From positions 627,382 through 691,381 of the forward strand of contig NZ_CATNLZ010000001.1 in the NCBI RefSeq assembly GCF_950101795.1: 64,000 nt of DNA, read 5' to 3'. The position numbers and the translations under genes were made by a program. The notes under the pieces were generated by a model, which worked only from the letters and a program-made list of their open reading frames with translations, was not told the origin of the DNA and did no database searches. This DNA is from Nocardioides sp. T2.26MG-1. GTDB taxonomy: Bacteria; Actinomycetota; Actinomycetes; Propionibacteriales; Nocardioidaceae. Shown here piece after piece: positions 1 through 64,000 of this stretch; the first letter of the stretch is position 1; every line of letters begins with the position of its first letter.

Positions 1-29
1 GTCCAGACGGCGCTGACGACGTAGGCCAT
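1..29 (-). CDS. 5' end of an unidentified protein (partial, runs off window)
   Basis: An ATG on the minus strand (complement of 27-29) is preceded by a good GAGGAG ribosome binding site about 6 nt upstream, and the first nine codons read MAYVVSAVW without a stop. The gene is divergent from the ABC transporter operon that starts at 244, so the 30-243 interval probably holds both promoters. Nine residues are too few to assign a family. Confidence 0.5.
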
Positions 30-76
30 GGGGGCTCCTCAGAGGGTTCACAGGTGCGAGAGCCGACCGCGGTTCG

Positions 77-94
77 CGTGACGGCGATCTCACG
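77..94. promoter_or_regulatory. inverted repeat in the divergent promoter region before the ABC operon
   Basis: CGTGA-N8-TCACG lies between the divergent starts at 29 and 244. A second imperfect dyad, ATGGCTGGCATCAC at 135-148, follows. Both share the TGGC/GCCA and CATCAC words of the perfect palindrome between the two LysR genes at 7629-7642, so they could be sites for one of those regulators. This is inference from word similarity only. Confidence 0.3.
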
Positions 95-243
95 CTAGGT
101 CGGTCGCGGAGCACCAGAGAAAGCACTGGCGGCTATGGCTGGCATCACGCCGATCGGGGTTCCGGGTCGCCCGGACCCGGGGCTTTCCTGTGACCGACCA
201 CACAGCGGCCGGACCGGGCCGCGCCGAGGACCAGGAGATCTCC

Positions 244-1254
244 ATGACGTCCAGATCCAACTCGTCGGCCACCGCGAGGGGCACCGCCGTGCTCGCCGTC
301 CTGGCCATCAGCAGCCTCGGGTTGCTCGCCGGCTGCGGCAGCGACACGACGCCGGCCGCCGGTGCCGACAGCAGCTCCAGCTCCGACTCGGGATCGGACT
401 CCAAGACGCTCGTGTTCTCGCCGCTCGCGCTGAAGATCCCCGCGATGCAGCAGCTCTCCGACGGCATCAAGGCCTTCGCCGGGGAGCAGGGCTACGACGT
501 CGTCATCCAGGACCCCAACCTCGACCCGCAGAAGCAGGTCACCGACCTGCGGACCGCGATCGAGTCCGGCAAGGCGGACGCCGTCTGGGCGATCATGGTC
601 GCTCCCGAGGCGGCCGCCTCGCTGATCCCGGTGGCCCAGGAGAAGGGCGTCCCGATGGTCGTCAACGGGACGCCCGAGGCCTACGGCCTCGACGGCCTGC
701 AGGCCGGCATCTCGTTCTCGTCGATCGACTACGCGGCCGAGGGCGAGGCCGCCGGCACCGAGCTCGGCAACTGCATCAACGAGCAGCACGACGGCAAGGC
801 CAAGGTCCTCTTCGCCGAGGCCGCACCGGGCACGGCCGGCAAGGAGGAGTACGAGAGCGCGGTCAAGAAGTACCTCTCCGAGACCGCTCCTGGCGCCGAG
901 ATCGTCTCCACCATCACCGTCAGCGACCGCCAGGCCGCGCAGACCGACGTGGGCAACGCCCTGCAGGGCAACCCCGACATCACCGCGGTCTTCGCCCAGA
1001 ACGACGAGGGCGCGCTCGGCACCATCGGCGCCTTCAAGGCCGCCGGCAAGGACCTGCCGTGCATCACCGAGACCGGCGGCAACGACGAGGCCCTCGCCGC
1101 CGTCGAGAGCGGTGACATCTACGCGGTCGTCGCCCTCCAGTTCGCCGACGACATGGCCCAGAACGTCGCGACCCTCACCCAGATGCTCGAGGACCCGACG
1201 GCCGAGGGCCAGCAGCTGACCACCCCGCAGAAGGTCGTCAAGGCCGGAAGTTGA
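244..1254 (+). CDS. sugar-type ABC transporter substrate-binding lipoprotein
   Basis: Predicted 336-aa extracellular solute-binding protein of the ribose/galactose (periplasmic-binding type 4) family, first gene of an importer operon. The N-terminus has a basic stretch, a hydrophobic core and the lipobox LLAGC with Cys31 as the likely lipidated residue, followed by a Ser/Ala-rich linker. The fold-typical segments follow (NLDPQKQVTDLRTAI near the first subdomain, AVFAQNDEGALGTI in the second). I chose ATG 244 over the in-frame start at 190 because GGAG sits about 7 nt upstream and the signal peptide then begins correctly. The ligand cannot be told from sequence; the neighbouring esterase and flavin enzymes argue against a simple sugar. 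Confidence 0.9.
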   Translation: MTSRSNSSATARGTAVLAVLAISSLGLLAGCGSDTTPAAGADSSSSSDSGSDSKTLVFSPLALKIPAMQQLSDGIKAFAGEQGYDVVIQDPNLDPQKQVTDLRTAIESGKADAVWAIMVAPEAAASLIPVAQEKGVPMVVNGTPEAYGLDGLQAGISFSSIDYAAEGEAAGTELGNCINEQHDGKAKVLFAEAAPGTAGKEEYESAVKKYLSETAPGAEIVSTITVSDRQAAQTDVGNALQGNPDITAVFAQNDEGALGTIGAFKAAGKDLPCITETGGNDEALAAVESGDIYAVVALQFADDMAQNVATLTQMLEDPTAEGQQLTTPQKVVKAGS

Positions 1255-1259
1255 GCACG

Positions 1260-2360
1260 GTGACCACCAACTCCGAGGCGACCGTGGCCGGACCCGGCGG
1301 GACCACCCCCGCCGGGCCGCCCCCCGCGCCGACCCCTGCCGACCAGGACATGCCCCGCGCGGTCTCCGTGCTGGTGTTCCTGCGCGACCGCGGCATCTTC
1401 GTGCTCTGGGGGCTGCTCATCGTGGCCTTCGCGTTCTGGTGCTCGCCGTACTTCTTCAAGGTCGACAACGCCCTGCTCATCGCCAACGCCGCCGCGCTCA
1501 CCGCGCTCTTCGCGGCCGGGGTCGGCATCGGCATCATGACCGGCGTCCTCGACCTCTCCCTCCCGGGCACCGCCGCGGTCGCGAGCTGCGTGTGCGGCTG
1601 GGTGCTCACCCACGGCCACCCGACCTGGCTCGGGCTGGCCGCCGGCCTCGGCACGGGCGTCGCGGTCGGGGTGGTGAACGGCCTGATCACGATCCGCGGG
1701 TTCAACCCGATCATCGTCACGATCGGCACCCTCTCGGTGCTCTCCGGCCTGGCCGCGGTCATCGCCGGCGGCTACACGTTCCCCGGGCTCACCCAGCTCG
1801 AGTTCATGGGCACCCACCGGTACCTGCGCGCGGGCGACTCGTTCTCCGGCATCCCCGCGCCGGTGTTCATCGTGGCCGGGGTGTTCGTCGTGGGCACGGT
1901 CTTCCTGACCCGCACCCGCGAGGGCATCCGGCTGATGGCCGTGGGCGGCAACGCCGAGGCGGTACGCCGCGCGGGCATCCACGCCGACCGCTACACCGTG
2001 CTCGGCTTCGTGATCTCCGGCGTGCTGGCCGCGCTCGGCGGCCTGGTGAGCACCGCGGTGGTGACCGAGGCGAACCCGAACGCGAGCCCGCAGATCATCT
2101 TCAGCGCGCTCACCGCGGTCGCCCTCGCCGGGGTCGCGCTGACCGGAGGACGCGGCAGCCTGCCGCGCGTCCTGGTCGGCGCGCTGATCCTGGCCACGAT
2201 CAGCAACGGCCTGACGATCCGCGGCGTGCAGCCCTACTGGGCCACCGTCTGCACGGGTGCACTGCTGCTCGCCTCGCTGCTCATCGAGCGGGTCATCCAG
2301 GCGAGCGTGTCGGAGCGGCTGATGGCCGCCAACCTCTCCGTCCACCAGAGGAAGGTCTGA
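1260..2360 (+). CDS. ABC transporter permease (RbsC/BPD_transp_2 type)
   Basis: Predicted 366-aa multi-spanning inner-membrane permease with about eight to ten hydrophobic segments. The conserved cytoplasmic motif of this family, GGNAEAVRRAGI, is present about two thirds of the way along. A GTG at 1260 lies 9 nt after GGAAG and is preferred; the TTG at 1251, which overlaps the preceding stop, would sit directly against the ribosome binding site. The protein should pair with the ATPase at 2365 and the lipoprotein at 244. Only one permease gene is present, so a homodimer is expected, as in ribose importers. Confidence 0.9.
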   Translation: MTTNSEATVAGPGGTTPAGPPPAPTPADQDMPRAVSVLVFLRDRGIFVLWGLLIVAFAFWCSPYFFKVDNALLIANAAALTALFAAGVGIGIMTGVLDLSLPGTAAVASCVCGWVLTHGHPTWLGLAAGLGTGVAVGVVNGLITIRGFNPIIVTIGTLSVLSGLAAVIAGGYTFPGLTQLEFMGTHRYLRAGDSFSGIPAPVFIVAGVFVVGTVFLTRTREGIRLMAVGGNAEAVRRAGIHADRYTVLGFVISGVLAALGGLVSTAVVTEANPNASPQIIFSALTAVALAGVALTGGRGSLPRVLVGALILATISNGLTIRGVQPYWATVCTGALLLASLLIERVIQASVSERLMAANLSVHQRKV

Positions 2361-2364
2361 GGAC

Positions 2365-3159
2365 ATGAGCACCACCGCCACCCCCGCGCTGGAGCTGTCG
2401 GGCATCGAGATGCACTACGGCTTCGTGCGCGCGCTCGACGACATCGACTTCCACGTGATGCCGGGCGAGGTCGTCGGGCTGCTCGGCGACAACGGCGCCG
2501 GCAAGTCGACGCTCCTCAAGGTGATGTCCGGCGCGCACCGGCCCTCGCACGGCACGATCCGGGTCCACGGCCGGGAGCACGCGTTCCACGCGCCCAGCGA
2601 CGCCGCGGACGCGGGCGTCCAGATGGTGTACCAGGACCTGTCCCTGGTCGAGCCGCAGGACATCGCGATCAACCTCAACCTCGGGCAGGAGACCCTCCGC
2701 AAGGGGCCGCTTGGGTGGCTGGGCTTCATCGACCGCAAGGCGATGCGGCGCAGCTCGGAGCTGGAGCTCGACCGGCTGGGTGTCCGCACCGCGCCGATGA
2801 CCCGGCCGGTCGAGATGCTCTCCGGCGGCCAGCGCCAGGTCGTCGCGCTCGCCCGCAGCGCGATCCGGGTCAGCGGGGAGTCGCGGGGCATCCTGCTGCT
2901 CGACGAGCCGACCGCCGCCCTGGGCTACGAGCAGACCCGCCAGGTCGAGGCGCTGATCCGCCGGATGGCGGACCAGGGCATCGCGATCGTCGTCGTCACC
3001 CACGACCTCCCGCTCTGCTACGAGGTCACCGACCGCCTGGTCATCCTCAACCGCGGCCGCAAGGTCGCCGACCTGCCGACCGCCGGCGCCGACCGCGACC
3101 ACGTCGTCGGCTGGATCACCGGCTCGCGCGCGTCGATGTTCGCCGAGGCGGCCTCGTGA
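2365..3159 (+). CDS. ABC transporter ATP-binding protein (single-domain, sugar type)
   Basis: A 264-aa ATPase with Walker A GDNGAGKST (residues 41-49), the signature LSGGQRQ, Walker B ILLLDEPTAAL and the switch His in VVVTHD. It starts 4 nt after the permease stop. Most importers with RbsC-type permeases use a tandem ATPase of about 500 residues (RbsA type); this one has a single nucleotide-binding domain, like FrcA-type systems, and would act as a homodimer. Its stop overlaps the next start (GTGA), so the downstream esterase is translationally coupled to the transporter. Confidence 0.9.
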   Translation: MSTTATPALELSGIEMHYGFVRALDDIDFHVMPGEVVGLLGDNGAGKSTLLKVMSGAHRPSHGTIRVHGREHAFHAPSDAADAGVQMVYQDLSLVEPQDIAINLNLGQETLRKGPLGWLGFIDRKAMRRSSELELDRLGVRTAPMTRPVEMLSGGQRQVVALARSAIRVSGESRGILLLDEPTAALGYEQTRQVEALIRRMADQGIAIVVVTHDLPLCYEVTDRLVILNRGRKVADLPTAGADRDHVVGWITGSRASMFAEAAS

Positions 3160-4127
3160 CCCTCCACCCGTCGTACGTCGAGCGGTTCCCGCTGCTCGAG
3201 GGCATCGACTCCTTCGAGCAGCTGATGGGCGACCCGGCGCTCGAGGAGCGGTTCCACGCGTTCATGCAGTGGCGCGACGCGACGCCGCCGCCCGACGTGC
3301 CGGCACGCGACGACGCGGTCGACGGGCCGCACGGTCCCGTGCCGGTGCGCGTCTACTCGCCCGCGGACGGCGAGCAGGACGGACGGCCGTGCCTGGTGTG
3401 GATGCACGGCGGCGCCTTCGTCGGCGGCGACCTCGACATGCCGGAGGCCGACCGGACCGCGCGCGAGGTCTGCGCCCGCGCGGGTGCGGTCGTGGTGAGC
3501 GTCGACTACCGGCTCGCGGTCGGGGGCGTCCACTACCCCGTGCCGCTCGACGACGTCGTCGCCGTGGTCCGGTCGGTCCGCGACCGGGCCGCCGGGCTCG
3601 GCGTCGACCCGCAGCGCATCGCGGTCGGCGGGGCCAGCGCCGGCGCCAACCTCGCCACCGGTGCCGTGCTCCGGGCCCGCGACGAGGACGGCTGGCTGCC
3701 GGCCGTGCTCGTGGCGGCGTACGGCGTCTTCCACCCCGTGCTGCCGTCGGTGCCGCCCGAGGTCGATGCGCTGCTCACGCAGGTGCCGGCCATGCTGCGG
3801 TTCACCGCCGAGGGCACCGCCGGCATCACCGCCAACTACCTCGGCGGCCCGCCCGAGACCGCCGACGGCTACGCGATGCCGGCGCTGGCCGACCTCACCC
3901 ACCTGTGCCCGGTGCTCATGGTCGACGCCGAGGGCGACGACCTCCGCGGCTCCGAGGATCCGTTCGCCCGGCAGCTCACCGAGGCCGACGTCCCGCTGCG
4001 GCGGCACGTCGTGCCCGGCGTCATGCACGGCTTCCTCAACCTGCCGGCCGACGTCGAGCCCGTCGGCACGGCCTTCCAGCTCATCGCCGACGTCGTCGCG
4101 GCGCCGGCCCTCGTCCCCGCGTCCTAG
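3156..4127 (+). CDS. alpha/beta hydrolase, hormone-sensitive-lipase (HSL) type esterase
   Basis: A 323-aa cytoplasmic esterase. The oxyanion-hole motif HGGAFVGG begins near residue 84, the nucleophile elbow GGASAGAN carries Ser161, and the acid (GDD, about 261) and base (MHGF, His about 291) complete the triad. Start GTG 3156 overlaps the ATPase stop by 4 bp. The nucleophile motif is GxSAG rather than the more usual GDSAG, a tolerated variation. Its position between an importer and two flavin enzymes suggests it hydrolyses an ester or lactone of the imported compound; the substrate itself is not inferable. Confidence 0.85.
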   Translation: MTLHPSYVERFPLLEGIDSFEQLMGDPALEERFHAFMQWRDATPPPDVPARDDAVDGPHGPVPVRVYSPADGEQDGRPCLVWMHGGAFVGGDLDMPEADRTAREVCARAGAVVVSVDYRLAVGGVHYPVPLDDVVAVVRSVRDRAAGLGVDPQRIAVGGASAGANLATGAVLRARDEDGWLPAVLVAAYGVFHPVLPSVPPEVDALLTQVPAMLRFTAEGTAGITANYLGGPPETADGYAMPALADLTHLCPVLMVDAEGDDLRGSEDPFARQLTEADVPLRRHVVPGVMHGFLNLPADVEPVGTAFQLIADVVAAPALVPAS

Positions 4128-4136
4128 GAGTTCCCC

Positions 4137-5285
4137 ATGTCCGAGTCCCCGGCCCCCGTCGTCGACCGCGTCCTCGTCGTCGGCGGCGGCATCACCGGCG
4201 GCGTGCTCTCGCTCGCCCTGGCCCAGCGGGGCGTCGAGGTCGTGCTCGTCGACCTGCGCGCGAGCCTCGGCGGCGTCGGGCACGGCATCACGCTGCAGGG
4301 CAACGCACTCAAGGCGTTCCGCTCCGTCGGCATCTACGACCGGCTCGCCGAACGCGGCTACCCGTTCAGCCATCTCCGGCTGCGGACGGCCGACGGCCAC
4401 GTGATCGCCGAGATCCCGACGCCACCGATGGGTGGCCCCGACCTGCCCGGCACGATGGGTGCGGTCCGGGGCGACATCGCCGACATCCTCGCCGAGGAGG
4501 TCGTGGCCGCCGGGGTCGACGTACGGCTCGGCACCACGCTCACCGCGATCGACGACCGGGGCGGCTCGGTCGTCGTCACGCTCTCCGACGGCACCACCGA
4601 GACCGTCGACCTGCTCGTCGGCGCCGACGGGATCCGCTCCAAGGTGCGCGGCATGATCGGCATCGACGCCGAGCCGCGCCCGGTCGGCATGGGCATCTGG
4701 CGCACGGTCGCGAAGAGGCCGCCCGAGATGGACTGCTCCGAGCTCTACTACGGCGGCCCGAAGTACAAGGCCGGCTACACCCCGATCTCCGAGGACCTCT
4801 GCTACGCGTTCCTGCTCGAGGAGAACCTCGACCGCTCGTTCGTCGGCGAGGGCCCCAACGGCGCGGTGCTCAAGGAGCGCGGCCAGGGGTACGGCGGCAC
4901 CTGGGGCGACGTCCGGGACAGCCTGGCCGAGGACGCGGTCGTGAACTACCAGTGGATCGAGTCGATCTGCGTCGACTCCCCGTGGCACCGGGGCCGGTCG
5001 ATCATCATCGGCGACGCCGCCCACGCCTGCCCGCCCCTGATCGCCCAGGGCGCGGCGATGTGCGCGGAGGATGCCGTCGTCCTGGCGGAGATGCTCACCA
5101 GCGGCGAGCACGCGAGCGTCGAGGAGGTGCTGCCGGCGTTCATGGCGCGCCGCTTCCCCCGGGTCAAGATGGTGCTCGACAACAGCCTGACCCTGGCCGA
5201 CTGGGAGATCCACCCGGACACCCCCGGCGCCGACCCGGGCCGGATCATGGGCCAGACCCTGCACGCCCTGGTGGAGCCGGCATGA
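4137..5285 (+). CDS. FAD-dependent monooxygenase (PHBH/UbiH-like)
   Basis: A 382-aa flavoprotein of the class A aromatic hydroxylase superfamily. The dinucleotide motif GGGITGG is near residues 15-21, the DG motif GADGIRSKVRG near 165, and the flavin motif GDAAHACPPLIAQGAAM near 290. Such enzymes hydroxylate phenolic rings using NAD(P)H and oxygen. It begins 9 nt after the esterase stop and its stop overlaps the next gene (ATGA). No extra C-terminal thioredoxin-like domain is present. A role in ring oxidation of a plant-type phenolic fits the cluster but is inference. Confidence 0.85.
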   Translation: MSESPAPVVDRVLVVGGGITGGVLSLALAQRGVEVVLVDLRASLGGVGHGITLQGNALKAFRSVGIYDRLAERGYPFSHLRLRTADGHVIAEIPTPPMGGPDLPGTMGAVRGDIADILAEEVVAAGVDVRLGTTLTAIDDRGGSVVVTLSDGTTETVDLLVGADGIRSKVRGMIGIDAEPRPVGMGIWRTVAKRPPEMDCSELYYGGPKYKAGYTPISEDLCYAFLLEENLDRSFVGEGPNGAVLKERGQGYGGTWGDVRDSLAEDAVVNYQWIESICVDSPWHRGRSIIIGDAAHACPPLIAQGAAMCAEDAVVLAEMLTSGEHASVEEVLPAFMARRFPRVKMVLDNSLTLADWEIHPDTPGADPGRIMGQTLHALVEPA

Positions 5286-6664
5286 ACACCCCACGGAGTT
5301 CTTCTCCTCCGCTTCGCTCCCCCGAACAACTCCGCGGGGACCCCGATGGCCTCGTGCTCGTCACCCGGGACGACCCGGGCTTCGAGGAGGCCCGGGTCGA
5401 CCGGATCTTCAACCGCCGGCTGCCCGGGCGGCAGCCGGCGGCCGTGGTGCGGCCCGAGACCGAGGCCGAGGTGGTCGCCGCCGTCCGGCTCGCCCGCGAG
5501 CGGGGCTGGCAGGTCGCGGTGCGCTCCGGCGGGCACAGCTGGGCGCAGTGGTCGGTCCGCGACGATGCCCTCGTCATCGACCTCGGTGGCCTGCACGAGC
5601 TGGAGTACGACCAGGAGACGGGCATCGTGCGGGCCTCGCCGTCCACCCCGGGTGGCGCCGAGCTGGCGCCGTACCTCGCCGAGCGCGGCCGGATGTTCGT
5701 CGGGGGCCACTGCCCCACCGTCGGCATCGGCGGCTTCCTGCTCCAGGGCGGCCAGGGCTGGAACGCCCGCGGGTGGGGCTGGGCGGTCGAGCACGTGGTG
5801 GCCGTGGACGTCGTGACCGCGGCCGGCGAATTGGTCCGCGCGGACGCGACCCAGCACGCCGACCTCTTCTGGGCCGCCCGCGGCGCCGGTCCCGGCTTCC
5901 CCGGCGTGGTCACCCGCTTCCACCTGCGCACCCGGCCGCTGCCGCGGCACTTCGCACACACCGTGCAGGCCTTCGACCTCGCCGACTTCGACGAGGTGAT
6001 GACCTGGCTGCACGACACGCACCACACCGTCGCCGACACCGTGGAGATCGTCGCGCTGACCAAGACCGACCCGCGGCTCGCCCCGGGCCCGGTGCTGCTG
6101 GTCACCGCGCTCACGATGGTCGACGACGAGCAAGAGGCCGACCAGGCGCTCGCGCCGTTCCGCAAGAACCCCGCCCTCGACCGCGCGATCCTCGTGCTCG
6201 ACAACGAGCCGACCACGCCGGAGGCCGAGCGCGCCCGGCAGCTCGAGGACAACCCGGAGGGCCACCGGTGGGCGGTCGACAACGCCTGGCTGTCGGGGCC
6301 CGCGTCGGAGGTGGTGCCGGCGATGCGCCGCGCCTACACGACGCTCCCGAACGAGAAGGCGTTCACGATCTGGTTCAGCATGGCGCCGCTGCGCGAGCTG
6401 CCCGACATGGCGTTCTCGGTCCAGTCGGAGGTCTACCTGGCGGCGTACGTGCCCTGGGAGGACGCCGCCGAGGACGAGCGGCACCTCACCTGGCTGGCCG
6501 GCGCGATGGCCGACCTCGCGCCGGTCACCGTCGGGCAGTACCTCGGCGACAGCGACCTGCGCCGCCGGCCGCACCGGTTCCTCTCCGAGGAGGCCTGGGG
6601 ACGGCTGCAGCAGGTGTACGCCGACCGCGACCCGGACCGCCTCTTCGTCGGCTACCTGGCGTGA
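5282..6664 (+). CDS. FAD-binding oxidase, berberine-bridge-enzyme-like
   Basis: A 460-aa oxidoreductase with an N-terminal PCMH-type FAD-binding domain. RSGGHSW (His near residue 85) and GGHCPTVGIGG (Cys near 144) match the two residues that attach FAD bicovalently in berberine-bridge-like oxidases. The C-terminus (about 410-455) resembles the short BBE domain. ATG 5282 overlaps the monooxygenase stop by 4 bp, but codons 3-20 lie in a hairpin-forming repeat (5289-5339) and read as low-complexity SSSPPLRS; a start near GTG 5354 is a possible alternative. Relatives oxidise sugars, alkaloids or polyketides; here the last step of the cluster's oxidative route is likely. Confidence 0.85.
   Translation: MNTPRSSSPPLRSPEQLRGDPDGLVLVTRDDPGFEEARVDRIFNRRLPGRQPAAVVRPETEAEVVAAVRLARERGWQVAVRSGGHSWAQWSVRDDALVIDLGGLHELEYDQETGIVRASPSTPGGAELAPYLAERGRMFVGGHCPTVGIGGFLLQGGQGWNARGWGWAVEHVVAVDVVTAAGELVRADATQHADLFWAARGAGPGFPGVVTRFHLRTRPLPRHFAHTVQAFDLADFDEVMTWLHDTHHTVADTVEIVALTKTDPRLAPGPVLLVTALTMVDDEQEADQALAPFRKNPALDRAILVLDNEPTTPEAERARQLEDNPEGHRWAVDNAWLSGPASEVVPAMRRAYTTLPNEKAFTIWFSMAPLRELPDMAFSVQSEVYLAAYVPWEDAAEDERHLTWLAGAMADLAPVTVGQYLGDSDLRRRPHRFLSEEAWGRLQQVYADRDPDRLFVGYLA
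5289..5339. repeat. hairpin-forming repeat at the 5' end of the BBE-like gene
   Basis: Arms 5289-5304 and 5324-5339 are inverted repeats (14 of 16 positions pair) around a loop containing CTCCGCTTCGCTCC. The element lies 4 nt inside the coding region. It looks like an inserted REP-type palindrome that the gene has accommodated in frame. Confidence 0.6.
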
Positions 6665-7578
6665 GGCGCGGCGAGCTCGTCGCGCACGGCGTCGAGCCGC
6701 GAGAACAGCCAGCGGTGCGCGGGGTCCGACAGCCGGTCGGGGGCGAACCAGTAGCCCTCCGGCAGCACCACCTCGCCGAACGGCGGGTCGACCTGCACGA
6801 TCGCCCCGCCGGCGCGCAGGTGCATCCGGGCCAGCAGCTCGGGCACGACCGCGACCATGTCGGTGCCCTCGATGACGAACGGCAGCGGCAGGAAGCCGAA
6901 GACCTGGAGGGCGACCCGTCGCTCGATGCCGTGGTCGCCGAAGACCCGGTCGACGGGCGTGAGCACACCGGGCCCGAAGGAGCCGACCGCGTGCGGGAGC
7001 TCCGCGAGGTCCTGCATCGTCAGGGCTCCGTCGACCAGCCTCGGGTTGCCGCGGTCGGCGATCACCACCATCCGGTCGCGCCAGAGCGGCCGGGAGAGGC
7101 CCGGGAAGCCGAAGCCGAGCGGCGCGATCAGGGCGTCGTTGTCGAGCATCACCCGGTCCGAGGAGCGCGACTCCGGGCCGAGGTGGCCGATCGTCAGCCG
7201 GACGCCGGGCGCCTCGGCCTCGACCAGCCGCACCAGCGGCTCGTGGACGACCGCGATCGCGTAGTCGCTCATCGTGAGCCGGAACGTGCGCTGGCTGGTC
7301 GCCGGGTCGAACTCGTCCTCGAGCTGGAGCGCGCTCTCCATGAGGCGCACCGCGTGCTGCACCTCCGGCAGGAGGTCGCGGGCGAACGGCGTGAGCTCGT
7401 AGTCGCGGCCCGCCCGCACCAGCAGCTCGTCGTCGAAGCGCCGCCGGAGCCGGGCGAGGGCCGCGCTCATCGCCGGCTGGCTCAGCTCGAGCCGCTGCCC
7501 CGCCCGGGTCACGTTGCCCTCCTCGAGCAGGACCTTCAGCGGGAGCAGCAGGTTGAGGTCGGTGCCACCGAGCGCCAT
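6652..7578 (-). CDS. LysR-family transcriptional regulator, NodD-like
   Basis: A 308-aa regulator. The N-terminal winged helix-turn-helix (LNLLLPLKVLLEEGNVTRAG...LSQPAMSAALARLRRRF) matches the NodD/NahR/LinR branch of LysR, whose members often sense flavonoids or other aromatics; the rest is the ligand-binding domain. It converges on the BBE-like gene with a 13-bp overlap and faces a second LysR gene of the same branch. The short shared upstream region (7579-7661) contains a perfect 14-bp palindrome, so auto- and cross-regulation are likely. Confidence 0.9.
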   Translation of the reverse strand: MALGGTDLNLLLPLKVLLEEGNVTRAGQRLELSQPAMSAALARLRRRFDDELLVRAGRDYELTPFARDLLPEVQHAVRLMESALQLEDEFDPATSQRTFRLTMSDYAIAVVHEPLVRLVEAEAPGVRLTIGHLGPESRSSDRVMLDNDALIAPLGFGFPGLSRPLWRDRMVVIADRGNPRLVDGALTMQDLAELPHAVGSFGPGVLTPVDRVFGDHGIERRVALQVFGFLPLPFVIEGTDMVAVVPELLARMHLRAGGAIVQVDPPFGEVVLPEGYWFAPDRLSDPAHRWLFSRLDAVRDELAAPHAR

Positions 7579-7610
7579 CGTCTCCTCCTCTCGTCGCAGG
7601 GGTGCGCCAC

Positions 7611-7616
7611 TAGAGT
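7611..7616 (+). promoter_or_regulatory. possible -10 box for the plus-strand LysR gene
   Basis: TAGAGT fits the actinobacterial TANNNT -10 pattern. A transcript starting about 7 nt later would place the palindrome at 7629-7642 at roughly +7 to +20, where a bound regulator would block transcription. Confidence 0.35.
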
Positions 7617-7628
7617 TCCACGGAGACC

Positions 7629-7642
7629 GTGATGGCCATCAC
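7629..7642. promoter_or_regulatory. perfect palindrome between the two LysR genes (candidate operator)
   Basis: GTGATGGCCATCAC is a perfect 14-bp palindrome containing the T-N11-A spacing typical of LysR boxes. It lies in the gap between divergent LysR starts if the plus-strand gene starts at GTG 7662. A related word, GTGATGGCCGTCTC, occurs at 9805-9818 in the divergent MFS/MBL promoter. Confidence 0.5.
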
Positions 7643-7661
7643 AGCGGAACGGGAGGTGCGC

Positions 7662-8597
7662 GTGCGGGAACGGCTCCGGGGCGTCGACGCCAACCTGCTG
7701 CTCGCCCTCCACGCGCTCCTCGAGGAGCGGAACCTGACCCATGCGGGCGAGCGGATGACGATGAGCCAGCCCGCGATGAGCGGCGCGCTGGCCCGGCTGC
7801 GCAAGCTGTTCGACGACGAGCTCCTGGTCCGGTCGGGCCGGGGGTTCGAGCTCACCCCGCTCGCCGAGCAGCTCCGGCCGGTCGTCGCCGACGCGGTCGA
7901 GGCGGCCGAGGCGCTGCTGGGCAACGAGCGCGACTTCGACGCCGACACCAGCACGCGGCGGTTCGCGGTCAGCATGTCGGAGTACGCCATGACCGTGCTG
8001 GCGGAGCCGCTGACCCGTGCGTTCACCGCGCACGCGCCCGGCTGCACGATCGACCTCGACCCCCTCGACGTACGCCGCGACCAGGTCGAGACCCAGCTGA
8101 TGCGCCGCGACCTCGTGGTCGCCCCGCTGGGCTTCGAGTTCCCCGGTCGCACCCAGCCGGTCTTCACCGACGAGCTGGTCTGCGTGGTCGCCCGCGGGCA
8201 CCCCCGCCTGCGCGACGGCGGGCTCTCCCGCGACGACCTCATCGAGATGCCGCACGCGGTGGCCGAGTTCGCCGCCGCCGGCGACCGCCGCCGCCCGCTC
8301 GAGGTGGAGGTCGAGCAGAAGGGGATGGGTGGCCGCAACGTGCTCGTGCGGGTCACCAGCCTGCTGACGCTGCCGTTCGCGGTGGCCGGCACGGACATGT
8401 GTGCGTTCGTCCCGTCGCGCCTGGCGCACCGCTGCCTCGACGTGCTCGACCTGGTGGTCGCCGAGACCCCGATCGACACGGTGCGGATCACCGAGGCGGC
8501 GCACTGGCACCCACGTCGTGAGAAGGACCCGGCGGTGGTGTGGCTGCGGCACCTGCTCCACGACGTGGCCGTCGAGCTCGAGGACGAGCTCGGCTGA
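7662..8597 (+). CDS. second LysR-family regulator, NodD-like
   Basis: A protein of 311 aa if started at GTG 7662, which lies 5 nt after GGGAGG (7651-7656). The further upstream GTG 7629/ATG 7632 starts would put the palindrome inside the coding region and add an unusual N-terminal tail. The helix-turn-helix (VDANLLLALHALLEERNLTHAGERMTMSQPAMSGALARLRKLF) is close to that of the facing LysR, so the two are paralogues of the NodD-like branch. Its 3' end overlaps the convergent MFS gene by 110 bp. Confidence 0.88.
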   Translation: MRERLRGVDANLLLALHALLEERNLTHAGERMTMSQPAMSGALARLRKLFDDELLVRSGRGFELTPLAEQLRPVVADAVEAAEALLGNERDFDADTSTRRFAVSMSEYAMTVLAEPLTRAFTAHAPGCTIDLDPLDVRRDQVETQLMRRDLVVAPLGFEFPGRTQPVFTDELVCVVARGHPRLRDGGLSRDDLIEMPHAVAEFAAAGDRRRPLEVEVEQKGMGGRNVLVRVTSLLTLPFAVAGTDMCAFVPSRLAHRCLDVLDLVVAETPIDTVRITEAAHWHPRREKDPAVVWLRHLLHDVAVELEDELG

Positions 8598-9735
8598 CGG
8601 TCCACCCCAGCAGCGAGGCGGTCGCCATCACGGTCGCGGGCACCAGCGCGGAGTCGTCACCACCGAGGCCGACCAGTGGCGAGACGAGCGCCCCGAGGCT
8701 GAACTGCGTGCACCCGAGCACGGCACTGCCCGTGCCGGCCACCTCCCGCACCTGCGACATCGCGTGCGCCGCGGAGTTGCCCATCACCCCGCCGTTGCTG
8801 GAGACGGCCACGAAGACCGGGACCGGCAGCAGCCAGGACGGCGCGCCCGCCGCGGCCAGCACCACGAACGTCAGCGTCGCCGTGAGCTGGACGCTCATGC
8901 AGACGCGGACCACGCGGAGCGGCTCGGCGCGCAGCCGGCTCGCCGTCCACCCGGCGGCGATCAGGCCCGCAGCGTTGACGCCGAACGCCGCGCCGTACCC
9001 GACGGTCGACAGGCCCACCACGTGCTGGTAGACGAACGGCGAGGCCGAGATGTAGGCCATCATCATCGCGAACGACAGCGCCAGGACGGCGACCGGCGGC
9101 CAGTAGCCGCGCGTCCGCACCACGGTGCGCAGGGCTCCGGCGTACGTCGTGCCGCTCGCGGTGCGCGCCTCGGAAGGGCGGGTCTCGCGCAGCACCAGCA
9201 CCACCCCGGCGAGCATCGCGGTGCACAGGCCGACGACCGTCCAGAGCATGCCGCGCCAGCCGACCGGGCCGGCGAGCAGCCCGCCGACCAGCGGGGCGAG
9301 CACCGGCGCGACGCCGCCGACGGTCAGCATCAGCGTGAACGCCCGGGCCGCGGCGCGTCCGGTGACCAGGTCCGAGATCACCGCGCGGCCGATCACCACG
9401 CCGCCCGCACCCGCGAACCCCTGGACGAACCGGGCCGCCACGAGCACCCCCAGGCTCGGGGCGAGGGCGCACACCACGCCCGCCGCGACGCACACGGCGG
9501 CGCTGGCGAGCAGCGGCCGACGTCTGCCGTAGCGGTCCGACAGCGGACCCATCACCAGCTGACCCGAGGCCAGGCCGACGAGGAAGGCCGCCAGCGTGAG
9601 CTGGACGGCGCTGGCGCTCACGCCGAGGTCGGTCGCGAGCTCGGGGAAGCCGGGCAGGTAGAGGTCGGTCGCGACCGGCGCCACGGCCGCGAGCGAGGCC
9701 AGCGCCATGAGGACGGGCCAGCGGACGGTCGACAC
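8488..9735 (-). CDS. MFS drug/metabolite exporter, Bcr/CflA-like
   Basis: Predicted 415-aa, 12-segment membrane protein. The N-terminal segment VAPVATDLYLPGFPELATDLG is the hallmark of the Bcr/CflA subfamily, and the loop motif GPLSDRYGRRRPLL is the MFS motif A. Start GTG 9735 puts the first membrane segment near residue 6; an upstream GTG at 9783 is possible but adds a polar Cys-rich tail. The last 45 residues are a Pro/Arg-rich tail lying over the 3' end of the LysR gene. It may export toxic intermediates of the adjacent catabolic route. Confidence 0.85.
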   Translation of the reverse strand: MSTVRWPVLMALASLAAVAPVATDLYLPGFPELATDLGVSASAVQLTLAAFLVGLASGQLVMGPLSDRYGRRRPLLASAAVCVAAGVVCALAPSLGVLVAARFVQGFAGAGGVVIGRAVISDLVTGRAAARAFTLMLTVGGVAPVLAPLVGGLLAGPVGWRGMLWTVVGLCTAMLAGVVLVLRETRPSEARTASGTTYAGALRTVVRTRGYWPPVAVLALSFAMMMAYISASPFVYQHVVGLSTVGYGAAFGVNAAGLIAAGWTASRLRAEPLRVVRVCMSVQLTATLTFVVLAAAGAPSWLLPVPVFVAVSSNGGVMGNSAAHAMSQVREVAGTGSAVLGCTQFSLGALVSPLVGLGGDDSALVPATVMATASLLGWTVSRARPRARRPRRGAGAAATPPPGPSHDVGASAPPR

Positions 9736-9804
9736 CGCTGGAGTCTCGCAACGCGCCGGCGTGCACCGGAACGCGCTGATCACGGATGCCAGTGATCGGC
9801 GGTT

Positions 9805-9818
9805 GTGATGGCCGTCTC
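9805..9818. promoter_or_regulatory. imperfect copy of the LysR-gap palindrome
   Basis: GTGATGGCCGTCTC matches 12 of 14 bases of the palindrome at 7629-7642 and lies in the divergent promoter between the MFS exporter and the MBL-fold hydrolase, 40 nt before the MBL start. It is a candidate second site for one of the LysR regulators. Confidence 0.3.
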
Positions 9819-9857
9819 CCTTGTTGCGGCGGTGCGCCGTCGTGCTGACTGGACCCC

Positions 9858-10790
9858 ATGACCTGGGACGACGGCACGGCGTACCTCGAGGAGATGGCTC
9901 CGGGGGTGTTCGCCTACGTCCAGCCGGACGGCGGCTGGATGGTGAACAACTGCGGGGTGATCACGGACGCGGCCGGCGACGCGGTCGTCGTGGACACGAC
10001 GTCGACCGAGCGCCGCAACCGCGCGTTCCTGGCCGAGGTCGCGGGGGTGTCGGCCCGTGACCCCCGGATCGCGGTCAACACCCACGCCCACCCCGACCAC
10101 ACCTACGGCAACGGGTTCCTGCCGCCGGCGACCACGATCATCGGCCACCACCTGTGCCGGGCGGGCGTCCTCCGCGCCGGGCTGGCCGCCACCCACGAGC
10201 TGCCCGCCGACTACGGCGACCTCGTGGTGCGCCCGCCCGACGTGACGATCGACAGCGACCTGACACTGCACCTCGCGGACTTTCCCGTGGAGCTGAAGGT
10301 CATGGGTCCGGCGCACTCGACCAACGACGTCGGCGTGTGGCTGCCCGAGCAGCGGGTGATGTTCGCCGGCGACCTCGCGTTCTCCGGCGGCCACCCGATC
10401 TTCATGGAGGGATCCATGCTCGGGTTCCGGGCCGCCACCCGCCGGCTGCGCGACCTGGCCCCCGAGGTGCTGCTGCCGGGACACGGCCCCGTGTGCCGCG
10501 GCGACGACGTCGCCCGGGTCCTCGACGAGCTCGAGGCCTACGTCGAGTGGATCTCGGGAGTCGCCACGTCGTCGTACGACGCGGGCCTCTCGCCGCTCGA
10601 GGCGGCCCAGAAGGCGCTGTCCGACAGCCCCTACCGCGACCTCCCCGAGAGCGAGCGGGTCGTGTGCAACCTGCACCGGGCGTACGCCGAGCTCACCGAC
10701 CACGTGCCGACCGGTCCGCTGAACATCCCGAGCCTGTGGCCCGAGATGGTTGCCCTCAACGGCGGCCGGCCGATCGAGACGCACGCATGA
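9858..10790 (+). CDS. MBL-fold metallo-hydrolase
   Basis: A 310-aa metallo-beta-lactamase-fold enzyme. The dinuclear metal site motif HxHxDH is present as THAHPDHTYGN near residues 75-84, with further ligands in the later AHSTNDVGVW, FAGDLAF and LPGHGP segments. Members hydrolyse esters, lactones or thioesters. It is divergent from the exporter and its stop overlaps the cupin start (ATGA). No signal peptide is visible, so the enzyme should be cytoplasmic. It may open a lactone or hydrolyse a ring-cleavage product of the cluster, which is inference. Confidence 0.85.
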   Translation: MTWDDGTAYLEEMAPGVFAYVQPDGGWMVNNCGVITDAAGDAVVVDTTSTERRNRAFLAEVAGVSARDPRIAVNTHAHPDHTYGNGFLPPATTIIGHHLCRAGVLRAGLAATHELPADYGDLVVRPPDVTIDSDLTLHLADFPVELKVMGPAHSTNDVGVWLPEQRVMFAGDLAFSGGHPIFMEGSMLGFRAATRRLRDLAPEVLLPGHGPVCRGDDVARVLDELEAYVEWISGVATSSYDAGLSPLEAAQKALSDSPYRDLPESERVVCNLHRAYAELTDHVPTGPLNIPSLWPEMVALNGGRPIETHA

Positions 10791-11326
10791 GCGGCACCGT
10801 CCCCCGCCGGGTGGTCACCGGCCACACGCCGGCCGGGGTCTCGGTGGTGCTGTCCGACGGCCCGGTCCCGGTCAGCCGCGAGCTGCCCGAGGACGGGGTG
10901 TTCTTCCACGAGGTCTGGAGCACCGAGGGCGCCCCGGCCCGGGTCACCGCCGTCGAGCCGGACGAGCCGACCCAGCGCACCCTCGCCGTACCGCCGCCGC
11001 CGCTGGGCACGAAGATCCGGGTCAACGAGTTCCTCCCCGGCCACCTCGACGAGCGCGGGCTGCAGTCGCCGGTGCACCGGACCGCGACGGTCGACTACGG
11101 CATCGTGCTGTCGGGCGAGATCACGCTGGTGCTCGACGACTCCGAGGTGACCCTGCGGGCCGGGGACGTCGTCGTGCAGCGCGGCACCGACCACGCGTGG
11201 GCCAACCGCGGCACCGAGCCCGCCCGGGTGGTGTTCGTGCTCGTCGACGGCGAGCTCGACCCGGCGCTGGTCGAGACGCTGCCGGGCGGGCTCGACGGGC
11301 TGATGCACGGCGGCCCGCGGGACTGA
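10787..11326 (+). CDS. cupin-domain protein
   Basis: A 179-aa small beta-barrel protein with a C-terminal RmlC-type cupin domain. The first cupin motif reads HRTATVDYGIVLSGE and the second GDVVVQRGTDHAWANRG. His residues in both could bind a metal, but the first motif has only one clear His, so catalysis is not assured. It is translationally coupled to the MBL-fold gene. Such cupins are common in aromatic degradation clusters with undefined function; isomerase, dioxygenase and effector-binding roles are all possible. Confidence 0.8.
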   Translation: MSGTVPRRVVTGHTPAGVSVVLSDGPVPVSRELPEDGVFFHEVWSTEGAPARVTAVEPDEPTQRTLAVPPPPLGTKIRVNEFLPGHLDERGLQSPVHRTATVDYGIVLSGEITLVLDDSEVTLRAGDVVVQRGTDHAWANRGTEPARVVFVLVDGELDPALVETLPGGLDGLMHGGPRD

Positions 11327-11335
11327 CCGGCCCGG

Positions 11336-13933
11336 CTAGAAGGAGTGCCGGCCCGGGCCGGCGGGCCCCGTCTCCCCGGACGGCAGCACCACCTCGGCCG
11401 AGCATCCCGGCGGGACGGTGACGTCGAGCGAGAGCGCATCTCCGTCCAGCCGCCAGGCGACCTCGATGCGGCCGTGCGGTGAGTCGTGGTGGGTGCGCAC
11501 CCAGGTCAGGCCGCCGCCGACGCGGGGCTCGACGCGGAACGTGCGCCAGGTCGGTGACGTCCGCTGCAGGCCGGCGGCGTACCGGTGCAGGAACGAGATC
11601 ACCGCGCCCTTGGAGTAGTGGTTGAGCGACTCGTGCGGGACGCCGTCGGCGTCGATGCCGTCCCACAGCTCCCACACCGTGGTGGCGCCGCGGTCGACCA
11701 TCGCGAGCCACGACGGCGAGGTTTCCTGGAGGAGCAGCTCGTAGGCGAGGTCGAGGTGGCCGTGGTCGGCGAGCACCGGCAGCAGGTCGGGCGTCGCGAG
11801 GAAGCCGGTGCCGACGTGGACGCCGGCCGCGCGCACGAGCCCGGCGAGGTCGTCGGCGACCCGCTGCCGCTGGTCGTCGGGCACCAGCCCGAACCGCAGC
11901 GCGCGCACGAGGTTGGCCTGGGTGTGCGGCACGACCCGGCCGCCCGGCTCGACGAACTCGGCCCGCCAGGCCTCGGTAACCCTCCGGCTCAGGTCGGCGT
12001 AGCGGTCTGCGGCCTCGTCGTCGCCCAGCAGCCGGGCGATCGCGGCGGCGTGGCGGGTCGACCAGGCGAAGAACGCCGTGGCCACCTCGGCCTTGTCGGC
12101 CGCGATGAAGCCCGGGAAGTCGTCGCCCGGGTGGCCGCCGGGCTCGAGCCACTCGCCCCAGTGGAAGCCGGTGTCCCAGAGGTACCGGTCGTGCGGCCGC
12201 GGCTCGGGGTGCCGGGCCACGCGGTCGGGGTGCCGGCCGGTCGCGGCCATCCGCTCGGCCCGGTCCAGCCAGCGCACCACCGCCGGCCAGGTCTCGGCCA
12301 GCACCGCGGTGTCGCCGTACTCCTGGTGGATCTCCCACGGCACCAGCACGACCGCGTCGCCCCAGCCCGCGGAGCCGTTGACCGCCTCGAGGAAGCCCGT
12401 GCGCTCGGCGACCGGCATCGGCGCCATGTTGTTGAGCGTGCCGTCCTCCCACTGCGTGACCACGAGGTCGCGCAGCCACTTCGCGGAGAAGCCCGCGACG
12501 TCGTAGAGGTACGACGCGGTCGGCACGTACAGCTGCCAGTCGCCGGTCCAGCCGGCCCGCTCGCGGGTGGGACAGTCGGTCGGGATGTCGCAGGCGTTGC
12601 CGCGGAAGCTCCAGACCGCGGCGTCGTGGAGGCGCCGCAGCCGCTCGTCGGAGCAGTCGAAGCCGCCCCGCTGCTCGAGGTCGGTGTGCACGACCACCCC
12701 GGTCACGTCGTCGGCGGTGACGGCGGGCAGGTCCCCCTCGAGCCGCACGTAGCGGAACCCGTGCGTGGTGAACCGCGGCTCGAACACGTCCCCGTCGGCG
12801 CCCGCCGAGACCACGTGGTCGACCTGGCCCGCGGTGAGCTCGGGCAGGAACGGCAGCGCCGGGACGAGGTGGTCCATGGTGACGTCGCCGTCCGGGCCGA
12901 GCGCCTCCCCGTGGGTCAGCGTGACCTCGCAGCCCGCGGGTCCGAGGGCGGAGAGCCGCACGTGCCCGTTGATGTTCTGGCCGAGGTCGACGACCTGCAC
13001 ACCGGGCCGGACCTGGGTGACCGCGACCGGGCGCAGCTCCTGCACGGCCCGTACCGGCGGCGCCGGCGAGACGGTCAGCAGGTCGTGCCCGATGTCCGGC
13101 AGCGCGACCGGGGCCCAGTCGGCCCGGTCGTCCGCGGCGGCGACCAGGCGGCGGTCCTCACGCTGGCCGTCGACGAGGTCGGCGGCGAGCACGTGCGAGG
13201 TCGACCAGCGCCAGTCCGGACCGGTGCCGTGCACCGTGATGCTGCCGTCCTCGTGGTCGAGCACGAGCTGCGCGAGGTACGCCGTGCGCTCGCCCCACTG
13301 GTCGCTGGCCCGCGGAGCGCCGACCTTGCCGCGGAACCAGCCGTCGGCCAGCAGCGCCTCCACGACGTGCCGACCCGGGGTGACCAGCGCGGTGACGTCG
13401 TGGGTGCGCACGTCGGTGTGCACGGCGTACTCGGTGTAGCCCGGCGCGAGCTCGTCGTCGCCCACCCGGACCCCGTCGATGCTGGTCTCCTGCAGCCCGT
13501 GCGCGGTGACGTGCAGCCGGGCCCGGACGACGGGCGCGTCGACCACGATCTCGCCGCGGAGGCGGTACGCCGGCCGGCGGCCGGGCAGAGGGACCTCGCG
13601 CTCATCGGGAGCGACCCAGGCCGCCGACCAGTCCGCCGGGTCCAGCAGCCCCGCCTCGACGTCCGTCGCCTCCGACCACCCCAGGTCGCGGCCGTCCGCC
13701 TCCACACGCACGCGCACGGTGCTGCGTTGCCGGCTCGCCAGCGGTGGCGCGGGCCACGGCACGAGGACGGTCTCGGCGGACGAGACCACGCCGTACGCCG
13801 CGCCGTCGACCTCGAGCTCGTAGGTGTCCTGCTCGCGCGTGCCGGGCGGCAGCTGCCACGACAGCCGGGGGGTGCGGGTGCCGATGCCGACCGCCGGGGC
13901 GGAGGGGTCGAGGTGCTCCACTCGGATGCGCAT
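11336..13933 (-). CDS. alpha-L-rhamnosidase, GH78
   Basis: An 865-aa cytoplasmic glycoside hydrolase. Domains in order are an N-terminal beta-sandwich, a concanavalin-like domain, the six-hairpin (alpha/alpha)6 catalytic domain from about residue 400, and a C-terminal beta domain. The active-site signature DCPTRERAGWTGD keeps the Asp/Glu/Asp spacing of characterised GH78 enzymes, and TTVWELWDG supplies a later acidic residue. Start ATG 13933 has GGGTGG about 6 nt upstream; the upstream in-frame ATG at 13969 is less likely. The enzyme removes terminal alpha-L-rhamnose, for example from plant flavonoid glycosides, which fits the neighbouring phenolic-type enzymes. No signal peptide is seen, so the glycoside must be imported. 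Confidence 0.92.
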   Translation of the reverse strand: MRIRVEHLDPSAPAVGIGTRTPRLSWQLPPGTREQDTYELEVDGAAYGVVSSAETVLVPWPAPPLASRQRSTVRVRVEADGRDLGWSEATDVEAGLLDPADWSAAWVAPDEREVPLPGRRPAYRLRGEIVVDAPVVRARLHVTAHGLQETSIDGVRVGDDELAPGYTEYAVHTDVRTHDVTALVTPGRHVVEALLADGWFRGKVGAPRASDQWGERTAYLAQLVLDHEDGSITVHGTGPDWRWSTSHVLAADLVDGQREDRRLVAAADDRADWAPVALPDIGHDLLTVSPAPPVRAVQELRPVAVTQVRPGVQVVDLGQNINGHVRLSALGPAGCEVTLTHGEALGPDGDVTMDHLVPALPFLPELTAGQVDHVVSAGADGDVFEPRFTTHGFRYVRLEGDLPAVTADDVTGVVVHTDLEQRGGFDCSDERLRRLHDAAVWSFRGNACDIPTDCPTRERAGWTGDWQLYVPTASYLYDVAGFSAKWLRDLVVTQWEDGTLNNMAPMPVAERTGFLEAVNGSAGWGDAVVLVPWEIHQEYGDTAVLAETWPAVVRWLDRAERMAATGRHPDRVARHPEPRPHDRYLWDTGFHWGEWLEPGGHPGDDFPGFIAADKAEVATAFFAWSTRHAAAIARLLGDDEAADRYADLSRRVTEAWRAEFVEPGGRVVPHTQANLVRALRFGLVPDDQRQRVADDLAGLVRAAGVHVGTGFLATPDLLPVLADHGHLDLAYELLLQETSPSWLAMVDRGATTVWELWDGIDADGVPHESLNHYSKGAVISFLHRYAAGLQRTSPTWRTFRVEPRVGGGLTWVRTHHDSPHGRIEVAWRLDGDALSLDVTVPPGCSAEVVLPSGETGPAGPGRHSF

Positions 13934-13990
13934 GTGACCACCCTCACGGGAGGGCCGGACGGCGGCCAATCACCAGGACGGACGCCAGGT

Positions 13991-14024
13991 ATCAGCGCCG
14001 GGATCAGCGCCGTGGATCAGCGCT
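13991..14024. repeat. three tandem ATCAGCGCC/T repeats upstream of the rhamnosidase gene
   Basis: ATCAGCGCC occurs at 13991-13999 and 14003-14011, and ATCAGCGCT at 14016-14024, with a 12-13 bp period. The array lies 58-91 bp upstream of the rhamnosidase start and touches the tadA stop. Its spacing of about one helical turn suits a multi-site operator, but it could be a simple local duplication. Confidence 0.4.
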
Positions 14025-14475
14025 GGCCCGCGAAGAACTCCGTCAGCAGCCCCGCCGACTCCTCGGCCAGCACCCCGCTGACGACCTCGGGCCGGTGGTT
14101 GAGCCGCCGGTCGCGCACCACGTCCCAGAGGCTGCCGACCGCCCCGGCCTTGGGGTCGAACGCCCCGAACACGACCCGCTCGACGCGGCTCAGCACGGCC
14201 GCGCCGGCGCACATCGTGCACGGCTCGAGCGTGACGACGAGCGTGTGGCCGTCGAGACGCCACTCGCCCCGTGCCCGGGCCGCGGCCCGCAGCGCGACCA
14301 CCTCGGCGTGGCCGGTCGGGTCGTGCTCCGCCTCGCGGACGTTGCGGCCGCGCGCAACCGGCGTACCGTCCGGGTCGAGCACGACCGCGCCGATCGGCAC
14401 GTCACCGGTCGCGAGCGCCGCGCGAGCCTCGTCGAGGGCGGCCCGCATCGGGCCGTCCCACCGGCCGGTGGTCAC
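14017..14475 (-). CDS. tadA: tRNA-specific adenosine deaminase
   Basis: A 152-aa zinc enzyme converting A34 to inosine in tRNA-Arg(ACG). The HAE motif (GHAEVVAL) supplies the zinc His and the proton-shuttling Glu; TLEPCTMCAGA supplies the two zinc cysteines. The N-terminal MRAALDEARAAL is the usual first helix. GTG 14475 overlaps the stop of the upstream gene by 4 bp, arguing for this start; ATG 14448 is the alternative. Length is typical of bacterial TadA. Confidence 0.93.
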   Translation of the reverse strand: MTTGRWDGPMRAALDEARAALATGDVPIGAVVLDPDGTPVARGRNVREAEHDPTGHAEVVALRAAARARGEWRLDGHTLVVTLEPCTMCAGAAVLSRVERVVFGAFDPKAGAVGSLWDVVRDRRLNHRPEVVSGVLAEESAGLLTEFFAGQR

Positions 14476-14957
14476 GCGGAGGTGAGGCCGACCGCGTCGT
14501 CGAAGAGCTTGCCGAAGCCGAGGCGGCGCGCGACGTCGGAGAGCATCTCGTCGGGGTAGAGGTCGAAGTCGTCGAGCAGCACGCCCATGTCCATCGCGTG
14601 CATGCCGAGGTCGCCGAGCAGGTCGAGGTCGCCGGCGGGCACCTGGTCGTCCTCGTCCTCCGGCATCGGCAGGCCGAGGAACTCGACCGCGGAGCTGGCG
14701 AGCTCCCACTCGTCGGCGGCGGTGATGTCAGAGAGCAGCACCCGGGTGGTCGGGCCGGCGACCCGCACGATCACGAAGAAGTCCTCGTCGACGCCGACGA
14801 GGCCGACCGCACCCCCGTCGCCGGGGAAGCGGCGCAGCGCGGCGGCGAGCGTGTCGATCTCCTCGATCACGTCGTGGGCGAGCTCCTGGACGGTCCACAC
14901 GCCGTCCTCGCGGTAGGCGGCGAGGGCGAAGTCCACGCCGTCGATCTGGTCGGCCAT
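14472..14957 (-). CDS. tRNA adenosine deaminase-associated protein
   Basis: A 161-aa acidic protein found next to tadA in many actinobacteria, with no established biochemical role. The conserved core reads [22 protein letters not shown] near the N-terminus, with [12 protein letters not shown] in the middle. ATG 14957 follows GGAGG by about 7 nt. It is translationally coupled to tadA, so a shared function in tRNA editing is plausible. No membrane segment or known catalytic motif is visible. Confidence 0.85.
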
Positions 14958-15057
14958 GCCCCACCTCCGTCCGGGTCGCACCGGTGCGTCCACGCGGTCG
15001 CCCTCCAGAGTGTCAGACCGGGGGGACGCGGCCAACCCCCTTTCGTCCCACCTCCAC

Positions 15058-15063
15058 TAGGGT
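15058..15063 (+). promoter_or_regulatory. -10 box of a likely leaderless upp promoter
   Basis: TAGGGT is followed by 7 nt and then the ATG of upp, and there is no clear Shine-Dalgarno sequence. This is the geometry of actinobacterial leaderless transcripts, in which transcription starts at the A of ATG. Confidence 0.6.
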
Positions 15064-15070
15064 TCGGGGC

Positions 15071-15712
15071 ATGCGCACGCATGTCGTCGACCACCCGCTC
15101 GTCGCCCACAAGCTCACCCACCTGCGCGACGCGGAGACGGACTCGCCGACGTTCCGCCGGCTGGCCGACGAGCTGGTCACGCTGCTGGCCTACGAGGCCA
15201 CCCGCGACGTGCGCGTCGAGCCGATGGAGATCGTGACCCCGGTGGCGCCGACCACCGGCGTTCGGCTCGCCCGGCCGCGCCCGCTCGTGGTGCCGATCCT
15301 GCGCGCCGGGCTGGGGATGCTCGACGGGATGATGCGGCTGCTGCCGACCGCCGAGGTGGGCTTCCTCGGGATGATCCGCAACGAGGACACGCTGGAGGCC
15401 TCGACGTACGCCGAGCGCCTCCCGGAGGACCTCCGCGGGCGCCAGTGCTACGTCCTCGACCCGATGCTCGCCACCGGCGGCACGCTCGCGGCCGCGATCA
15501 AGTTCCTCACCGACCGTGGCGCCGACCACATCACCGCGATCTGCCTGCTGGCCGCCCCTGAGGGCTGCGCCCGCCTCGAGCGCGAGCTCGACGGTCTCGA
15601 CGTGCCGGTGACGATCGTGACCGCCGCGATGGACGAGCGGCTCAACGACAAGGGCTACATCGTCCCCGGCCTCGGCGACGCCGGCGACCGGCTCTACGGC
15701 GTGGTGGGCTGA
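15071..15712 (+). CDS. upp: uracil phosphoribosyltransferase
   Basis: A 213-aa salvage enzyme making UMP from uracil and PRPP. The PRPP-binding loop [16 protein letters not shown] is at about residues 132-147, the Arg-rich segment [13 protein letters not shown] near 76-88, and the C-terminal uracil-binding [16 protein letters not shown] at 195-210. Length matches the family. It is monocistronic: a convergent small membrane-protein gene lies downstream, separated by a cluster of hairpins. Confidence 0.95.
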
Positions 15713-15742
15713 GCTCGGGCCCGCTCACGGCCGCCCGCGGAA

Positions 15743-15822
15743 TCCCCGGTGCACCGGGGAAGTTCCCGCTTCTCGGCCTTTGCAACCCCCGAGAAGCGCC
15801 AAGATCCCCGGTACACCGGGGA
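15743..15822. terminator. three hairpins in the upp/small-protein convergent gap
   Basis: TCCCCGGTGCACCGGGGA (15743-15760) is a perfect palindrome. CGCTTCTCGG (15767-15776) pairs with CCGAGAAGCG (15789-15798). TCCCCGGTACACCGGGGA (15805-15822) nearly repeats the first element. A bidirectional terminator is likely because two genes end here, but the duplicated outer palindromes also look like a REP-type element. Confidence 0.6.
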
Positions 15823-15837
15823 AACTGCCAGCGGCCC

Positions 15838-16008
15838 TCAGCCCGGGAAGATCTGCACCGTGCCGGTCGCGATCAGCACCAGCAGGACGAGCACGAGGAC
15901 GCCCAGGATGGCGTAGGCCCACTCCTTGCCGGCCCGGGTCTCGTCGGACTCGGGGGCGTCGTACCGGTGCCCGTCGGGCAGGCCGAAGCGCTCGTCGTCG
16001 TTGCTCAT
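15838..16008 (-). CDS. small single-pass membrane protein
   Basis: A 56-aa protein with an acidic hydrophilic N-terminus (MSNDDERFGLPDGHRYDAPE), followed by one membrane segment (AYAILGVLVLVLLVLIATGTV, about residues 31-51) and a short tail. ATG 16008 is preferred over upstream in-frame starts because the longer product would be low-complexity and cross the divergent promoter. GGACGG precedes the start. No family is recognised. Confidence 0.7.
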   Translation of the reverse strand: MSNDDERFGLPDGHRYDAPESDETRAGKEWAYAILGVLVLVLLVLIATGTVQIFPG

Positions 16009-16058
16009 GCCCGTCCAACGACGCAGCGCGCCCGACGTCCCGTGTGACTGCGGACGCT

Positions 16059-16078
16059 CCGCGGACCAGGGTCCGCGG
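16059..16078. promoter_or_regulatory. 9-bp inverted repeat upstream of the alarmone synthetase
   Basis: CCGCGGACC-AG-GGTCCGCGG lies 21 bp upstream of the probable -10 box of the alarmone synthetase gene, in the divergent gap with the small membrane-protein gene. It overlaps the -35 region and is a candidate operator. Confidence 0.4.
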
Positions 16079-16099
16079 TCGTGGGCAGACTCGCGTCCG

Positions 16100-16105
16100 T
16101 ACGCT
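16100..16105 (+). promoter_or_regulatory. -10 box of a likely leaderless alarmone synthetase promoter
   Basis: TACGCT is followed by 6 nt and then GTG 16112, with no ribosome binding site, fitting a leaderless start. Confidence 0.55.
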
Positions 16106-16111
16106 GGACGG

Positions 16112-16855
16112 GTGACCGAGGCTGCGATGAGCCAGGGCGGCGAGGACTTCCGCCGGTTCATGCTCGAGCACCGGTTCGGGATGGACGAGATCGTCACCAA
16201 GCTCAACATCCTGCGCGACGAGTTCACCCACCTGCACGACTACAACCCGATCGAGTCGGTGTCCTCGCGGCTGAAGTCGCCCGAGAGCCTCGTGGAGAAG
16301 CTCCAGCGCAAGGGGCTCGAGCTCGAGGACCGCCCGTCGTTCGACGAGATCCGGTCCACGATCACCGACATCGCCGGCGTCCGGGTCGTCTGCAGCTTCG
16401 TCTCCGACGTCTACCGGGTCTTCGACATGCTCGTCGAGCAGCAGGACATCTCCACCGTCGAGGTCCGCGACTACATCGCCCGCCCGAAGCCCAACGGCTA
16501 CCGCAGCCTGCACGCACTGGTCGAGGTCCCGGTGTTCCTCTCCGGCGGGCCGGTGCCGGTGCTCGTCGAGGTGCAGTTCCGGACGATCGCGATGGACTTC
16601 TGGGCCAGCCTCGAGCACAAGATCTACTACAAGTACCGGCGCGACGTGCCCGTCGAGCTGCTCGACGGGCTGCACGAGGCCGCGGAGACGGCGTACGCCC
16701 TGGACGCGACGATGGAACGCCTCCACGAGGAGGTCCGCGGCCTCGACGCCCTGCCGACGGCCCTGGTGGAGGAGCTCCGGACCGGCGGCGACGGTCCCGA
16801 CGCCGCGCTCGTCGACGCGCTGCGCCGGCTCGGGGCCGCGCCGGAGGGGCGCTAG
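16112..16855 (+). CDS. small alarmone synthetase (RelA/SpoT synthetase domain only)
   Basis: A 247-aa protein with just the (p)ppGpp synthetase domain and no HD hydrolase, TGS or ACT domains. Segments expected of the catalytic core are present: IESVSSRLKSPESLVEKL (ATP side), DIAGVRVVCSFVSDVYRV, and the GTP-site stretch RPKPNGYRSLHA followed by VEVQFRTIAMDFWASLEHK. It makes (p)ppGpp or pGpp from ATP and GDP/GTP/GMP under stress. GTG 16112 is chosen from the leaderless promoter; ATG 16127 is the alternative. Its stop is 2 bp from the convergent thpR stop. Confidence 0.9.
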   Translation: MTEAAMSQGGEDFRRFMLEHRFGMDEIVTKLNILRDEFTHLHDYNPIESVSSRLKSPESLVEKLQRKGLELEDRPSFDEIRSTITDIAGVRVVCSFVSDVYRVFDMLVEQQDISTVEVRDYIARPKPNGYRSLHALVEVPVFLSGGPVPVLVEVQFRTIAMDFWASLEHKIYYKYRRDVPVELLDGLHEAAETAYALDATMERLHEEVRGLDALPTALVEELRTGGDGPDAALVDALRRLGAAPEGR

Positions 16856-16857
16856 CT

Positions 16858-17427
16858 CTACTGCCGGCCGAGCGGCAGCTCGGCGACGGTCTCGTAGCGC
16901 GGCCGGCCGCGGGGCCCCTCGCCGAGGTACGACGCCACCAGCTCGACCCGGTCGGCCCGCCACGCGGGCCCGGCGTACCCCTCGAGCAGCCGCACCCAGC
17001 TCGTCACCTCGGCCGGGTGCCCGATCCGGGCGAGGGTGACGTGCGGGCGGAACCGCTGCCCGTCGACCGCGATGCCCGCCCGGTTGGCCGCCGCCCGGCA
17101 GCCGGTCGCGAGCCGCTCGAGCTCGGTGCGGCCGGCGTCGTCGAGGCCGAGCCCCGCCCAGAGCACCCGCGCGCGTGCGGGGCTGGGGAAGGCGCCGCCG
17201 CCGGCGATCGCGACGTCGAACGGGGTACGCCGGGTCGCGGCGCGGGTGAGCCGTTCGAGCAGGTCGTCGAGCCGGCGCTCCTCCACGTCGGCCAGGAACG
17301 CCAGCGTCACGTGCAGCTGCTCGACGCCCGCCCACCGGAACTCCCCGGCCGGCCGGCGCGGCTCGAGGAACGCGTCGAGGTGCTCGATCGCCTCCTCGGG
17401 CGGGACCAGGGCCGCGAACATCCGCAC
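16858..17427 (-). CDS. thpR: RNA 2',3'-cyclic phosphodiesterase
   Basis: A 189-aa member of the 2H phosphoesterase family. The two HxT motifs are HVTLAFL (about residue 39) and HVTLARI (about 129), spaced as in ThpR/LigT proteins that open 2',3'-cyclic phosphates on RNA ends. GTG 17427 sits 6 nt after TAGGTT and is likely leaderless; ATG 17421 would shorten it by two residues. The gene ends against the alarmone synthetase gene on the other strand. Confidence 0.9.
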   Translation of the reverse strand: MRMFAALVPPEEAIEHLDAFLEPRRPAGEFRWAGVEQLHVTLAFLADVEERRLDDLLERLTRAATRRTPFDVAIAGGGAFPSPARARVLWAGLGLDDAGRTELERLATGCRAAANRAGIAVDGQRFRPHVTLARIGHPAEVTSWVRLLEGYAGPAWRADRVELVASYLGEGPRGRPRYETVAELPLGRQ

Positions 17428-17433
17428 CCGACC

Positions 17434-17439
17434 AACCTA
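17434..17439 (-). promoter_or_regulatory. -10 box of a likely leaderless thpR promoter
   Basis: Reading on the minus strand, TAGGTT is followed by 6 nt and GTG 17427. Confidence 0.5.
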
Positions 17440-17454
17440 CGTCGGCCGCCCCGG

Positions 17455-17541
17455 GTTGACCCGCCCGAAACTTCACGACGGGTCAACGCGATTTGTCGAC
17501 AAGGCACGTTGACCCGCCCGAAAGTTTCGGGCGGGTCAACG
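17455..17541. repeat. double GTTGACCCGCCCG hairpin element
   Basis: 17507-17541 is a perfect 35-base inverted repeat with 17-nt arms around one central base. 17455-17487 is a related imperfect hairpin with 9-nt arms (GTTGACCCG/CGGGTCAAC). Both begin with the same GTTGACCCGCCCGAAA. A small palindrome, TTGTCGACAA, lies between them (17493-17502). The element separates thpR from the transporter gene upstream of it and probably terminates the latter. A relative occurs at 59928-59961. Confidence 0.65.
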
Positions 17542-17544
17542 TGG

Positions 17545-18282
17545 TCAGCCGATCTGGGTGCCGAGCGCGGCACCGATGCCATAGGTGACGGCCATCGCGA
17601 ACAGGCCGCCCGCGACGTTGCGGGCGAGCGCGCGGCCGGGGCTGCTGTAGCCCAGACGGGCGCTGACCCAGCCGGTGAGCGCGAGCGCGACGACGACGAC
17701 TCCGACCGTGAGCCAGACCCGCAGCGCCTCCGAGCCGAGGATGATCGTCGACAGCGGCAGCAGCGCGCCGATGGTGAAGGACAGCATCGACGCCCAGGCG
17801 GCGTGCACCGGGCTGGAGATGTCGTCGGGGTCGATGCCGAGCTCGACCTCGGCGTGCGCGGCGAGCGCGTCCTGCTCGGTCAGCGCCGTCGCCACCTCGA
17901 GGGCGAGCTCGTCCGAGAGGCCCTTGGCGGCGTAGAGCCCGGCGAGCTCGGCGAGCTCCGCCTCGGGCTCGTCGCGCAGCTCGCGGCGCTCCTTGGCGAG
18001 CAGGGCCAGCTCGGAGTCGCGCTGGGTGCTGACCGAGACGTACTCACCGGCGCCCATGCTCATCGCACCGGCCGCCAGCCCGGCGACACCGGCGATCATG
18101 ATCGCGTTGCGGTCGCCGGTCGCGCCGACGGCACCGATGACGATGCCGGCCGTCGACACGATGCCGTCGTTGGCGCCGAGCACGGCGGCGCGCAGCCAGT
18201 TGAGCCGGTTGTTGAAGCCGCGGGGATGCGGCTCGTCGGGATGTGGCCCGATCGGCACGGACTGGATCTCACTCACCGCCAT
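17545..18282 (-). CDS. VIT1/CCC1 family iron/manganese transporter
   Basis: A 245-aa membrane protein. The N-terminal signature NNRLNWLRAAVLGANDGIVSTAGIVIGAVGA and the GAMSMGAGEYVSVSTQRDSE segment are characteristic of VIT1/CCC1 transporters, which move Fe2+ or Mn2+ out of the cytosol. A cytoplasmic helical insert rich in Glu (about 95-150) probably binds metal. About five membrane segments are visible. ATG 18282 is favoured over the in-frame GTG at 18339 because the extra 19 residues are not family-like. Confidence 0.88.
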   Translation of the reverse strand: MAVSEIQSVPIGPHPDEPHPRGFNNRLNWLRAAVLGANDGIVSTAGIVIGAVGATGDRNAIMIAGVAGLAAGAMSMGAGEYVSVSTQRDSELALLAKERRELRDEPEAELAELAGLYAAKGLSDELALEVATALTEQDALAAHAEVELGIDPDDISSPVHAAWASMLSFTIGALLPLSTIILGSEALRVWLTVGVVVVALALTGWVSARLGYSSPGRALARNVAGGLFAMAVTYGIGAALGTQIG

Positions 18283-18357
18283 GGGACGAATCCAACGCCG
18301 CCCGGAGGGGCCCTGCAACCAAGGATTGCCTGTGCTCACGGGGATTCCGCCCCCCTC

Positions 18358-19503
18358 TCAGAGGCCGAGGTCGCGACCGATCAGCTCCTTCATGATCTCA
18401 TTGGAACCCGCCCAGATCTTGGAGACGCGGGCGTCCCGCCAGGCCCGGGCGACGCGGTACTCGTTCATGTAGCCGTAGCCGCCGTGCAGCTGGACGCAGT
18501 GGTCGAGCACCTCGTTCTGCACCTGCGAGCTCCACCACTTGGCCTTGGCCGCGTCGATGGGGGTCAGCTCGCGCGCGGCGTGGGCGACCACGCACTGGTC
18601 GATGAACGCCTCGGTCACCTCGATCTGCGTGAACAGCTCGGCGAGCAGGAACTTGTTGTGCTGGAACGACCCGATGCCCTGGCCGAACGCCTTGCGGTCC
18701 TTGGTGTACTGCAGCGTCTCGATCAGGATCTGCTTGGCGTGTGCGACGTTGGAGATCGCACAGCCGAGTCGCTCCTGCGGCAGCTTCTGCATCATGTGGA
18801 TGAAGCCGCCGTCGAGCTCCCCGACGATCTCGGCGTCGGTGACGCGGACGTTCGAGAGGTTGAGCTCGGCGGTGTCGGACTCGTCCTGGCCGACCTTGTC
18901 GAGCTTGCGGCCGCGGCTGAAGCCCGGCGCGGTGGCGTCGACCGCGAACAGCGTGATGCCGCGGGCCTTCTTCTCCGGCGACGTGCGCGCCGCGATGATC
19001 ACGAGGTCGGCCGAGTAGCCGTTGGTGATGAACGTCTTGGACCCGTTGAGCACCCAGCCGTCGCCGTCCTTGACGGCCGTGGTCTTGAGCGCCGCGAGGT
19101 CGGAGCCGCCGGAGGGCTCGGTCATGCCGATCGCGAGCAGGATCTCGCCGGCGGCGACGCCGGGCAGCCAGCGCTTCTTCTGCTCCTCGGTGCCGAGCTC
19201 GACGAGGTACGGCGCGGTGATGTCCGCGTGGATGCCGACGCAGGAGCCGAGCGCGGCGTTGACCTTGTTCAACTCCTCGAGGAGCACCGCGTTGAACCGA
19301 TAGTCGCCCGCCTCGGCGCCACCGTGCTCCTCGGGGATCTCCAGGCCGAGGAAGCCCTGCCTGCCCGCCTCGAGCCAGAACTCCCGCGGGATCGCCTTGT
19401 CCGCGGCGTGCTGCTCGACGTGGGGGATGACCGACCGCTCGAGGAACTCGCGCACGGAGGCGCGGAACGCCTCGTGGTCCTCGTCGTAGATGCTCCGCTT
19501 CAT
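18358..19503 (-). CDS. acyl-CoA dehydrogenase (long-chain type)
   Basis: A 381-aa FAD enzyme catalysing alpha,beta-desaturation of acyl-CoA. The segments IGMTEPSGGSDLAALKTTA and NGSKTFITNG are the two family signatures. The usual C-terminal catalytic Glu position reads WAGSNEIMKE, with Ala where medium-chain enzymes have Glu; instead Glu occurs in LPQERLG, where the long-chain and isovaleryl-CoA enzymes carry their catalytic base. This places it in the LCAD-like group. ATG 19503 gives MKRSIYDEDHEAF, the usual start; a GTG or ATG nine bases upstream (19512) is also open. Confidence 0.92.
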   Translation of the reverse strand: MKRSIYDEDHEAFRASVREFLERSVIPHVEQHAADKAIPREFWLEAGRQGFLGLEIPEEHGGAEAGDYRFNAVLLEELNKVNAALGSCVGIHADITAPYLVELGTEEQKKRWLPGVAAGEILLAIGMTEPSGGSDLAALKTTAVKDGDGWVLNGSKTFITNGYSADLVIIAARTSPEKKARGITLFAVDATAPGFSRGRKLDKVGQDESDTAELNLSNVRVTDAEIVGELDGGFIHMMQKLPQERLGCAISNVAHAKQILIETLQYTKDRKAFGQGIGSFQHNKFLLAELFTQIEVTEAFIDQCVVAHAARELTPIDAAKAKWWSSQVQNEVLDHCVQLHGGYGYMNEYRVARAWRDARVSKIWAGSNEIMKELIGRDLGL

Positions 19504-19525
19504 GGCGGGCATCCTACGTCGTGCG

Positions 19526-21007
19526 CTACTGGTCGGTAACCGGCTCCACGACCCGGGTGGTCATCACCGCCGCGACCGCGAGCAGGGACACCGCCGCGAC
19601 CGCGGAGGCGACGAACACCGCGTGCACCGCCGGGTGCAGGACGCCCGGAGTCAGGTGCTCGAGGTCGGGTACGCCGCGCCCGAGCCGCGAGGCGACCACG
19701 CCGTTCGCGATCGCGCCGAAGACCGCGACCCCCACCGCGCTGCCGACCGAGCGGGCGAACATCGTCGTACCGGTCGCGACCCCGCGGTGCTGCCAGGTCA
19801 CCGAGGACTGGGCGGCGATCACGGACGGGCTCGCGACCAGGCCGAAGCCGAGGCCCATGACGAAGCACGGCGCGGCCAGGTGCAGGATCGAGCTGCCCGG
19901 GTCGATGGTCACCAGCAGGGCCGCGCCGGCGAGACCGACGGCGCCGCCGATCAGCATCGTCCGGCGGAAGCCGATCGTGAGGTAGAGCCGGCCCGCGTTG
20001 GAGGCCGCGATCGGCCAGCCGAGCGTCATCGCGGCGAGGGCGAACCCCGCCACCACCGCGCCGTGGCCGAGCACGGTCTGGGCGTAGAGCGGGACGTAGG
20101 TCGAGAGCCCCATGATCAGCACCCCGACCACGAGCGACGCGAGCATCGCGGAGACCAGCACCCGGTGGCGGAACACCCACAGCGGCAGCACCGGCTCCAC
20201 CGCACGCCGCTCGACGAGGCCGAACGCCACGAGCAGCGCGCCGGCGACCGCGAACAGCGTGATGCTCGTGCCCGACGACCACGTCCAGCGGATGCCACCC
20301 TCGAGCAGCGCGAGCAGGAGCAGTACGCCGCCGCCGGCCAGGAGCAGTGAGCCGGCGTAGTCGATCCGGTGCCGCTCCCGGGCCACGTCCTCGGCGAAGT
20401 GCCGCCACAGCATCCAGCCGGCGGCGACCCCGAGCGGCAGGTTCACGAAGAAGATCCACCGCCAGGAGAGGTAGTCGGCGAAGACGCCGCCCAGCGTGGG
20501 ACCGACGACGGCGGAGATCGCCCAGACGCTGGCGAGGTAGCCCTGGACCTTGGCCCGCTCCGCGACGGAGTAGATGTCGCCGACGATCGTCATGCCGACC
20601 GGCTGCACCGCGCCGGCGCCCAGACCCTGCACGGCGCGGAACGCGATCAGCGCGCCCATCCCCCACGCGAGCCCGCACAGCAGCGAGCCGACCAGGAACA
20701 GGCCCACACCCACCAGCATCACGGGCTTGCGGCCGTACTGGTCCGCGAGCTTGGCGTAGACGGGCACCGAGACCGCCTGTGCCAGGAGGTAGACCGAGAA
20801 CAGCCACGGGAATTGGGTGAACCCGCCGAGGTCCTCGACCACCGACGGCACCGCCGTGGCGAGGATCGTCGAGTCGATCGCGACCAGGCCGATGCTCAGC
20901 ATCACCGCCAGCAGCACCGGCCCGCGCTCGGAGCGCAGGCCCACGCTCGCGCGGGAGATGTCGGACTGGGCCACGTCCGGCCGCAACCGGCGCCGCGGGT
21001 GAGGCAT
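19526..21007 (-). CDS. MFS multidrug exporter, DHA2 (14-TMS) type
   Basis: A 493-aa membrane protein. Motif A (ADQYGRKPVMLVG) and the DHA2 features AIDSTILATAVPSVVEDLGG at the N-terminus and AVQGLGAGAVQPVGMTIVGD are clear. About 14 hydrophobic segments are visible, as in EmrB/QacA proteins. An unusually long charged N-tail (about 25 residues) precedes the first segment. The gene is divergent from glgX. No substrate can be inferred, and no adjacent TetR-type regulator is present. Confidence 0.88.
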   Translation of the reverse strand: MPHPRRRLRPDVAQSDISRASVGLRSERGPVLLAVMLSIGLVAIDSTILATAVPSVVEDLGGFTQFPWLFSVYLLAQAVSVPVYAKLADQYGRKPVMLVGVGLFLVGSLLCGLAWGMGALIAFRAVQGLGAGAVQPVGMTIVGDIYSVAERAKVQGYLASVWAISAVVGPTLGGVFADYLSWRWIFFVNLPLGVAAGWMLWRHFAEDVARERHRIDYAGSLLLAGGGVLLLLALLEGGIRWTWSSGTSITLFAVAGALLVAFGLVERRAVEPVLPLWVFRHRVLVSAMLASLVVGVLIMGLSTYVPLYAQTVLGHGAVVAGFALAAMTLGWPIAASNAGRLYLTIGFRRTMLIGGAVGLAGAALLVTIDPGSSILHLAAPCFVMGLGFGLVASPSVIAAQSSVTWQHRGVATGTTMFARSVGSAVGVAVFGAIANGVVASRLGRGVPDLEHLTPGVLHPAVHAVFVASAVAAVSLLAVAAVMTTRVVEPVTDQ

Positions 21008-21161
21008 TCCCGACACTGCGTGGCGGGTTGGTCGCCACGGAGACGGGGTACGACGTGGATCGGGATTGACCGACCAGACCGAGGGGTGTGCTTTGATCGT
21101 TCCAACCGCCGACGGGGTGGAGCAGGTGGACGAGCGGCCGGGCGCTCAGGGAGAGGGTGTC

Positions 21162-23342
21162 ATGGAGGTCTGGCCGGGACGCGCCTACCCGCTGGGTGCG
21201 ACGTTCGACGGGAGCGGCACCAACTTCGCGCTGTTCAGTGAGGTCGCCGAGAAGGTCGAGCTGTGCCTGTTCGACGCCGAGGGCACCGAGACCCGCGTCG
21301 AGCTCACCGAGGTCGACGCCTACGTCTGGCACGCCTACCTGCCCGCCGTCCAGCCCGGCCAGCGCTACGGCTACCGCGTGCACGGCCCCTGGGACCCCGA
21401 GAACGGCCAGCGCTGCAATCCCAACAAGCTCCTGCTCGACCCCTACGCCAAGGCCACCGCGGGCGAGATCGACTGGGACCAGAGCCTGTTCTCCTACAAC
21501 TTCGGCGACCCGGACTCCCGCAACGACGACGACTCGGCGTCGCACATGACCCACGGCGTCGTGATCAACCCGTTCTTCGACTGGGAGGGCGACCGCCGGC
21601 TCGACTACCCCTACAACGAGTCGATCATCTACGAGGCGCACGTCAAGGGCCTGACCCAGCTGCACCCGGACATCCCTGAGGACCTGCGCGGCACGTACGC
21701 CGCCCTCGCGCACCCGGCGGTCACCGAGCACCTCACCAAGCTCGGCGTCACCGCCATCGAGCTGATGCCCGTGCACCAGTTCATCCAGGACAGCACGCTG
21801 CTCGAGAAGGGCCTGCGCAACTACTGGGGCTACAACACCCTCGGCTTCTTCGCGCCGCACGCCGACTACGCCGCCACCGGGCTGCCCGGCCAGCAGGTGC
21901 AGGAGTTCAAGACCATGGTCAAGGCGATGCACGCCGAGGGCATCGAGGTCATCCTCGACGTGGTCTACAACCACACCGCGGAGGGCAACCACCTCGGCCC
22001 GACGCTGAGCTTCAAGGGCATCGACAACGCGGCGTACTACCGGGTGGTCGAGGACGACCAGCGCTACTACATGGACTACACGGGCACCGGCAACAGCCTC
22101 AACGTCCGCCACCCGCACTCGCTCCAGCTGATCATGGACTCGCTGCGCTACTGGGTCACCGAGATGCACGTCGACGGGTTCCGCTTCGACCTCGCCTCGA
22201 CCCTGGCCCGTGAGTTCTACGACGTCGACCGGCTCTCGACGTTCTTCGAGCTCGTGCAGCAGGACCCGGTCGTCAGCCAGGTGAAGCTGATCGCCGAGCC
22301 GTGGGACATCGGCCCCGGCGGCTACCAGGTCGGCGGCTTCCCCCCGCAGTGGACCGAGTGGAACGGCAAGTATCGCGACACTGTCCGCGACTTCTGGCGC
22401 GGCGAGCCGTCGCTGGGCGAGTTCGCCTCGCGCCTCGCCGGCTCGGCCGACCTCTACGAGCACTCGGGCCGCCGCCCGGTGGCGAGCATCAACTTCGTCA
22501 CCGCCCACGACGGCTTCACGCTCAACGACCTGGTCTCCTACAACGACAAGCACAACGAGGCCAACGGCGAGGACAACAAGGACGGCGAGAGCCACAACCG
22601 CTCGTGGAACCACGGCGTCGAGGGGCCCACCGACGACCCCGAGATCCTGGCGTTCCGCGCCCGCGAGCAGCGCAACTTCATCGCGACGCTGCTGCTCAGC
22701 CAGGGCGTCCCGATGCTGCTGCACGGCGACGAGATGGGCCGCACCCAGCACGGCAACAACAACACCTACGCCCAGGACTCCGAGATCAGCTGGGTGCACT
22801 GGGAGGACGCCGACCGCCCGCTGATCGAGTTCACCGCGGCACTGACCCGGCTGCGGCGCGAGCACCCGACGTTCCACCGCAAGCGCTTCTTCACCGGGAG
22901 CACCGTGCGGGTGCCCGACGGCACCCTGGACGACGGGGAGGGCGGCGACCGGCTCAACGACATCGTCTGGCTGCACCTCGACGGACACCCGATGGTCGAC
23001 GGTGACTGGACCAGTGGCGCCCAGGCCATCGGCATGTACCTCAACGGCCACGGCATCGACGGCAAGGACGAGCGCGGCGGACCGATCATTGACGACCACT
23101 TCCTGCTGTACTTCAACGCCGACGGCCCGGCCGAGGTGACCCTGCCTCCCGACGAGTACGCCGAGGCCTGGGACGTCGTGGTCGACACCGGCGGCTCGGC
23201 CGACGAGCAGCCGGCGTACGCCGCGGGCTCGACGTACTCGATGACCTCGCGCAGCGTGCTCGTCCTCCGCGAGCACCAGGAGCCCGAGGCGGATCCCGAC
23301 CACTCGGTCGCCGCGTCGGTCGCCCAAGCTCGCCGGAGCTGA
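21162..23342 (+). CDS. glgX: glycogen debranching enzyme
   Basis: A 726-aa isoamylase-type enzyme that cleaves alpha-1,6 branches. It has an N-terminal CBM48 domain (about 1-120) and a GH13 barrel with all four regions: DVVYNHT (I), GFRFDLAS with the nucleophile Asp (II), LIAEPWD with the acid Glu (III) and FVTAHDG (IV). ATG 21162 follows GGGAGAGGG and begins MEVWPGRAYPLGATFDG, the usual start; the in-frame start at 21066 adds 32 atypical residues. It is the first gene of a three-gene trehalose operon and is 4 nt from treY. Confidence 0.95.
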   Translation: MEVWPGRAYPLGATFDGSGTNFALFSEVAEKVELCLFDAEGTETRVELTEVDAYVWHAYLPAVQPGQRYGYRVHGPWDPENGQRCNPNKLLLDPYAKATAGEIDWDQSLFSYNFGDPDSRNDDDSASHMTHGVVINPFFDWEGDRRLDYPYNESIIYEAHVKGLTQLHPDIPEDLRGTYAALAHPAVTEHLTKLGVTAIELMPVHQFIQDSTLLEKGLRNYWGYNTLGFFAPHADYAATGLPGQQVQEFKTMVKAMHAEGIEVILDVVYNHTAEGNHLGPTLSFKGIDNAAYYRVVEDDQRYYMDYTGTGNSLNVRHPHSLQLIMDSLRYWVTEMHVDGFRFDLASTLAREFYDVDRLSTFFELVQQDPVVSQVKLIAEPWDIGPGGYQVGGFPPQWTEWNGKYRDTVRDFWRGEPSLGEFASRLAGSADLYEHSGRRPVASINFVTAHDGFTLNDLVSYNDKHNEANGEDNKDGESHNRSWNHGVEGPTDDPEILAFRAREQRNFIATLLLSQGVPMLLHGDEMGRTQHGNNNTYAQDSEISWVHWEDADRPLIEFTAALTRLRREHPTFHRKRFFTGSTVRVPDGTLDDGEGGDRLNDIVWLHLDGHPMVDGDWTSGAQAIGMYLNGHGIDGKDERGGPIIDDHFLLYFNADGPAEVTLPPDEYAEAWDVVVDTGGSADEQPAYAAGSTYSMTSRSVLVLREHQEPEADPDHSVAASVAQARRS

Positions 23343-23346
23343 GCCA

Positions 23347-25734
23347 GTGTCCGGCCAGCGGAGGACCCCGGTCAGCACCTACCGGCTGCAGATCACGTCC
23401 GACTTCGACCTGTTCGAGGCGGCGCGGCGGCTGCCCTACCTGCACGCGCTCGGCGTCGACTGGGTCTACCTGTCGCCGCTGCTCGCCGCCGAGCCTGGCA
23501 GCGACCACGGCTACGACGTGGTGGCGTTCGACCGGATCGACCCGGCCCGGGGTGGCGCCGAGGGACTCGCCGCGATGTCGGCCGAGGCCCGCCGGCTCGG
23601 CCTGGGCGTGCTCGTCGACATCGTGCCCAACCACGTCGGGGTCGCGACGCCTGCCGAGAACGCCTGGTGGTGGGACCTGCTGCAGCACGGCCGCGACTCG
23701 GCGTACGCCGACGCGTTCGACGTCGACTGGGACGCCGGCGACGGCAAGGTCCTGATCCCGGTGGTCGGCGACGGCGACGAGGGCTCGATCGCGGTCGAGG
23801 CCGGCCCCGAGGGTGGCGAGCTGCGCTACCACGAGATGCGGTTCCCGCTGGCGCCCGGCACCTCGACCCACGAGGAGCAGCACTACCGGCTCGTCAACTG
23901 GCGCGAGGCCGACGCCTCGCTCAACTACCGGCGCTTCTTCGCGGTCAACACGCTGGCCGGCGTGCGCGTCGAGGACCCCGAGGTGTTCGCGCAGTCGCAC
24001 GCCGAGATCAGGCGGTGGTTCGACGAGGGCCTCGTCGACGGGCTGCGCGTCGACCACCCCGACGGGCTGCGCGACCCGCAGGGCTACCTCGACGACCTCG
24101 CGAGGCTCACCGGCGGCGCCTACGTGCTCGTGGAGAAGATCCTCGAGCCCGGCGAGACGCTGCCGTCGTCCTGGGCCACGCAGGGCACCACCGGCTACGA
24201 CGCGCTCGCGTTCGTCGACCGGGTGCTCACCGACCCCGCCGGGCAGCAGCCGCTCGACGAGCTCGAGACGCGGCTGCGCGGCGGTCCCGTCGACTGGGCC
24301 GAGATGATCCGCGGCACCAAGCGCGCGGTGGCCGACGGCATCCTCCAGTCCGAGGTCCGCCGCATCGTCCGCGAGGTGACCTCGGTGGTTGAGGTGCGAG
24401 GAGCGCGCGCTCGTGCTGAGGTGCGAAGCGAAGCGAGCCTCGAAGTGACGAGCCTCGAAACCCCCGTGGACGTCACGAGCCTCCGCGACGCCGTCGCCGA
24501 GCTGCTGGCCTGCTTCCCGGTCTACCGCTCCTACCTGCCGCTGGGTCGCGAGCACCTCGACGAGGCGTTCGCCGACGCGCGGCGCACCCGGCCCGACCTG
24601 GCGGCGACGTACGACGCGCTCGAGCCGGTGCTGTCCGACCCCGCCAGCCCGCCCGCGCTGCGCTTCCAGCAGACCAGCGGCATGGTGATGGCCAAGGGCG
24701 TCGAGGACTGCGCGTTCTACCGCTTCTCGCGACTCACCTCGCTCAACGAGGTCGGCGGCGACCCGTCGGTGTTCGCGATCGGCCCCGATGCCTTCCACGA
24801 GGCGATGGTCGTCCGGCAGCGCGACTGGCCGCACGCGATGACCACGCTCTCGACCCACGACACCAAGCGCGGCGAGGACGTGCGGGCCCGGATCACCGTG
24901 CTCGCCGAGATGCCCGGCGTCTGGGCCGCCGGCCTGGACGAGCTGCTCGAGCTGGTGCCGCTGCCCGACCCGGGCTTCGGATCCCTGCTGTGGCAGGCGA
25001 TCCTCGGCGCCTGGACGCCCGATCACCTGCCCGACCTGCGAATGCGGCTGCACGGGTACGCCGAGAAGGCGATGCGCGAGGCCGGCGACCGCACCACGTG
25101 GACCGCGCCCGACGAGGCCTACGAGGCGGTCGTGCACCGCGCCGTCGACGCGGTCTTCGAATCGTCCGACGTGCAGCGGGTCCTCGGCGACCTCGCCGCT
25201 CGCATCGACGAGCCCGGCCGCACCAACGCCCTGGCCGCCAAGCTCGTCGCGATCACGATGCCGGGCGTGCCCGACGTCTACCAGGGCAGCGAGCTGTGGG
25301 AGACCAGCCTGGTCGACCCCGACAACCGGCGACCGGTCGACTTCGACCACCGCGCGGCCGTGTTGGCGGGCACCGACAGCGACGACGCGGTCGACAAGCT
25401 GCACGTCACCTGCACCGCGCTGACCCTGCGGCGCGACCGGCCCGAGCTGTTCACGACGTACGCCGGGATCGGCGCCACCGGGTCCGCGGCCGAGCACGTG
25501 CTGGCCTTCGACCGGGGTGGGGCGATCACGGTCGCCACCCGACTGCCCGTGGGGCTGCATGCTCGCGGCGGCTGGGGGGACACGGAGCTCGACCTGCCGC
25601 CCGGCCGGTGGCACGACGTGCTCACGGGCCGCCGCACGGTGGTTGAGGAGGAAGCGCTGCAACCGTCTCGATACCCCCGGCTGTCCGAGCTGCTCGGCAC
25701 GCTGCCCGTGGCCCTGCTCGTGAGGGAGGACTGA
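23347..25734 (+). CDS. treY: maltooligosyl trehalose synthase
   Basis: A 795-aa GH13 enzyme that isomerises the reducing-end alpha-1,4 bond of maltodextrins to alpha,alpha-1,1. It shows STYRLQI at the start, DIVPNHVG (region I), [13 protein letters not shown] (region II) and [10 protein letters not shown] (region III). GTG 23347 lies 4 nt after the glgX stop. It is longer than many TreY proteins because two repeat elements are read through in frame, at 24384-24465 (about residues 346-373, an Arg/Ala/Glu-rich stretch) and 25638-25678. Both fall in loop regions, so the enzyme is probably active. Confidence 0.93.
24384..24465. repeat. GGTGGTTGAGG-type repeat element read in frame within treY
   Basis: The segment begins GGTGGTTGAGGTGCGAGG, has a core of alternating GCG/AGCGA words, and ends CCTCGAAACCCCC, whose complement nearly matches the start. 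It encodes a low-complexity peptide between the helix VRRIVREV and the conserved [10 protein letters not shown] of TreY. It looks like an inserted palindromic element. Confidence 0.65.
25638..25678. repeat. second GGTGGTTGAGG-type element within treY
   Basis: GGTGGTTGAGGAGG at the left and GTCTCGATACCCCC at the right form imperfect inverted ends of a 41-bp unit. It starts like the 24384 element but has a different, shorter core. It is read as [15 protein letters not shown] near the TreY C-terminus. Confidence 0.5.
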
Positions 25735-25738
25735 TCCG

Positions 25739-27478
25739 ATGACCCGCGGACCTTTCGACGTCTGGGCGCCGCTGCCCGAGCGGCTGCGGCTCTCGGTCGC
25801 CGGCGAGACCGTCGAGATGACCCGGGGCGACGACGGGTGGTGGACACCCGCGGGGCCGACCCCGGCCGTCACGGACGTCGACTACGGCTACCTGGTCGGC
25901 GACGTCGACACCCCCCGGCCCGACCCGCGCTCGCGCCGGCAGCCCGGCGGGGTGCACGAGCCCTCGCGGACCTTCGACCCCACGGCGCACGTCTGGAACG
26001 ACCACACCTGGACCGGCCGCCAGCTCGCGGGGTCGGTGATCTACGAGCTCCACATCGGCACGTTCACCCCCGAGGGCACATTCGACGCCGCCCTCGGGAA
26101 GCTCGGCCACCTGCGTGAGATCGGGGTCGACCTGGTCGAGCTGATGCCGGTCAACGCGTTCAACGGCACCCACAACTGGGGCTACGACGGCGTGGGCTGG
26201 TTCGCCGTCCACGAGGGGTACGGCGGCCCCGAGGGCTACCAGCGCTTCGTCGACGGCTGCCACGCGGCCGGGCTCGGCGTCATCCAGGACGTCGTCTACA
26301 ACCACCTCGGCCCGTCGGGCAACTACCTGCCGATGTTCGCGCCGTACCTCAAGTCGGGCGCCAACACGTGGGGCGACTTCCTCAACCTCGACGGCCCCGG
26401 GTCCGACGAGGTGCGCGGCTACATCCTCGACAACGTGCGGATGTGGCTCTCCGACTACCACGTCGACGGGCTGCGGCTCGACGCCGTGCACGCGCTCAAC
26501 GACGCCGGCCACCAGCACCTCCTCGAGGAGATGGCGGTGATGGTCGACGCGCTCTCCGCACACCAGCGCCGGCCGCTGACGCTGATCGCGGAGTCCGACC
26601 TCAACGACACCCGGCTGGTGCGTCCGCGCGAGGCCGGCGGCTACGGGCTCGCGGCGCAGTGGAGCGACGACTTCCACCACGCCGTCCACGTCGCGCTCAC
26701 CGGCGAGACCGAGGGCTACTACGCCGACTTCGCGCCGCTGTCGGCGCTGGCGAAGGTGTGCGAGCGCGGGTTCTTCCACGACGGCACCTGGTCGTCGTTC
26801 CGGGGCCGCAACCACGGCTTCCCGGTCGACCTGCGCACGACGCCCGCCTGGCGGCTGGTGGTGTGCACCCAGAACCACGACCAGATCGGCAACCGCGCCC
26901 GCGGCGACCGGATCACCGAGGTGCTCGACGACGACCAGCTGGCCTGTGCGGCGCTGCTGACCCTGTGCGGGCCGTTCACGCCGATGCTCTTCATGGGCGA
27001 GGAGTGGGCGGCGTCCACGCCGTTCCAGTTCTTCACCTCGCACCCGGAGCCCGAGCTGGGCGCGGCGACCGCCGAGGGCCGGATCGCGGAGTTCGAGCGG
27101 ATGGGCTGGGACCCGGCCGTCGTACCGGACCCGCAGGACCCGGAGACGTTCCGGCGCTCCAAGCTGGACTGGTCGGAGGCCACCGGCGGCCGGCACGCCC
27201 GGATGCTGGAGGTCTACCGCCGGCTCGCGGCGCTGCGGCGCGAGCACGAGTCGCTCACCGACCCGTCGTTCGCGTCAGTGGCGTGCACCGCCGACGAGGA
27301 GAGCCGGGTCTTCACGATGCGCCGCGACGAGCTGACGGTCGTGGTGAACTTCGGCGACGTCGCGGCGACGGTCGAGACCGCCGCCGCGACGCTGCTGTTC
27401 GAGACCGGCGCCGGCGTCACGCTCGAGCAGGGCCGGCTGGCCCTGCCCCCGCACGCCGGGGCGCTGGTCGGTCCCTGA
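25739..27478 (+). CDS. treZ: malto-oligosyltrehalose trehalohydrolase
   Basis: A 579-aa GH13 enzyme releasing trehalose from maltooligosyl trehalose. Features include an N-terminal CBM48-like domain starting [27 protein letters not shown] (region I), [10 protein letters not shown] (region II), LIAESDLND (region III) and [15 protein letters not shown] (region IV), which is diagnostic of TreZ. It starts 4 nt after treY. With GlgX and TreY it completes the TreYZ route from glycogen to trehalose, an osmoprotectant. Confidence 0.95.
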
Positions 27479-27485
27479 CCTGGGG

Positions 27486-28190
27486 TCAGGCGCCCAGCTG
27501 GGCGAAGTCGATGACCTCGTCGTCGCCGGGTGCCTCGACCTCGAACTCCTCGTCGAACTCCGAGAACGTCACGCTGCCGGTGTCCTTGCCGTCGGTCTTC
27601 TCGATCTTGACCAGGTAATGCGGGTCGTCGACGAGCACGTAGCCGGTCGAGGTCCCGTCCTCGGGGTCCTCGTTGTCGACCGCGACGGTCTCGTCGCCGT
27701 CGACGTCCTCGGTGCCCTTGACCGTGTACTTCGAGCCGTCGGTCTTGTCGTCCTTGAGCATCTGGTCGAGCAGCTCGTCCACGTCGCAGAAGGAGTTGAA
27801 CGAGTCGTCCTCTGCCGGGATCACCACCCACTTGTCACCCACGGTCGCGATCACCTGGTCGGCGGTCTCGCCCGCCGTCGCGCGCCAGAAGGCCTCGTCG
27901 GGCTTCATCCACGTCGATCCGTCGACCCCGAGCAGCTCCGTCGAGCCGCCGGCGATCCCGATCGTGCCGGTGCAGTCGCCGCCCGAGCTCGCCTGCAGGT
28001 CGATGTCGATCTGCTGACCGTCGCTGGTCACCGACCCGGAGACCTTCACGGCCTTCAGGTCACCCATGTCCGCCTTCGAGGCCTTCACGATCTCGTCCGC
28101 CGGCTTGTCGGCGAACCCGTCCCCGCCGCCGCAGGCGGTCATCAGCACCGCTGCCCCGAGCCCGGTCACTGCCATTGCGATACGCGCCAC
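27486..28190 (-). CDS. LppX/LolA-like lipoprotein
   Basis: A 234-aa predicted lipoprotein with lipobox LMTAC (Cys about residue 20) and a Gly-rich linker. The body has the pattern VKVSGSVTSDGQQIDIDLQAS...GTIGIAGGSTELLGVDGSTWMK, resembling mycobacterial LppX/LprG-type proteins, which carry lipids or bind at the membrane surface. GTG 28190 follows GGAGG by 6 nt. Acidic residues are abundant. The family assignment rests on pattern only; a binding role at the cell surface is likely but the ligand is unknown. Confidence 0.75.
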   Translation of the reverse strand: MARIAMAVTGLGAAVLMTACGGGDGFADKPADEIVKASKADMGDLKAVKVSGSVTSDGQQIDIDLQASSGGDCTGTIGIAGGSTELLGVDGSTWMKPDEAFWRATAGETADQVIATVGDKWVVIPAEDDSFNSFCDVDELLDQMLKDDKTDGSKYTVKGTEDVDGDETVAVDNEDPEDGTSTGYVLVDDPHYLVKIEKTDGKDTGSVTFSEFDEEFEVEAPGDDEVIDFAQLGA

Positions 28191-28345
28191 GCGATTCCTC
28201 CTGTTGTTGGTGGGGCAACCGTGCCAGACAACAGCCACAACGCGGCATCGGTCCATCCCCCAGACGGGCTACGGGGGTCGGCTTGGCCGATAGTCCTTGT
28301 CGTCTGCGGGGTCGTGCCGCCGCCGGGACCCGCGAACGTCAGGGA

Positions 28346-29032
28346 CTAGCGCAGCAGCTCGTCCACCCAGGCGGGCACGAGGTGGGTGGCCGGGCCGTGC
28401 CGGGTCTCGTCGAACAGGCGGCTGCCCACGCTGGGCTCCAGGTTGAGCTCGACGGTCCGCGCCCCCTGCGCGGCGGCGTACAGCACGAAGCCGGCGGCCG
28501 GGTGCACCGCCCCGGACGTCCCGATCGACACGAACAGGTCGGCCGTGCCGAGGGCCCCGTGGATGCGGTCCATGTCGTAGGGCAGCTCGCCGAACCACAC
28601 CACGTCAGGGCGCAGCTCGCGGCGCCCGCAGTGCGGGCACGGCGGCCGGTCGCCCAGGGCGCCGGTCCAGTCGAACCGGCGCGCGCAGCCCCCACAGAGC
28701 GCGGAGCGGAGCCGGCCGTGCATGTGCAGCACGCGCTGCGACCCGCCGCGCTCGTGGAGGTCGTCGATGTTCTGGGTGATCAGGAGCAGGTCGCCGCCGA
28801 GCTCACCCTCGAGGCGGGCGAGCGCCCGGTGGGCGTCGTTCGGCTCGACGGACGCCAGGGCCGCGCGGCGCTGGTCGTAGAAGCGGTGCACCAGCGCGGG
28901 CTGCCGCGCGTACGCCTCGGGCGTCGCGACCTCCTCGACCCGGTGGCCGTGCCACAGGCCCTCGGCGTCGCGGAACGTCGGGACGCCGCTCTCGGCGGAG
29001 ATCCCGGCACCGGTCAGCACCACGACCCTCAC
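28346..29032 (-). CDS. cobB: NAD-dependent protein deacylase (sirtuin)
   Basis: A 228-aa Sir2 protein that removes acyl groups from lysines with NAD. It has the NAD-binding GAGISAESGVPTFR at residues 8-21, TQNIDDLHERGG, the catalytic His in MHGRL, and a complete zinc module (CGGCARRF...CPHCG). GTG 29032 follows TAGTGT by 6 nt and appears leaderless. Class III sirtuins of this type often remove succinyl or malonyl groups; the residues that would decide this (Ala-X14-Tyr-X2-Arg) are not present in standard form after GVPTFRDAEGLW, so deacetylase remains the safer call. Confidence 0.9.
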   Translation of the reverse strand: MRVVVLTGAGISAESGVPTFRDAEGLWHGHRVEEVATPEAYARQPALVHRFYDQRRAALASVEPNDAHRALARLEGELGGDLLLITQNIDDLHERGGSQRVLHMHGRLRSALCGGCARRFDWTGALGDRPPCPHCGRRELRPDVVWFGELPYDMDRIHGALGTADLFVSIGTSGAVHPAAGFVLYAAAQGARTVELNLEPSVGSRLFDETRHGPATHLVPAWVDELLR

Positions 29033-29038
29033 ACCCCC

Positions 29039-29044
29039 ACACTA
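29039..29044 (-). promoter_or_regulatory. -10 box of a likely leaderless sirtuin promoter
   Basis: On the minus strand TAGTGT is followed by 6 nt and then GTG 29032, with no ribosome binding site. Confidence 0.5.
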
Positions 29045-29073
29045 CGGTCGGGTCGACTCCCCGTGTGAGGCTC

Positions 29074-29772
29074 TCAGCCGCCACCGGTCAGGCCGGCGCC
29101 GACGGTCAGCCGGGCGAGGTACTCCCGGGCGAGCGCCTTGGTCTCGCCCAGCGTCAGCGCCGAGGTCGTCAGGTCGTGCACGCCGTTGGTCAGCAGTGCC
29201 ATCTGCCACGTGTGACGCTTCGAGGGGCCGTTCGTGTACAGCTGGACCCCGGTCTTCTGGCACACGAACCCGTGCCACTCGCCGATGCTGAATGGCCAGG
29301 ACCGCCCCTGGCCGCGCTCGCCGATGGTGTACGACGTGTGGGCCCGGTTCCACTTCAGCGGTTGGTCGAAGTGGCCGTCGGGGCATTGGCGCCGCTGCTC
29401 GGCCTGGGTGGAGGGGTCGTGGGTCCGGAGCACCGAGACCAGCAGCCGGATCGACGCCGGGTCGGCGTTGGCGTCCACCAGCCCCCAGCCGCGGATGCCG
29501 CTGCAGGGCTTGGTGAGGTCGCGGCACTCGGTGGCCACCTCGGTGACCCCGTGCAGCTGCTGACGTCCCCGGGGCAGCGCAGCGCCCAGCTGCCGGTCGG
29601 TGTACCGCGTCGGCGTCGGGTCCTGACTCGGCGTCCCGGCCGCGGCCGAGCCGTCGCCCTCGACCGTGCTCCGGCCCGGGTCGGCCGTCGTCGCGCCCCC
29701 GCCGTCGGAGCATCCGCCCGCTGTCAACGCCGCGATCAGGACGACCGCGGCCCACCCCCGTGTGATCCGCAT
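29074..29772 (-). CDS. hypothetical lipoprotein
   Basis: A 232-aa protein with a signal peptide ending in the lipobox TAGGC (Cys about 21), then a low-complexity Gly/Ser/Thr linker (22-50). The folded part contains several Cys residues (ECRDLTKPCSG, RRQCPDG, GFVCQK), suggesting disulfides outside the cell. The sequence WHGFVCQKTGVQLYTNGPSKRHTW is reminiscent of extracellular proteins of unknown function with a septum-formation-like pattern, but I recognise no family with confidence. ATG 29772 is chosen because the signal peptide then starts properly. Confidence 0.7.
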   Translation of the reverse strand: MRITRGWAAVVLIAALTAGGCSDGGGATTADPGRSTVEGDGSAAAGTPSQDPTPTRYTDRQLGAALPRGRQQLHGVTEVATECRDLTKPCSGIRGWGLVDANADPASIRLLVSVLRTHDPSTQAEQRRQCPDGHFDQPLKWNRAHTSYTIGERGQGRSWPFSIGEWHGFVCQKTGVQLYTNGPSKRHTWQMALLTNGVHDLTTSALTLGETKALAREYLARLTVGAGLTGGG

Positions 29773-29822
29773 GGCGGGGGTATGCCCGGCATCCGCACGT
29801 TCCACACACCCGGGCGCCGGAC

Positions 29823-30956
29823 TCAGCGCGTCAACCGCCTGCGGGCGGCCTGGGTCTTGAACTCCTCGAGGAACACCTTGCGCACCGACTCCCCGTCCAG
29901 GGCTCCGCCGACCGCACCGAGCTCGCCTCGGGCCAGTCGCTCGCAGACCCGCAGCCAGGCGTGCCCCATCGCGTAGGTGAACGTGCCGGCCACGGTCGCG
30001 CTGATCGGCGCGGCCACCATCGTGCCGGCGCCGGGGACGAACTTGATCATGTTCGTGACCAGCGACCGGCCCGCGGTGGTGGCGGCCGCGGTCGCGGCCA
30101 GCGACGCGGCCGTCGAGCGCTCGAGCGGCACGCCGTACGTCACCGCGATCGAGGCCATCATCCCGATCTGGAGCGGAACCAGGATGGCCGCGTCGGAGAA
30201 GGGGATCGGGGAGGCTCCGGCGGTGGTGGCGGCTCCCGTCGCCGTCTTGATCGCCCGCTCGGCGCGCTCGCGCTTGCGGGCGAAGTCGATCCGCTGGGCG
30301 GCGGTGATGGCGTGGGCGACGCCCTCAGGCGCGCCGCGAAAGGTGGCATCGAGGAGCTCCTGCAGGCCGTACGCCGACTGGCCGGTGAAGTCGTCCTCGA
30401 GGGCCATCGTGTAGTGGACGAGCCCGTCCACGATGGGCAGGCGCAGCTCGGCGATGCTGGCCGCCAGCGCCTCGGCGTCCGGGTGCACTCGAGCGCCCGA
30501 CCTCGGCACCTGGGTGAGCACCAGGATCACCGGCAGCCCGAGCTCGTGCAGCGCGCGGACGAACTCCGCCTCGGTCGCCTCGAAGCGCCGGTCACCGGCC
30601 CGGACGCAGTACCAGGCGACGTGCAGCTGCTCGGCGAGCGGCTTGCGGCGCATCCCGTGGAGGTAGTCCTTGAGCTCGGCGATCAGCACGTCGTTGTCGC
30701 GGCCGACCTCCAGCCCGCGGGTGTCGAGCACGCCGAGCGTGCCGCTCTGGTGGAGGTAGAGGTGCTCGGCGCGGGTGACCGGCTCACCGATGCCGGTGGC
30801 CGCGATCTCGTGGCCGAAGATCGCGTTGACCAGCGTGCTCTTGCCGACCCCGGTCTTGCCGAAGATCGCCAGGTTGAACCGCCCGATCTCCTCGGCCTTG
30901 TCCCGCCAGGCCTTCGAGAAGGCCTGGCCGAACCAGTCATCAGCGGGGGTTGCCAC
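29823..30956 (-). CDS. GTPase with C-terminal DUF697-like membrane domain
   Basis: A 377-aa protein. The N-terminal GTPase domain has G1 GKTGVGKST (about 33-41) and G3 DTRGLE; the G4 position reads LTQVPRSG instead of TKxD, so guanine specificity may be altered. The C-terminal half (about 210-350) has Ala/Gly-rich amphipathic and hydrophobic helices like the DUF697/YcjF domain of membrane-associated GTPases. GTG 30956 is the start. Relatives are implicated in membrane or stress functions but most are uncharacterised. It stands alone between unrelated genes. Confidence 0.8.
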   Translation of the reverse strand: MATPADDWFGQAFSKAWRDKAEEIGRFNLAIFGKTGVGKSTLVNAIFGHEIAATGIGEPVTRAEHLYLHQSGTLGVLDTRGLEVGRDNDVLIAELKDYLHGMRRKPLAEQLHVAWYCVRAGDRRFEATEAEFVRALHELGLPVILVLTQVPRSGARVHPDAEALAASIAELRLPIVDGLVHYTMALEDDFTGQSAYGLQELLDATFRGAPEGVAHAITAAQRIDFARKRERAERAIKTATGAATTAGASPIPFSDAAILVPLQIGMMASIAVTYGVPLERSTAASLAATAAATTAGRSLVTNMIKFVPGAGTMVAAPISATVAGTFTYAMGHAWLRVCERLARGELGAVGGALDGESVRKVFLEEFKTQAARRRLTR

Positions 30957-30999
30957 GGGTCCAGGATCCCAGGAGGCGCAACCGTCCGTCCCCTCCGGC

Positions 31000-31647
31000 T
31001 CAGGCCGGCCCGAACAACGCCCGCCGAGACCCGGTCGACCAGGCCCAGTACCGGTCGCCGTACGACCAGTGCCACCACTCGGTCGGGTAGTTCACGAAGC
31101 CCGCCCGGTCCATGATCGCGATCAGCAGGCGCCGGTGCTCGGCAGCCGGACCGGCGACGTCGGGCGCGCCGGTGTAGCAGCGTCCGCCGCTGGCCTCCGG
31201 GGTCGCGTTGACCGCGCTGCCGAGGTCGAGCTCGACGCCGCCGGCCTCGAGGGTCACGTCGACCGCCGCGCCTGCCGTGTGCGGCGCCACCTCGGGCGGG
31301 CTCACGTGGCGGGCGGCCAGGGTCCGCAAGGTGGCGTCGTCGGCCTGCGGGTGCAGGCCGCGCAGCGTCGCGACGTACTCGTGGAAGTAGCGACCCTGGA
31401 GAGCGGCCGGCCGGAAACCCTCGACCAGCCGCAACGCCACGCCTTCGTCGGCGGCCAGCACAGCGGCCGTGCCCAGCAGGTCGGCGACCGGCGCCCGGAG
31501 CCGGCGCCAGTGCCCCTCCGGATCCTCCTTGCGGTGGTCGATCACCAGGTCCGCAGCACCGGCCAGGTCGACCAGCCCCGGCTGTGGAGCGTCGGGCTCG
31601 GCGATCGCGGCGATGCGTGGATCGGACAGCAGCACGACGTCGTCCAT
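31000..31647 (-). CDS. D-Ala-D-Ala dipeptidase-like peptidase (M15D, VanX-like)
   Basis: A 215-aa zinc peptidase. The metal motif PHTAGAAVDVTL (His and Asp ligands) and the C-terminal EWWHWSYGDRYWA (catalytic Glu and the third ligand His) match the VanX/DdpX group. The Ser that usually precedes the first His is Pro here. The enzymes cleave D-Ala-D-Ala; without vanH/vanA neighbours, a peptidoglycan-recycling or cytoplasmic dipeptide role is more likely than glycopeptide resistance. ATG 31647 is selected because upstream in-frame sequence is not protein-like. Confidence 0.85.
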   Translation of the reverse strand: MDDVVLLSDPRIAAIAEPDAPQPGLVDLAGAADLVIDHRKEDPEGHWRRLRAPVADLLGTAAVLAADEGVALRLVEGFRPAALQGRYFHEYVATLRGLHPQADDATLRTLAARHVSPPEVAPHTAGAAVDVTLEAGGVELDLGSAVNATPEASGGRCYTGAPDVAGPAAEHRRLLIAIMDRAGFVNYPTEWWHWSYGDRYWAWSTGSRRALFGPA

Positions 31648-31705
31648 GCCGCCATGCCACCACGCCCTGGGGTTGCGCTTCCACCCCGACGGTCTCGACG
31701 ACCAG

Positions 31706-32553
31706 TCAGTCGCAGCCCAGCGGTCGCACGGTGCGCGGCCACAGCTCGACGTCGTCGACCGTCGCTCCGACGTACGCGCGAGACTCGTCCGGAGCGAGCC
31801 AGAGTCGGTCACCGTCGCGGCGGAAGCCCGAGTCGACCGCGTCGCCGGGCAGCCTCGTGTGTGGCTCGTAGGGCTCCGCGAAGTACTCACGGAGCTCCGG
31901 GTCGGGGTCACGGACGAACGTCGGATCCTCGCCCTGCCGGGTCAGGGTCAGGAAGGTCATGTCCTGCCAGTCGCAGTGCTCGGGGCCACGGATCACGGTG
32001 AGCTCGCTGGTCGGCACGGTGCGTCCCTCGGCGTCCGTCCACACCTCGTAGCCGAGCTCCTCGACGAAGCCGCTCGGCAGCTCGACCGGGTCGCAGACAG
32101 CCCAGGACTCCACGTGCCAGCCGTCGCCGCCGGCACCCTCGCTCCCCGGTCCGTCGTGAACGATCACCGCGGCCTTGGGCCGACCGTCGACCTCCGCGAC
32201 GTAGAGCACCCGATCCTCGGTCTGCGCAGCGACGCGAAGGTCCGGTGGCAGGGTCAGGAACAGCCCTTCGCTGTACGCCGTGCGGACAGCTGCTCGCGGA
32301 TCGTCGGCCGTGGCCCCTCGGAGTACTCGTCTCCGCCGAACGCACCCCCGGAGCCCCAACTGTCGCAGTCGACGACGTCGCCGGCGGCACCGGCCCGCGG
32401 GTGCCTGCCCTCGCCCTCGGGCAGGTGGAGGGGCCCGTCGTACTCGGACGCAGCAGGCCTCCCGAGGCTCGCCTCCTCGTCACCACAGGCACTCAGCGGT
32501 CCCAGCGATAGGGCGCCGGCCAGCAGGGCCGACGCGGTGGTTGCCCGGCGCAC
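31706..32553 (-). pseudogene. lipoprotein gene split by a single-base frameshift
   Basis: From GTG 32553 the frame gives a lipoprotein start (lipobox LSAC, Cys about 23) through GDEYSEG and then degenerates and stops at 32254. The neighbouring frame continues as ATADDPRAAVRTAYSEGLFLTLPPD... to 31706 with good protein character. Adding one base to the CCCC run at 32314-32317 (GGGG on the coding strand) joins the two halves into about 282 residues. It is either a real inactivating deletion or a homopolymer sequencing error. The function is unknown; the intact product would be a secreted lipoprotein. Confidence 0.7.
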
Positions 32554-32690
32554 AAGGGTCCGACGATCGGCGGCGACGATCGGTTCCGACGCACCTGGGT
32601 TCCCGAGCGGAACAGGTCGCGCAGCCCGGATCTGGTCGCGACTTCGACGTGCGCGGGCGTGTCATCGACGAAGATTGCGGCTGCCGGCAG
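32493..32690 (-). pseudogene. C-terminal remnant of a HAD-family hydrolase
   Basis: On the minus strand from the junction at 32690, the frame reads AAAIFVDDTPAHVEVATRSGLRDLF, the motif III/IV region of HAD hydrolases (FVDD followed by HVEVAxxxG). It runs to a stop at 32493, overlapping the start of the lipoprotein gene. The catalytic N-terminal half is missing: upstream sequence is replaced by the truncated response-regulator copy. This marks the left border of that rearrangement. Confidence 0.55.
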
Positions 32691-33223
32691 GACCTCGAGG
32701 TCGTCGCCCAGGTCTCGACGGGATCCGAGATCCTCCCGGCGGCCCGCGAGCACCGACCCGACATCGCCCTGCTCGACATCGAGCTGCCCGAGCTCTCCGG
32801 GCTCGACGCCGCCGCCCATCTGGCCGAGGAGCTGCCGGGCTGCCGGGTCGTGATCGTGACGACGTTCGCCCGCCCGGCGTACCTCCAACGGGCCATGGCC
32901 GCCGGCGCCGCCGGCTTCCTCGTCAAGGACGGCCCAGTCGAGGGCCTCGCCGACGCGATCCGCCGGGTCGCCGCCGGCGAGACCGTCATCGACCCCGAGC
33001 TCGCCGGGCTGGCGCTCCGCACCGCCGTCAACCCGCTCACCGCACGGGAGCGCGACGTGCTGGCGGAGGCGGAGACCGGCGCCTCGATCGCGGACATCGC
33101 CGCGCGACTGCACCTGTCGGCCAGCACCGTGCGCAACTACCTCAGCGACGCGATCGGCAAGACCAGCACGCGCAACAAGACCGAGGCCGCACTGCTCGCC
33201 CGCCACCACGGCTGGCTCTGACC
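32690..33223 (+). pseudogene. 5'-truncated duplicate of the LuxR-type response regulator
   Basis: This 534-bp segment matches 51354-51887 with, by eye, a single difference (A versus G in the ACGGGRTCC word). It encodes the receiver domain from DLEVVAQVSTGSE through the phosphoacceptor LLDIELPE to the complete LuxR-type helix-turn-helix and the same C-terminus. The first 25 residues of the intact protein, including the LLLAEDQ acidic pocket, are missing. In-frame starts upstream (for example GTG near 32660) could give a short fusion, but phosphorylation is unlikely. No partner histidine kinase is adjacent. Confidence 0.9.
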
Positions 33224-33324
33224 TCGAGGCGGTGAGACGCCGTCAACCGTGGGGCCCCAGCCCCGGCTCGGTTGCGAGGGTCCGGTCCCCGAGGCGCGGG
33301 TGTCGACAACGCTTGCTTCGGGCC

Positions 33325-34776
33325 TCATCCACCTCGCTCGGCCGACTCGGCACCGAAGCCGTTGAGCCGCTGGAACAGCGGGTCGGTGAAGCCGGTGATC
33401 TCCGCATACACCGGCACGATGTCGGCGTACCGTTCCGCACTCCCCGGGTCGGGCAGCACGTCAGTCCCGGAACGCACCATCGCCGCGACGGCTGACTCGA
33501 AGTCCGGGTAGCTGCCGTGTCCCACGGCGGCGCAGATGGCGGCACCGAGGCCGGCCGCATCGGAGACGGCCGATCGCTCCACGGGCCGGTTGAAGAGGTC
33601 GGCGGCGATCTGGCTCATCAACGCCGAGCGCGACCCACCACCTGACAGCACCAGCCGACCGGGCGACAGGCCGAGCGCGGCCTCCAGGGCCTGGGTGTGA
33701 CCATGCATCGTCATGAGGATGCCCTCGAGCAGCGATCGATACAGGTGCGCCGCCTGGTGCGACCCATCCAGCCCGAGGATCGCACCTCGTCGGTACGGCG
33801 CGTGTCCGGGCGCGAGCCAGTCGGGCACGGTGAAGAGCCCGCCGCAGCCGGGGGGGACGGCGGCGGCGCCGACCTCCAGCCACGACTGGATCGCCGCCGG
33901 GTCGGTCGTGTCGGGCAGTGCGGCGGAGACCAGCTGCCGCAGCCAGCTCACCGTCCACATGCCGCGGCGGATCCCGGCGCTCTCGTAGAGGTAGCGCCCC
34001 GGTACCGCCGCGGCGTTGACCCAGAACCGGTCGTCACCCTCGACGAGCTCCCGGCCGACCGTCATCGCGGCGATGTAGGTGCCGAGCGACAGCAGCACCG
34101 ACCCGCCCCGGACCAGACCGGACCCGAGCGCCTCGACCGCCTTGTCGTTGCCGGTCGCGTACACCGGCAGGCCCGCCGGGATGCCGGTCTCCGACGACAC
34201 TGCCGGCAGCACCTCGCCCAGGAGCTCGCCGGGATCCACGAGTGAAGGCAGCAGCTCGAGCGGCATGCCGGTCCGGTCGAGCTCAGTCGGCGCCGTCGAC
34301 CACTGTCGGGTGGCGGGATCGATCGGCCACATTCCTTGATAGCTCGCGGCGCTGTCTCGCCGTACACCCGTCAGCCGCGCGGCCAGATAGCCCCCCGCGC
34401 TCGCGACCAGCGTCACCTCCGCAGGCACCGGCGACAGCGGCCGTGACACTCGCGCGTCCATCCAGCTCAGCACCGGCTCGACCAGTCTCCCGTCGGAGCC
34501 GACGAGTGCGCGGCAGAACCGAATGCCACAGAGCCCGACCGCGACGATTCCCGACGTCTCGCCACCCGCGGCGGCGAACGACGCCAACGCCGCACGCGCG
34601 GCGCCGACGAGGGTGTCCCAGAGGTCGTCGTCGGGGTGGACGGCACGGCCGTTCGGCCCGAGCTCGTAGGGTCGCAGCGGCACGGACGCCGACGCGTGCA
34701 CCACGCCCAGCTGGTCGATGACCGACACCTTGGTGCTCTGCGAGCCCCCGTCGATCGCGAGGAACAGGTCGGTCAC
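33325..34776 (-). CDS. FGGY-family carbohydrate kinase
   Basis: A 483-aa sugar or polyol kinase. The N-terminal phosphate-binding loop FLAIDGGSQSTKVSVID (about 4-20), the middle YATGNDKAVEALGSG and the C-terminal LSGGGSRSALMSQIAADLFNRPV match the FGGY family (xylulokinase/glycerol kinase relatives). GTG 34776 overlaps the upstream oxidase stop by 4 bp. It is the last gene of the ten-gene operon and should phosphorylate the product of the upstream oxidation steps. Substrate specificity cannot be read from the sequence. Confidence 0.88.
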   Translation of the reverse strand: MTDLFLAIDGGSQSTKVSVIDQLGVVHASASVPLRPYELGPNGRAVHPDDDLWDTLVGAARAALASFAAAGGETSGIVAVGLCGIRFCRALVGSDGRLVEPVLSWMDARVSRPLSPVPAEVTLVASAGGYLAARLTGVRRDSAASYQGMWPIDPATRQWSTAPTELDRTGMPLELLPSLVDPGELLGEVLPAVSSETGIPAGLPVYATGNDKAVEALGSGLVRGGSVLLSLGTYIAAMTVGRELVEGDDRFWVNAAAVPGRYLYESAGIRRGMWTVSWLRQLVSAALPDTTDPAAIQSWLEVGAAAVPPGCGGLFTVPDWLAPGHAPYRRGAILGLDGSHQAAHLYRSLLEGILMTMHGHTQALEAALGLSPGRLVLSGGGSRSALMSQIAADLFNRPVERSAVSDAAGLGAAICAAVGHGSYPDFESAVAAMVRSGTDVLPDPGSAERYADIVPVYAEITGFTDPLFQRLNGFGAESAERGG

Positions 34777-36272
34777 TGCCTGCCGTCCTCCGCGAGGACC
34801 GGAAGGCCCGCCTCGTCGATCGGGAAGAGCGAGCCGGGATTCATGACATGGTGCGGATCGAAGGTCCGCTTCAACCCGGACAGCAGGTAGTAGGCGCTGC
34901 CGTGCTCCTCCCGCACCCACGGCGTCCGGTACTTCCCGACGCCGTGGTGGTGCACCATCGACCCGCCGACCCGCAGCGCCTCCTCGACGATGATCGCGTT
35001 GAGCGGGACGTGATACTCCTCGATCTCCCGACGCGGCTCACAGGCGATCCGGTAGTCGTAGACGAAGTAGAGGTTCGTGCCGGTCTGGTAGGAGTGTGAC
35101 GAGTGCGCACCCAGCAGGGTGAGGTCGCCGGCCCGCGGAAAGGTCGTCCGGATCCGCGTCATCACGGCGTGGTACAGCTCCGCGGTGCGCGACCAGTCGA
35201 CCGAGACCTCGGTCGTGTAGCCGAGGTGCGAGGTGCGCAGCATGTCCTGCTTCTCGGCCTCGATCCGGTCCGGACCCCAGTTGAGGTGCTCGAACCAGCT
35301 GCGGATCCGCTCCTCGGCCACCGGGAGATGCTCGACCGCGGCGGCCATCTCCTCGACGGCGGCCGACGTCGCGGCCACCAACCGCGCCGGACCCTCGGAC
35401 GAGAGCACGACCAGGTTCTGGTTCATCGGATGGTCAGGGAAGTGCTGGCGCGCGTCCTCGGGAGAGTAGAGCCGCGCGACCGCGGGGCGGTAGCCCGCGG
35501 TCAGCACGTCCCTCAGCAGCCCCACGCCGGCGCCGAAGTCCCGGACCATGAACCCGTGGTACCGCGCGGTGTCCGGGTACCAGCGGAACACCTTGACGGT
35601 GACCTCCGTGATGAAGGCGAGCGCGCCCTCGTTGCCGATCACGACGTGCCGGATGTCCGGACCGGCGGCCCGGCGCGGCACGTTCTTGATCCGCACGATC
35701 CGCCCACCGGGCAGGACCGCCTCGAGCCCGACCACCATGTCCTCGATCGCGCCGTACAGCGTGGAGAACTGCCCGATGGACCGCGTCGCGACCAGGCCGC
35801 CCAGCTGGGCGATCGGCTTGGACTGCGGAGAGTGCCCGGTGGTCAGGCCCTGCTCACGGAGCTGGTCCTCGAGGCGCTGGAGCGGTACGCCGCACTGCGC
35901 GGTCACCATCATGTCCTCGGCGTTCACGGCGATGACGCGGTCCATGCGGGACCCGTCGAGGACGATGGCGTCCTCGACGACCGTCTCCAGGCCTCCCTCG
36001 GTGCTCGTGCCGCCGGTCCGCGGGACGACCGCGATCCGCTCGCGGTCGGCCAGCTCGAGCAGTGCGGCGACCTGGTCGGTCGAGGTCGGGTAGGCGATGA
36101 TCGCGGGGATCGGCCCGTCGAAGATCCCGTGCACGGCGGTGTACTTGCGGAACCGGTCCACGCTGCTGGCGCGCAGGTGCGACTCGTCGGTGTCCACCTG
36201 CGCGACACCGAGGATGCTCGTGACGGCCGCGACGACCTCGTCGCGGCTGAGGGTGGAGCGGGAGGCGACCAT
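34773..36272 (-). CDS. FAD-binding oxidase, AGPS/GlcD-like
   Basis: A 499-aa flavoprotein of the vanillyl-alcohol-oxidase superfamily. FAD-binding motifs PRTGGTSTEGG and the central QSKPIAQLGGLVATRSIGQFS are followed by a C-terminal domain ending in MVHHHGVGKYRTPW, the HHH/GVGK signature of alkyldihydroxyacetonephosphate synthase. In bacteria such proteins more often oxidise hydroxy acids or polyols than make ether lipids. ATG 36272 follows GAAGGA. Its 4-bp overlap with the kinase suggests oxidation followed by phosphorylation of one substrate. Confidence 0.85.
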   Translation of the reverse strand: MVASRSTLSRDEVVAAVTSILGVAQVDTDESHLRASSVDRFRKYTAVHGIFDGPIPAIIAYPTSTDQVAALLELADRERIAVVPRTGGTSTEGGLETVVEDAIVLDGSRMDRVIAVNAEDMMVTAQCGVPLQRLEDQLREQGLTTGHSPQSKPIAQLGGLVATRSIGQFSTLYGAIEDMVVGLEAVLPGGRIVRIKNVPRRAAGPDIRHVVIGNEGALAFITEVTVKVFRWYPDTARYHGFMVRDFGAGVGLLRDVLTAGYRPAVARLYSPEDARQHFPDHPMNQNLVVLSSEGPARLVAATSAAVEEMAAAVEHLPVAEERIRSWFEHLNWGPDRIEAEKQDMLRTSHLGYTTEVSVDWSRTAELYHAVMTRIRTTFPRAGDLTLLGAHSSHSYQTGTNLYFVYDYRIACEPRREIEEYHVPLNAIIVEEALRVGGSMVHHHGVGKYRTPWVREEHGSAYYLLSGLKRTFDPHHVMNPGSLFPIDEAGLPVLAEDGRQ

Positions 36273-36306
36273 GCGGGGTCCTTCGGGGGTCGGAGGTGGG
36301 ATCGGG

Positions 36307-37095
36307 TCAGCGGACGAGGTAGCCGCCGTCGACCACGAGCACATGGCCGTTGACGTAGTCCGACGCCCGTGACGCGAGGAACACGAGTGCGCCCATCAGG
36401 TCGGCCGGGTCGCCCCACCGGCCCGCCGGGATGTGCTCGACGATCCGCCGGTTGGCGTCGTCGTCGCCGCGGGTGGCGGTGGTGATCGCGGTCGCGAAGT
36501 AGCCCGGCGCGATCGCGTTGACCTGGACGTTGTGGGCACCCAGCTCGTCGCAGTAGGCCTTGGTGAAGCCGACGATGCCTGCCTTGGTGGCGGCGTACGC
36601 CGGTGACTGCCGTCCGCCGAGGAACGAGAACAACGAGGCGATGTTGACGATCTTGCCACTGCCCTGGCGCACCATCTCGGCGCTGGCTGCGTGGGCGATC
36701 TCGAAGGCGGCGGTCATGTTCACCGCGATCATCGGGTCCCACTGCACCCGGCCGAAGTCGGCGACGTCGGCGAGGAGGCAGATCCCCGCGGAGTTCACCA
36801 GGATGTCGACCCCGCCCAGCTCCTCGACGCACCGCCGCACCGCGGCTGCCGGCACGCCGGCCTGGGTCAGGTCGGCCTGCATGCTGGCGTAGCGACGGCC
36901 GTGTCGTCCGGCCACCAACGCCGCGGTGCTCCCCTCGTCCGGCGTGATGCTCGGGACGAACACATCGGCTCCGGCCGCGGCCAGCGCGACCGAGAACGCG
37001 TGCCCGAGGCCGGTGTTTCCGCCGGTCACGATGGCGCGCTTGCCGGCGAGGGAGAAGTGGTCGAGCCCGAAGGCGTCGACGGACGGGCCGCTCAC
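36307..37095 (-). CDS. SDR-family oxidoreductase (gluconate 5-dehydrogenase/KduD-like)
   Basis: A 262-aa NAD(P)-dependent dehydrogenase. It has TGGNTGLG (cofactor, about 24-31), NSAGI, the catalytic Ser in ASLFSFLGG and YAATK (Tyr/Lys). The C-terminal VVDGGYLVR is typical of sugar-acid or polyol dehydrogenases. GTG 37095 overlaps the aldehyde dehydrogenase stop by 4 bp. It likely acts on a polyol or hydroxy acid within the operon's pathway. Confidence 0.88.
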   Translation of the reverse strand: MSGPSVDAFGLDHFSLAGKRAIVTGGNTGLGHAFSVALAAAGADVFVPSITPDEGSTAALVAGRHGRRYASMQADLTQAGVPAAAVRRCVEELGGVDILVNSAGICLLADVADFGRVQWDPMIAVNMTAAFEIAHAASAEMVRQGSGKIVNIASLFSFLGGRQSPAYAATKAGIVGFTKAYCDELGAHNVQVNAIAPGYFATAITTATRGDDDANRRIVEHIPAGRWGDPADLMGALVFLASRASDYVNGHVLVVDGGYLVR

Positions 37096-38579
37096 GCGGA
37101 ACGCTCCGCGGTCGCGAAGGGGTCGCGGATCCCGACGTACACGGTCTCGAGGTACTCCTCGATCCCCTCCGCACCGCCCTCGCGCCCGAGCCCCGAGGCC
37201 TTGACGCCGCCGAACGGGGCGGCGGGATTGGAGACCACACCCGTGTTGATGCCGACCATCCCGGACTCCAACTGCTCCGACAGCCGCAGCGCCCGGTCGA
37301 GGTCGCGGGTGAAGACGAAGGCGACCAGCCCGTACTCCGTGCTGTTCGCCGAGGACACCGCCTCCGCGTCGTCGTCGAAGACGATGACCGGAGCGACCGG
37401 GCCGAAGATCTCCTCGCGCACGATCGCCATGTCGGCGCGGACACCGGCGAGGACCGTCGGCGGATAGAAGTAGCCCGGCCCCTCGGCAGGAGCACCTCCC
37501 GTCAGCACCCGGGCACCGGCGGCGACCGCGCCGTCGACGAGCGCAGCGACCTTGGCCCGGAACCGTTCGTCGATGAGCGGGCCCAGCGTGGTCGAGGCCT
37601 CAGAGCCGGGTCCCACGACGAAGGCCTGCATCCGGGCGGTCAGCTTCTCGGTGAACTCCTCGGCGACCGAGGAGTGCACGAGGATCCGATTGGCCGCCAC
37701 GCACGCCTCACCGCCGTTGCGCATCTTCGCCACCAGGGCGCCCTCGACGGCCTCGTCGACGTCGGCGTCCGCGCACACGATCAGTGGTGCGTTGCCGCCG
37801 AGCTCCATCGACACCTTGAGCACCCGCTCCGACGCCGCGGCCATCAGCCGGCGCCCGACCGGCGTGGAGCCGGTGAACGACAGCTTGCGCAGCCGGTGGT
37901 CATCGAGCAGCGGCCCGCTGACCGCCCCCGGGTCCGTGGTGGTCACGACGTTGAGTACGCCGGCCGGCAGACCCGCCTCCGCCATGACCGAGGTGAAGAG
38001 AAGCGAGGTGAGGGGTGTGAGATCGGCGGGCTTGAGCACCATCGTGCAGCCGGCTGCGATCGCCGGTGCGACCTTGCGGGTCGCCATCGCGATCGGGAAG
38101 TTCCACGGCGTGATGAGCAGGCACGGACCGACCGGGCGCTTGCGCACCAGCAGCCGGTTGGCCCCGTCGGGCGCGGTGGCGTAGCTCCCCGACACCCGTG
38201 GCGCCTCCTCGCTGAACCAGCGAAGGAACTCGGCGCCGTACGCGACCTCGGCCAGGCTCTCGGTGAGCGGCTTGCCCATCTCGAGGGTGATCAGGCGGGC
38301 GAACTCCTCGGCTCGCGCGGTGACCAGTTCGAATCCGCGCCGCAGGATCTCCGCGCGCATCCGGGCCGGGGTCCGGCCCCAGGACTCCTGGACCCGGGCG
38401 GCCGCATCCAGGGCTCGGAGTCCGTCGGCAGCGGACCCGTCGGCCACCGACGCGATGACCGCGCCGGTCGCCGGATCGGTCACGCCGAAGCGACGCCCGC
38501 CCTCGGCCTCAACCCACGCGCCGTCGATGTAGAGGTCGGTGGGGATCCCGGCGATGACGTCGCCCACATCGGCACTCAT
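37092..38579 (-). CDS. aldehyde dehydrogenase, succinate-semialdehyde dehydrogenase-like
   Basis: A 495-aa NAD(P)-dependent enzyme oxidising an aldehyde to an acid. The oxyanion Asn is in ITPWNFPIAM, the general base Glu in ELGGNAP, and the nucleophile Cys in GGEACVAANR. FGGVKASGLGREGG near the C-terminus is the GabD-type ending. ATG 38579 overlaps the upstream dehydrogenase stop (ATGA). In a formaldehyde-producing context a semialdehyde left after deamination or demethylation is a plausible substrate, but this is inference. Confidence 0.92.
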   Translation of the reverse strand: MSADVGDVIAGIPTDLYIDGAWVEAEGGRRFGVTDPATGAVIASVADGSAADGLRALDAAARVQESWGRTPARMRAEILRRGFELVTARAEEFARLITLEMGKPLTESLAEVAYGAEFLRWFSEEAPRVSGSYATAPDGANRLLVRKRPVGPCLLITPWNFPIAMATRKVAPAIAAGCTMVLKPADLTPLTSLLFTSVMAEAGLPAGVLNVVTTTDPGAVSGPLLDDHRLRKLSFTGSTPVGRRLMAAASERVLKVSMELGGNAPLIVCADADVDEAVEGALVAKMRNGGEACVAANRILVHSSVAEEFTEKLTARMQAFVVGPGSEASTTLGPLIDERFRAKVAALVDGAVAAGARVLTGGAPAEGPGYFYPPTVLAGVRADMAIVREEIFGPVAPVIVFDDDAEAVSSANSTEYGLVAFVFTRDLDRALRLSEQLESGMVGINTGVVSNPAAPFGGVKASGLGREGGAEGIEEYLETVYVGIRDPFATAERSA

Positions 38580-39523
38580 GCCGTCACCGCCCGACGGGCC
38601 TCCGCGTCGCCTCCGAGCCGCATCGGGCGTCCGAGGAGGTCCTCGTAGAGCTGGAACGGCGTCATCTCGCCGGCGCGGTCGCCGTAGGTCGCCCGAGCCC
38701 GGCGGTAGACCTGCTCGACGACGGCCGAGACCTCTACCGGCACGCCCACCGTGGCGGCGAGGTCGGTCGACAGGCCGAGGTCCTTGCAGGCCAGGGCGAT
38801 GGCGAACCCCTCGTCGTAGTCGCCGTGCTGGAGGATCGAGACCACGTCGTGCTCGAGGAAGTTGCTGTTGGCCGGGCTGGCGACCAGCGCGTCGCGCAAC
38901 ACCCCGAGGTCGACGCCGGCCTTGACGCCCACGGCGAGCACCTCGGCGGTCGCCACCAGGTGGGAGAACCACAGCTGGTTGATCATCAGCTTGACGGCAT
39001 ACCCGGCCCCGTGCGGCCCCACGTGCAGGATCCGCTCCGGGTCGCCCATCGCCTCGAACACCGGTCGGAGCCGCTCGACCTGCTCGGCGTCGCCGCCGAT
39101 GAAGATCTGCAGCCGGCCGGCCGCGGCACCCACCGCCATCCCGCTCACCGGGGCGTCGAGGACCACGATGCCCCGGTCGGGGGTGCGCCGGCGTACGTCG
39201 TCGGCGACCGCCGGTACCGAGGTGGACATGTCGATCCAGGTGCCTTCGTCCGGCAGGCCGGCGAGGATGCCGTCCGGCCCGTTGACGACCTCGTTGACGA
39301 TCGCCGGCGTCGGCAGCATCGTGATCACGGTGCCGGCGCTTGCGGCGGCCGCGGCCGCGGAGTCGGCCACCTCTGCACCCAGGGCGGCGTACTCGTCGAG
39401 GAGCTCGCGGCGGGCGTCGTGGACGACCAGCTCGAACCCGGCCTTCAGCAGGTTGCGGGTCATGCCCGACCCCATGCTCCCGAGTCCGACGAAGCCGATC
39501 CGGGTCGGCGTGCGTTGCTGCAT
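38576..39523 (-). CDS. beta-hydroxyacid dehydrogenase (HIBADH/tartronate semialdehyde reductase-like)
   Basis: A 315-aa NAD(P)-binding dehydrogenase. It shows GFVGLGSMGSGMTRNLLKAG at the N-terminus, DAPVSGMAVGAAAGRLQIFIGG (substrate loop) and the catalytic Lys in GAGYAVKLMINQ. ATG 39523 is used because upstream in-frame sequence is low-complexity. It begins 14 nt after the fae-like stop. Substrates of the family are 3-hydroxy acids such as 3-hydroxyisobutyrate, glycerate or 4-hydroxybutyrate. Confidence 0.88.
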   Translation of the reverse strand: MQQRTPTRIGFVGLGSMGSGMTRNLLKAGFELVVHDARRELLDEYAALGAEVADSAAAAAASAGTVITMLPTPAIVNEVVNGPDGILAGLPDEGTWIDMSTSVPAVADDVRRRTPDRGIVVLDAPVSGMAVGAAAGRLQIFIGGDAEQVERLRPVFEAMGDPERILHVGPHGAGYAVKLMINQLWFSHLVATAEVLAVGVKAGVDLGVLRDALVASPANSNFLEHDVVSILQHGDYDEGFAIALACKDLGLSTDLAATVGVPVEVSAVVEQVYRRARATYGDRAGEMTPFQLYEDLLGRPMRLGGDAEARRAVTA

Positions 39524-39537
39524 GGTGTGGTCAGTCC

Positions 39538-40062
39538 TCACATGCTCGGTGTGGCAGGTGTGTAGAACGGGTTGTGGACGTCGCCGCGGGCGGCGAGGAC
39601 GTCGACGGTGGCCGGGAGCCCCAGCGCGCCGCTGCGCAGGGCCGTCGCGGTGGCCTCTCGGTTGTTGCGGAAGACCTCGTCCGCGTCGTTCGCTGCCGGG
39701 TTCACCCACACGGCGCAGATCAGCACCAGCTGGTCGAGGTCCAGTGCGCCGAGCGCCCCGCCGCCGTCCAGCTCGTCGCCGACGCCGGCGGCGACCCCGG
39801 CCTGCGCCGGACCCCAGATCATCAGCCCGTGCTCGTCGCCCTCCGGGGCGGCCTTGGTGACGAAGAGGGTCGGCGGCTTGACCGGGATGCCGGGCCTCAC
39901 CACCGCCATGAACGGCACGTGCCCCGCACTCGGAGTGGCGAGGGCGGTGGCCCAGGCCGTCCCGACCGGCCCCGAGCGACTGCCGAGGACGGTGTTGATG
40001 TGCGCGGCGTTGGCGCCCGAGCCGACGAAGGACTCGCCGACCTGATAGATCGGGTCGCTCAC
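39538..40062 (-). CDS. fae: formaldehyde-activating enzyme homologue (Fae family)
   Basis: A 174-aa protein. The N-terminal VGESFVGSGANAAHINTVLGSRSGPVGTAWA aligns with Fae of methylotrophs, including the conserved His (His21 here). GPAQAGVAAGVGDEL and the C-terminal NREATATALRSGALG...HNPFYTPA also match. Classical Fae condenses formaldehyde with tetrahydromethanopterin, a cofactor not expected in actinobacteria, which usually detoxify formaldehyde with mycothiol. GTG 40062 overlaps the binding-protein stop by 4 bp, so it is embedded in the transport operon. It could use another pterin or carry a different aldehyde. Confidence 0.85.
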   Translation of the reverse strand: MSDPIYQVGESFVGSGANAAHINTVLGSRSGPVGTAWATALATPSAGHVPFMAVVRPGIPVKPPTLFVTKAAPEGDEHGLMIWGPAQAGVAAGVGDELDGGGALGALDLDQLVLICAVWVNPAANDADEVFRNNREATATALRSGALGLPATVDVLAARGDVHNPFYTPATPSM

Positions 40063-40997
40063 TTCAGCAGGCCCGCGTCGTCGAGGAACTCGGCGGCGAT
40101 GTCCTCGGGATCCTCGCCGTCGACGTCGGCCTTCGCATTGAGCTCCTGCATCTTCTCGGTGGTCAGCAGGGGCGCGACCTCGCCGATGATGTCGGCGATC
40201 TCGGGGTACTTCTTCACCGCATCGGCGTCCATGGTCAACGCGCCTTGATAGACGGGGAAGAAGTGCTGGTCGTCCTCCATCACGGTGAGGTCCAGCGCCT
40301 TGATGCGCCCGTCGGTGGAGAACACCTCGCCGAAGTTGCAGTCGTCGCCCTTCTGGGTCGCGGTGTAGATGACGCCGGTGTCGAGGAGCGTGACGTTGCC
40401 GTCCGGGACGTCGATGCCGTAGGCCGCCGAGACGCCCGGCCAGCCGTCGTCTCGGGTGCTGAACTCGCTCTCGATGCAGAAGGTCTGCTCCGAGTCCGGC
40501 AGCGCGGCGACGTCGCTGAGGGTCTTCACGGCGAGCTCGGCGGCCTTGTCGGAGCGGATCGCGAAGGCGTAGGTGTTGTTGAACGGCGCCGGGTCGATCC
40601 ACGCGATGCCGTTCTTGGCGTCGGCCTCCTTCACGGCGTCGAACTGCTGCTGGGGGTCGGTGATCGGCTTGGTGTTCTTCAGGTAGGTGATCCACGCCGT
40701 GCCGGTGTACTCCCAGTAGCCGATGAAGTCGCCGTTCTCCAGGGCCTGACGGGTGTTGGCCGAGCCGACCAGCTGCGTGTTCACGTCGACGTCGGCGCCG
40801 TGCGCGTTGAGCAGGTCGCCGGTGATGTAGGCGAGGATGTACTGCTCCGAGAAGTCCTTGGAGCCGATGGTGCCGGTCAGTCCGTCCAGCTCCTGGCCGG
40901 CGCTCCCGGAGTCGGAGTTGCCGTCGCCACCGCAGCCCGCCGCGGTGAGGGCGAGGACGCTGAGGCCGATCAGGGCAGGAGCGAGCTTCTTCTTCAT
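40059..40997 (-). CDS. glycine-betaine/quaternary-amine-type substrate-binding lipoprotein
   Basis: A 312-aa OpuC/ProX-type (QAT family) binding protein. The lipobox is LTAAGC (Cys22). The conserved GSKDFSEQYILAYITGDLL, GSANTRQALENGDF and YWEYTGTAW segments are present; aromatic residues in the latter form the cation-binding box in relatives. ATG 40997 lies just after GAAGGAA; the GTG/ATG at 41012 adds MRRNT. The family binds betaine, choline, carnitine or similar cations, but ligands are diverse. Confidence 0.9.
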   Translation of the reverse strand: MKKKLAPALIGLSVLALTAAGCGGDGNSDSGSAGQELDGLTGTIGSKDFSEQYILAYITGDLLNAHGADVDVNTQLVGSANTRQALENGDFIGYWEYTGTAWITYLKNTKPITDPQQQFDAVKEADAKNGIAWIDPAPFNNTYAFAIRSDKAAELAVKTLSDVAALPDSEQTFCIESEFSTRDDGWPGVSAAYGIDVPDGNVTLLDTGVIYTATQKGDDCNFGEVFSTDGRIKALDLTVMEDDQHFFPVYQGALTMDADAVKKYPEIADIIGEVAPLLTTEKMQELNAKADVDGEDPEDIAAEFLDDAGLLK

Positions 40998-41090
40998 CGT
41001 GTTCCTTCGCATGGTGAGGGGTCAGAGGGCAGATCCGGTCAGCGGTCGGTGCCGGTCACGGAGGAGGGCATCGGCCGGAGCCGGGGATCG

Positions 41091-41894
41091 TCAGAGTCCG
41101 CGCGGGCGCACGAGCTCCTCTACGAGACCGGCGAGCCAGTCGATGAGGATCGCGATGGCGGCCACCAGGCTGGACCCGACGATGAGCACCGGGTAGCGCT
41201 GGAGCTTCAGGCCGTTCACGATCATGTCCCCGAGACCGCCGGCGTTGATGAACGTCGCGATGGTCGCGACTCCGACGGCGAAGACCAGTGAGGTGCGCAG
41301 GCCGGCCAGGATCACTGGGGAGGCGAGGGGAAGCTCGATCCGGCGCAGCACCTGCCACCGGGTCATGCCCATGCCGCGTGCCGACTCCCGCGTGGGTGCG
41401 TCCACCTCGGCAAGTCCGGTGAGCGTGTTGCGCAGCACCGGGAGGAACGAGTAGGCGACCAGGGCGACGAGGGCGGTGGTGAACCCCGTCTTCCACACGA
41501 TCGCCAGGAGGATGACGACTCCGACTGCAGGTGTGGCCTGGCCGATGTTGGCGAGCGCGAGCACCAGCGACCGGAGGAGCCTCGACCGGGTGAGGTGGAT
41601 GAGGATCCCCACCGGGATGGCGATCACCGCGACCAGCGCTGCGGCGGCGAACGAGAGCTCGAGGTGCTCGCGGACCCGGGCGACGAGGTAGTCGGAGTTC
41701 AGGGTCCGCTGCTCGATCGAGTCCAGGTCCTGGCTCTTGACCCAGATCAGGAGGACGACGAGCCCGGCAGCGATGAGGACGGGCGCGGCCAGGACGCGCA
41801 GGGGGGACAGACCGGTTCCCGGCGTGCCGAGGAGCGTGGTCCGGTCGCCGACGGCAGGCGTGCTGCCAGCGGGGGTCACGACGTCGACGCTCAC
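41091..41894 (-). CDS. QAT-type ABC transporter permease
   Basis: A 267-aa permease with about six membrane segments. The EAA-type loop ESARGMGMTRWQVLRRIELPLASPVILAGLR is in the expected position. An N-terminal polar extension of about 30 residues precedes the first segment. GTG 41894 overlaps the ATPase stop by 4 bp. Followed 93 nt later by the binding-protein gene; that short gap holds the ribosome binding site and no obvious terminator. Confidence 0.9.
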   Translation of the reverse strand: MSVDVVTPAGSTPAVGDRTTLLGTPGTGLSPLRVLAAPVLIAAGLVVLLIWVKSQDLDSIEQRTLNSDYLVARVREHLELSFAAAALVAVIAIPVGILIHLTRSRLLRSLVLALANIGQATPAVGVVILLAIVWKTGFTTALVALVAYSFLPVLRNTLTGLAEVDAPTRESARGMGMTRWQVLRRIELPLASPVILAGLRTSLVFAVGVATIATFINAGGLGDMIVNGLKLQRYPVLIVGSSLVAAIAILIDWLAGLVEELVRPRGL

Positions 41895-42919
41895 AGCGTC
41901 ACCGGCTGGGTTCGGGGCGCTCGGGTGAGGGCCGCGGAGATGTCGGCGTGTCGGAGCCGGCCGAGCACCCGGCCGTCCTCGTCGAGCACGGTCAGCGCGT
42001 CGGCACCGGTCACGACCAGCTGGTCGAGGGCGTCCCGCAGGGTGGCGGTCGCGGCCACGGTCGGCCCGGTGGCCGGCCCGGCGGCTGGCGCCAGGGCCGC
42101 GGCGGTGACCGTCAGCAGGGCGAGACGTTTCAGCGCTGCGCCGGAGCCGATGAAGGAGGCGACGTACTCGTTGGCGGGCGCGGCGAGGATCGCGTCGGGG
42201 GTGTCGAACTGCTCGATGCGGCTGTTGTCGCTCAGCACGGCGATCCGGTCTCCGAGGCGGACCGCCTCGTCGAAGTCGTGGGTGACGAAGATGATCGTCT
42301 TGCCGATGTCGGCCTGGAGCCGGAGGAACTCGGCCTGGAGCTTCTCGCGGGTGATCGGATCGGTCGCGCCGAACGGCTCGTCCATGAGCATCACCGGCGG
42401 GTCGGCGGCCAGAGCGCGCGCGACGCCGGCGCGCTGCTGCTGACCGCCGGAGAGCTGGCGCGGGAACCGCTTGGCGAAGACGCTGGGGTCGAGCTGGACG
42501 GTCTCGAGCAGCTCCTCGACCCGTGCGTTGATGCGCTTCTTGGGCCACTTCAGCAGCCGTGGGACGGTCGCGATGTTGTCCGCGATCGTCATGTGCGGGA
42601 AGAGGCCGATCTGCTGGATGACGTAGCCGATGTGGCGTCGCAGCTGGTCGGGCGAGAGACCGAGGACGTCCTGGCCGTCGATCCGGATGGATCCCGACGA
42701 CGGCTCGATGATCCGGTTCACCATCTTCATCGTGGTCGTCTTGCCGCATCCGCTGGGGCCGACCAGCATGATCAGCTCGCCCGGCTGGATGCGCATCGAG
42801 AAGTCCTGGACGGCGCTGACGCTCTGCCCGGGATAGACCTTGGTGACCCCGTCGAGCTCGATGCTGACGCCCCCGGACGTGTTCGTGGAGGACGGGAAGA
42901 TCCTGCTGGTGTCAGACAC
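41891..42919 (-). CDS. QAT-type ABC transporter ATP-binding protein
   Basis: A 342-aa ATPase with Walker A GPSGCGKTTT, signature LSGGQQQRAGVARAL, Walker B MLMDEPFGATDP and the switch His (FVTHD). The C-terminal region from about 275 has one recognisable CBS-like segment (TLRDALDQLVVTGADALTVLDEDGRVLG), as in osmoregulated OpuA/OpuC ATPases, though the second CBS motif is weak. GTG 42919 overlaps the upstream permease stop by 8 bp. Confidence 0.92.
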   Translation of the reverse strand: MSDTSRIFPSSTNTSGGVSIELDGVTKVYPGQSVSAVQDFSMRIQPGELIMLVGPSGCGKTTTMKMVNRIIEPSSGSIRIDGQDVLGLSPDQLRRHIGYVIQQIGLFPHMTIADNIATVPRLLKWPKKRINARVEELLETVQLDPSVFAKRFPRQLSGGQQQRAGVARALAADPPVMLMDEPFGATDPITREKLQAEFLRLQADIGKTIIFVTHDFDEAVRLGDRIAVLSDNSRIEQFDTPDAILAAPANEYVASFIGSGAALKRLALLTVTAAALAPAAGPATGPTVAATATLRDALDQLVVTGADALTVLDEDGRVLGRLRHADISAALTRAPRTQPVTL

Positions 42920-43637
42920 GGAGACCCCTGGGAGTGGTGAACCGGGCGATCAGGACGAAGAGGGCGTCGGCGACGAGGGCGAGCAGCACCACGCCGACGG
43001 TCCCGCTGAGCGCGTAGTTGAGAGCGTTGACGGATCCGAGGGAGGAGAGGCCCTTGAAGATGTACTGCCCCAGACCCGGTCCGGCGACGTAGGCACCGAT
43101 CGCGGCGATCCCGATGGCCAGCTGGGTCGCGACCCGGATGCCGGTGAGAATGATCGGCCACGCCATCGGCAGCTGCACCCGCAGCAGCACGTGGGTCGGG
43201 CTCATCCCCATGCCGCGCGCTGACTCCAGGACGTGGGCGGGGACCTCGCGCAGGCCGGTGACCGCGTTGCGGACGATGGGGAGCATCGAGTAGAGGACCA
43301 GCGCGGTCACGGTCGGCCCCCAGCCCAGCCCGAACAGCGGGCTGAGGATCGCGAGCAGCGCCAGCGACGGGACCGTGAGGATGATCGCGGTCGACGTGAC
43401 GGCGAGGTTCCGGCCGATGGGGCTGTCCCAAACCAGCAGCGCGATGGCGATGCTGAGCACGGTCGCGATCCCGACCGAGAGGGCGACCACCTCGATGTGG
43501 TCGACCATCATCTGAGTCAGGTCGTCGGAACGGCGATCGAGGAACGTCTGGAGGCCGCCGAGGCCCTGGTTGCCGTCGGCGCGGACCGACGAGTCGGCCA
43601 CCAGACCGTGTCGTCCCGCGAGTGCCAGCGCGTCCAT
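42912..43637 (-). CDS. QAT-type ABC transporter permease (first gene of operon)
   Basis: A 241-aa permease with about six membrane segments and the loop ESARGMGMSPTHVLLRVQLPMAWPIILTGIR. It pairs with the 267-aa permease as a heterodimer. ATG 43637 follows GGAGGAGG by 4 nt, a strong ribosome binding site for the first gene of the long operon that runs to 33325. An N-terminal polar stretch of about 35 residues precedes the first segment. Confidence 0.9.
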   Translation of the reverse strand: MDALALAGRHGLVADSSVRADGNQGLGGLQTFLDRRSDDLTQMMVDHIEVVALSVGIATVLSIAIALLVWDSPIGRNLAVTSTAIILTVPSLALLAILSPLFGLGWGPTVTALVLYSMLPIVRNAVTGLREVPAHVLESARGMGMSPTHVLLRVQLPMAWPIILTGIRVATQLAIGIAAIGAYVAGPGLGQYIFKGLSSLGSVNALNYALSGTVGVVLLALVADALFVLIARFTTPRGLRV

Positions 43638-43682
43638 GTCACCTCCTCCGAGAGTCTGAGTGCCGGCGCTCATCTCCTGCGA

Positions 43683-43696
43683 GTGACGGCCGTCAC
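43683..43696. promoter_or_regulatory. perfect palindrome upstream of the Fae/QAT operon
   Basis: GTGACGGCCGTCAC is a perfect 14-bp palindrome 46 bp upstream of the first permease ATG. It resembles the 7629 palindrome but retains full dyad symmetry. Candidate regulator site; IclR encoded divergently is the obvious protein to test. Confidence 0.4.
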
Positions 43697-43742
43697 GTTT
43701 GGTGTAGGACGATCGCAGTGCCGATTGAGTTTGCACAACGGA

Positions 43743-43761
43743 TGTTGCGTATATGTCAACA
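43743..43761. promoter_or_regulatory. TGTTG-N9-CAACA dyad before the IclR gene
   Basis: An inverted repeat with an AT-rich centre (TATAT) just upstream of the leaderless IclR promoter. In this GC-rich region the AT-rich core is unusual. It fits an IclR-type operator allowing autoregulation and control of the divergent operon. Confidence 0.45.
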
Positions 43762-43767
43762 ACTTCG

Positions 43768-43773
43768 TACGCT
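43768..43773 (+). promoter_or_regulatory. -10 box of a likely leaderless iclR-type promoter
   Basis: TACGCT is followed by 6 nt and then ATG 43780. Confidence 0.55.
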
Positions 43774-43779
43774 CGCCGG

Positions 43780-44643
43780 ATGTCCCGTGCCTCCGCGTCG
43801 AACGTCCCCGGGCGCCGCAACTCCAGCGGTCTAGCGCGGGACGTCGAGCTGCTCGAGCTGCTCGCGGGGCCGGACGCCCAGCGCGAGGGCGGCCTGCGGG
43901 TGCTGCAGATCGCCCAACTGCTCAGCCGGGACAAGGCGACCGTGTCCCGCGCTCTGGCGACCCTCGCCGACGCCGGACTGCTGCGCCGGGACCCCGAGCG
44001 GCTGACCTATGACCTGGGCCCGAAGCTGTTCGCGCTGGCTGCCCAGACCCAGGAGGCGGCGCTGGTACGGCGGGCTCGTCCCATCCTGCGCCAGATGGCC
44101 ACCTCCACCCGTGAGACGACCCACCTGTGCGTGCTGCGTGGCGGCAACGTCCTCACGCTGCTCAGCGAGCTGAGCTCCCAGGTGGTCGGCACCACCAGCT
44201 GGGCAGGCACGACCACGGCGGCATGGCGAACGCCGTCGGGACGCGTGCTGGTCAGCGACTGGGACCAGGCATCCGTGGCGTCGTGGTACACCACGCACGG
44301 CCACGACGCTGCCCTGGTCAACCCGCTCCAGTCCCCCGCACCCGGCGCCTTCTCGCTGCTCACCGACCCCGAGCCGGGCCGCCTCGTGGTCAGCGACCTC
44401 GAGACCCTCCACGCCGAGCTGACCCGCATCCGCCAGCGGGGGTACGCCACCTCCGACGCCGAGCTCGAGGACGGCGTGGTGGCCGCCTCGGCCCCGGTCC
44501 GCGACGCGTCCGGAGTGATCGTCGCCGCCTTGAACATCAGCGCACCCCGGTCCCGCCTCGGTGACCGCATGGACGAGCTGGGCCGGTACGTCGCGCACTG
44601 TGCACGAGCGCTCTCCGCCGAGCTCGGCCACGGCTCCTCCTGA
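43780..44643 (+). CDS. IclR-family transcriptional regulator
   Basis: A 287-aa regulator. The N-terminal winged helix-turn-helix (LRVLQIAQLLSRDKATVSRALATLADAGLLRRD) and the C-terminal effector-binding domain (about 100-280, ending in VAALNISAPRSRLG) define the family. ATG 43780 is selected from the leaderless promoter geometry rather than the in-frame start at 43753. It is divergent from the ten-gene Fae/QAT operon, whose likely local regulator it is; whether it represses or activates is unknown. Confidence 0.88.
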   Translation: MSRASASNVPGRRNSSGLARDVELLELLAGPDAQREGGLRVLQIAQLLSRDKATVSRALATLADAGLLRRDPERLTYDLGPKLFALAAQTQEAALVRRARPILRQMATSTRETTHLCVLRGGNVLTLLSELSSQVVGTTSWAGTTTAAWRTPSGRVLVSDWDQASVASWYTTHGHDAALVNPLQSPAPGAFSLLTDPEPGRLVVSDLETLHAELTRIRQRGYATSDAELEDGVVAASAPVRDASGVIVAALNISAPRSRLGDRMDELGRYVAHCARALSAELGHGSS

Positions 44644-44716
44644 GGCGGGAAGCCCTGGCACGACGCCGGACTGCTGCACGATCGCGTGACAACCCACCTG
44701 CGCCGGTCGATGGCAG

Positions 44717-44968
44717 CTACGCGGACTCGACCCATTCGTGGGCAACGGGCAGGAACCCCGTCTGCTCGACAACCCGATAGGCAACAGGTCCGACGGGGTC
44801 CCACCCATCTGCGCGCGCCTGGGCCTTCGCCAGCAGGACGGCGTCGGCCTCATCGGTCGCCGATCCCACCCACCGGTACCTCAGGTCGTCGTCCATCGGT
44901 GTTCCTGGCACGTGGTGACGAAGGCGCACCTCGAAGGGACGCGCCGGGCCCATCGCACGACTCAACAC
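44717..44968 (-). CDS. small hypothetical protein
   Basis: An 83-aa protein starting VLSRAMGPARPFEVRLRHHVPG, with a C-terminal part (DLRYRWVGSATDEADAVLLAKAQARADGWDP) of good protein character. GTG 44968 is placed 7 nt after TAGGGT, giving a leaderless start. No membrane segment or known motif is seen. The neighbouring 450 bp appears decayed, so this may be the survivor of a larger region. Confidence 0.6.
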   Translation of the reverse strand: MLSRAMGPARPFEVRLRHHVPGTPMDDDLRYRWVGSATDEADAVLLAKAQARADGWDPVGPVAYRVVEQTGFLPVAHEWVESA

Positions 44969-45418
44969 GCCAAGCACCCTAGCGACACCGAGATCGCAGC
45001 TGGGTCGGGCCGGGGTGCCTGCGGCAGGATCCCGACCCTCGTCGGACACCACGAGCCGACGCCGAGTTCCAGGTCCTGCTCGTAGGGGTCGAGATCGCTC
45101 CGGTCGCGGCCGCGGCCGCGCCTGTGCCGAGGTAGGCGCGGGAATAGTCGGAGCATGGAGAAGACGGTTCCGGGCTCGCGCGACGGGCGGCGTTCGCCTC
45201 GGTCGAGGTGACCCGCCACACCTTCCCTCGGCCGCCTGCCACCGCACGCACCGATCGCCGCTCGCGTTCGCCCGTCTTGTTGAGCAGGGTCCTTGGCGGC
45301 GAACCACTCGATCATGTGCTCGGCAGACGAGACGTCGCCCTCCCCGAGTTCGAGGTCGATGCGCTCACCCCGAGTCCTGCCGGGCCGCCCGAGCTGTGGT
45401 GCCGAACTACCGACGTCG
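44969..45418. other. about 450 bp without a confident gene; possible gene remnants
   Basis: Between the small gene and pntB no reading frame has consistent coding character. On the minus strand around 45260-45380 one frame reads ERIDLELGEGDVSSAEHM followed by IEWFAAKDPAQQDGRTR, which looks protein-like, but it has no good start and loses character downstream. I take this as a decayed gene fragment. No repeat, tRNA or mobile-element end is evident. The box TAGGGT at 44976-44981 (minus strand) serves the small gene. Confidence 0.45.
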
Positions 45419-46834
45419 TCAGCGAGAGGCCTGCTGGGGGATGTCGGAGAGCTGCCGCACGATGTCCTCGACCCGGTCCTTGGCGTCCCCGAACAGCATG
45501 TGGGTGTTGTCGCGGAAGAACAGCGGGTTCTGCACGCCCGCGTAGCCCACGGCCATGGAGCGCTTGAAGACGATCACGTCCTTGGCCTCCCACACATGGA
45601 GCACCGGCATGCCGGCGATCGGGCTGCCGGGCTCGTCCAGGGCGGCGGGGTTGACGGTGTCGTTCGCGCCGATGACCAAGACGACGTCGGTGCGCGGGAA
45701 GTCGTCGTTGATCTCGTCCATCTCCAGGACGATGTCGTAGGGCACCTTCGCCTCGGCGAGCAGCACGTTCATGTGACCGGGCAGCCGGCCGGCGACGGGG
45801 TGGATGCCGAAGCGGACGTCGACGCCGCGGGCCCGCAGCTTGCTGGTGAGCTCGGCGACCGGGTACTGCGCCTGCGCGACCGCCATGCCGTAGCCGGGGG
45901 TGATGATCACGCCGGACGCGTCGGCCAGGAGCTCGGCGACCTCCTCGGCCGAGATCTCGTGGTGCTCGCCGTAGTCGGTGTCCCCCGACGAGGCGACCTC
46001 GATCCCGAAGCCGCCGGCGATCACCGAGATGAACGAGCGGTTCATCGCCTCGCACATGATGTAGGACAGGTAGGCACCCGAGGACCCGACGAGCGCCCCG
46101 GTCACGATGAGCAGGTTGTTGTCGAGCAGGAACCCGGACGCGGCCGCGGCCCAGCCGGAGTAGCTGTTCAGCATCGACACCACGACCGGCATGTCGCCCC
46201 CGCCGATGGAGGCGACCAGGTGCCACCCCAGGGCGAGCGCCACAGCGGTCACGGCGATCAGCACGCCCAGGTTCGGCGAGACGACGAACCACACGGTCAG
46301 CACCGCGAAGACCGCCAGGGCGCCGAGGTTGATCATGTTCTTGCCGGGCAGCACCAGCGGCGCCGACTTGATGCGGGCCGAGAGCTTGAGGTTGGCGACG
46401 ATCGAGCCGGTGAACGTCACGGCGCCGATGAAGACACCCACGCCCACCTCGGCGCTGTGGATCCGGTACAGCGAGCCGGTGAGCCCCTCGTCGTACAGGT
46501 AGCCGTTCCAGCCCACGAGGACCGCGGCCAGACCGACGAAGGAGTGCAGCAGCGCGATCAGCTCGGGCATGCCGGTCATCGCGACCACCCGGGCCCGCCA
46601 CAGGCCGATGGCGGCCCCCACCGACACGGCCACGACGAGGAGGACCAGCGGGAGCGTCTCGTCGGTGTCGTGGACGAGCAGGCCCACGGTGGCGGCCAGC
46701 GCCAGCGCCATCCCGGCGATGCCGTAGCTGACGCCGTTGCGGGCGCTCTCGTGGCGCGAGAGGCCCGCGAGGCTGAGGATGAAGAGGAGCGAGGCGACCA
46801 GGTAGGCGCCGACGGCGATGCTCACGGCACTCAT
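45419..46834 (-). CDS. pntB: NAD(P) transhydrogenase subunit beta
   Basis: A 471-aa membrane protein with about nine segments in the N-terminal half (domain II) and the NADP(H)-binding domain III at the C-terminus ([17 protein letters not shown] and [16 protein letters not shown] are the binding motifs). It couples the proton gradient to NADPH formation. ATG 46834 overlaps the pntA stop by one base (TGATG). The ending [15 protein letters not shown] is standard for PntB. Confidence 0.95.
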
Positions 46835-48363
46835 CACTGGTCCGCCTTCCGGAACATGCCGAGCATCCGGCGCGTCACGGCGAAGCCGCCGAACACGTTG
46901 ATGCTGGCGAGGAGCACTGCGACGAAGGACAGGGTGCGTACGGCGGCGTCGTCGACCCCGAGCTGGAGCATGGCGCCGACGACGATGATGCCGGAGATCG
47001 CGTTCGTGACGCTCATCAAGGGTGTGTGCAGCGCGTGGTGGACGTTGCCGATCACGTAGTAGCCGATGACGATCGCGAGCGTGAGCACGAAGAAGTGCTC
47101 CGGCAGCGGGGCCGGGGCCGTCGTGGCCACGAGGAACAGCAGCACGGACACCGCGGCGAACACCATCCACATCGGCCGCTTCTTCTTCGGCGGCGGCGGC
47201 TCGGCCGGCGCGGGCGGCGCCGGGGCCTTGGGCGCGGCGGACACCTGCACCTGGGGCGGCGGCCAGAGGACCTCGCCCTCGTGCACGACGGTCAGCCCGC
47301 GCTGGACCGGGTCGTCGAGGTCGAGGGTGAGGGCACCGTCCTTCTCGGGCGTCATCAGCGTCAGCAGGTTGACGACGTTGGTGCCGAAGAGCTGGGAGGT
47401 CTGCGCCGCCAGGCGGCCCGCGAGGTCGGTGTAGCCGAGGATCCGCACCCCGTTGGCGGTGACGACCTCCTGGTCGGCCACCGTCAGGGCGACGTTGCCG
47501 CCGTTGGCCGCGGCCATGTCGACGATCACGCTGCCGGGGCGCATGGCGGCCACGGTCTCCTCGCTGATCAGCCGCGGTGCCGGGCGACCTGGGATGAGGG
47601 CGGTGGTGATGACGATGTCGGCCGCGCGGGCCTCCTCGTCGTACATCACGGCCGTCGCCTTCTCCTGCTCCTCGGTCATCTCCTTGGCGTAGCCGTCGGC
47701 GCTGACCTCGGACTGCATGTCGACGGTGACGAACTCCGCGCCCATCGACTCGACCTGCTCGGCGACCTCGGGACGTACGTCGAAGGCGCGGACGATCGCG
47801 CCCATCGACCCGGCCGCGCCGATCGCCGCAAGCCCGGCGACGCCGGCGCCGACGACGAACACTCGCGCCGGCGGGATCTTGCCGGCGGCGGTGACCTGAC
47901 CGGTGAACTGGCGGCCGAAGGCGTGCGCCGCCTCGACGACGGCCCGGTAGCCGGCCACGTTGGCCATCGACGAGAGCACGTCCATCGACTGCGCCCGCGA
48001 GATCCGCGGCACCGCGTCCATCGCCAGCGCGGTCACGCCGGCGGCGGCGAGCCGCTCGACGAGCTCGGGCGAGCGCGCCGGCGCCATCAGCGACACCACG
48101 GTGGCGCCGCGGCGCACGCGGGTGACCTCGTCGTCGGTGGGGGCGTTGATCTTCACGACGATGTCGCTGGACCACACGTCCTCGGCGCTGCCGACCGTGA
48201 CGCCGGCGTCGGCGTACGCCTCGTCGGGCTGGCTGGCCGCACCACCGGCGCCGGACTCGACGACGACGTCGTAGCCGAGCTTGACCAGGCGCGACGCCGT
48301 CGAAGCGGTCGCGGCGACGAGGGTCTCACCCGCTCGCGACTCGCGCGGAACACCGATACGCAC
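46834..48363 (-). CDS. pntA: NAD(P) transhydrogenase subunit alpha (fused form)
   Basis: A 509-aa protein starting [13 protein letters not shown], with the NAD(H)-binding domain I ([13 protein letters not shown] near 170) and, after a Pro/Ala-rich linker (about 375-395), the four membrane segments of domain IIa. The alpha1 and alpha2 parts, split in some actinobacteria, are fused here as in enterobacteria. GTG 48363 follows AGGAGG. Forms an operon with pntB. Confidence 0.95.
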
Positions 48364-48587
48364 AGGACCTCCTGGGGGACGCTGACGGCCGGTGACACCT
48401 CACCAGCCGGACTCAAACCTGTCAGTGACCGTAGTCACGTCTGGCTCATGCGTCCCACAGCATGGACGCGCCGAGCGCGACGCACGCTACCCCGGCGGAG
48501 GTCCCGCTCAGAAGGGTCCAACGGTCCCTCGTCACTCCGCCCTCACGCTGCCAGGTCGCGTCGTCGTGGCGCTGACATGATGCTCCG

Positions 48588-49643
48588 ATGGGGTCCTCGG
48601 CGGTGAGCGCGGTACGGCGGGCGCGGCACGCGTACCGCGCCAGCGGCGCCGACCGGCCCTGGGGTGACCCGCTCCCCGCGCACGACGTCGCCATGGAGGG
48701 CTACTTCTGGCGGTTCACCGACCCGGGCACCGGGCGCGTCGTGATCGCCCTCAACGGCGTCAACCGGGCCGCCGACGGGCACTGGGCCACGCTCGGCCTC
48801 GCGGCCCACCCGCACGGCTTCCTCCGGACGGTCGTCCACCCGAACGGCCATGCGTCGAGCACCGGGCTGGGGGCCTTCGCGGGCGACTCCTTCCACGGGA
48901 TGTCCGAGGGCCTGCGCGTCGACCTCGGCACCGACGCCCGGTTGGACGTCACCGTCACGCACCCGACGCCGTGGCCGCGACGGGCCGTGGGCGGGTCGAG
49001 CGTGTTCCAGGCGGTGCCCGGGCTGAACCAGTACTGGCACCCGTGGCTGCTCGGCGGCGCCGCGCACGGACGGGCCGTGGTCGGCGACCAGACCTGGGAC
49101 CTCGACGGATGGGCGGTCTACGCGGAGAAGAACTGGGGCAAGGGCGGCTTCCCCGAGTCGTGGTGGTGGGGGCAGGCTCAGGGGTTCGCCGACCCGTCGG
49201 TGTGCGTCGCGTTCGCCGGCGGCGACGTCACCGCCGGGCCGCTGCGCACCACCGTGACCGCGCTCGTGGTGCTGCTGCCCGGCGGGCGGCTCCTGCGCCT
49301 GGGCGACCCGGTCGTCTCGCCGGTGCGCGCCGAGGTCACCGACGAGCGCTGGCTGCTGCGCGGCCGCAGCGCCCGGTGGCGGGTCGAGGTCGAGGGGACG
49401 GGGTCGCTCGACCACGCCCACGTCCTGCCGGTGCCGCTGCCGGCTGAGCGCCGCAACGTCCCGGGCGCCATCGAGCACCTCGGCGCGACCATGCGGGTCC
49501 GGGTCTGGCGGCTCGGGCGGCTGGTGTGGGAGGGCGAGTCCCACGTCGCCGCCCTCGAGCACGGCGGCATCGACCGCGCCCGCGCCGAGATCGAACGCCG
49601 GGGCCACGGTCCGCACGTCGTCGACGCCGCGCCCCATCGCTGA
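48588..49643 (+). CDS. tocopherol-cyclase-like protein
   Basis: A 351-aa protein of the tocopherol cyclase (VTE1) / DUF-type lipocalin-like family. The hallmark segment WAVYAEKNWGKGGFPESWWWGQAQGF lies near residues 175-200, and EGYFWRFTDPGTGRVV near the start is also typical. Actinobacteria are not known to make tocopherol, so another chromanol or lipid substrate, or a non-enzymatic role, is likely. No signal peptide is visible. ATG 48588 is used; no strong ribosome binding site precedes it. Confidence 0.75.
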   Translation: MGSSAVSAVRRARHAYRASGADRPWGDPLPAHDVAMEGYFWRFTDPGTGRVVIALNGVNRAADGHWATLGLAAHPHGFLRTVVHPNGHASSTGLGAFAGDSFHGMSEGLRVDLGTDARLDVTVTHPTPWPRRAVGGSSVFQAVPGLNQYWHPWLLGGAAHGRAVVGDQTWDLDGWAVYAEKNWGKGGFPESWWWGQAQGFADPSVCVAFAGGDVTAGPLRTTVTALVVLLPGGRLLRLGDPVVSPVRAEVTDERWLLRGRSARWRVEVEGTGSLDHAHVLPVPLPAERRNVPGAIEHLGATMRVRVWRLGRLVWEGESHVAALEHGGIDRARAEIERRGHGPHVVDAAPHR

Positions 49644-49754
49644 TCCGACATTTGTCACCGCCGACCGTCCACATCCTCCCCTGCCCGGCACCCGCCCGCC
49701 GCTCCTAGCGTCGTGGCCACGCCCGGGACCGCCGGACGGGATCGGAGGATCGAC

Positions 49755-50177
49755 ATGGACAACCTGACGGGCACCCGACCGACGGACGTGCCCGCGCCGG
49801 CGCCGGCCATCCGCCGTGAGGCGGTGGTCGTGGTGGCGGCCGGCACCGTCGCCATGCTGGTGTGGCTCACGGCCCGCGCGGCCGGCATCGACCTCGCCGT
49901 CCGGTCGGGGTCGGACTCGCGGGAGGTCGGCCCGCTCTCGGTGCTGCTCACGGCGCTGGTGGTGGCGGCGGCCGGCGTCGCGCTGCTGCGCCTCCTGGAA
50001 CGCCGTACGGCGCACGGGGTGCGGCGCTGGACGGTGGTGGCGGCCGCGGTCTGGGTGCTGTCGTTCGCCGGTCCGCTGTCGGCGACGACCCTCTCCGCCG
50101 CCGTCGTGCTGGCGGTCCTGCACCTCCTCGTCGGCGCCGTGGTCCTGGGTGGGCTCCGGCGCAGCCGCGTAGCGTGA
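49755..50177 (+). CDS. DUF6069-like four-helix membrane protein
   Basis: A 140-aa membrane protein with four predicted segments (about 25-45, 60-80, 90-110 and 115-135) after a Pro/Thr-rich N-tail. The layout matches the DUF6069 family of actinobacterial membrane proteins. ATG 49755 lies 5 nt after GGAGGATC; the upstream GTG at 49713 is not supported. Its stop overlaps the sensor kinase start (GTGA), so it is the first gene of a three-gene signalling operon and may modulate the kinase. Confidence 0.7.
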   Translation: MDNLTGTRPTDVPAPAPAIRREAVVVVAAGTVAMLVWLTARAAGIDLAVRSGSDSREVGPLSVLLTALVVAAAGVALLRLLERRTAHGVRRWTVVAAAVWVLSFAGPLSATTLSAAVVLAVLHLLVGAVVLGGLRRSRVA

Positions 50178-51283
50178 TCGCCGTGCGAGACGACCTCAGG
50201 TGCGCGTGGCACCGGAACGCCTCCGTCCTGCTCTGGACGCCGCTGCTCCTGCTCGGGCCGATCCTGGACCTCCACGGCACCGTCGGAGCCCGGGTCTTCC
50301 GGGTGACGCTGATCGTGGTCATCGCGGTGGCCGCACTGGTTGCGGCCGTCGCGGGGGCGCGGTCGGCCCGCGGCCCGAGTGGCTACGTGGCGCTCTCCAC
50401 GCTGGCCGCCGCGACGTTCGCGGGCGCGACCCACCACGGCGAGCAGTGGCTGACCACCTGGCTGGTGCTCGCGAACGCGGTGCCGGCCGTGCTGCGGTGG
50501 CGGTCAGCGGTCGTCGCCGTGCCGCTGGTGGCGGGCGTCTCGATGTGGGCGGCCTGGACCGTCGAGCCCCACGACGCAGCCAGGATGTGGACCCAGGGCT
50601 TCGTCGTGCTGCTGGCGGGTGCCGCCAACACGGCGTTCACCGCTCTGCTCGACACCGTCGCGGAGCTGCGGCGGACCCGGCAGGAGCTGGCCCGGCAGGC
50701 GGTCAGCGAGGAGCGGGAGCGCTTCTCGCGCGACCTGCACGACCTGCTGGGGCACACGCTCTCGGTCATGGTGGTCAAGGCGCAGGCGGTACGCCGCCTC
50801 GCCGCGACCGACCCCGACGAGGCGGCGGCACAGGCCGCCGACATCGAGCAGATCGGCCGCCGGACCCTGGTCGACGTGCGCCAGGCCGTCGACGCGATGC
50901 GGGCGCCGACGCTGGCCGACGAGCTCGACGGGGTCCGCCGGGCACTGGCGGCCGCGGGCATCGCCACCACCGTCGAGTGGACCGCGCCGCCGCCGCCTGG
51001 CAAGGCGGACGAGACGCTGGCGTGGGTGCTGCGCGAGGGCGCCACCAACGTGCTGCGGCACTCGGGAGCGAGCTCTTGCGCCATCGAGCTGACCGAGCAC
51101 GACGGCCGGCTCCGGCTCTCCATCGCCGACGATGGGATCGGCGCACCCACGCCCCCCACGGTCCGGCTCGGGGGGCTCGCCGGTCTCCGCGACCGGCTGG
51201 CGTCCGCCGGCGGCGACCTCGTCGTCGACCAGCCCGCCGCGGGCTTCCGTCTGGTCGCGAGCGTCCCGGGCGGCACCGAGTGA
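50174..51283 (+). CDS. sensor histidine kinase, NarL/DesK-type
   Basis: A 369-aa membrane kinase. Five or six N-terminal segments (about 15-150) form the sensor. The HisKA_3 domain has the phospho-accepting His in FSRDLHDLLGHTLSVMVVKAQA, and the ATP-binding domain ends with DDGIGA and GLAGLRDRLASAGG (G boxes). There is no large extracellular loop, so membrane state or a small lipophilic signal is likely. GTG 50174 overlaps the preceding stop and its own stop overlaps the response-regulator start. Confidence 0.92.
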   Translation: MIAVRDDLRCAWHRNASVLLWTPLLLLGPILDLHGTVGARVFRVTLIVVIAVAALVAAVAGARSARGPSGYVALSTLAAATFAGATHHGEQWLTTWLVLANAVPAVLRWRSAVVAVPLVAGVSMWAAWTVEPHDAARMWTQGFVVLLAGAANTAFTALLDTVAELRRTRQELARQAVSEERERFSRDLHDLLGHTLSVMVVKAQAVRRLAATDPDEAAAQAADIEQIGRRTLVDVRQAVDAMRAPTLADELDGVRRALAAAGIATTVEWTAPPPPGKADETLAWVLREGATNVLRHSGASSCAIELTEHDGRLRLSIADDGIGAPTPPTVRLGGLAGLRDRLASAGGDLVVDQPAAGFRLVASVPGGTE

Positions 51284-51885
51284 TCCGGCTGCTGCTCGCC
51301 GAGGACCAGGCGATGATGCGAGGTGCGCTCGCGCTGCTGCTCGGCCTGGAGCGGGACCTCGAGGTCGTCGCCCAGGTCTCGACGGGGTCCGAGATCCTCC
51401 CGGCGGCCCGCGAGCACCGACCCGACATCGCCCTGCTCGACATCGAGCTGCCCGAGCTCTCCGGGCTCGACGCCGCCGCCCATCTGGCCGAGGAGCTGCC
51501 GGGCTGCCGGGTCGTGATCGTGACGACGTTCGCCCGCCCGGCGTACCTCCAACGGGCCATGGCCGCCGGCGCCGCCGGCTTCCTCGTCAAGGACGGCCCA
51601 GTCGAGGGCCTCGCCGACGCGATCCGCCGGGTCGCCGCCGGCGAGACCGTCATCGACCCCGAGCTCGCCGGGCTGGCGCTCCGCACCGCCGTCAACCCGC
51701 TCACCGCACGGGAGCGCGACGTGCTGGCGGAGGCGGAGACCGGCGCCTCGATCGCGGACATCGCCGCGCGACTGCACCTGTCGGCCAGCACCGTGCGCAA
51801 CTACCTCAGCGACGCGATCGGCAAGACCAGCACGCGCAACAAGACCGAGGCCGCACTGCTCGCCCGCCACCACGGCTGGCTCTGA
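51280..51885 (+). CDS. LuxR/NarL-type response regulator
   Basis: A 201-aa regulator with an intact receiver (acidic pocket LLLAEDQ, phosphoacceptor Asp in LLDIELPE, Lys in FLVKDGP) and a C-terminal helix-turn-helix (LTARERDVLAEAETGASIADIAARLHLSASTVRNYLSDAIGK). GTG 51280 overlaps the kinase stop by 4 bp, so the pair is cognate. Nearly all of the gene after codon 25 is duplicated at 32690-33223. Confidence 0.94.
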   Translation: MIRLLLAEDQAMMRGALALLLGLERDLEVVAQVSTGSEILPAAREHRPDIALLDIELPELSGLDAAAHLAEELPGCRVVIVTTFARPAYLQRAMAAGAAGFLVKDGPVEGLADAIRRVAAGETVIDPELAGLALRTAVNPLTARERDVLAEAETGASIADIAARLHLSASTVRNYLSDAIGKTSTRNKTEAALLARHHGWL

Positions 51886-51901
51886 CCGGCGTCGGTGGCG
51901 A

Positions 51902-53371
51902 TCAGCGGAGCGTCGTCGTGCTGAGCAGAGCGATGCCCGCCTCGATCTGGGCGGGCGTGCTCGCCGCGTAGCCGAGGACGAGCCCCGGTGGTCCGCCCGC
52001 CGAGCGGTGCCAGCTGAGCGGGTGAACCTTCACCCCGAGGTCGAGCGCGGCACGCGCGACCTCGACATCGCTGCCGGGAGGCCCGTCGTAGGTGACGGTC
52101 AGGTGGAGACCGGCCGCGGACCCGTGGACCTGCCAACCCGGACTGTGGGTCCTGATGGCGGCGACCATCGCATCCCGGCGCCGGCGGTGACGGGTCCGGA
52201 TCGATCGCAGGTGCCGCTCGAGGTCGCCGCTGTCCATGAGGCGTGCGAGCGTGAGCTGCGGGAGCGTCGCGTTCCCGAGGTCGAGGTCGCGCTTGGCGGT
52301 GACCACCCTCGCCCGCAGGTGGTCGGGGACGAGCAGCCAGCCGACCCGGAGCGAGGGCGCGAGGGTCTTCGACAGGCTCCCCGTGTAGCAGATCTGCTCA
52401 CCGGTCGCGGCCCGCAGCGCCGTCACGGGCGCCCGGTCGTAGCGGTGCTCGGCGTCGTAGTCGTCCTCGATGACCATCCCGCCGGCGGCCGCCCACTCCA
52501 AGAGCTCGCGGCGGCGGGCACCTCCCAGCACGACACCGGTGGGGAACTGGTGCGCGGGCGTGACCAGCGCGGCCGGCGCCCCGTCCGCGACCAGTGCGGC
52601 GACGTCGAGCCCGTGCTCGTCGACGACCACCGGTGTCGTGCTCATCCCCCAGGCCTCGAGGTGCCGACGCGCGCCGAACGACCCGGGGTCCTCGACGGCG
52701 ATCCGGTCGATCCCGTGGTCGGGCAGCACCCGGGCGAGGATGGCGAGCGCCTGGGCCACCCCCGCCACGACCACGACCTCGTCGGCGCGGGCGCCGATGC
52801 CTCGGTAGCGGGCCAGCCACGACGCCACCGCCGCCCGGAACACCGGGACGCCGGCCGGCTCGGCGTAGCCGAGCCCGCCGGACGGGAGGTCGTCGAGCAC
52901 CGCGCGTTCGGACCGCAGCCACGCCGACCTCGGGAAGGACGCGAGGTCGGGGACGCCCGGCGTCAGGTCGATCCGGGCCTTCGACGACCGGAGCGCATCG
53001 AAGACGCCGAGGTCGGGTGCCTCGAACCGCACCGACGGTGTCGCGCCGACCCGCGCCCCGCGCGGGTGGACGGCCGAGGGACGGGGGGCGACGACCGTGC
53101 CCGCCCGGCCCCGGGCGACGACGTACCCGCCCTCGGCAAGGCGTCGGTAGCCCTCGGTCACCACGCCCCGCGAGACGCCGAGGTCGGCGGCCAGGTCCCT
53201 GCTCGCGGGCAGTCGGGTCCCGGCCTGGAGGGCACCCTGCGCGATCGCCTCCCGGATCCGCGCCGCGAGCCAGGCGGAGAGTCCGCCCCGCGGCGCGTCC
53301 GCAAGGTCGAGACGCAGGAAGTCGATGCCGGTTGTGGACCGGTCAGATGCCTGCGTTGTGGACCTGTTCAC
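51902..53371 (-). CDS. MocR/PdxR-type regulator (GntR HTH fused to aminotransferase domain)
   Basis: A 489-aa regulator. The N-terminal GntR helix-turn-helix (about 25-90, LSAWLAARIREAIAQGALQAGTRLPASRDLAADLGVSRGVV) is joined to a fold-type I aminotransferase domain whose PLP Lys is in TGSLSKTLAPSLRVGW. It is divergent from an EamA transporter with 28 bp between starts. Two direct repeats of GTTGTGGACC (53331-53340 and 53355-53364) lie in the first codons. GTG 53371 is the only reasonable start. PLP or a PLP-linked amino compound is the expected effector. Confidence 0.9.
   Translation of the reverse strand: MNRSTTQASDRSTTGIDFLRLDLADAPRGGLSAWLAARIREAIAQGALQAGTRLPASRDLAADLGVSRGVVTEGYRRLAEGGYVVARGRAGTVVAPRPSAVHPRGARVGATPSVRFEAPDLGVFDALRSSKARIDLTPGVPDLASFPRSAWLRSERAVLDDLPSGGLGYAEPAGVPVFRAAVASWLARYRGIGARADEVVVVAGVAQALAILARVLPDHGIDRIAVEDPGSFGARRHLEAWGMSTTPVVVDEHGLDVAALVADGAPAALVTPAHQFPTGVVLGGARRRELLEWAAAGGMVIEDDYDAEHRYDRAPVTALRAATGEQICYTGSLSKTLAPSLRVGWLLVPDHLRARVVTAKRDLDLGNATLPQLTLARLMDSGDLERHLRSIRTRHRRRRDAMVAAIRTHSPGWQVHGSAAGLHLTVTYDGPPGSDVEVARAALDLGVKVHPLSWHRSAGGPPGLVLGYAASTPAQIEAGIALLSTTTLR
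53331..53364. promoter_or_regulatory. 24-bp-period direct repeats of GTTGTGGACC (candidate MocR operator)
   Basis: The two copies extend to GTTGTGGACCGGTCA and GTTGTGGACCTGTTCA. Direct repeats near the promoter are the usual binding sites of MocR/PdxR proteins, and here they sit beside the start codon facing the EamA gene. Confidence 0.5.
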
Positions 53372-53399
53372 CAGTCCATGGTGTTGCCAGGCTGCGACC

Positions 53400-54314
53400 A
53401 TGGCAACCCGCTCCTCGCTCGTGCGCGGCGCCCTCGCGATGTCCTTCGTCGGCAGCAGCGTCGGCGTCTCGGACGCGCTCGTCGACGCGCCGCTGTTCGC
53501 GGCCCAGGGGCTGCGGTACGCCGCCGCGGCGCTCCTGCTGCTGGTGGTCGCCCGCATGGTCGGCGTCAGGGTGCTGGCTCCGGCCGGCGTCGAGTGGCTG
53601 TGGCTCGTCGGTGTCGCGGCGAGCGGCCTCGTCCTGTTCAACGTGGCCGTCGTGCGCGGCGTCGAGCACGCCGAGCCTGCGGTCATCGCGGTCGCGGTGG
53701 CCGGAGCGCCGGTGGCGATCGGCCTCCTCGGGCCGCTGCTGGAGGGACGGGCGCCGCGCGCCCAGCTCCTGGTCGCCGCAGGTGTCGTGACCGCCGGGAG
53801 CGTGCTGGTCGAGGGGACCGGCGCCACCGACGCGGCCGGGGTCGGGTGGGCCGCGGTGGCGCTGGCCTGCGAGGCCGGCTTCACGCTCTTGGCGCTCCCC
53901 GTCCTCGTCCGCCACGGAGCGTGGGGGGTCTCGGTGCACACGGTCTGGATCGCGACCGTCCTGCTGGCGGCCCTCAGTCTGGCGACGGAGGGCCACGACG
54001 CGGTGTCCCGCCTCGAGCGCGACGACGTGCTCGCGGTCGGCTATCTCGCGGTCGTCGTCACGACCGCCGCCTTCGCGCTGTGGTACTCGGCCGTCGCGCA
54101 CCTGGGCGCCGGCCGGGCGGCGTTGCTGTGCGGCATCGCGCCCGTGGCGGCCGCAACCGTCGGCATCGCGACCACGGGGCACTGGCCCGGCCTGCTCGTG
54201 TGGGTCGGCCTCGCGGTCATCGCCGGGGGCCTGGCCATCGGCCTCCGGGGGGCCGACGACCGCGGCCGCGACGGCCGGCGCGAGCGCGCCGTACTCCTGG
54301 AGCCCGCGCCGTAG
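53400..54314 (+). CDS. EamA/DMT-superfamily transporter
   Basis: A 304-aa membrane protein with about ten segments and the internal duplication of the EamA family (ending GLLVWVGLAVIAGGLAIGL). Such proteins export amino acids, nucleosides or metabolites. Start ATG 53400. It is divergent from a MocR regulator, the typical arrangement for a regulated amino-compound transporter. No ribosome binding site of note is seen. Confidence 0.88.
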   Translation: MATRSSLVRGALAMSFVGSSVGVSDALVDAPLFAAQGLRYAAAALLLLVVARMVGVRVLAPAGVEWLWLVGVAASGLVLFNVAVVRGVEHAEPAVIAVAVAGAPVAIGLLGPLLEGRAPRAQLLVAAGVVTAGSVLVEGTGATDAAGVGWAAVALACEAGFTLLALPVLVRHGAWGVSVHTVWIATVLLAALSLATEGHDAVSRLERDDVLAVGYLAVVVTTAAFALWYSAVAHLGAGRAALLCGIAPVAAATVGIATTGHWPGLLVWVGLAVIAGGLAIGLRGADDRGRDGRRERAVLLEPAP

Positions 54315-54324
54315 CCGTCGTGGG

Positions 54325-55260
54325 TCAGTAGTACCAGGGGAACGGCGACCAGTCGGGCTCGCGCTTCTCGAGGAACTGGTCGCGACCCTCCTGGGCCTCG
54401 TCGGTCATGTAGGCCAACCGGGTGGTCTCTCCGGCGAAGAGCTGCTGGCCGACCAGCCCGTCGTCGATCGCGTTGAAGGAGTACTTCAGCATCCGCTGCG
54501 CGGTCGGGGACTTGCCGTTGATGATCCGGCCCCACTCCAGGGCGACCGCCTCGAGCTCGGCGTGCGGGACCGCGCGGTTGACCGTGCCCATCCGGACGCC
54601 GTCCTCGGCGGAGTACTCCTGGCCGAGGAAGAAGATCTCGCGGGCGAACTTCTGCCCGACCTGGCGGGCGAGGTACGCCGACCCGAACCCGCCGTCGAAC
54701 GAGCCGACGTCGGCGTCGGTCTGCTTGAACCGCGCCTCCTCGGCGCTCGCGAGCGTCAGGTCGCAGACCACGTGCAGGCTGTGCCCGCCGCCGGCCGTCC
54801 AGCCGGGCACCACGCAGATCACGATCTTGGGCATGAACCGGATCAGCCGCTGCACCTCGAGGATGTGCAGCCGGCCCAGCTTGGCCTTGTCGACAATCGT
54901 CTCCGCGGTCTCGCCCTCGGCGCGGTGCTCATCTTGATACATATAGCCGGCGCGGCCGCGGATCCGCTGGTCGCCGCCGGTGCAGAACGCCCACTTGCCG
55001 TTCTTGGCGCTCGGGCCGTTGCCGGTCAGCAGCACGCAGCCCACGTCGCTGGACGTGCGCGCGTGCTCCAGCACCCGCAGCAGCTCGTCGACGGTGTGCG
55101 GGCGGAACGCGTTGAGGATGTCGGGCCGGTCGAAGGCCACCCGCACGGTGCCATGGGCCTTGGCCCGGTGGTAGGTGAGGTCGGTCAGGTCCTCGAAGCC
55201 GGGAACGGTGTCCCAGGCGTCGGCGTCGAAGATCTCCGACACCCCGTCGATCGCGCTCAT
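54325..55260 (-). CDS. menB: 1,4-dihydroxy-2-naphthoyl-CoA synthase
   Basis: A 311-aa crotonase-fold enzyme forming the naphthoquinone ring in menaquinone synthesis. GSFDGGFGSAYLARQVG and WTAGGGHSLHVVCDLTLAS match MenB, and the C-terminus FLEKREPDWSPFPWYY is diagnostic. ATG 55260 lies 7 nt after TAGCCT and appears leaderless. Other men genes are not in the window. Confidence 0.95.
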   Translation of the reverse strand: MSAIDGVSEIFDADAWDTVPGFEDLTDLTYHRAKAHGTVRVAFDRPDILNAFRPHTVDELLRVLEHARTSSDVGCVLLTGNGPSAKNGKWAFCTGGDQRIRGRAGYMYQDEHRAEGETAETIVDKAKLGRLHILEVQRLIRFMPKIVICVVPGWTAGGGHSLHVVCDLTLASAEEARFKQTDADVGSFDGGFGSAYLARQVGQKFAREIFFLGQEYSAEDGVRMGTVNRAVPHAELEAVALEWGRIINGKSPTAQRMLKYSFNAIDDGLVGQQLFAGETTRLAYMTDEAQEGRDQFLEKREPDWSPFPWYY

Positions 55261-55267
55261 GCGGGTG

Positions 55268-55273
55268 AGGCTA
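55268..55273 (-). promoter_or_regulatory. -10 box of a likely leaderless menB promoter
   Basis: On the minus strand TAGCCT is followed by 7 nt and ATG 55260. Confidence 0.5.
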
Positions 55274-56437
55274 ACGGCCCCGCGCCCGCCACCCGGCCAG
55301 CAGGGCGGCGCCGGCGACCACCACGGCCGCCGGGAGGTACGGCGACGCCCCGGCCGCGACGACCGCACCGGTGAGCGCCGTCCCGAGCGCGGACGCCAGG
55401 TTGGTCGCGGTGTTCACCAGCGTGGACGCCTCGGTCCGCTGCTCCTCGGGAGCCAGCCGGTCCGCGGCCTGGAACGCCTCGATGAACGTCGGCGCCCAGG
55501 CGAGCCCGCCGACCGCGAGGAGCGCGGCGGCCACCCAGAACGGCGCGGCCGCCGCGACCGCCAGCAGCGTGGCGCAGCCGAGGAGCAGCACCCGGACCGC
55601 GGGCAGCACCCGCCGACCGGACGCCCAGAGCAGCCCACCGACGACCGAGCCGGTCGCGATCCCCGCCTCGACCGCGCCGGCCCAGCTCGGGTGGCCGGCG
55701 CCGTCGGCGGCCGCGGCGACGCCGGTCAGCGTGAGCGCGGAGCCGGCGCCGAAGCACGCCATGGTCGCGAGCAGGCGGGGCATGCCGGGCCGTCGTACCG
55801 GTCCGGCGAGGCTGCCCCGGGAGGCTCCCGTCTCGGCCCGGGCCACGGCGGCGGGCGACACCGCCAGCGCCGCCGTACCGGCGGTGGCCAGGCCGGCGAC
55901 GAGCACGAGCCCCCAGCGAGCCGGGCCGACGGCGAGCAGTCCCGCGGCGAGCACCGGTCCCACGAGGTAGAGCACCTCCTCGGCGACCGTGTCGAGGGAG
56001 TAGACGCGAGCGCGCAGGTCGGTGCCCTCGGTGAACCACCGCCACTGCGCGCGCATCGAGGGTCCCAGCGCGGGCGCGAGCAGGCCGAGCGGCACGGCGG
56101 CGACGAGCCAGGCAGCGGGCGCGGCGACGGCCGCCAGCGAGAGCGCCACCGCGGCGAGCAGCGCCAGCACCCACGAGCCGGTGAGCAGCGGCAGCACCCG
56201 CCGCTGGCCCCACCGGTCGAGGGCGCGCGCCTGCAGCGGCATCGCGAGCGTGCCGAGGCCGAGCACGGCGACCGCGCCGCTCGCGGCCGGGAACGACCCG
56301 GTCGCCTGGCGGACGGTGAACAGGAAGGAGAGCGGGAGCACGCCGTACCCCAGCCGGCCGACCAGTCCCAGCGCGAACGTGCGCAGGACGGCGGGACGGG
56401 CGAGCAGGCGGCCCCCGGCACGAGGCGTGCCGGACAT
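55271..56437 (-). CDS. MFS transporter
   Basis: A 388-aa protein with about 12 hydrophobic segments. The loop QARALDRWGQRRVLPLLTG resembles MFS motif A. Segments are unusually Ala/Val-rich and no substrate-specific motif is visible. ATG 56437 follows GGAG. It ends 10 bp before the menB start, so the two may be cotranscribed in part although menB appears to have its own promoter. Confidence 0.85.
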   Translation of the reverse strand: MSGTPRAGGRLLARPAVLRTFALGLVGRLGYGVLPLSFLFTVRQATGSFPAASGAVAVLGLGTLAMPLQARALDRWGQRRVLPLLTGSWVLALLAAVALSLAAVAAPAAWLVAAVPLGLLAPALGPSMRAQWRWFTEGTDLRARVYSLDTVAEEVLYLVGPVLAAGLLAVGPARWGLVLVAGLATAGTAALAVSPAAVARAETGASRGSLAGPVRRPGMPRLLATMACFGAGSALTLTGVAAAADGAGHPSWAGAVEAGIATGSVVGGLLWASGRRVLPAVRVLLLGCATLLAVAAAAPFWVAAALLAVGGLAWAPTFIEAFQAADRLAPEEQRTEASTLVNTATNLASALGTALTGAVVAAGASPYLPAAVVVAGAALLAGWRARGR

Positions 56438-56576
56438 GGAGGACTCCGTGAGGTCAGGAGAGGTGGACGGGACCGGTGGAGGGCGGTCGACCGTCAGTCA
56501 CGGAGGTGCAGCATGCGGCTCATCCTAGCCAGGCCGGGACCTGGAATACCGCGGGTTCGCGTGGTCTTCTGGGGAC

Positions 56577-57023
56577 ATGACTCTCGAAGGCGAGTACGAG
56601 CCCAGTCCCGAGCAGTGGGTCCGCGACCAGGTGGAGGAGTTCGAGTCCTCCGGGGGCCAGCGCGGCAACCTGCTGATGGGCAAGCCCGAATGGCCGGTCG
56701 TGGTCATCACGTCCAAGGGCGCGAAGTCCGGCAAGCTCCGCAAGAACCCGGTCATGCGTGTGGAGAACGACGGCGTGTACGCCGCGGTCGCGTCCAAGGG
56801 CGGCGCCCCGGAGCACCCGACCTGGTACTACAACTTCGTCGCCCACCCCGAGGTCGACCTCCAGGACGGGGCCGAGAAGCACACCTACTCGGTGCGCGTC
56901 GCCGAGGGCGCGGAGCGCGCGGAGTGGTGGGAGCGCGCGGTCGCCCAGTACGCGCCGTACGCCGAGTACCAGCAGAAGACCGACCGCGAGATCCCGGTGT
57001 TCCTGCTCGAGCGCAAGGACTGA
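56577..57023 (+). CDS. deazaflavin (F420)-dependent nitroreductase-family protein
   Basis: A 148-aa split-barrel protein of the Ddn/DUF385 family. The segments VVVITSKGAKSGKLRKNPVMRVE (phosphate and F420 binding) and GAPEHPTWYYNFVAHPEVDLQDG are typical. Members reduce quinones or nitro-compounds with F420H2 at the membrane. This implies the organism makes F420, as most actinobacteria of this type do. ATG 56577 has only weak ribosome-binding signal. Confidence 0.9.
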   Translation: MTLEGEYEPSPEQWVRDQVEEFESSGGQRGNLLMGKPEWPVVVITSKGAKSGKLRKNPVMRVENDGVYAAVASKGGAPEHPTWYYNFVAHPEVDLQDGAEKHTYSVRVAEGAERAEWWERAVAQYAPYAEYQQKTDREIPVFLLERKD

Positions 57024-57080
57024 CCTCACCGGGGGCACGCCCGACGTCACCCCCAGGGCCGGTCGGTCGTTGGACCGGCC

Positions 57081-58529
57081 ATGCGACGCCTCGTCCCCGC
57101 TGTCCTGACCGCCATCGCCCTGGCGGTGCTCGCCGCTCCCGCGGGGGCGGACCCGGCGCCCACCGACCCGGCGTACACCCGGCGCGACCTGCAGAACATC
57201 GCCGACGCCTACGGCCGGATCACCGGTCCGGGCGGCCAGCTGCAGAACCCGACGTACCTCCCGGCGCTGGTCGCGGCCTCGACCCAGCGCACCGTCGACC
57301 AGCTGCTGACCCAGGTCGCGTCACCGACCCATCCGGCCCTGACGCCCGGCAACGTCGTGCCGGGCTGGAACGTCGGCAACCCGCTGCGTGCCGGCTGGAA
57401 CGGCACCCGCGGGGTCTCGCGGGCGGTGACGTTCACCAACCGGTACGGCGCGCAGCTGCGCGGCCACGTCTACAAGCCGCTCCCCGGGGCGAGCGACCCG
57501 TACACCGGCCGACCGCTTCGCGGGCCGTTCCCCGGCGTGGTCGTCACCGAGGGGTCCGTGCAGGGCTCGGAGGGCATGTACGAGTGGCTGGCGCAGGACC
57601 TCGCCGAGCGCGGCTACGTGGTGCTCACCTACGACGTGCAGGGCCAGGGAGCCAGCGAGACCCTGCCGCACCAGCCGTCGCCGGCCGACGAGAACACGCT
57701 GCCGTTCTGCAACCCGTTCGCGGCGCCCGAGGACGGCGAGATGCTCGGCTGCCCGGGGGTCCCGTCGCAGCAGCTGTCGAACTTCGTGGTCGGCACCGAG
57801 GACGCGCTCGACTTCTTCACCTCGACCGCCAACCCGTTCCGCCGCAGCCTCGACCTCTCCCCCGACCCGCACCCGGCGACGCCCGGCCGGACCACCCGCA
57901 TCGCGATCATCGGCCACTCGATGGGTGCCGCCGCGGTGTCGAAGGTGCAGGGCACCGACCGCCGGGTCGCGACGGTCGTCGCGCTCGACAAGCTCGCCGG
58001 CCCGAGCTCCTCCGGCCCGCTCGACGGCACCGGCAACCGCCCGGTGGTGCCGGCGCTGGCCGTGCAGTCGGAGTACGGCTTCACCGTCTCGCCGTGGTTC
58101 CTCAGCGGCGGCAGCTCGCTGAACCCGTCGCCGTCCCCGGACGGGCCCGACCCGATGCGCGAGCGCGCGAGCGGGTACGACGCGTGGCGCGCGGCCGGTG
58201 TGGACGCGATGCTCGTCGTACCCCGCGCCTCCACGCACCTGGACTACACCGACATCCCGCTGGTGCTGCCGGCCAGCCGCTACGGCCAGGACCTCACCAG
58301 CGTCTACGTGCAGCGCTGGCTGGACCGCTACCTCAAGCACCGGCGCAACACCGGCGCACTGCTCGGGGACTCGTTCCGCTACCTCGAGCCGGCCGGCGAC
58401 GGCGCATGGGCGCCGGTGCGGCTGCACCGCGACGACCTGCTGAGCTTCTACTACTGCTCGGCGTACGCCCTGCACATCCCCGACGGCGTGGTCTCCGACG
58501 GGGACGTCTCCGGGGTCGGCTGCCCCTGA
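57081..58529 (+). CDS. secreted alpha/beta hydrolase
   Basis: A 482-aa protein with an N-terminal signal peptide (RRLVPAVLTAIALAVLAAPAGA, cleavage about 24). The nucleophile elbow is GHSMGAAAV (Ser about 279), with the acid probably in AAGVDAMLVVP and the His in ASTHLDYTD. An insertion with Cys residues (FCNPF, LGCPG) and two more Cys at the C-terminus suggest disulfides. It resembles secreted esterases/lipases of actinobacteria whose substrates are undefined. Confidence 0.83.
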   Translation: MRRLVPAVLTAIALAVLAAPAGADPAPTDPAYTRRDLQNIADAYGRITGPGGQLQNPTYLPALVAASTQRTVDQLLTQVASPTHPALTPGNVVPGWNVGNPLRAGWNGTRGVSRAVTFTNRYGAQLRGHVYKPLPGASDPYTGRPLRGPFPGVVVTEGSVQGSEGMYEWLAQDLAERGYVVLTYDVQGQGASETLPHQPSPADENTLPFCNPFAAPEDGEMLGCPGVPSQQLSNFVVGTEDALDFFTSTANPFRRSLDLSPDPHPATPGRTTRIAIIGHSMGAAAVSKVQGTDRRVATVVALDKLAGPSSSGPLDGTGNRPVVPALAVQSEYGFTVSPWFLSGGSSLNPSPSPDGPDPMRERASGYDAWRAAGVDAMLVVPRASTHLDYTDIPLVLPASRYGQDLTSVYVQRWLDRYLKHRRNTGALLGDSFRYLEPAGDGAWAPVRLHRDDLLSFYYCSAYALHIPDGVVSDGDVSGVGCP

Positions 58530-58530
58530 C

Positions 58531-58595
58531 GCGTCGAGACACCTGAAACGGCTCTCCCGGGGCCCGGATCCCCGCCATTCCTGGTGCCTCGACGC
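58531..58595. repeat. GCGTCGAGACACC inverted-repeat element after the hydrolase
   Basis: Arms 58531-58543 and 58583-58595 pair at 12 of 13 positions. A second small hairpin, CCTCGACGCGCGAGG, overlaps the right arm. It probably terminates the hydrolase transcript and resembles the scattered palindromes elsewhere in the window. Confidence 0.5.
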
Positions 58596-58618
58596 GCGAG
58601 GTGCGCCACGATGCGCGG

Positions 58619-59923
58619 GTGACCGCGACCACTCCGGCCCCGCGCTCGGCGCTGGCCGAGCCGACCACCAGCCCGCCCGGCCGGTGGGTCGCGGCCATCA
58701 CCCTGGCCAGCATCGGGCTGTGGGCGGGGTTCTTCGGGCCGATCCAGGTGCTGCTCGCGCAGCAGGCCGAGGAGATCGCCGGCGACGACAAGAAGGTCGT
58801 GCTCTCGGTCGTGCTCGGCCTGGGCGCCTTCGTCTCGGTGGTGTGCAACCCGGTCTTCGGCGCGTTCTCCGACCGCACCAGCCTGCGGATGGGCCGCCGA
58901 CTGCCCTGGGTGGCCGGTGGCGCGGCGGGTGGGGCGCTCTCGCTGCTGCTGCTCTCGGTCGCCGACAACGTCGTGGTGATGGCGATCGGCTGGTGCGGGG
59001 TCCAGGCCACGCTCAACGCGATGCTCGCCGCGGTGACCGCGACCGTGCCCGACCAGGTGCCGGTCGGCGAGCGCGGCCGGGTGGGCGGGATCCTCGCGGT
59101 CGCGCAGACCGTGGGTGTGGTGGCCGGCACCGGCATCGCCTCGGCCACCGGCAGCATCGCGGCGGGGTACGTCGTCACCGCGGGCGTGCTCGTCCTGCTG
59201 GCGCTGCCGTACTGCTTCGACCCGCGCGACATCGCACTCGCCCCCGCGGAGCGGCCGCCGGCGTTCGACTGGGGTGGGTTCGTGCGGGGGTTCTGGATCT
59301 CGCCGCGCCAGCACCCCGACTTCGCCTGGGCGTGGCTCACCCGGTTCCTGGTGAACCTCGGCAACGCGCTGGGCCTGCTCTACCTCCTCTACTACCTGCA
59401 GGACGTGATCGGGGTCGACAAGGACGAGGCCGACGACCGGGTGTTCCTGCTGACCGCGATCTACGCGGCGGTGATCATGGCGACCACCGTGGTCTTCGGC
59501 ATCTGGAGCGACCGCACCGGCAGGCGCAAGGTGTTCGTCACCTGGTCGGGGGTGGTCGGCGCGCTCGCGTCGCTGCTGCTGGCCGTCGGCCAGAGCTGGC
59601 CGGCCGCGGTGGCCGCCGCGGTGCTGATGGGGGTCGGCTACGGGATCTACACCTCGGTCGACTTCGCGCTGATCACCCAGGTGCTGCCCGGTGCGGAGGA
59701 CCGCGCCAAGGACCTGGGCGTCATCAACATCGCCAACGCGCTGCCGCAGGTGTTCGCGCCGTTCATCGCCGCGCTGATCCTGCTCGTGGTCGAGGCCGCG
59801 GGCGGGGTGACCGAGACGAACGGGGAGCGGTTCTCGGTCGGCTACTGCGTGCTGTACGCCGTCGCCTTCCTGGTCGCGATCCTCGGCTCGGTGTTCGTCA
59901 ACCGGATCCGGTCCGTGCCGTGA
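58619..59923 (+). CDS. MFS transporter, GPH/glycoside-pentoside-like
   Basis: A 434-aa 12-segment protein. GAFSDRTSLRMGRRLPWVAGG is the GPH-type motif A; FGIWSDRTGRRKVF is its second-half counterpart. The family moves sugars or glycosides with cations. GTG 58619 is used (VTATTPAPRS); GTG 58601 adds six residues. No sugar-catabolic gene is adjacent, so the substrate is open. Confidence 0.82.
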   Translation: MTATTPAPRSALAEPTTSPPGRWVAAITLASIGLWAGFFGPIQVLLAQQAEEIAGDDKKVVLSVVLGLGAFVSVVCNPVFGAFSDRTSLRMGRRLPWVAGGAAGGALSLLLLSVADNVVVMAIGWCGVQATLNAMLAAVTATVPDQVPVGERGRVGGILAVAQTVGVVAGTGIASATGSIAAGYVVTAGVLVLLALPYCFDPRDIALAPAERPPAFDWGGFVRGFWISPRQHPDFAWAWLTRFLVNLGNALGLLYLLYYLQDVIGVDKDEADDRVFLLTAIYAAVIMATTVVFGIWSDRTGRRKVFVTWSGVVGALASLLLAVGQSWPAAVAAAVLMGVGYGIYTSVDFALITQVLPGAEDRAKDLGVINIANALPQVFAPFIAALILLVVEAAGGVTETNGERFSVGYCVLYAVAFLVAILGSVFVNRIRSVP

Positions 59924-59927
59924 CCGA

Positions 59928-59961
59928 CGTCGACCCGCCCGGGACATCGGGCGGGTCGACG
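59928..59961. terminator. CGTCGACCCGCCCG hairpin between convergent genes
   Basis: Arms 59928-59941 and 59948-59961 are perfect 14-nt inverted repeats around GGACAT, lying between the stop of the transporter and that of the BNR-repeat gene. It shares the GTYGACCCGCCCG arm with the element at 17455-17541. Confidence 0.65.
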
Positions 59962-59971
59962 CGGTCAGCTG

Positions 59972-61831
59972 TCAGTGCGTGAACGAGGTGCCGTAGATGT
60001 CCTGGTCGAGACCACCGGCGTTCGGGCAGGTGTCGGCGCCGAAGCTGCCGTCGGGGTTCGCCGTGCGGCACTGCAGGACGTCGAAGCCCTCGCCGCCGGC
60101 GTACCGCGGGTCGTCGCCGCCGACGACCTGACGCGTGTCCGTCCAGACCCCGAAGGCGAAGTCGCCGACGCTCGACACGTAGTTGTAGTCGCCGTGGAAG
60201 GGCACCCGACGGTCACCGAACATCTCGTAGTTCGGCATCTGTGACCCCGACGACAGCCGGACGATCGTCCAGGTCGCGCCACCGTCGGTCGACGAGGCAC
60301 CGTAGGTGTCCAGCCCGACAGTCGGCAGGTGGAAGCCGGCGGCGTCGGTCGCCGTGGCGTTTCCCGGCGGGTTCTGCACGTCGTACTCCGGGTCGTTGCG
60401 GCTGTCGTGCCAGAGCGCGAAGAGATGGCCGCCGTCGGCATTGATGTCCGGGAAGAACTGGTGGCCGGTCGCCGTCGGAGCCAGGCGCCGCGGGGTGGTC
60501 CACGCGCCGTTGCCGGTCTTCGACGTCAGGTAGACCGCACCCTGTCCGACCATCAGCGTCCCGTCCGCCCGCACCGGTGCGGTGTTGTACGTCGACGTGG
60601 ACGGCACCTCGGTCGAGGTGACCGTGGCGTCGTAGGCCATGTAGACGGTGTTCGTCGGGTCGGAAGGGTCGGCCGTGATCCGTGGCTGGCTGTCGTGCCG
60701 GAAGAACACGAACCCGCTCCGACAGGCGAACGGACCCGACCCGCAGTCGCGGGAGTCGCCCGCGGAGTCCGGCTCCGCGTCGGACTCCGGACCGTCGGCG
60801 TGCGCGAAGGCGTCCTCGTGCGCCTCCGCGGCCGCCTCCGGGTCGCCGGCGGAGTCCGCAGCGTCGAACCCGTCGAAGTCCGCGGCCACGGCGGGCTTGG
60901 TGAACGAGCGACCACCGTCGCTCGACCGTACCCAGAGCATGGCGTCATGGCCGGTGGCCCGGCTCCCCACGGTCCCGTTCCACGCCACGTAGAGGGTGCC
61001 GTTGCGGGTGACCGCGAGGTCGGCGAACTGGTTGCCGAGCGAACCCTCGGAGATCTTGGTCGGCCGGCTGAAGGTCCGGCCGTGGTCGGTGGAGCGGGCG
61101 AACAGGATCTCGTTGTTGCCGGCGCCGCCCTGGAAGACGCTCCAGGCGACGTACACGTTGCCGGCGTAGGGGCTGGAGAGACCCCGGTCGACCTCGATCG
61201 AGGTCTTGTCGTTGAAGCGGCTGTTGAGCGCCGGGCCGCCGCGGCCGACGATCACCGTGCGGACGTAGTGGGCGGCGTCCTGGTCGTACGTCGCGACCCA
61301 GACGCTGCCGTTCTGGGGTGCCGACCGGTTGAAGGCGTTGCCCATGTAGAACAGCCGGTGCTGGCGGTCCCACGCCTGGACCGGGTCGCCCGCGTTGGTG
61401 ATGCCGCGCTGCTGGAGCGGGCTCGCGAGCCCTTCGGGGGAGTCGTCGGTCGGGTACCCCGGCAGGAGCGAGTCGGTCCAGGTCAGACCGCCGTCCGTGG
61501 AACGGTAGAAGCCGGCCCAGGTGCCGCCGGCCAGCTCCACCGTGCAGTAGTCGTTGGAGCCTGAGGTGATGACGCTGGGCAGGGCCGGGTCGACCGCCGC
61601 GGTCGGCTCGTTCTGCTGGCGCCGGTTGGTGCCGCAGGCGCGGATCGCGTCATCGGCCGAGGGTGTGCGCCCGTTGGCCTTGACGTAGGCGCTGTCGACC
61701 GAGACGGCGCGGTCGGGGCTGGCGACCGCGTTGGCGGCCGAGAGAGCCGCGAGGGGCAGCACCGCCGCGGACACGAGGGCCACGAGGGCCCGGTGTCGGC
61801 GGAGGCGGGTGTGACGAGCGATGGTGACCAT
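59972..61831 (-). CDS. secreted BNR/sialidase-like repeat protein
   Basis: A 619-aa protein with an N-terminal signal peptide (about residues 1-37, AALSAANAVA). At least four Asp-box (BNR) motifs are visible: STDGGLTWT, STDHGRTFS, SSDGGRSFT and STDGGATWT, giving a beta-propeller. There is an acidic, low-complexity insert (about 330-365, many Asp/Glu/Ala). The Arg triad of true sialidases is not evident, so it may bind glycans or the cell wall rather than cut sialic acid. Confidence 0.8.
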   Translation of the reverse strand: MVTIARHTRLRRHRALVALVSAAVLPLAALSAANAVASPDRAVSVDSAYVKANGRTPSADDAIRACGTNRRQQNEPTAAVDPALPSVITSGSNDYCTVELAGGTWAGFYRSTDGGLTWTDSLLPGYPTDDSPEGLASPLQQRGITNAGDPVQAWDRQHRLFYMGNAFNRSAPQNGSVWVATYDQDAAHYVRTVIVGRGGPALNSRFNDKTSIEVDRGLSSPYAGNVYVAWSVFQGGAGNNEILFARSTDHGRTFSRPTKISEGSLGNQFADLAVTRNGTLYVAWNGTVGSRATGHDAMLWVRSSDGGRSFTKPAVAADFDGFDAADSAGDPEAAAEAHEDAFAHADGPESDAEPDSAGDSRDCGSGPFACRSGFVFFRHDSQPRITADPSDPTNTVYMAYDATVTSTEVPSTSTYNTAPVRADGTLMVGQGAVYLTSKTGNGAWTTPRRLAPTATGHQFFPDINADGGHLFALWHDSRNDPEYDVQNPPGNATATDAAGFHLPTVGLDTYGASSTDGGATWTIVRLSSGSQMPNYEMFGDRRVPFHGDYNYVSSVGDFAFGVWTDTRQVVGGDDPRYAGGEGFDVLQCRTANPDGSFGADTCPNAGGLDQDIYGTSFTH

Positions 61832-61989
61832 GACACTCCCGAGGCGAGACGGTCACGGCACCGGGTCCGGTGCCGTGGGACGAGCCGCGGCCAGCCAGGG
61901 TTCAGTGGCCGCCCACCCCCGGGCTCACCGGCACGCTACGCCCGGCCCGGGCGGGACGGAAGCCTCGAATCAGGGGACATCGGCGCGGC

Positions 61990-62610
61990 TCAGCGGGCGA
62001 CGCGGGCCGCCTTGGCGATCGACATCGCCAGACCGACGAGGTGCCCGAGGCGGGCGATCTCGGACTCGAGGAACGCCGGACCGCCCCGGCGCCCGATCAC
62101 GATGATCTCGGACTTGTTGAGGCGCGCGCCGCAGTGGATGTTGTTCTCGTCCGCGGCCTCGATCACCTCGGCCCGCTCGATCGGCTGCCAGGTGAGGTTG
62201 TCGGGCGCCGCTCCGGTCGCGTGGACGACCCCGTCGATCTTGCTGACCCGGGCGCCCCAGTCGGCGCGGAACACCACCGGCAGCCGGTCGACCAGCCGGT
62301 CGAGCGCGCCCTCGGGGTCCTCGGTCAGCTCCTCGACGGCCTCGAGGTCGAGGAACAGGTTGCCGCCCGCGGCGTAGCGGCCGATCCACAGCACGCGGAC
62401 GCCCTCCAGGGCGTTGACCGTCGAGACGATGGAGTCGGGCATCGAGCCCGGGGCCGTCTCGAGGAACACGTCGTCGACGGCGGTGCCGCCGTGGTGCTTC
62501 TCGACGATCTCGATCGCCTGGATGTCACCACCGGCCTCACCGATCGCACTGGCGAGCCGCCCCAGCGACCCCGGGACGTCGGGCAGTTCCACGCGCAGCA
62601 GGTAGGGCAT
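61990..62610 (-). CDS. ACT-domain protein
   Basis: A 206-aa protein. The N-terminal ACT domain (PYLLRVELPDVPGSLGRLASAIGEAGGDI, about 1-75) usually binds amino acids. The C-terminal region (about 105-206, including ENNIHCGARLNKSEIIVIGRRGG) is conserved in actinobacterial homologues of unknown role. ATG 62610 follows GGAG by about 5 nt. It lies just downstream of recD on the same strand. Confidence 0.82.
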   Translation of the reverse strand: MPYLLRVELPDVPGSLGRLASAIGEAGGDIQAIEIVEKHHGGTAVDDVFLETAPGSMPDSIVSTVNALEGVRVLWIGRYAAGGNLFLDLEAVEELTEDPEGALDRLVDRLPVVFRADWGARVSKIDGVVHATGAAPDNLTWQPIERAEVIEAADENNIHCGARLNKSEIIVIGRRGGPAFLESEIARLGHLVGLAMSIAKAARVAR

Positions 62611-62650
62611 CACAACTCCAATCCGCGATCGACCCTAGCCTCTCGACGTT

Positions 62651-62676
62651 GCGGGAGGGTTTCCTCAACCACCCGC
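62651..62676. terminator. hairpin spanning the recD stop codon
   Basis: GCGGGAGGGTT and AACCACCCGC pair with one mismatch or bulge around TCCTC. On the minus strand it begins with the GTGGTTGAGG word of the treY repeats and carries the recD stop codon inside it. Confidence 0.5.
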
Positions 62677-64000
62677 GAGACGCAGGCGCAGGCCGGTCGC
62701 GCGCTGTGCCAGGGTGCCGACCGCGGCGCGTACGGCGGCCTCCGAGCCGACCACGCGCACGTGCCGCCGGGCCCGGGTCACGGCGGTGTAGAACAGCTCG
62801 CGGGTCAGCAGCCGCGACGCCTCGTCCGGGAGCAGGACCGTCACGCGGTCGGCCTGGCTGCCCTGGCTCTTGTGGATGGTCATCGCGTGCATCGTCTCGA
62901 CCGCGTCGAGCCGGCCGGGCGCGAACTCCTTGAGCCGCTCCGCACCGCCCACGAACACCCGCCGCCGCCGGTCCTGACGGACGACGACGCCGGTCTCGCC
63001 GTTGTAGACGTCGAGCGCGTAGTCGTTGTTGGTCACCAGCAGCGGACGCCCGACGTACCACTCGCCGCTGTAGAGGACCTCCTGGCTCCCGACCTCGGGG
63101 TCCTCGGCGAGCCAACGCTCGACGAGGTGGTTCCAGCGGCGGACGCCGAAGGGCCCCTCGCGGTGGGCGCACAGCAGCCGGTAGCGGTCGAGCTCCGCCA
63201 GCGCCCCCACCGCGTCCTCGCGGCTCGCGGCAGCCCAGATCGCGCGGGCCGCCGCGGCCGAGTCGGGCCGCAGCGCCGCCTCGATCTCGTGCTGCTCGGA
63301 GGTCTCGACCCACGAGACCTGCGTCGAGGGGGTGCGGAGCACCCGGACCACCTCGTCGGCATCGCCGCCGCGCAGCGCCTCGGCGAGGGACTTGATGTCC
63401 TGCTCGGAGCGGAAGTTGGTGCTCAGCTCCGACACCGGCGAGTCCGGACGGCCGTCGTAGCCGGCGACCAGGTCGCTGAGCACGGCACCCGCCCCGACCG
63501 AGGTGAGCTGCTGCGGGTCGCCGACCAGCACCAGCCGGCAGTCGGGGCGCAGGGCCTCGAGCAGGCGGCCCATCATCGTGAGCTCGACCATCGAGGACTC
63601 GTCGACGACGACCACGTCGTACTTGAGCCGGTTGGAGCGGTCATGGCGGAACCGGGTCGCGTTGTCGTGCCGCCAGCCCAGCAGCCGGTGGAGCGTCAGC
63701 CCGTCGAGCCGGCCGACCAGCCCGGGCGCCTCGGGCCAGGTCGCGGCCATCTCGGCGAGCTCGGTGGCGACCGCCTCCTGCAGCCGGGTCGCGGCCTTGC
63801 CGGTCGGCGCGGCCAGCGCGATCGCCAGCCGACTGCCCTGTCCAGTGGCCCGTCCGGCGGCCTGGTCGGCGAGCAGCGCCAGCAGCCGCGCGACCGTGGT
63901 GGTCTTGCCGGTGCCGGGGCCGCCGGTGAGGATCGAGGTACGCCGGTGCACGGCCGCGACCACGGCGTCTCGCTGCTCGTCGCTGAAGTGCCCGCCGCCG
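62665..64000 (-). CDS. recD: exodeoxyribonuclease V alpha subunit (RecD-like helicase), 5' part beyond window
   Basis: At least 444 residues of a superfamily 1B helicase; the frame stays open to the window edge, reading GGGHFSDEQRDAVVAAVHRRT before Walker A GGPGTGKTTT. VVVVDESSMVE (Walker B), GDPQQLTSVGAGAVLSDL, SELSTNFRSEQDI, TIHKSQGSQ and YTAVTRAR follow in RecD order. Its N-terminal domain, which would separate RecD of RecBCD from the stand-alone RecD2, lies outside. The stop codon sits in a hairpin element. Confidence 0.93.
   Translation of the reverse strand, partial: GGGHFSDEQRDAVVAAVHRRTSILTGGPGTGKTTTVARLLALLADQAAGRATGQGSRLAIALAAPTGKAATRLQEAVATELAEMAATWPEAPGLVGRLDGLTLHRLLGWRHDNATRFRHDRSNRLKYDVVVVDESSMVELTMMGRLLEALRPDCRLVLVGDPQQLTSVGAGAVLSDLVAGYDGRPDSPVSELSTNFRSEQDIKSLAEALRGGDADEVVRVLRTPSTQVSWVETSEQHEIEAALRPDSAAAARAIWAAASREDAVGALAELDRYRLLCAHREGPFGVRRWNHLVERWLAEDPEVGSQEVLYSGEWYVGRPLLVTNNDYALDVYNGETGVVVRQDRRRRVFVGGAERLKEFAPGRLDAVETMHAMTIHKSQGSQADRVTVLLPDEASRLLTRELFYTAVTRARRHVRVVGSEAAVRAAVGTLAQRATGLRLRLAGG

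Follow-up and report, generated by a model that had tools for sequence, protein, structure and literature searches.

Gene content and regulation of the locus

The window analyzed here, a 64-kb stretch of DNA, had been predicted to hold a ten-gene operon, and all ten genes were found at 33325-43637, each on the minus strand. A recount returned the same six overlapping junctions of nine (8, 4, 4, 4, 4 and 4 bp), with gaps of 78, 14 and 34 bp at the other three, and the claim that the ten genes form a single unit is supported. The genes, from the first to the last, and the features beside them are:

42912-43637, minus strand: ABC permease (PERM1), first gene of the operon, named from the annotation of its S. 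clavuligerus counterpart
41891-42919, minus strand: ATPase, ProV type (TIGR01186 proV, 318.8 bits, just below the cut-off of 326.6)
41091-41894, minus strand: second ABC permease (PERM2; BPD_transp_1, 96.9 bits)
40059-41012, minus strand: substrate-binding protein (SBP), OpuAC (PF04069, 194.6 bits), a relative of ProX, OsmF and EgtU
39538-40062, minus strand: FAE, 174 aa, formaldehyde-activating-enzyme family (TIGR03126 and PF08714)
38576-39523, minus strand: HIBADH-like beta-hydroxyacid dehydrogenase (PF03446 and PF14833)
37092-38579, minus strand: ALDH, succinate-semialdehyde-dehydrogenase-like (TIGR01780, 547.7 bits, below the cut-off of 646)
36307-37095, minus strand: SDR, 60.7% identical to E. 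coli YgcW
34773-36272, minus strand: AGPS-like FAD enzyme with FAD_binding_4/FAD-oxidase_C domains, 54.7% identical to E. coli YgcU
33325-34776, minus strand: FGGY-family kinase, 40.3% identical to E. coli YgcE
43780-44643, plus strand: divergent IclR-family regulator (PF01614 and PF09339)
43744-43760, minus strand: conserved motif GTTGACATATACGCAAC (GTTGNCATATNNNCAAC), predicted IclR operator, found in 60 of 60 intergenic regions
43730-43739, minus strand: half-site GTTGTGCAAA, 4 bases past the conserved motif

The divergent IclR gene and the conserved motif were absent from the gene list of the original prediction. The PERM1 reading frame starts with ATG at 43637 and is preceded by GGAGGAGG. 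No sigma-70-like promoter was found in 43500-43900, and the window has no Rfam match at the gathering threshold.

The motif GTTGNCATATNNNCAAC is present at 0-2 mismatches in every one of the 60 IclR-operon intergenic regions extracted, and in two of these (L065 and L070) the best match lies on the opposite strand with 2 mismatches. These are the regions from which the motif was derived, and the independent test is provided by the genome-wide searches: at no more than 1 mismatch there is a single site across the whole 5.14-Mb genome, and the exact site occurs once each in 10 of 16 other genomes, all 10 inside Fae loci, and is absent from the remaining six. Since the motif occurs only once in 5.14 Mb, the regulon of this IclR protein is probably the ten-gene operon alone, and it is likely that the operon is controlled by its own regulator at the single predicted operator. 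A GTTG-type sequence resembling the half-site is also present in many of the other intergenic regions.

The FAE subfamily and formaldehyde

The profile scores place the 174-aa protein inside the Fae family, as predicted (PF08714, 152.2 bits, cut-off 27; TIGR03126, 133.6 bits, curated cut-off 118.05), and it is the sole PF08714 match in the genome. The structure model of FAE (pLDDT 73.3, pTM 0.74) gave five Foldseek matches at E ≤ 0.001, every one of them Fae (only 1y5y and 1y60), with TM scores of 0.74-0.75 by query length and an E-value of 1.1e-12 for 1y5y. FAE thus shares its family profile, its fold and the active-site His, Lys and Gln with the Methylobacterium enzyme of these structures, which forms methylene-H4MPT. 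The catalytic histidine, presumably His17 in M. extorquens numbering and His21 in FAE, is kept in 106 of 106 Fae sequences. We take Asp19, Lys66, Thr68 and Gln83 to be contact residues of H4MPT-type Fae, the Asp two residues past the histidine presumably being the ligand contact that differs here: it is Asp in 4/4 H4MPT-type Fae, whereas in the FAE group the position is Asn in 101 of 102 sequences and Thr in one, and in the window FAE Asn23 replaces it with His21 retained. The Asn count among the 80 loci is partly by construction, because they were found with the peptide patterns NAAH[IV]NTV and IWGPAQAG; in the unbiased part, profile searching of 396 genomes gave 16 Fae, 15 with Asn and one with Thr, and the four proteobacterial Fae all have Asn. 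The FAE group is split from H4MPT-type Fae with an SH-aLRT of 100, in a tree for which the program flagged long branches and an odd residue make-up of the four H4MPT-type rows. On this residue pattern and tree, FAE is a member of a separate Fae subfamily.

A search of the genome for tetrahydromethanopterin genes had been proposed with the original prediction. MCH (methenyl-H4MPT cyclohydrolase), the sole H4MPT marker used, was matched in none of 44 genomes, that of the window included, and on this absence we rejected H4MPT-linked C1 metabolism; FAE probably works without tetrahydromethanopterin. FAE differs from Methylobacterium Fae also in its neighbors, which are catabolic rather than C1 genes. 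Fae-annotated genes form a second subfamily in bacteria whose genomes gave no match to the H4MPT marker, and there the name "Fae" is an unsafe sign of methylotrophy. As to routes for formaldehyde, PMC5209427 deals with a glutathione-dependent enzyme, and PMC4776306 and PMC4744692 with the glutathione and H4MPT routes.

The original prediction had methyl groups released as formaldehyde, and this did not find support. The demethylase search returned no match to Ring_hydroxyl_A (Rieske-type oxygenase) in the genome and two GCV_T matches over the cut-off, one full-length and GcvT-sized (285.6 bits, 381-aa open frame) and one partial (46 bits, 353-aa open frame). Fused dimethylglycine and sarcosine enzymes are longer than either frame, and within the two classes searched the known N-demethylase candidates were accordingly set aside. 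In another reading, which we consider rather improbable, a demethylase encoded outside the operon would remove N-methyl groups from a quaternary methylated compound, and FAE would trap the formaldehyde by using tetrahydrofolate or a thiol, instead of H4MPT, as the acceptor. The retained fold and site residues, the lack of MCH and the quaternary-amine importer are compatible with such a route, and a candidate demethylase is offered by the HalD-like 2-oxoglutarate oxygenase gene that adjoins Fae in 5 of the 12 further Fae regions inspected in actinobacteria (three Pfam-confirmed). The demethylase searches speak against it, however, as do the single genomic site of the motif, which means that no co-regulated demethylase is seen, and a mycothiol-dependent formaldehyde dehydrogenase on another contig (662.5 bits). 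Elsewhere Fae adjoins genes without an evident link to betaines, namely an agmatinase-family gene and the HalD-like oxygenases, which weighs against a betaine substrate.

The importer and the conserved neighborhood

The operon had been said to encode a betaine/choline-type importer, and its transporter genes are indeed of quaternary-amine type, with the betaine cage retained in the SBP. PERM1 is 51% identical to its S. clavuligerus counterpart, which is annotated as an ABC permease; the ATPase has a CBS match of 23.1 bits, slightly below the cut-off of 24; and the best NCBIfam match of PERM2 is ProW, at 68.7 bits far below the ProW cut-off. The PDB relatives of the SBP are binders of choline, betaine and ergothioneine, together with sensors built from one. 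Residues K52, F54, Y102, T105, R187, F231 and Y255 are identical in 74/74 SBPs, and Y148 is kept in 73. The carboxylate-binding residues of EgtUC are K242, T296 and R379 (PMC9732360), to which K52, T105 and R187 correspond by motif and spacing, and comparison with the same source by motif and spacing, not superposition, gives Y102/Y148/F231/Y255 as the aromatic cage. The spacings of the cage and carboxylate residues are near but not exact (50/46/39/44/24 in the SBP, 51/48/38/40/24 in EgtUC). Tyr216 was considered as the third cage residue, but is wrong by spacing, and F231 fits better. The likeness to the ProX, OpuC and EgtU importers therefore extends to subunits, OpuAC domain and cage and carboxylate residues; the SBP differs in having, as judged by spacing, Phe at one position of the cage and Asn at its base, and the transporter genes differ in being tied to catabolic genes with an IclR regulator. 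Conservation of the cage by itself names no ligand; the predicted substrate of the ABC system is a zwitterionic betaine, with a quaternary ammonium and a carboxylate.

The closest matches of the importer subunits are to osmoprotectant systems, which would suit an osmoprotectant uptake operon with its metabolic genes gathered by chance. This is very improbable, as importer, metabolic genes and motif remain together across seven genera (Nocardioides, Microbacterium, Lentzea, Umezawaea, Cryobacterium, Subtercola and Arthrobacter). Synteny is thus conserved in other actinobacteria, one of the two points on which the original prediction had been staked. Of the 80 loci, 64 have flanks of 7 kb or more in both directions; all 64 contain the IclR and HIBADH-like genes, and the quaternary-amine ABC set and the SSADH-like ALDH are present in 60 each. 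A module of YgcW-, YgcU- and YgcE-type genes occurs in 33 of these loci and an enolase plus Fe-ADH module in 26, with both complete in none. At least three changes of module label are needed on the Fae tree and at least four on the SBP tree (both quick trees), so that the two modules are alternatives around a single constant core. The second Fae subfamily is therefore tied to exchangeable catabolic gene sets. Smaller sets that repeat this core occur in S. clavuligerus (ABC, Fae, HIBADH and ALDH) and in Caballeronia (Fae, AKR, ALDH and MFS). Of 58 relatives, three have a Fae gene, and the same three have a YgcU-like gene; a fourth AGPS match was 35% identical.

The exclusive modules could also be read as phosphorylating and non-phosphorylating routes for one sugar-like substrate, that is, as a pathway for a C4 sugar acid or polyol. 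Aldol cleavage of 4-hydroxy-2-oxobutanoate yields pyruvate and formaldehyde, and in such a pathway Fae would catalyze or follow this step. Sugar-acid dehydratases are the nearest relatives of the enolase-superfamily protein, which scores far under their cut-offs, and the SDR resembles KduD and gluconate-5-dehydrogenase and the kinase XylB, both below cut-off. In the absence of the ABC set, Fae is accompanied by MFS proteins (Pfam Sugar_tr in L075 and L105); of the four loci lacking that set, L075 has its Sugar_tr-type MFS gene nearby, and a non-quaternary substrate could fit there. This pathway nevertheless appears doubtful to us, given the quaternary-amine-type importer in 60/64 loci and the conservation of the cage and carboxylate residues throughout the SBPs.

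A proposed betaine catabolic operon and its relation to the E. coli ygc genes

We consider the locus most likely to be a betaine catabolic operon undescribed so far; literature searches gave no published description of the ten-gene set, in agreement with the original prediction. To the fuller reading, a conserved betaine catabolic operon with its own IclR regulator and a Fae-HIBADH-ALDH core in which Fae does not use H4MPT, we give a probability of about 0.5, and both the substrate and the Fae reaction are what we infer from sequence. In this betaine operon, the ABC system would import the betaine, and the YgcE/YgcW/YgcU-type kinase, SDR and FAD enzyme may convert a polyol-like half to a phosphorylated ketose at the triose-phosphate level; in the alternative architecture the enolase-superfamily/Fe-ADH/ALDH module would take over this task by oxidation and dehydration. 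The HIBADH-like enzyme and the SSADH-like ALDH could then take the remaining alcohol through a semialdehyde to an acid, with Fae handling, without H4MPT, a formaldehyde-level (methylene or hydroxymethyl) unit freed in the sequence. Pathways for vitamin B6, pantothenate, canavanine, carnitine, choline and apiose-type compounds were dropped by reasoning alone.

Seven of the best eight PDB matches of the ALDH are named SSADH. The HIBADH-like protein, below all cut-offs listed in NCBIfam, has 3obb (HIBADH) and 3cky (2-hydroxymethylglutarate DH) as its nearest structures. That the dehydrogenases are gamma-hydroxybutyrate enzymes is weakly backed, given this nearness to HIBADH and that of the Burkholderia AKR to DepB and other AKRs.

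The last three genes of the operon had been described as including a polyol-type oxidase and kinase; together with the SDR, these proved to be relatives of YgcU, YgcE and YgcW. The three relatives occur together in the window operon, at the identities given above to the products of E. coli K-12 ygcU, ygcW and ygcE, and the transporter gene ygcS has its counterpart in a YgcS-like MFS gene (56%) that adjoins Fae in Burkholderia. MFS relatives of this type are confined to other loci, the window operon having its ABC importer. The E. coli region differs in that no Fae, HIBADH, ABC importer or IclR is annotated there; the genes annotated in their place are those of putative flavoproteins, of a 4Fe-4S protein and of a putative antiterminator. 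No Fae was found in E. coli by profile search, and the Caballeronia fae had no DNA match in 5,426 E. coli genomes. One of the exchangeable sets around Fae hence matches three E. coli genes, along with their transporter ygcS, and ygcS, ygcU, ygcW and ygcE are annotated as putative only.

The nearest solved relatives of the FAD enzyme are alkyl-DHAP synthases (AGPS; E 3.6e-52, next group 1.4e-30), with which it shares its domains and an aligned HHHGVG motif, whose HHH we take to be catalytic in AGPS. The enzyme here differs in being bacterial and in lying in an operon with a kinase and an SDR. A more specific version of the betaine reading, which we regard as quite unlikely, has the operon degrade the betaine-lipid head group glyceryl-trimethylhomoserine. 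The glyceryl part would be phosphorylated and oxidized by the YgcE/YgcW/YgcU-type enzymes and the ether cut by an alkyl-DHAP synthase in reverse to give DHAP; the dehydrogenase and the SSADH-like enzyme would oxidize the freed C4 hydroxy-betaine, and Fae would be a pterin-free formaldehyde lyase or a hydratase acting on a methylene intermediate. Were this so, E. coli ygcSUW-ygcE would gain a first proposed role, in the use of ether-linked glyceryl compounds. Because the operon offers a linked regulator, a conserved motif and a purifiable binding protein, the question of its substrate is directly testable.

The operon and its Fae

All ten genes of the original prediction were found at their places within 33325-43637, and their junctions are six overlaps (8, 4, 4, 4, 4, and 4 bp) and three gaps (78, 14, and 34 bp). 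The features, identified by family profiles except for the first ABC permease, are:

43637 down to 33325, minus strand: ten genes in the order ABC permease, ATPase, permease, substrate-binding protein (SBP), Fae, HIBADH-like dehydrogenase, SSADH-like aldehyde dehydrogenase (ALDH), SDR, AGPS-like FAD enzyme, FGGY kinase
start 43780, divergent from the operon: IclR-family gene

By its profile score (133.6 bits relative to a cut-off of 118.05) the Fae is genuine, as had been proposed. It is the sole PF08714 match in its genome, and its predicted structure (pLDDT 73.3) matched only Methylobacterium Fae entries at E ≤ 0.001. In alignment, the AHID of Methylobacterium extorquens Fae is replaced by AHIN. 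We assembled 102 Fae of the window type (the window, 80 loci, Streptomyces clavuligerus, 16 from a search of the phylum, and four proteobacterial), the 80 being the best of 133 stretches encoding a relative in a public-genome scan. The Asp position is Asn in 101 of the 102 and Thr in one, the locus scan having been seeded with patterns favoring the AHIN-type motif; the 16 phylum-search Fae (15 with Asn and one with Thr) came from a profile search run without motif seeding on 396 genomes of Actinomycetota. In contrast, all four tetrahydromethanopterin (H4MPT)-type Fae (Methylocystis, Azospirillum with mch nearby, Paraburkholderia, and Rhizobium) have Asp, whereas the site His, Lys, and Gln are kept in all 106 sequences. 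Asp19, Lys66, Thr68, and Gln83 of Fae we take to be ligand contacts. The split between the two types had an SH-aLRT of 100, with program warnings of long branches and of the composition of the four H4MPT-type rows.

Of the H4MPT genes that were to be looked for in the genome, the marker methenyl-H4MPT cyclohydrolase gave no match there, nor in any of the 44 genomes searched (19 from two profile searches, own genome included, and 25 behind the 80 loci). A mycothiol-dependent formaldehyde dehydrogenase is encoded on another contig of the own genome (662.5 bits). As for the demethylases also raised in the original prediction, a family search of this genome found no Rieske-type oxygenase and two GCV_T matches, both within short frames, and for this reason demethylation is not a basis of our interpretation.

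A constant core with alternative modules

Synteny was counted in the 64 of the best 80 loci whose flanks reach at least 7 kb in both directions. The neighborhood, whose recurrence in other actinobacteria was to be checked, keeps its core: the IclR and HIBADH-like genes are in 64/64, the complete ABC set in 60/64, and ALDH in 60/64. The SDR, AGPS, and FGGY module is complete in 33 loci, and a module of an enolase-superfamily protein and Fe-dependent alcohol dehydrogenase (Fe-ADH) is present in 26; no locus has both complete and five have neither complete, including L013, which reaches a contig end. One locus (L079) has the SDR, AGPS, and FGGY module with an enolase gene. The module label must change at least three times on the Fae tree and at least four on the SBP tree (quick trees with many weak branches), from which we infer an exchange of alternative modules about an unchanged core. 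Three of 58 relatives of the genome have Fae, and these three also carry the AGPS-like gene (77-100% identity, with one match truncated at a contig end); a fourth has an AGPS-like match at 35% identity (E ≤ 1e-60). Only IclR, Fae, and HIBADH are recognizable in two loci: L074, from Nanopelagicales, and L067, from an uncultured actinobacterium, where the contig ends 0.9 kb from Fae.

The last three genes resemble ygc genes of E. coli, annotated as putative (K-12 ygcN-ygcE, L123:6658-17375): the SDR is 60.7% identical to YgcW, the AGPS-like protein, which keeps the HHHGVG motif of AGPS, 54.7% to YgcU, and the FGGY kinase 40.3% to YgcE. MFS proteins adjoining Fae are 56% (Burkholderia multivorans), 38% (Leifsonia), and 37% (actinobacterial genome L107) identical to YgcS. 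No paper assigning a ygc pathway was among the matches listed in the open-licence literature; passages of two papers report increased NMN yield with YgcS overexpression (PMC8601175) and 1.69-fold induction of ygcU by D-serine (PMC13012123).

The same Fae group has other settings: ABC, SBP, Fae, HIBADH, and ALDH in S. clavuligerus; Fae, aldo/keto reductase (AKR), ALDH, and MFS in Caballeronia and Burkholderia; and AKR-like, Fae, and ALDH in Ensifer. The S. clavuligerus set (L102) is carried by a 707-kb plasmid, with a hybrid NRPS/PKS gene ~4 kb from the first ABC gene of the set, and Caballeronia grimmiae has a second fae (L104:48-581) ~11 kb from that of the AKR/ALDH/MFS cluster. Sixteen further actinobacterial regions were fetched and gene calling recovered Fae in 12. 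Six of these have an enolase-superfamily gene; in five (L112, L113, L114, L117, and L118) Fae adjoins a HalD-like 2-oxoglutarate/Fe oxygenase (three exceed the Pfam cut-off and two were assigned by sequence likeness), a pairing in which the oxygenase could be an oxidative demethylase or hydroxylase and Fae could handle the formaldehyde. In the remaining region, L108, Fae is accompanied by agmatinase-family, aminotransferase-like, and ALDH genes; L109 and L111, which are related to it and share its family (code f21), have an agmatinase-like gene with the enolase/Fe-ADH set. All three have genes for an agmatinase-family ureohydrolase and an amino-acid-permease-like protein next to Fae.

Importer ligand and proposed working

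Relatives of the SBP in the PDB bind choline, betaine, or ergothioneine, or are sensors built from such a protein. Available passages on EgtUC give its cage and carboxylate-binding residues, compared with ProX (PMC9732360); by motif and spacing, SBP Y102, Y148, F231, and Y255 answer to the former and K52, T105, and R187 to the latter, the spacing being near rather than exact (50/46/39/44/24 vs. 51/48/38/40/24 in EgtUC). Across 74 SBPs (the window and the 73 of 81 loci with at least 75% of the SBP extractable) six of these residues are identical in all and Y148 in 73. In related choline and nicotine sensors, tyrosines are described in cation-pi contact (PMC8820738, in part). These residues point to a zwitterionic betaine as the probable ligand.

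The operon probably works as follows: a betaine would be imported by the ABC system, its polyol-like part would be processed by YgcE/YgcW/YgcU-type enzymes or, in the other architecture, through the enolase/Fe-ADH route, the remainder would be oxidized by HIBADH and ALDH, and Fae, working without H4MPT, would take a formaldehyde-level step. The boldest reading, degradation of betaine-lipid head groups, would fit AGPS ether chemistry and the SBP cage, and we consider it unlikely. The ten-gene set was not described in the matches listed, as far as their text was available, for the open-licence literature on Fae/actinobacteria, betaine/IclR, ygc, betaine-lipid, and AGPS with FGGY.

A predicted IclR operator

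Where the IclR and first permease genes are divergent and close (the window and 59 loci), GTTGNCATATNNNCAAC is present in 60/60 intergenic regions, with 0, 1, or 2 mismatches over its 12 fixed positions in 33, 20, and 7 regions, respectively; one mononucleotide shuffle of each region gave 3-7 mismatches. As the motif was derived from the regions in which it was counted, genome-wide searches are the independent test. The own genome (5.14 Mb) has one site, at 43744-43760 of the window, even allowing one mismatch. An exact search of 16 related genomes found one site each in 10, all with coordinates within fetched Fae loci, and none in six; the backward control pattern had one match. We infer that IclR binds GTTGNCATATNNNCAAC, the operon being its likely sole target. 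Two more palindromic stretches lie on the operon side of the motif, at 43657-43672 and 43683-43696, ahead of the first gene.
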